From positions 1-15,173 of the forward strand of contig JAAYQY010000002.1 of the NCBI GenBank assembly GCA_012519125.1: a DNA stretch of 15,173 nucleotides, in the 5' to 3' direction. Source of the DNA: Spirochaetales bacterium (GTDB lineage Bacteria > Spirochaetota > Spirochaetia > Sphaerochaetales > Sphaerochaetaceae). Position numbers and translations under genes: made by a program. Below are positions 1-15,173 of this stretch, one piece after another. A model generated the notes under the pieces. The model had not been told where the DNA came from, did not search any database, and was given only the letters and a program-made list of their open reading frames with translations. Each line of letters starts with the position of its first letter. Within the stretch, counting starts at the first letter, position 1.

Positions 1-31
1 ATCAAGAGAAAAACGGCTACCTTTTGCCATA

Positions 32-60
32 TTGACCACACCACTCTTGCACATTACACT
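32..60 (+). promoter_or_regulatory. Putative sigma-70 promoter of lgt
   Basis: A -35 box TTGACC (32-37, five of six consensus bases) and a -10 box TACACT (55-60, four of six) are separated by exactly 17 bp. The -10 ends six bases before the lgt ATG, so transcription would start at or within a base or two of the start codon. No Shine-Dalgarno sequence lies before the ATG, which fits a leaderless message. The promoter is read by eye and the leaderless reading is inference. Confidence 0.45.
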
Positions 61-66
61 TGCCGC

Positions 67-1029
67 ATGACGTTTTTTATTACCTTTCCCAGTTGGATTT
101 CCCCCGAGATCATCCCCGGTTTGCCACTGAGGTGGTATGGTCTTATGTATGTGATAGCGTTTTCCTTTGCCTATCTCATGATCCGAGTGCAGGCCAGGAA
201 GGGTGAAATTGACCTTGATGCCGATCAGAGCCTCAATCTGGTACTCTACTGCGTCATCGGCCTGATTGTGGGGGCACGACTTTTCTCCGTCCTCTTCTAT
301 GACGGATCCTTCTATTACTGGACACACCCTTGGATGATCTTCTGGCCATTCCAGGGCGGTCGGTTTGTCGGGCTTCCGGGTATGAGCTATCATGGGGGAC
401 TTGTGGGGGCCATCGTAGGGGGATGGACCTACAGCAGACGCTATAAAGTCAACTTTCTCACTATTGCCGATACAGTCAGTTATGCAGCACCCTTGGGGTA
501 TACCTTCGGAAGGCTGGGCAATTTCATCAATGGGGAACTGTTCGGCAGGGTCTCTACCCAGCGTTGGGCAATGATTTTTCCTGATGCTCCCTTATTCTCC
601 ACCAACTATGCTTGGGTGCGGGAAATTGCAGAAGCAGTCGGTCTCTCATACCAAACGGGAGCGATGGTAAATCTTCCCAGGCACCCAAGCCAGCTCTATG
701 AAGCTCTCTTTGAGGGTGTATTGCTGTTCTGCTTCCTCTGGTTTGTCATTCGAAGGAGACGGAAGAAGCTGCCACAAGGTTTCGGCCTTGCCTGGTATGT
801 GATCGGGTATGGCCTGGTTCGATTCATCATTGAGTACTTCCGCTCTCCGGATGAGAACCTTGGATATATCATTGCCTTGGGCAAGGAGTCTGATAATATC
901 GCCTTGTTCCAATCATTCTTCAATTTTTCCATGGGACAGTTGTTCTGCCTTGCCATGATCGCGGGCGGCCTGCTGTTCATGTTCTTTCTCTCACGTCACA
1001 AAGGAGTGAAACATGCATCACATCGATGA
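67..1029 (+). CDS. lgt: Prolipoprotein diacylglyceryl transferase
   Basis: Lgt is the inner-membrane enzyme that moves the diacylglyceryl group of phosphatidylglycerol to the lipobox cysteine of prelipoproteins, the first step of lipoprotein maturation. The 320-residue protein has about seven hydrophobic segments and the full family signature. H109 lies in the SYHGG motif. GRLGNFINGELFGR is at 148-161, with R149, N152 and E157 matching the essential Arg, Asn and Glu of the E. coli enzyme by eye. RHPSQLYEA is at 205-213, and R252 sits in the late VRFIIEYFR motif. The basic tail after the last membrane segment would be cytoplasmic. The ATG at 67 leaves the usual short lead before the LRWYGLMY segment. 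There is no ribosome binding site, and a promoter ends six bases upstream. The 3' end overlaps the next gene by 17 bp, so the two are probably cotranscribed. Confidence 0.97.
   Translation: MTFFITFPSWISPEIIPGLPLRWYGLMYVIAFSFAYLMIRVQARKGEIDLDADQSLNLVLYCVIGLIVGARLFSVLFYDGSFYYWTHPWMIFWPFQGGRFVGLPGMSYHGGLVGAIVGGWTYSRRYKVNFLTIADTVSYAAPLGYTFGRLGNFINGELFGRVSTQRWAMIFPDAPLFSTNYAWVREIAEAVGLSYQTGAMVNLPRHPSQLYEALFEGVLLFCFLWFVIRRRRKKLPQGFGLAWYVIGYGLVRFIIEYFRSPDENLGYIIALGKESDNIALFQSFFNFSMGQLFCLAMIAGGLLFMFFLSRHKGVKHASHR
1001..1006 (+). promoter_or_regulatory. Ribosome binding site of the Xaa-Pro aminopeptidase gene
   Basis: AAGGAG lies six bases before the ATG at 1013, inside the last codons of lgt. It fixes the start of the downstream gene and makes translational coupling with lgt likely. 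Confidence 0.8.
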
Positions 1030-2782
1030 ACGGGTTGCACTTTTGCGCTCGTTGCTTGCACAACACCACCTTGATGGGTGGATCATCAATGGTACCGATC
1101 CCCATCAAAGCGAGTATGTCTGTCCGCGGTGGAGAACCCGGGCTTATATAAGTGGGTTCACCGGGAGTGCGGGAACTGTCGTCATCACCAAGGATGAAGC
1201 TCTGCTTTGGGTCGATTCGCGCTACTTTATCCAAGCCCAGCAGCAGATTGAGGGAACCTGCTTTACCATGATGAAGGTGGACACTCCTTCTTATCCCGAC
1301 CCCTATAGCTTTCTCAAGGAGCATTTGGACAAGGGGAGCCGCATCGGCATCGACAAAGCTACCCTTACCGTTTCAGGCAAGAAGAGCTTGGAAGAGGTGT
1401 TTGGGGATGAGCTGGTCTTGGTGGATTCTGAAGATTTGCTTGACCAGGTTTGGACCGACCGTCCTGCTGTTCCCTCCGAGCCTGTCGTTTCCTTGCATGA
1501 CGATATTGCCGGTTTCTCAAGAATCCAGAAGTTGACGATGGTTCGTGTTGCGATGGTGCAGAAGGGTGCCAATTATACCCTCATCTCCTCGCTCGACGAC
1601 ATCGCCTGGCTTACCAACCTGCGCGGCAGTGATGTTTCGTACAACCCCGTTTTTCTCTCCTACCTGCTGGTGGGAACCGAGAAAGCATGGCTTTTTACCG
1701 ATCTTGCTCGGTTCAGCGATGAGGTGCGTGCGCTTTTGGAAGAGGAGTATGAGATACTTGGGTATGAAGAGGTGGTTTCCCATCTGAAGCAGACCCTCAA
1801 GGCCGAAGATGTGGTCTATTACAACCCAGAGAAGACAAATCTGCTGCTCTATTCAGCACTCTCGGAAAACAAAGCGGTGGTCGGACGGGATTTTTCCACC
1901 GACCTGAAAGCAAGCAAGAACGAGACTGAGCTTGAGGGCATGCGCAGGGCACACCTGCTTGATGGAGTTGCCTTGGTGAACTTCCTTGCCCGTTTGGACA
2001 GAAAGCATCCCAAGTATACGGAAATTGAGCTCTCCGACCTGCTGCGTGAGCAACGGCTTCGCAATCCCGACTGCCTGGGCGAGTCCTTTGCCCCCATCTC
2101 CGGCTGGGCCGAACATGGGGCGATGTGCCACTACAGCGCGGATAAGGAGAGCAATCTCACCTTGAAAGGCAATGGTCTTTTGGTGCTCGATACCGGTGGA
2201 ATGTACCGCTTCGGCTTGACGGATGTGACAAGGACCATTCTCTTCGGTACTCCTACCGAGGAACAGATCCGTGACTATACCCTGGTGCTGAAAGGTAACT
2301 TGGCTCTGGCTTCCCAACGGTTCCCTGAAGGAACCTGCGGCTATCAGCTGGATGTGCTTGCAAGACAGTTCCTTTGGCAGGAGGGCCTAAGCTATTTCCA
2401 TGGTACTGGCCATGGGCTTGGCTTCCGACTTGGCGTCCATGAAGGTCCGCAGTCCATCAGTCCCAAGCCACTTGCGGTTCCCCTGAAGAAGGGTATGATC
2501 GTCAGTGATGAGCCTGGTCTGTATAAAGAAGGCAGGCATGGCATCCGCATTGAGAACATCCTTGCTGTGCGAGCGGATGTGAAAACAGAATTTGGCCAGT
2601 TCCTCAGCTTTGAAGTATTGACCATCTGTCCGTTTGAACGCACATTGATAGATAAGAATCTGCTTTCACCCCAAGAGATAGCCATGGTTGATACCTACCA
2701 TCGGTGGGTTTTTGAGGAGTTGAAGGATTTGGTTGATGATGAGGCATTGCCTTACCTCAAGGAAGCTACCAGAAGTCTCTAG
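1013..2782 (+). CDS. Xaa-Pro aminopeptidase (aminopeptidase P, peptidase family M24B)
   Basis: This is a dinuclear metal peptidase that removes an N-terminal residue preceding proline, probably in the cytoplasm, as no signal peptide is seen. The 589-residue length is that of the three-domain, eukaryotic aminopeptidase P1 type rather than the roughly 440-residue E. coli PepP type. Two creatinase-like N-terminal domains (about 5-140 and 160-300) precede the pita-bread catalytic domain (about 305-530) and a short C-terminal helical region. The five expected metal ligands are D393 (LDTGG), D404 (LTDVTRT), H467 (HGTGHGLG), E500 (SDEPGLY) and E514 (RIENIL). H373 and H476 occupy the likely proton-shuttle positions. 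The start overlaps lgt by 17 bp behind a good AAGGAG. The gene ends 37 bp before gpmI, so lgt, this gene and gpmI may share a transcript. A link to the neighbours' functions is not evident. Confidence 0.93.
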   Translation: MHHIDERVALLRSLLAQHHLDGWIINGTDPHQSEYVCPRWRTRAYISGFTGSAGTVVITKDEALLWVDSRYFIQAQQQIEGTCFTMMKVDTPSYPDPYSFLKEHLDKGSRIGIDKATLTVSGKKSLEEVFGDELVLVDSEDLLDQVWTDRPAVPSEPVVSLHDDIAGFSRIQKLTMVRVAMVQKGANYTLISSLDDIAWLTNLRGSDVSYNPVFLSYLLVGTEKAWLFTDLARFSDEVRALLEEEYEILGYEEVVSHLKQTLKAEDVVYYNPEKTNLLLYSALSENKAVVGRDFSTDLKASKNETELEGMRRAHLLDGVALVNFLARLDRKHPKYTEIELSDLLREQRLRNPDCLGESFAPISGWAEHGAMCHYSADKESNLTLKGNGLLVLDTGGMYRFGLTDVTRTILFGTPTEEQIRDYTLVLKGNLALASQRFPEGTCGYQLDVLARQFLWQEGLSYFHGTGHGLGFRLGVHEGPQSISPKPLAVPLKKGMIVSDEPGLYKEGRHGIRIENILAVRADVKTEFGQFLSFEVLTICPFERTLIDKNLLSPQEIAMVDTYHRWVFEELKDLVDDEALPYLKEATRSL

Positions 2783-2804
2783 GCAGCAGAACCTGATTAC
2801 TGAT

Positions 2805-2810
2805 AAGGAG
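2805..2810 (+). promoter_or_regulatory. Ribosome binding site that decides the gpmI start
   Basis: AAGGAG stands nine bases before the ATG at 2820. The open frame reaches back to an ATG at 2733, inside the aminopeptidase gene, but that codon has no ribosome binding site. It would also add 29 residues unlike the family N-terminus, so 2820 is preferred. Confidence 0.75.
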
Positions 2811-2819
2811 TACATACCA

Positions 2820-4466
2820 ATGGTTGAAGCATTGAAGAAGATGGGAAAGATTTCCCGCAAGGGTCCAGTTGTCCTGGTTATCATGGATGGCGTTGGATTT
2901 GGAAAATACAAGGATGGCGATGCTGTTGCATCTGCACTCACCGGGAACCTGAACAAGTTGTACAAGTCCAATCCTTGGACGAAGCTCAAGGCTCATGGTC
3001 TTGCCGTCGGCCTTCCCAGTGATGACGATATGGGCAACAGCGAAGTTGGCCACAATGCCATGGGATGCGGAAGGGTTTTCTCCCAGGGTGCAAAGCTGGT
3101 GGTGAACTCAATTGAGTCGAAGGCTATGTTTGCCGGTGAGACTTGGAAGAAGCTCATCAACAACGCGAAAACGAACAAATCCACCCTTCATTTCATCGGC
3201 TTGCTCAGCGATGGCAATGTTCACTCCCACGTTGACAACCTCAAGGCAATGATCTTGCAGGCAAAAGCGGAAGGGGTTTCCTCTGTCCGTGTGCATGCAT
3301 TGCTTGACGGTCGTGATGTCGGTGAGGTGAGTGCCCTTGAGTATTTCGATCCGTTTGAGGAGTTCCTCGCTTCTCTCAACGATGCAACCTTTGACGCAAA
3401 GATTGCAAGCGGCGGCGGAAGAATGGTCATTACCATGGACCGTTACAATGCAAACTGGAATATGGTGCGCAAGGGTTGGGAAACCCATGTACTTGGTGAG
3501 GGCAGGCAGTTCGATTCGGCCCATCAGGCCATTGAGCAACTGCGCAAGGAGACCAAGGCGATTGACCAGGATCTGCCTCCCTTCATCATTGCCAAGGATG
3601 GCAAGCCGGTGGGTACCATCGAGGACGGGGACAGTGTCATCCTGTTCAACTTCCGTGGAGACCGTGCCCTTGAGATCACCAAGGCCTTTGAAGCAGAAGA
3701 ACTGACCGAGTTCGACCGCAAGCGCAGACCTAAGGTCGAGTACGCCGGGATGATGGAGTATGATGGGGACCTTCATGTGACTGCCCAGTACCTGGTTACC
3801 CCTCCTGCCATCGACAAGACGATTGCCGAGTATTTGTGTGCGTCGAAGGTGAAGCAGTTCTCCATCAGTGAGACACAGAAGTTCGGCCATGTAACCTACT
3901 TCTTCAATGGCAACAAGAGCGGGAAATTCGATGACAAGCTGGAAGAGTATGTTGAGATTCCCAGCGATATCGTCCCCTTTGAGGAAAGGCCCTGGATGAA
4001 GTGTGCTGAGATTGCAGACCGCGTCATCAAGGAAGTGGAGAGCGGAAAATGGGACTTCATCAAGCTTAACTTCCCCAACGGTGATATGGTTGGCCATACC
4101 GGCATCTTCCAGGCGGTTGTCTGCTCCATGGAGGGCCTCGACCTGCAGATCGGCAGGATCCACAAGGCTGTGATGGAAGCAGGAGGCGTGATGGTGATCA
4201 CCGCCGACCACGGCAATGCCGACGATATGTTCGAGCATGGCAAGGACGGCAGTGTGCAGTACAAGGAGAACGGGGACCCGAAGGCTAAGACCAGCCACTC
4301 GCTCAATCCGGTTCCTTGCATCATCTGTGACAGCAACTATCAGGGTGAGTATTCGACTGAGCTCAAGACGGGATTGGGAATCAGCAGCATTGCAGCAACC
4401 TGCATGAATCTGCTCGACTTCGAAGCTCCCGCTGAATACGATCCGAGCATCATCACCCTGCAGTAA
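2820..4466 (+). CDS. gpmI: 2,3-bisphosphoglycerate-independent phosphoglycerate mutase
   Basis: This glycolytic and gluconeogenic enzyme interconverts 3- and 2-phosphoglycerate through a phosphoserine intermediate and needs two Mn2+ ions. It acts in the cytoplasm. With the start at 2820 the protein has 548 residues, somewhat longer than the usual 510-515. The phosphatase-like metal-binding parts show D23 in IMDGVG, nucleophile S74 in GNSEVGH, D422 and H426 in NGDMVGH, D463 and H464 in TADHGN, and H493 in KTSHSLN. The inserted transferase domain has HSHVDNL (135-141), HALLDGRD (159-166), ITMDRYNANW (204-213) and NFRGDRA (277-283). Every expected catalytic landmark is present, so the enzyme should be active. 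The gene follows the aminopeptidase by 37 bp and is followed by a strong hairpin. Insertions in the middle and near residues 360-390 probably explain the extra length. Confidence 0.97.
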   Translation: MVEALKKMGKISRKGPVVLVIMDGVGFGKYKDGDAVASALTGNLNKLYKSNPWTKLKAHGLAVGLPSDDDMGNSEVGHNAMGCGRVFSQGAKLVVNSIESKAMFAGETWKKLINNAKTNKSTLHFIGLLSDGNVHSHVDNLKAMILQAKAEGVSSVRVHALLDGRDVGEVSALEYFDPFEEFLASLNDATFDAKIASGGGRMVITMDRYNANWNMVRKGWETHVLGEGRQFDSAHQAIEQLRKETKAIDQDLPPFIIAKDGKPVGTIEDGDSVILFNFRGDRALEITKAFEAEELTEFDRKRRPKVEYAGMMEYDGDLHVTAQYLVTPPAIDKTIAEYLCASKVKQFSISETQKFGHVTYFFNGNKSGKFDDKLEEYVEIPSDIVPFEERPWMKCAEIADRVIKEVESGKWDFIKLNFPNGDMVGHTGIFQAVVCSMEGLDLQIGRIHKAVMEAGGVMVITADHGNADDMFEHGKDGSVQYKENGDPKAKTSHSLNPVPCIICDSNYQGEYSTELKTGLGISSIAATCMNLLDFEAPAEYDPSIITLQ

Positions 4467-4477
4467 GCAGAAATTCG

Positions 4478-4486
4478 TGGTATTAT
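4478..4486 (+). promoter_or_regulatory. Putative extended -10 promoter of the aldo/keto reductase gene
   Basis: TGGTATTAT combines an extended TGn element with a hexamer that matches TATAAT at five of six positions. No good -35 is found 16-18 bp upstream, which extended -10 promoters can tolerate. Transcription would start near 4493, inside the left arm of the hairpin at 4487-4510, leaving a leader of about 40 bases. The same TGGTAT core occurs in the amylase promoter at 10842-10850 on the other strand. Confidence 0.4.
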
Positions 4487-4510
4487 GGACAGGGCCTTCG
4501 GGCCCTGTTC
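4487..4510 (+). terminator. GC-rich hairpin after gpmI, possible terminator
   Basis: ACAGGGCC (4489-4496), a TTCG tetraloop and GGCCCTGT (4501-4508) form a perfect 8-bp stem closed by the very stable C(UUCG)G loop. A G-C and a G-U pair extend it to ten pairs. The sequence after it, TCGTGCTTTC, is only a weak U-tract, so termination may be partial or the hairpin may protect the gpmI 3' end. It lies 20 bases after the gpmI stop and just before the next ribosome binding site. Confidence 0.55.
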
Positions 4511-4518
4511 GTGCTTTC

Positions 4519-4525
4519 AAGGAGG
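4519..4525 (+). promoter_or_regulatory. Ribosome binding site that decides the aldo/keto reductase start
   Basis: AAGGAGG is six bases before the ATG at 4532. The frame could also open at a GTG at 4511, but that codon lies upstream of this site and right at the foot of the hairpin, so it is very unlikely to be used. Confidence 0.85.
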
Positions 4526-4531
4526 CAAGCT

Positions 4532-5386
4532 ATGCAGTACATGGAGTTCGGAAGGACTGGTCATCGTTCAAGCAGGGTGCTTTTCGGTGCAGCAGCGCTG
4601 TGGGATGTAAGCCAGAAAGAAGCTGACAGAGCTCTTGGTCTGTTGCTCGACCATGGTATCAACCACATTGACACCGCACGAAGCTATGGGGATGCGGAAC
4701 TGCGAATTGGGCCTTGGATGAAACAGCATCGATCAGATTTTTTCCTGGCTTCCAAGACCGGGGCACGTACCAAGTCTGAAGCCTTGGAAGAGCTCAAACA
4801 AAGCCTTTCCCGACTGAAAACCGATCACCTGGACCTGTGGCAGTTGCACTTTCTTGTCGATTCGGCCGAATGGGAGACTGCGATGAGTGAGGGCGGTGCT
4901 CTTGAGGCAATACAAGAAGCAAAACAACAGGGCTTGATTCGTTTCGCAGGGGTTACCGGCCATGGAATCGATGCTCCCAAAGCCCATATGAATAGCCTCA
5001 ATGTCTATGATTTTGATTCGGTGCTCTTCCCCTACAACTATCCGATGCTCCAGCAGCCTTCCTACAAGAAGGATGTTCAGGCTTTGCTTGATCTATGCAA
5101 GCAGCGAAATGTAGCAGTACAGACCATCAAGAGTCTTGCACGTGGGGAATGGGGTACGAAAGAGAAGGTGTATACCACCTGGTATGATGCCCTGGGCGAA
5201 GAGAAGTCCATACAGATGGCAGTACACTATGTGCTCTCCCAGAAACAGCTGTTTCTCAACAGCACAGGGGACCTTGGTTTGCTTCCCTCTGTACTCAAGG
5301 CAGCGGATATGGATATCCAAGAGCCGGACGAGCAAGCAATGCTTGCATTGGTGGAGCAGGAAGGGATGAAACCGCTGTTTGTTTGA
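4532..5386 (+). CDS. Aldo/keto reductase family protein
   Basis: This is a probable NAD(P)H-dependent oxidoreductase acting on a carbonyl or sugar substrate that cannot be named from sequence. The 284-residue protein has the (beta/alpha)8 aldo/keto reductase layout. An early GRTGHRSSRVLFG strand leads to the catalytic tetrad D47 (HIDTARSYG), Y52, K75 (ASKTG) and H106 (LWQLHF). Downstream strands include IRFAGVTGHG (about 137-146) and the late LSQKQLFLNSTGD segment (about 240-252), in the part of the family that binds the cofactor. The length is shorter than the common 310-340 residues, so the C-terminal substrate loops are reduced. No cysteine-rich ferredoxin-like tail is present. The gene follows the gpmI hairpin, may have its own extended -10 promoter, and ends two bases before the convergent membrane-protein gene. 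Confidence 0.88.
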   Translation: MQYMEFGRTGHRSSRVLFGAAALWDVSQKEADRALGLLLDHGINHIDTARSYGDAELRIGPWMKQHRSDFFLASKTGARTKSEALEELKQSLSRLKTDHLDLWQLHFLVDSAEWETAMSEGGALEAIQEAKQQGLIRFAGVTGHGIDAPKAHMNSLNVYDFDSVLFPYNYPMLQQPSYKKDVQALLDLCKQRNVAVQTIKSLARGEWGTKEKVYTTWYDALGEEKSIQMAVHYVLSQKQLFLNSTGDLGLLPSVLKAADMDIQEPDEQAMLALVEQEGMKPLFV

Positions 5387-5388
5387 AC

Positions 5389-6156
5389 TTAGGTCCAGAT
5401 ATGGTAGGTCCTGGTAACCAGGATCAGGGTTGTTGTACCTGCAACATAGAACACCAAGCCGAGGCTGTTGAACAGGGTGTCTTGGCTGACCGTAACCATC
5501 ATGGTTCCTGTGATCATGAGGATGAAGGAGAGACAGCGGGCAAGTGTCTGTCTGCTGAAGTGCTCTTCAAAGATGGCGATAAGAAAGGTCAGCACCGCAA
5601 GGGCGTTGATCAGGATGCAGACTCCCAGAAAGAGACGATTCGTGACGCTTACTTCCCATAGGAAGGAAGCTGAGCTTGCTGACACAGGAACCAAGATGGA
5701 AAGCAAAAGGGCACTCGCTGCCCCTACAAAAGAGTACTGGCCAAGCTTGGTTGGGTTGATGGTTTGTTGGAAGAGGCCTGAGGAGAGAAAGAGAAACGAT
5801 CCGAAAAGCAGGGAGAAGTGGTAGAGAACCGAAACGTTCAACGGATTGAGAAGAAACAGGCCGGTGAGGGTGTGATGAAGGGGCAGTATTTTCACATTAC
5901 CCAAACTGATCATGAGAAAGAGCAAGGGAAGCACCCGCGCTTCAGCCCCGATATTGGCACGGTAGAAAAAACAGAGCAATAGGGCCGCAATAAGGGCAAC
6001 CCACAGGTGGATGAGAGAAGGCAGCAAGTGGGATCGGGTAGTGACCCACATCCCATTCTGTACGGATGCAATGATACTGTGCACAATCACTGCACTCAAT
6101 ATGAGGGTTACAAGGGCTTGGATTCCCAATAGGACGAAGCGTAGGTTCTTTCCCAT
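5389..6156 (-). CDS. Polytopic membrane protein of unknown function
   Basis: I do not recognise this 255-residue family. The protein is strongly hydrophobic, with about eight membrane segments near residues 6-28, 46-66, 74-92, 107-130, 140-160, 172-196, 206-222 and 228-250, and short loops. No conserved motif, metal site or enzymatic signature stands out. A small charged stretch (EEHFSRQ, about 197-203) precedes helix 7. The start at 6156 has only a weak GTAAGAG-like site upstream. The start lies six bases after the stop of the SDF-type transporter gene, so the two are almost surely cotranscribed and may be coupled in translation. A role beside that transporter is possible but is inference from position alone. 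The stop lies two bases from the convergent aldo/keto reductase stop, with no terminator between them. Confidence 0.75.
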   Translation of the reverse strand: MGKNLRFVLLGIQALVTLILSAVIVHSIIASVQNGMWVTTRSHLLPSLIHLWVALIAALLLCFFYRANIGAEARVLPLLFLMISLGNVKILPLHHTLTGLFLLNPLNVSVLYHFSLLFGSFLFLSSGLFQQTINPTKLGQYSFVGAASALLLSILVPVSASSASFLWEVSVTNRLFLGVCILINALAVLTFLIAIFEEHFSRQTLARCLSFILMITGTMMVTVSQDTLFNSLGLVFYVAGTTTLILVTRTYHIWT

Positions 6157-6162
6157 AATCTC

Positions 6163-7410
6163 TTACAGGACATCCGAATAGGAGCTTTCGACGAGCACAC
6201 CCATCCTGTGGCAGGTGTAGGTTGCTCCGAAGGCAGCTATGTAGGAGTCGATGAGAATGCCCATTCCGTTGAGGATCGGCATCATGGCAACGAGTGTCAT
6301 CTCTGCTCCATACAGGTCGATCTTGAGGAACTGGAGGGCGATGATGGAGATGAAAAAGACTTCATATCCAAGGTATAGCGGGCTTGCAAAGGAGAACAGT
6401 GCACTGGCGAGGGCCACAAAGAGAATCACCTTGTCAGCAGGCAACGCACCGGTAGCCGCATACAAGAGACTGAGGATGCTCAAGGTTGCAATCATGGCAG
6501 AACCGCCTCGCCCAATGAGGGTATAGAGCGGAACTGCAGTGGCACTTACCCGTTTCTGGCACCCAAGGTTGTGACGGGAGAGGGAGATGGTCATCGGACT
6601 TGAGAAGAAGATGCTTCCGGTAAACAAGGCAGCACTTGCTGGAGCTATCATGCGATAGAGCACCTTGTATGGATTCACCTTGAAAGCGGTGACCAGGGCG
6701 AAAAGCAGGGGAAGCAGGCCCAATAGGACAATAAGTGTTGAACCGAGGAGCATAAGCAGGAACCGTTCGGCAACAAAAATGGTGCCCTCAGACTGCAAAT
6801 GGCTGAAGAAATAGGAAGAGGCGAAGAAGACGAACAAATGGCCGGTGGTGCTGAATGCCCTGGCCAGGCGGAACATCGTCTCACTGAGGGAGTTCATGGT
6901 TACATAGGCAGGTCTGATGACCTCCACGTTGGGCTTGAGAAAGTATCCGAAGACCAAGGCGATGATCAGAACAGGAAGCAAGAAACTCTCAGCATTTGCC
7001 AAGGTGTAGAAAGGATTGACCGGCAACATCGACTCAAAGAGGGTGGAAAGCGACTGAGGAGCTACCATGGAGAGGACAGAAGCATCAGTACCGGCGGTGG
7101 TGCTGGCCGGGAAGTTGGAAGGGAAGAAGCGGAAGACCAGTGCAGAGGCGGCCACCAGAAAGACGGTGGTGAGCAGGCTCCAGAGGATGGTTGTCCTGGC
7201 AAATACGCCTCCCTTGCTGTCCTTTCGCAAGGAAGCAATCCCTGAAGAAAAGCCGAAGAAGACCAGCGGAATCAATACGAATCCACCAAGCTGGACCAGC
7301 AGGGCGGTAATCGTATACATCAGTTGCTGAAATATACCCGATTCTCCAAACAGCAGGGTTGCAGCCAAGCCGAGGGCAGTTGCAGCCAGATAGCTTATCC
7401 ACGTCTTCAT
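6163..7410 (-). CDS. Divergent SDF-family (dicarboxylate/amino acid:cation symporter-like) transporter
   Basis: This is an inner-membrane transporter of the sodium:dicarboxylate symporter fold (TC 2.A.23). The 415-residue protein has many membrane helices. Its C-terminal half has the family order: hairpin-1-like FFSSPMTISLSRHNLG (268-283), the RVSATAVPLYTLIG helix (287-300), hairpin 2, and a last helix around 380-400. Key family residues are absent. The NMDG(T) cation motif is replaced by GRGGSA (300-305). Aligning D388 with the first Asp of the last helix by eye puts Ala392 and Gly395 where Glt-type carriers have the Asp and Arg that bind acidic substrates. It is therefore probably not a normal glutamate, aspartate or C4-dicarboxylate carrier. 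I chose ATG 7410, which has GGAA just upstream, over the in-frame TTG at 7419 that would add three residues. The gene lies 51 bp after the amylase and 6 bp before the eight-helix protein. Confidence 0.8.
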   Translation of the reverse strand: MKTWISYLAATALGLAATLLFGESGIFQQLMYTITALLVQLGGFVLIPLVFFGFSSGIASLRKDSKGGVFARTTILWSLLTTVFLVAASALVFRFFPSNFPASTTAGTDASVLSMVAPQSLSTLFESMLPVNPFYTLANAESFLLPVLIIALVFGYFLKPNVEVIRPAYVTMNSLSETMFRLARAFSTTGHLFVFFASSYFFSHLQSEGTIFVAERFLLMLLGSTLIVLLGLLPLLFALVTAFKVNPYKVLYRMIAPASAALFTGSIFFSSPMTISLSRHNLGCQKRVSATAVPLYTLIGRGGSAMIATLSILSLLYAATGALPADKVILFVALASALFSFASPLYLGYEVFFISIIALQFLKIDLYGAEMTLVAMMPILNGMGILIDSYIAAFGATYTCHRMGVLVESSYSDVL

Positions 7411-7423
7411 AGTTTCCAAGAGT

Positions 7424-7451
7424 ATCTTATCAGCACAGGCAAGTCAATCAA
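7424..7451 (-). promoter_or_regulatory. Weak promoter candidate before the SDF-type transporter
   Basis: Read on the minus strand, TTGATT (7451-7446) and TAAGAT (7429-7424) each match the sigma-70 consensus at four of six positions, with a 16-bp spacer. It could give the transporter and membrane-protein genes some expression independent of the amylase. No terminator hairpin separates the amylase gene from the transporter. Confidence 0.25.
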
Positions 7452-7461
7452 ACATCTACCC

Positions 7462-10400
7462 TTAGCTCAGGAGACGCTCGAGCTTATAGGCTGCATCCAA
7501 CTCAGCCTCAAGCAGAACCTGTACGTAGCGCTCCACGCTGGACATCCCCTTGATTACCCCAAGTGAAAGTGCTGAGAGATAGATGATCTCCTGCATTGCC
7601 TCCTTCGTGTACCAGGTGGTTTCCTGATACTCATTCACCTGTGCGTACAAGCGAAGGCTTTTGTCCTCCAACAGAAGGGCCAGAATCTTCTTCGGATCTT
7701 CCATGGAGTCGTCAACCTGATAGGCGGCACTCGCAAGAATTGCAGCACTGTGGCAAGCCTTTCTGGAAAGGTCTTGGACAAAGCCCACCTCGCACAACTC
7801 CTTGCTGAAGAAACGGGAGAGCAGCAACTTGTCGCTGATGATCATTGCGTTTTCGATGGTGCAATCTTCACTGATGAAAGGCTTGAGGAAGAGAGATGCA
7901 GCCACTACTGCATCAAGCTCATCCATGATGGCTGAACCGTGGAGGAAGAATCGGGTTTTCGGATTACTGAAGAGGTTACCCCATCGCTTCACCTCATTGA
8001 GCATGAGGGCTGGGTTGATTTCCCTTGGCACGGCAGGCAAGGATTTCCGTGCGGCGGGATGGAGGTTTTCCACCACTGCTCCAAGGTGGGTGTATGCTTC
8101 TGCAAGGGTGAGGATGAGCTTGCGTTCGGTCCTGCTGGTAGCTTCCCCCTTGAGAATCTGACGAATCTGTTTGAAGAACTGCTCAGAGTGGAAGTTCTCC
8201 ATCGCCTTGTACACCGGCTTGAGCCTGAGAGCGAGAATCTCTTGCTCAAAGTTCTGTACACCCTGCTCTCCCATCTGCTCATAGAGGGCCAGATAAGTAC
8301 CATCGACATCCTCTACTTCACGGATATTGAGATAGACCTTGGTTTCAAACCCCCTCAGATGCAGGCTGAACCCTTCGTCATAGACCCTAAGGGAGGGTTT
8401 CATGTAGGTCAGGCCTTCAGAGAAGGAGTCATATATTACATAGCGCCTTCCCCCCAGGGTAAGACCCAGGGTTTCTGCAAGGCTGGTGGTTACTGTTCGC
8501 TTCTCTTCCCCATTCTTCTGCAATTTTGGTGCAGATGTTTTGATCCAGCCGCTCACTTCCTCATACTGGTTGTTGTAGAGGATGAGGGCTCGCTCGGTTT
8601 CGGTGCCGTTTACATAACAGAACGCAGACTGCTGAACCACACCATCCCGGTAGAGGTCGAAGAGGTTGAAAAAGTCGACTCCGCTGAACAGGTATCGCTT
8701 TTTCAGAAGTGGGAAAATTCGCTTGTAATGTTGATCGACAAGACCTTGGTTGGGTCTCTCATCCCAATACGCCCTGCGGTACTCCATGCCGTACTTTTCC
8801 CGATACCCTTCGATCTGCCCATGGCCGAACATCGGAAGGCCGGGCATGGTTGCCAAGAGGGTACAGATGCCGAAGTACTTATCCCCATCACCAAACTGGG
8901 CGATGGCTGTCTCTTCATCGGGATTGTTCATGAAGTTTACAAAGCGCTTGAGAATCTCAGGCTCGAAACTGATGGTGTTCTTGATTGTTTCGCGGTACTT
9001 CTGGTTTTCCTGGTTCTTGAGCATGTTCATGAAGGCACTGTTGTAGACACGGTGCATACCCAATGTCCTTACAAAGTAGCCCTCCATCATCCAGAAGGCC
9101 TCGGCGAGCAGGAGGGTGTCAGGAAGCTCCTCGTTGATTCTGTCCACCACCTCTCTCCAGAACTCTTGGGGGATTTTCTGGTTGAATTCAAGTTCATCCA
9201 TCCCATACTGGGCGCGCCCGGCAATATCTCCACCGTGGCCCGGCTTCGGGTACCAAAGACGTTGGATATGCTTCTTTGCCAAGGTCATTGCCGCATCGAA
9301 TCGGATGATCGGGAAGTTGGAAGCAACATGCTTAATCTGCTGATACACAGCCTCTCTCGTAGCTGGGTTGAGGAAATCAAGCTGTGCAGTATCATTCCAG
9401 GGCATCGAAGTCCCATCATTGCCATGGAAGATATAGGTGGTATTCCCGTTTCTCAAGTCCCTGCGTCGGAAGGTAACAGCCGCATCACTACGGTCGTAGT
9501 AATGGTCTTCGAGCTTGATTTCGATATCAGGGTTTGGTGAGAGATTCGGCCCATCATAGGTATAGGAGGGGAAGGGGGGGTAGCTTTGCTGGACAAAGTA
9601 CTCACTGTGATCAAAGACCCAGTCCCCATCAATTCCGCAGTGGTTGGGCACCATGTCGCTGGCAAGCCTGATCCCATAACGGGCACAGCGTTGGCGTAGG
9701 TTGTCCAACGCAGCCCAGCCACCAATTGCCTGGGCGATCTCATAGTTCTTCAATGAGTAGGCCGAAGCCTCGGCATCGGGGTTCCCGCACAGATTCTTAA
9801 TCTTCTTGCTTGCGCTGCTTCGTTCCCACAGCCCTATCAGCCACAAGGCGGTGAAGCCTCGCCCTGAAAGATTCTCCAACTCCTTGTCAGGAACCTTGTC
9901 CAAGGTGTCGATCGGATAGCCATACTCCTTGGAAAGCTGGTCAAGCCAGACCAAGGTTGACTTGGCCATCATAATGACATTGGGCATCCAGTTCTTGTCA
10001 GCCGTGAAGGCTTCATACTCATGGTCGAAAAGACTGTAGTCTGGGACTACCATCTCGGCTGACCCACCTCCGGCAGAGGGGAAATGGGGTTTGTCCTCCT
10101 CCTGCACAAAGTCGACAGCCCTGAGCAGAAGCGTTCTCAATGCCTGGGGTATCAGGTCGCCCCAAGCCTCAAGAATGTAGGAAATCTGGTCAAGCAAGGA
10201 GTCGGGATAGAGCCTGGCAGGGCGGGTAAGGAAGGAGAAGATATCCTCGTCACTGTTTCGCATCCCACTGGAAGCGCCTCCCATCAGGGCGGTCATCGCT
10301 TGGGCTGCTTTGGGAAAAGAGAGTCCTTCAGGAGCAATGAAAGGTTTTGCCGCCTTGGTGAGAGCAGGGTTCTCCATCATGACCTGATGGATGAAGTATC

Positions 10401-10797
10401 CTCGCAGAGACTCCTCGTAAAAGAAATCCAGAGGCAGTGACTGCTGGATCAACAGGGGAGAGGGGAACTCCTTCATATAGAAGGCCAACACCTCTTGGGC
10501 TGCATGATTCTTGTTGATCAATGCAGTAAGACGGGTGAAGAAATCCGGTTCATTGTCGGAGAGGTAGCGGGAGAGCACACTCTGGTAGAGTTGGTGAAGG
10601 ACGGCAGTGGCATGCAGTTTCCCCGACGACACCCAATCGTTGCCCCCTTTCGCCTTTACCTTGGAGTTGTAGATATGGGCGAGTTCGGTAGCCTGCTTGT
10701 ACAGTGCTCCAAGATCGGAATCCGAAGCAAACAACGCTGGAAAAAAATCCATTTCAGTCCTGGTACGAACTGAAATGCGAAAATCACGTGTAATCAA
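7462..10797 (-). CDS. Large GH13-family alpha-amylase-type glycoside hydrolase
   Basis: This is a probable intracellular alpha-glucan-active enzyme of family GH13; no signal peptide is seen and the exact substrate is unknown. The protein has 1,111 residues from a TTG start. A mostly helical N-terminal extension (1 to about 265) precedes the catalytic barrel (about 270-715), a beta-rich region (about 715-835) and a helical C-terminal extension of some 270 residues. GH13 region I is DMVPNH (381-386). Region II is IRFDAA with R499 and nucleophile D501. Region III is LLAEAF with acid/base E566. Region IV is NNPDE (624-628) with the stabilising Asp at 627, where Pro stands for the usual His. TTG 10797 is preferred because AGGGAGG lies six bases upstream and because the RDFRIS...FFPALF lead looks like a conserved beginning. 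ATG 10851 would precede the predicted transcription start, and ATG 10752 would remove the lead. It heads a likely operon with the transporter and membrane protein. Confidence 0.9.
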   Translation of the reverse strand: MITRDFRISVRTRTEMDFFPALFASDSDLGALYKQATELAHIYNSKVKAKGGNDWVSSGKLHATAVLHQLYQSVLSRYLSDNEPDFFTRLTALINKNHAAQEVLAFYMKEFPSPLLIQQSLPLDFFYEESLRGYFIHQVMMENPALTKAAKPFIAPEGLSFPKAAQAMTALMGGASSGMRNSDEDIFSFLTRPARLYPDSLLDQISYILEAWGDLIPQALRTLLLRAVDFVQEEDKPHFPSAGGGSAEMVVPDYSLFDHEYEAFTADKNWMPNVIMMAKSTLVWLDQLSKEYGYPIDTLDKVPDKELENLSGRGFTALWLIGLWERSSASKKIKNLCGNPDAEASAYSLKNYEIAQAIGGWAALDNLRQRCARYGIRLASDMVPNHCGIDGDWVFDHSEYFVQQSYPPFPSYTYDGPNLSPNPDIEIKLEDHYYDRSDAAVTFRRRDLRNGNTTYIFHGNDGTSMPWNDTAQLDFLNPATREAVYQQIKHVASNFPIIRFDAAMTLAKKHIQRLWYPKPGHGGDIAGRAQYGMDELEFNQKIPQEFWREVVDRINEELPDTLLLAEAFWMMEGYFVRTLGMHRVYNSAFMNMLKNQENQKYRETIKNTISFEPEILKRFVNFMNNPDEETAIAQFGDGDKYFGICTLLATMPGLPMFGHGQIEGYREKYGMEYRRAYWDERPNQGLVDQHYKRIFPLLKKRYLFSGVDFFNLFDLYRDGVVQQSAFCYVNGTETERALILYNNQYEEVSGWIKTSAPKLQKNGEEKRTVTTSLAETLGLTLGGRRYVIYDSFSEGLTYMKPSLRVYDEGFSLHLRGFETKVYLNIREVEDVDGTYLALYEQMGEQGVQNFEQEILALRLKPVYKAMENFHSEQFFKQIRQILKGEATSRTERKLILTLAEAYTHLGAVVENLHPAARKSLPAVPREINPALMLNEVKRWGNLFSNPKTRFFLHGSAIMDELDAVVAASLFLKPFISEDCTIENAMIISDKLLLSRFFSKELCEVGFVQDLSRKACHSAAILASAAYQVDDSMEDPKKILALLLEDKSLRLYAQVNEYQETTWYTKEAMQEIIYLSALSLGVIKGMSSVERYVQVLLEAELDAAYKLERLLS
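10750..10777 (-). repeat. Perfect 9-bp inverted repeat followed by T7 in the first amylase codons
   Basis: CATTTCAGT and its exact complement ACTGAAATG flank a 10-base spacer. On the coding (minus) strand the right arm is followed by GGATTTTTTTCC, so the transcript could form a hairpin followed by seven Us, like a weak intrinsic terminator. It starts 20 bases after the TTG codon and about 57 bases after the predicted transcription start. It could also be a repressor site. The stem is AT-rich and not very stable. Confidence 0.5.
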
Positions 10798-10803
10798 GTC
10801 ACG

Positions 10804-10810
10804 CCTCCCT
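10804..10810 (-). promoter_or_regulatory. Ribosome binding site that decides the amylase TTG start
   Basis: AGGGAGG on the minus strand lies six bases before TTG 10797. It is far stronger than anything before ATG 10851, and better than the CAGGA before ATG 10752. Confidence 0.7.
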
Positions 10811-10841
10811 GAGGGTGGTTCAATCCCTGAACGGTAAGTCC

Positions 10842-10870
10842 AGTATACCATGAGAGGCTTTGGTTGTAAC
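10842..10870 (-). promoter_or_regulatory. Sigma-70-type promoter of the amylase operon
   Basis: On the minus strand GTTACA (10870-10865, four of six) and TATACT (10847-10842, five of six) are 17 bp apart, and TGG before the -10 makes it an extended -10 (TGGTATACT). Transcription would begin near 10834-10835, giving a leader of about 37 bases to the TTG start. It sits in the 97-bp gap between the amylase start and the pth stop, so the amylase need not rely on read-through from pth. Confidence 0.6.
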
Positions 10871-10894
10871 CCCTTTCTTGGGAATGAGCGTCTG

Positions 10895-11425
10895 TTAGAC
10901 TAATGTATTTGTTACTGGAAGTGAAGAAATATCACTATCAAGCATCGATGATGCAAGGTCTAGCACCAACGGAAGCGAGACTTCTTCTTCCGAAGTAAAC
11001 CGCTCTAGCACAAAGGAGGCAACTGACCCATGCTTCGGTCTGCCGATACCTATTCTCAGACGAAGGAACTGATCACTATTCACATGCTGCTTGATCGATT
11101 TCAACCCATTGTGCCCCTGCAGTCCTCCCCCAGCTTGCAATCGCAGCGTACCATAGGGAAGCTCCAGATCGTCATGGACCACCAGGATGTTGTTGGGTTC
11201 GAGATGGAAGAAATCAAGGGTGGCACGAACTGCCTTTCCACTCTCATTCATATAGGTCTGAGGCCTGAGCAGGCGGACAGGGCCTTCACTTGAGAGCTGT
11301 GCATGGAATTTCGTCGACCACGAGAGGTTGGGAAAGTGATGGTCACAGACCATCCAGGCGATGTTGTGCCTTGTTCTTGCATACTCCCTTCCGGGGTTGC
11401 CCAGGAATACCATTAGTTTTACCAT
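10895..11425 (-). CDS. pth: Peptidyl-tRNA hydrolase
   Basis: Pth is a cytoplasmic enzyme that releases tRNA from peptidyl-tRNA dropped by stalled ribosomes; it is usually essential. The 176-residue length is a little below the common 185-195. Catalytic and binding residues are all visible: N10 in LGNPGREY, catalytic H20 in TRHNIAW, N60 in PQTYMNESG, D85 in VVHDDLELP, and N106 in GLQGHNGLKS. RIGIGRPKHGSV (124-135) is the usual late motif. The C-terminal tail after about residue 145 is short and lacks the common basic end. Start ATG 11425 gives the typical MVKLMVFLGNPG beginning; the next ATG, 11413, would cut the first strand. No ribosome binding site is seen, and a -10-like hexamer lies five bases upstream. 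The gene is divergent from the homocysteine operon, with starts 35 bp apart. Confidence 0.96.
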   Translation of the reverse strand: MVKLMVFLGNPGREYARTRHNIAWMVCDHHFPNLSWSTKFHAQLSSEGPVRLLRPQTYMNESGKAVRATLDFFHLEPNNILVVHDDLELPYGTLRLQAGGGLQGHNGLKSIKQHVNSDQFLRLRIGIGRPKHGSVASFVLERFTSEEEVSLPLVLDLASSMLDSDISSLPVTNTLV

Positions 11426-11430
11426 AGCCT

Positions 11431-11436
11431 ATCATA
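11431..11436 (-). promoter_or_regulatory. Possible -10 element of pth
   Basis: TATGAT on the minus strand (five of six consensus bases) ends five bases before the pth ATG, with only a poor -35 (TTTTCT) 17 bp further upstream. If used, the message would start at the start codon, as proposed for lgt. The 35-bp divergent gap shows no convincing promoter for the plus-strand operon, which may be transcribed from within pth. Confidence 0.25.
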
Positions 11437-11460
11437 CGGGCAATCAAGAGGAGAGAAAAG

Positions 11461-11793
11461 ATGTATGTACTGGTCTTCTATGTACCGCAGTCCCATCTTG
11501 AGTCGGTGAAAGAGGCTGTCTTCTCCACAGGAGCAGGAACCATGGGCAACTACGCAAAGTGTTGCTTCCAAACCAAGGGAACAGGCCAATTCATGCCACT
11601 TTGTGGTAGTTCTCCGTTTCTGGGGACCGAAGGAATGCTTGCACAAGAAGAGGAGTGGCGGGTAGAATTGGTGGTCGACGAAGAGAATGCCGCCTTGGCA
11701 GTACAGGCTCTGCTTGACGCTCATCCCTATGAGGTTCCTGCCTATCATCTGATCCCAGTCTTGACCCTTGAGGGGGTCGAGTACAACGAATAG
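11461..11793 (+). CDS. Small stand-alone YqfO/NIF3-insert-like protein (COG3323 type)
   Basis: This 110-residue soluble protein resembles the PII/CutA-like domain inserted in YqfO (NIF3, DUF34) proteins, here as a free polypeptide. Recognisable parts are the VFYVPQSHLESVKEAVF start, GAGTMGNYAKCCF (24-36), TKGTGQF (38-44) and the late HPYEVPAY motif (about 87-94). The rest of NIF3, with its dinuclear metal site, is absent. Molecular function is unknown. The fold relates to small trimeric ligand- or metal-binding proteins, but no ligand can be named. A GAGGAG site lies seven bases before the ATG. The stop overlaps the ribosome binding site of the DUF39 gene eight bases on, so it is the first gene of the homocysteine/methionine operon. 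That position suggests a helper or sensing role in sulfur or methionine metabolism, which is inference. Confidence 0.8.
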   Translation: MYVLVFYVPQSHLESVKEAVFSTGAGTMGNYAKCCFQTKGTGQFMPLCGSSPFLGTEGMLAQEEEWRVELVVDEENAALAVQALLDAHPYEVPAYHLIPVLTLEGVEYNE

Positions 11794-11796
11794 GAG
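11791..11796 (+). promoter_or_regulatory. Ribosome binding site of the DUF39 gene, overlapping the upstream stop
   Basis: TAGGAG contains the TAG stop of the small YqfO-like gene and lies five bases before the DUF39 ATG at 11802. Translation of the two genes is likely coupled. Confidence 0.7.
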
Positions 11797-11801
11797 TATC
11801 C

Positions 11802-12962
11802 ATGGCAAAGACGATTGCCCAGATCAACGAGAAAATCAAGGCGGGAAGCGTGGTGGTGGTAAGCGCCGAAGCCTTCTCAAAAATGGCCAAGGAAACGCCG
11901 ATTTCCACCCTCAGCGAGGAAGTGGATATTGTCACAACAGCCACCTTCGGCCCCATGTGTTCTTCCGGCGCCATCATCAACTTCGGGCACTGGTCTCCAG
12001 GCATCAGGATGGAAGAGATCAGTCTCAACGGGGTGAGTGCCTATGAGGGCTTGGCTGCGGTGGACACTTACATTGGAGCAACCGCCGAATCGAAATTCGA
12101 TCCCACCTATGGGGGAGCGAATGTGATCGAAGACCTCATCGCTGGCAAGGATGTGCGACTCCATGCCCGGGGGAAGGGAACCGATTGCTATCCGACCAAG
12201 GAGATCGATACATGGATCAACAAGGATACGGTCAACGAATTCTACCTGTTCAATCCCCGCAACGCCTATCAGAACTATGCTGCAGCAACCAACAGCACCA
12301 GCCGCATCAAGTACACCTATATGGGCAGTCTCCTTCCACGGATGGGCAACATCACCTACTCCACCAGTGGGGAGTTGAGCCCCTTGCTCAATGATCCCTA
12401 CCTCAGGACCATCGGTCTGGGAACAAGAATCTTCCTTGGTGGTGGTGAAGGGTTTGTGGTGTGGAACGGGACGCAGTTCAACACCCGTCGTGAGCGCAAC
12501 AGCATGGGTATCCCCAAGCTTCCCGGTGCCACCTTGGCGGTGCTCGGTGATGCACGGCAGATGTCAACCGATTTCATCCGTTCCGCCTACTATGAGAAAT
12601 ATGGTGTCTCGATGTTTGTCGGCATAGGCATTCCCATCCCCGTCCTGGACGAGCGGATGGCTCAAAGTCTTGCCATCAGCAACGACCAGATTGAGACCAC
12701 CATCCTTGACTATGGCCAGGAGAACCATCCCAGTATGGGTACGGTTACCTATGCCCAGCTTGCCAGTGGGTCTGTCACCCTCTCCGACGGCAAGCAGATC
12801 AAGACAGCTCCTCTCTCTTCCTTGGCAAAGGCTCGAGAAATTGCCGATATCCTTGCCGATAGGATCAGAAGCAGGAAGTTCTTCCTGACCGAACCGGTTG
12901 CCATGTTCCCCAAGGACAGTTTTGTCAAACCCCTGGTACATCGCGAAGGAGGTGCACAATGA
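11802..12962 (+). CDS. Homocysteine biosynthesis protein, DUF39/HcyBio family
   Basis: DUF39 proteins, together with a NIL-ferredoxin, are needed in Methanosarcina acetivorans and Desulfovibrio for a route that makes homocysteine from aspartate semialdehyde and sulfide without an acylhomoserine intermediate. The reaction mechanism is not settled. This 386-residue cytoplasmic protein is a single DUF39 domain and lacks the C-terminal CBS domains of some archaeal members. Two cysteines sit in conserved-looking contexts, C53 in TFGPMCSSGA and C129 in KGTDCYPTKE, and are candidates for the persulfide or sulfur-transfer residues. Glycine-rich stretches occur at GLGTRIFLGGGEGFV (205-219) and VGIGIPIPVLDE (273-284). 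The late segment about 310-336 (GTVTYAQLASGSV) is also typical. The start follows a TAGGAG site, and the 3' end overlaps the ferredoxin gene by four bases (ATGA). Neighbouring genes for the ferredoxin, UPF0280 and MetH strongly support the call. Confidence 0.92.
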   Translation: MAKTIAQINEKIKAGSVVVVSAEAFSKMAKETPISTLSEEVDIVTTATFGPMCSSGAIINFGHWSPGIRMEEISLNGVSAYEGLAAVDTYIGATAESKFDPTYGGANVIEDLIAGKDVRLHARGKGTDCYPTKEIDTWINKDTVNEFYLFNPRNAYQNYAAATNSTSRIKYTYMGSLLPRMGNITYSTSGELSPLLNDPYLRTIGLGTRIFLGGGEGFVVWNGTQFNTRRERNSMGIPKLPGATLAVLGDARQMSTDFIRSAYYEKYGVSMFVGIGIPIPVLDERMAQSLAISNDQIETTILDYGQENHPSMGTVTYAQLASGSVTLSDGKQIKTAPLSSLAKAREIADILADRIRSRKFFLTEPVAMFPKDSFVKPLVHREGGAQ

Positions 12963-13372
12963 GACGCAGATACGCGCTTCGCTTCTCCCCCGCTCTGGTG
13001 GAACAGCCGATCGTCAGCAAGCTCGCCAGAATCTACGATGTGGATATCAACATCCTCAATGCAGATGTAGCAAGCGGTCGCGGAGGTAAACTCATTGTTG
13101 AACTGGTGGGAACCGATGAGAACCTCGACAAGAGCGTACACTATCTCTCTGAGGTTGGTGTCCTTGTCTCCGAGATGGTCAAGGAGTTGCTCTTCAAGCA
13201 GGAAGCCTGCATCCATTGCGGAGCATGTACTGCTGTCTGTTCCCCAAAGGCCCTCTCGATGGACAACTCTGCAAAGCTCGTCTTTGATGTTTCGCTGTGC
13301 GTAGTTTGTGGTCTTTGCACCCAAGCCTGTCCTCTACGCTTGTTTGAGGTCTCGCACGAGCGAGAGGCCTGA
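12959..13372 (+). CDS. NIL-domain 2x[4Fe-4S] ferredoxin of homocysteine synthesis
   Basis: This 137-residue protein has an N-terminal NIL domain (about 1-75), a small ACT-like fold otherwise found on MetN methionine transporter ATPases. A bacterial-type ferredoxin domain follows, with two motifs for [4Fe-4S] clusters: C84, C87, C90, C94 (CIHCGACTAVCSP) and C114, C117, C120, C124 (CVVCGLCTQACP). In the cross pattern of such ferredoxins the last cysteine of each motif serves the other cluster. Proteins of this build accompany DUF39 in methanogens and sulfate reducers and are thought to supply electrons or sulfur chemistry for homocysteine formation. The NIL part may sense methionine or hold the partner, which is inference. 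A near-perfect AAGGAGGTG precedes the ATG, and the start overlaps the DUF39 stop as ATGA, so synthesis is probably coupled at matched levels. The UPF0280 gene begins two bases after the stop. Confidence 0.93.
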   Translation: MRRRYALRFSPALVEQPIVSKLARIYDVDINILNADVASGRGGKLIVELVGTDENLDKSVHYLSEVGVLVSEMVKELLFKQEACIHCGACTAVCSPKALSMDNSAKLVFDVSLCVVCGLCTQACPLRLFEVSHEREA

Positions 13373-13374
13373 CC

Positions 13375-14133
13375 ATGTACGAGAAGCGAACCTATCGTCA
13401 GAACATGGGAGCAGGTCGCTTCACGAGCATCTCCCTTTCCGTTCAGGAAAGTGATCTTTGGATCGGCTGGACCGGGTCTGTCGACCAGGCTCAGCTGATC
13501 AAAGCAGCTACTGCCCTTGTACGCCGATTGCGGCTGGAGCTGATCGGTCACCCTGATTCCCGTTTTCTGACCAGCTTGGTGCCGCTTGCAGGGCATGACT
13601 ATCCAAGCGAACTGGCCAATGCTATGCAAAGTGCTTCCTTGCGTGCCGGCACCGGACCCATTGCTGCGGTAGCCGGTGCAATCGCCCAAGCGGTAGGAAA
13701 GGAACTGAAGCAGAAGTTCTCACTCGACGAGATAGTCGTAGAGAATGGGGGAGATCTCTATGTTGATGTCCTCAAACCCCTCCCGATAAGGCTATTTGCA
13801 CCTACAAGTTCGTTTTCAGGGAAGCTTTCGGTAGTGGTTTCCCCTTCTGATTGTCCTCTGGGGGTTTGCACATCCTCAGCAAGGATCGGCCATTCACTGA
13901 GCTTCGGGCGGGCAGATGCAGTACTGGTGGCAGCAACAGATGCCGCTCTTGCCGATGCTTGGGCAACCGCAGGTTGCAATCAGGTACAGACAAAAAGCGA
14001 TGCGCAGCGCGTCTGTACAAAGCTTTCTTCCCAGGAGGGAATCCTTTCCGTCCTGGTTGTCATTGAAGATACACTGGCCATCGGTGGCCGGCTGGAGGTT
14101 TGCACCCACGATGAACAGAACCCAATACCTTGA
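13375..14133 (+). CDS. UPF0280 (COG2122) ApbE-like protein of homocysteine synthesis
   Basis: The 252-residue protein belongs to UPF0280/COG2122, whose fold is related to ApbE flavin transferases. Typical segments are GTGPIAAVAGAIAQAVG (92-108), VENGGDLYVDV (122-132), GVCTSSARIGHSLSFGRAD (163-181) and the helix ATDAALADAWATAGCN (187-202). In Desulfovibrio and Methanosarcina, genetics tie this family to the DUF39/NIL-ferredoxin route to homocysteine, but its reaction is unknown. The ApbE resemblance suggests handling of a flavin or another nucleotide cofactor; that is inference. No clear ApbE-type flavinylation target (D-x-x-T/S-G-A-T) is visible in the DUF39 or ferredoxin proteins. The gene starts two bases after the ferredoxin stop, behind GAGAGG, and its last 23 bp overlap metH. 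The adjacency with DUF39, ferredoxin and methionine synthase is strong context. Confidence 0.92.
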   Translation: MYEKRTYRQNMGAGRFTSISLSVQESDLWIGWTGSVDQAQLIKAATALVRRLRLELIGHPDSRFLTSLVPLAGHDYPSELANAMQSASLRAGTGPIAAVAGAIAQAVGKELKQKFSLDEIVVENGGDLYVDVLKPLPIRLFAPTSSFSGKLSVVVSPSDCPLGVCTSSARIGHSLSFGRADAVLVAATDAALADAWATAGCNQVQTKSDAQRVCTKLSSQEGILSVLVVIEDTLAIGGRLEVCTHDEQNPIP

Positions 14134-15173
14134 GCATCTGCTCGCACAGCGCATAGTCCTGCTTGATGGCGCGATGGGCACTATGATCCAAAGCCAGGAC
14201 CTTGATACGGATGATTATACCTTTGAAGACCGAGTGGCCCTTGGATGCAATGAGGTGCTCAACCTCACCCGAGGCGATGTAATCTACCAGATCCACCGTG
14301 ACTACCTGAACAGTGGTGCAGACATCATTGAAACCAACACGTTCTGTGCCAACGCGTTCAATTTGGCTGAGTACGGTCTCTCCGATGAGGTGGAGACGAT
14401 CATCCAGGCAGCCTGTGAAATCGCTCGTGAAGCGGCAGCGGACCATGAGGCGAACACAGAAGGATACGCCTTTGTAGCGGGAAGCATCGGCCCTACCAAC
14501 CGCTCGCTCGCCTTCTCTCCCAAGGTGGAGGACCCAGCCTACCGCCAGAGTGATTACCCTGCCTTTCTGGCGATGTACCGCCAACAGGTGAAAGCCCTGC
14601 TTGAGGGAGGGGTTGATCTTCTGCTCATCGAGACCGTCTTCGATACCCTGGTGGCCAAGAGTGCCATCCAGGCGTGTGTTGAGGAGATGGAAGTGCAGAA
14701 CCGCAAGGTCCCCATCATGGTGAGTGTGACCTTCAGTGACCAGAGCGGAAGAACGCTCAGTGGGCAGACCCTCTCTGCCTTTGTGACCAGCCTCAGTGCA
14801 TACCCTCTGTTCAGCCTAGGGCTCAACTGTTCCACCGGGCCAGAGGAGATGCTTCCCCTGATCGAAGAGCTCTCCACGATCTGTCCGTTTTACGTGAGTG
14901 CTCACCCTAATGCAGGGTTTCCCGACAAGGAGGGCAACTATACGCTTACTGCCAAGCAGATGGCCGAGCAGTTGCTTGGACTTCTGAAAGCAGGAAGGCT
15001 GAATATCGTAGGTGGTTGCTGCGGCACCACCGCCGAACACATCAAGGCGCTCAAGCAAGCCTCTGCACAGGGCACAAGCAGGCCTCTTCCTGCCAGAGAA
15101 CCTGTGCTGCAGCTTTGCGGCTTGGAAACAGCGCAGAGGATGGCTGGAAACCTGCTGGTGGTCGGCGAGCGTA
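14111..15173 (+). CDS. metH: Cobalamin-dependent methionine synthase, N-terminal part (cut by window end)
   Basis: MetH methylates homocysteine to methionine using cobalamin and methyltetrahydrofolate. The window holds the first 354 residues, in an open frame to the edge. They form the homocysteine-binding, zinc-dependent barrel: LLDGAMGTMIQ (17-27), GADIIETNTF (69-78), GSIGPTNRSL (124-133), and the three zinc-binding cysteines C240 (GLNCSTG), C303 and C304 (VGGCCGTT). The last visible residues, LLVVGER, match the start of the pterin-binding domain. A full-length MetH is therefore more likely than a stand-alone homocysteine methyltransferase such as MmuM. The cobalamin-binding and activation domains lie outside the window. 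The ATG at 14111 sits inside UPF0280 with a 23-bp overlap; GGAGG occurs 12 bases upstream, a rather long spacing, so expression may depend on coupling. It takes the product of the three preceding genes. Confidence 0.94.
   Translation, partial: MNRTQYLEHLLAQRIVLLDGAMGTMIQSQDLDTDDYTFEDRVALGCNEVLNLTRGDVIYQIHRDYLNSGADIIETNTFCANAFNLAEYGLSDEVETIIQAACEIAREAAADHEANTEGYAFVAGSIGPTNRSLAFSPKVEDPAYRQSDYPAFLAMYRQQVKALLEGGVDLLLIETVFDTLVAKSAIQACVEEMEVQNRKVPIMVSVTFSDQSGRTLSGQTLSAFVTSLSAYPLFSLGLNCSTGPEEMLPLIEELSTICPFYVSAHPNAGFPDKEGNYTLTAKQMAEQLLGLLKAGRLNIVGGCCGTTAEHIKALKQASAQGTSRPLPAREPVLQLCGLETAQRMAGNLLVVGER

Follow-up and report, generated by a model that had tools for sequence, protein, structure and literature searches.

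A putative L-aspartate semialdehyde sulfurtransferase cassette adjoining metH in Sphaerochaeta-type bacteria, and the loss of its COG2122 gene in one clade

The 15,173-nucleotide window analysed here, from contig JAAYQY010000002.1 of a Sphaerochaetaceae metagenome-assembled genome (MAG), carries at positions 11802–15173, all on the same strand, the genes of a HcyBio/DUF39 protein, a NIL-2[4Fe-4S] ferredoxin (NIL-Fd) and a UPF0280/COG2122 protein, followed by the 5' part of a B12-dependent metH. The sulfide-to-methionine gene set recognized in the first-pass annotation is partly confirmed, being real and conserved in Sphaerochaeta-type bacteria. The preferred explanation, to which we assign a probability of about 0.8, is that the three genes form a cassette with one origin within the family, encoding an L-aspartate semialdehyde sulfurtransferase with COG2122 as a dispensable accessory, and that it feeds MetH, mostly beside MetA-MetY. 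The Sphaerochaeta cassette would be a new example of an already known pathway; the loss of COG2122 in one Sphaerochaeta clade is the most useful new point.

The left edge of the locus is marked by the divergent gene of peptidyl-tRNA hydrolase (pth, 10895..11425, minus strand; Pfam PF01195, 186.5 bits), whose position is constant among the HcyBio-positive genus genomes examined. The genes that follow lie on the plus strand. The first gene of the unit (11461..11793) encodes a stand-alone COG3323 protein of 110 residues (YqfO/NIF3 insert domain; PDB 2gx8), and its 3' end is separated by 8 nt from the gene of HcyBio (11802..12962; DUF39/COG1900a, PF01837), the proposed sulfur-transfer subunit. The latter overlaps by 4 bases the gene of the NIL-domain 2[4Fe-4S] ferredoxin (12959..13372; PF09383, Fer4), the proposed electron-donor subunit, and 2 bases further begins the gene of the ApbE-related UPF0280/COG2122 accessory protein (13375..14133; NF003323/PRK04334, PDB 2o34), which shares 23 bases with metH, the gene of cobalamin-dependent methionine synthase (14111..15172; PF02574, TIGR02082). 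The gaps or overlaps of at most four bases originally described were found within the three genes and not at metH. Such spacing suggests co-transcription as an operon.

A complete operon and a compact four-gene set had also been described, and neither description could be retained: the contig ends within metH, leaving 354 of about 1170 codons, and COG3323 upstream and metF after metH also belong to the unit. The part of metH in the window contains the N-terminal homocysteine S-methyltransferase domain (PF02574, 306.3 bits; TIGR02082 match). The remainder, of 820 residues, was located on MAG contig C423 (TIGR02082 positions 346–1181; B12-activation domain PF02965, 151.7 bits), with metF downstream, and the homocysteine, folate, B12 and activation domains of MetH are all present across the contig break. 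The usual Sphaerochaeta unit is COG3323-HcyBio-NILFd-COG2122-metH-metF. All six genes occur in this order on a single contig in 15 of the 23 HcyBio-positive genus genomes; the unit is split across two contigs in five, including the source MAG, and COG2122 is missing from three. Among the split units, G079 is without visible NIL-Fd and COG2122, and G103 has COG2122 in two frames. The recurrence of the six-gene order argues that the gene set is not due to chance. No riboswitch or other Rfam family matched at the gathering score in eight sources and five further ones, a sub-threshold match to a viral snoRNA being taken as chance; a promoter scan gave 1 site against 0.5 by chance.

The HcyBio protein matched PF01837 with 475.7 bits (cut-off 26.2) over model positions 1–349 of 349. 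Cys53 is conserved in 59 of 60 aligned homologues, the sole exception being a Halothece MAG, and Cys129 in all 60; by position only, the MA1821 sequence lying outside the alignment, they appear to correspond to Cys54 and Cys131 of MA1821 of Methanosarcina acetivorans, of which the first is essential and the second conserved (PMC12068725). The ferredoxin (PF09383, 61.1 bits, plus Fer4) contains two 4Fe-4S motifs, and its eight cysteines are invariant in 54 of 54 aligned sequences. The dN/dS values were 0.02–0.10 for HcyBio (11 pairs) and 0.025–0.065 for NIL-Fd (10 pairs). An asd gene is present in the same genome (TIGR00978, 342.6 bits, cut-off 301.2). The families, the conserved cysteines and asd give good support to the original assignment of these genes to a route from aspartate semialdehyde and sulfide that would feed MetH. 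When the HcyBio alignment was searched against the PDB, nothing came under E 0.04, the hits being mostly nanobodies, and no relative of solved structure was found by sequence search.

The pair MA1821-MA1822 of M. acetivorans likewise comprises HcyBio/COG1900a and NIL-ferredoxin subunits, with two conserved cysteines and, judging by locus numbers, neighbouring genes, and a second methionine route coexists in that organism (PMC12068725). However, MA1821 is reported with a CBS domain, which the 386-residue HcyBio described here lacks, and COG2122 (MA1715) would lie elsewhere, according to its locus number, whereas here it belongs to the cassette and is followed by metH-metF. Mutant fitness data showed that the same DUF39, NIL/ferredoxin and COG2122 families (DvMF_1464, DvMF_0262 and DvMF_0044) are required for homocysteine in Desulfovibrio vulgaris Miyazaki F (PMC5764234). 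In that strain the genes are scattered, as their locus numbers indicate, and that study saw no standard route (PMC5764234), whereas in the present bacterium they are contiguous and joined to metH-metF, and MetA-MetY coexists. The genetics of both organisms (PMC5764234; PMC12068725) favour, by analogy, the sulfurtransferase reading. By the same analogy with MA1821, sulfur would be held as a persulfide on Cys53 of HcyBio and passed to L-aspartate semialdehyde, the NIL-ferredoxin would provide electrons for reducing the intermediate to homocysteine, and COG2122 may act as a dispensable accessory aiding sulfur delivery. Homocysteine would then be methylated by MetH with methyl-tetrahydrofolate from MetF.

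A point against this reading is that HcyBio-family proteins can use other substrates, as methanogenesis marker 16 (MMP16; COG1900d, coenzyme M synthase) does in methanogens. The COG1900 family includes members with different substrates, and MMP16 resembles the present system in combining an HcyBio domain with a ferredoxin and aldehyde with sulfur chemistry (PMC12068725). It is nevertheless very improbable that the substrate of the HcyBio unit is a different aldehyde, comparable to the sulfoacetaldehyde of MMP16, and that its link with methionine is only positional: MMP16 was the sole NCBIfam match of HcyBio, with a score of 120.5 that is far below the cut-off of 364, Cys53 and Cys129 are at the COG1900a positions, which are different in MMP16 (PMC12068725), and the cassette sits within the metH-metF unit in Sphaerochaetaceae.

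The first-pass annotation had further proposed that methionine is formed by the HcyBio route rather than through acylhomoserine, which is not supported in view of a metY-metA pair in the same genome. On MAG contig C405, the gene of MetY (TIGR01326, 623.7 bits, cut-off 495.1) overlaps that of MetA, whose best model was MetA_acetyl with a score of 454.4, just below the cut-off of 460.5. The identity of C405 to sister genomes G109 and G002 (93.9% and 84–88%) about equals that of the window (95.1% and 86.9%), and contamination is therefore unlikely. Like the cassette route, MetA-MetY acylhomoserine sulfhydrylation gives homocysteine from sulfide; unlike it, the reaction proceeds via homoserine and PLP chemistry, and the genes form a separate pair on another contig. 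A genome search thus recovered metA, metY and asd, and neither MetX nor homoserine dehydrogenase (hom) was found in the MAG, which is 82% complete. At the sequence level, the acylhomoserine pathway that was named beforehand as an argument against the proposal is nearly complete, with metA and metY present and hom not found.

That the HcyBio route is the only source of homocysteine in this bacterium we regard as improbable. The missing hom would agree with it, and two genomes of other genera, G020 (99% complete) and G038 (95%), look like sole users, since they carry the cassette with no MetA or MetX match and their best PF01053-type proteins are not MetY; the cassette can thus be the only recognisable route. 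Against it, besides the pair on C405, metA occurs in 20 of 23 HcyBio-positive genus genomes and homoserine dehydrogenase in 24 of 26 genus genomes. The cassette would work beside MetA-MetY in most members of the genus, probably including the source bacterium, and the presence of an HcyBio gene should not be taken as proof of a sole route to homocysteine.

Empty sites were observed in six HcyBio-less genomes (G075, G095, G111, G017, G015 and G033), in which COG3323 directly adjoins metH; the three genes therefore represent a cassette that can be removed from a constant position. Sphaerochaetaceae HcyBio sequences occupied one side of a branch in a quick tree (SH-aLRT 99). Most likely, the cassette was inserted between the COG3323 gene and metH-metF in an ancestor that Sphaerochaeta shares with two neighbouring genera. 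In a MetH+MetF tree, which has long branches and depends on the outgroup chosen, the grouping of its four empty-site genomes as one clade was rejected (AU p 2.9e-6); with G015/G017 as outgroup, G075 and G095 would therefore have lost the cassette.

The COG2122 product scored 227.8 bits with NCBIfam NF003323 over residues 2–243 of 252, below the cut-off of 271, and five of five other scored homologues were likewise below every cut-off; its alignment to PDB 2o34 had an E value of 2.2e-24. Cys165, within the motif GVCTSSARIGHS, is kept in 94% of 49 aligned sequences. The gene has been lost in one Sphaerochaeta clade (G023, G055 and G107), two of the three being single-contig genomes, and no remnant above shuffles was detected in the NIL-metH gaps of the three (of 100 shuffles, 33, 69 and 26 did equally well). 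The HcyBio and NIL-Fd cysteines of this clade are intact, and both proteins are under strong purifying selection, with dN/dS of 0.025–0.039 and 0.029–0.050, respectively (three pairs each, dS near saturation in some), as low as elsewhere. A scan for compensating substitutions in the clade indicated HcyBio residues 17 and 367 (25 sequences) and none in NIL-Fd (22 sequences), with no clear signature overall.

Alternatively, the cassette could be a redundant or decaying back-up, with the flux carried by MetA-MetY and the loss of COG2122 as a first step of decay. The redundancy with metY-metA and an in-frame TGA stop in metF of the cassette-bearing G023 count against the preferred explanation, and a back-up of this kind would be consistent with that stop, with the absence of COG2122 from G023, G055 and G107 and of the whole cassette from G075, G095 and G111, and with the faster evolution of COG2122 (dN/dS 0.11–0.20, 7 pairs) relative to HcyBio and NIL-Fd. 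The low dN/dS and the intact cysteines of HcyBio and NIL-Fd in the COG2122-less clade argue against it, and we consider it unlikely, if the least unlikely of the alternatives. Selenocysteine at the G023 TGA was rejected, since A, S, C and K all occur at this position and the downstream RNA folds no better than shuffles.

The need for all three families, implied at first, is challenged by the COG2122-less relatives. Published genetics disagree on this protein, which was required in D. vulgaris (PMC5764234) and needed only at low sulfide in M. acetivorans. Its requirement in D. vulgaris, its retention in 19 of 26 genus genomes and the purifying selection on it where retained speak against dispensability. 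Two Thermotogota MAGs, in which HcyBio is fused to a ferredoxin without NIL, bear on the same conflict together with the COG2122 loss. (An apparent HcyBio-NIL-Fd fusion in L046 is probably an indel, its 82–86% identical relatives being separate proteins of 382–384 residues, and was left out of account.) It is tempting to speculate that the catalytic core consists only of HcyBio and the 2[4Fe-4S] ferredoxin, both COG2122 and the NIL domain being optional modules, a proposal for and against which we see equal odds. If true, the pathway would operate in G023, G055 and G107 in the absence of COG2122 and in some Thermotogota through the NIL-less fusion, and the discrepancy between the D. vulgaris and M. 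acetivorans results would be settled. The Sphaerochaetaceae offer a good natural test set, a series at one locus with no cassette, the three-gene cassette and the cassette without COG2122, in genomes with and without the MetA-MetY back-up; the need for COG2122 can therefore be tested by comparing relatives.

COG3323 was considered as a fourth pathway protein or HcyBio partner, being present in 25 of 25 genomes with above-cut-off HcyBio. This was rejected, as it also occurs in 19 of the 94 remaining family genomes and adjoins metH without the cassette. A general COG3323-metH link was likewise unsupported: of 392 phylum genomes 67 gave COG3323 matches, and at none of the 21 non-family loci among the best 30 of these was metH, metF or HcyBio found within up to 1.5 kb of flanking sequence (BLAST, own proteins); in the family genome G022, metH is likewise absent beside COG3323. 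The product aligns only to the insert of PDB 2gx8 (residues 164–260, E 5.5e-21), and its HPYE sequence (residues 88–91), a motif named for DUF34 subgroups D–G (PMC8469502), is invariant in 21 aligned sequences; these features match a stand-alone DUF34 subgroup D protein, the YqfO insert domain alone.

At the right end of the window, on the plus strand, lie the genes of HcyBio (DUF39; 11802-12962), a NIL-2[4Fe-4S] ferredoxin (NIL-Fd; 12959-13372) and UPF0280/COG2122 (13375-14133), followed by the first 354 codons of metH (from 14111 to the contig end), the successive spacings being -4, +2 and -23 bases. A COG3323 gene (11461-11793), whose 110-residue product aligns to the insert domain of YqfO/NIF3 proteins, stops 8 bases before HcyBio, and pth points the opposite way across 35 bases. 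The first-pass annotation had described a complete set of four genes; their identity and order were confirmed, but metH is truncated by the end of the window, and the set is extended by COG3323 at its start and metF at its end. The latter was found on contig C423 of the same metagenome-assembled genome (MAG), which has 14 bases in common with the metH-bearing end of the window and codes for MetH residues 351-1170 (numbering of the MetH of Spirochaetales MAG Spiro_05), then metF (TIGR00676, 297.3 bits; cut-off 293.7), then a convergent nth. The window is contig C230 in full; the MAG comprises 2.23 Mb in 457 contigs (completeness 81.9%, contamination 2.4%). The closest named relatives of its HcyBio are those of Spiro_05 (99%), a Spirochaetia MAG (97%) and Sphaerochaeta-type records (74-87%). 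Positions 7462-10851 code for a protein of 1129 residues whose sole Pfam match is an alpha-amylase domain (residues 325-685), and which is kept beside pth in the compared Sphaerochaeta loci.

HcyBio above the cut-off was present in 25 of 119 sampled family genomes, namely 23 of the 26 of the genus in that sample (the window's own included) and G020 and G038, from two other genera; a 26th match, in G091, was weak and below the cut-off. The order COG3323-HcyBio-NIL-Fd-COG2122-metH-metF occurred on a single contig in 15 of the 23 HcyBio-positive genomes of the genus, and complete also in G020 and G038. In five of the 23 (the genome of the window, G115, G098, G103 and G079) the unit was divided between two contigs, NIL-Fd, COG2122 and the metH start being unseen in G079, and three (G023, G055 and G107) had no COG2122. 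In the MAG G103 COG2122 is split in two frames (L126:645-1359), by a frameshift error or as a decaying gene. The cassette itself is common outside the family: among 40 such loci (L015-L055 without L052, the fragment L056 being left out), a separate NIL-ferredoxin adjoined HcyBio in at least 33 and COG2122 in at least 34, both lower bounds because several loci stop shortly after HcyBio. A metH-like gene immediately adjoined COG2122 in only one of them, L017.

The HcyBio-less genomes G075 and G095, of the same genus, and G017 and G015 showed the arrangement pth / COG3323-metH-metF / nth without the cassette. The same empty site was seen in G111, also of the genus, where the contig ends inside metH, and COG3323-metH in HcyBio-less G033; in G004 and G024 (loci L131 and L132), HcyBio-less members of the genus of G038, COG3323 stands beside a short gene with 31-32% identity to the MetH N-terminal domain. 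HcyBio, NIL-Fd and COG2122 therefore form a cassette placed exactly between COG3323 and metH. In a quick HcyBio tree of 65 rows, a branch with SH-aLRT 99 set the 26 Sphaerochaetaceae rows (P0034, P0046 and P0050 being put in the family from identity) apart from the others. For MetH+MetF, a 22-genome tree that left out G111 and G033, had several long branches and was rooted on the analyst-chosen outgroup G015/G017 placed G075 and G095 inside the genus; a single clade of all four empty-site genomes (G075, G095, G015, G017) was rejected (AU p 2.9e-6). A quick midpoint-rooted MetH tree placed G020 beside G015/G017. Most simply, the cassette would have been gained once, before Sphaerochaeta, G038 and G020 diverged, and later lost as a whole once; the alternative would be an older origin with more losses.

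The proposal that HcyBio is used rather than the acylhomoserine route is not supported, as the window's MAG has, on contig C405, overlapping genes for MetY (446 residues; TIGR01326, 623.7 bits, cut-off 495.1) and MetA (309 residues), the latter scoring below the cut-offs of both MetA_acetyl (454.4; cut-off 460.5) and MetA_succinyl (438; cut-off 495). The identity of C405 to G109 (93.9%) and G002 (84-88%) is close to that of the window (95.1% and 86.9%), so C405 is most likely of the same organism. MetA occurred in 20 of the 23 HcyBio-positive genomes of the genus, the other three being MAGs 80-86% complete, and homoserine dehydrogenase in 24 of all 26 genus genomes; the latter was not found in the window's own MAG (81.9% complete), where asd is present (L106), the other PF02774 match being argC. 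MetX exceeded the cut-off in none of the 119 family genomes, which says little because none of 14 control genomes passed it either; the window's genome gave no MetX match of any score. MetA was not found in the cassette-bearing G020 and G038, and the best PF01053 match of each, the only one considered, was a cysteine-desulfurase-family protein in G020 and, in G038, a protein top-scoring as alanine/glutamate racemase (589.9; cut-off 629). Judged by gene content, these two seem to depend on the HcyBio route alone. G075, G095 and G111 carry MetY-MetA without HcyBio, and thus three states occur in one family: HcyBio only, both, and MetY-MetA only. The HcyBio homocysteine pathway is already known; a literature search, thin on subscription papers, met no paper linking Sphaerochaeta with it and no account of a six-gene unit of this kind, of sites lacking the cassette, of metY-metA alongside it or of a clade without COG2122.

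According to published work on Methanosarcina acetivorans MA1821, the HcyBio subunit, Cys54 is required and Cys131 helps, a persulfide on a conserved cysteine was detected in vivo, a thioaldehyde is proposed to be reduced by the ferredoxin subunit, and NIL is said to bind methionine (PMC12068725, PMC5764234). The positional equivalents Cys53 and Cys129 were found in 59/60 and 60/60 aligned sequences, all eight ferredoxin cysteines of NIL-Fd are kept, and COG2122 Cys165 is conserved in 94% (n=49) and present in PDB 2o34. COG2122 is described as required in D. vulgaris at 1 mM sulfide and dispensable in M. acetivorans at high sulfide (PMC5764234). It has also been suggested in print to aid the loading of sulfur onto HcyBio. 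HcyBio and the ferredoxin would form the core of the enzyme, COG2122 aiding the delivery of sulfur. Two MAGs of Thermotogota, one of them labelled Mesoaciditogaceae, have HcyBio fused at its C-terminus to a 2[4Fe-4S] ferredoxin (L015:1753-3081, L016:2135-3478) with no NIL match, which suggests that NIL as well as COG2122 may be optional. Next to the fusion gene come COG2122, metF and a metH-like gene (26-28% identity). A single-frame HcyBio-NIL-ferredoxin in one Clostridia MAG (L046:41-1597) is probably due to an indel, since the genes are separate in close relatives. The HcyBio of a cyanobacterial MAG (Halothece, L053:2589-3764) has Glu at the Cys53-equivalent, and cyanobacterial HcyBio may therefore differ in function.

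Neither protein nor profile searches found COG2122 in G023 and G055, both single-contig genomes, or in G107, the MAG carrying L004; the gap from NIL-Fd to metH is 174, 115 and 49 bases, respectively, and the three form a single clade (support 100/99, MetH+MetF tree). Within it dN/dS was 0.025-0.039 for HcyBio and 0.029-0.050 for NIL-Fd, with dS near saturation in some pairs, so both genes appear still strongly constrained; over the pairs compared in all, the values were 0.02-0.10 and 0.025-0.065 (one pair undefined). COG2122, retained in 19 of 26 genomes of the genus, is the fastest-changing cassette gene (0.11-0.20) and, judged by these ratios, is under purifying selection where retained; COG3323, outside the cassette, reached 0.26 in one pair. 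Each of the three COG2122-less genomes has MetA with an adjoining full-length PF01053 protein, so redundancy could hide a weaker pathway. In G023, metF, the last gene of the operon without COG2122, contains one in-frame TGA at residue 202 (L095:11024-11026). Selenocysteine was rejected, as the residue varies and a stable hairpin is absent; the TGA more probably reflects a nonsense mutation or an error in the sequence.
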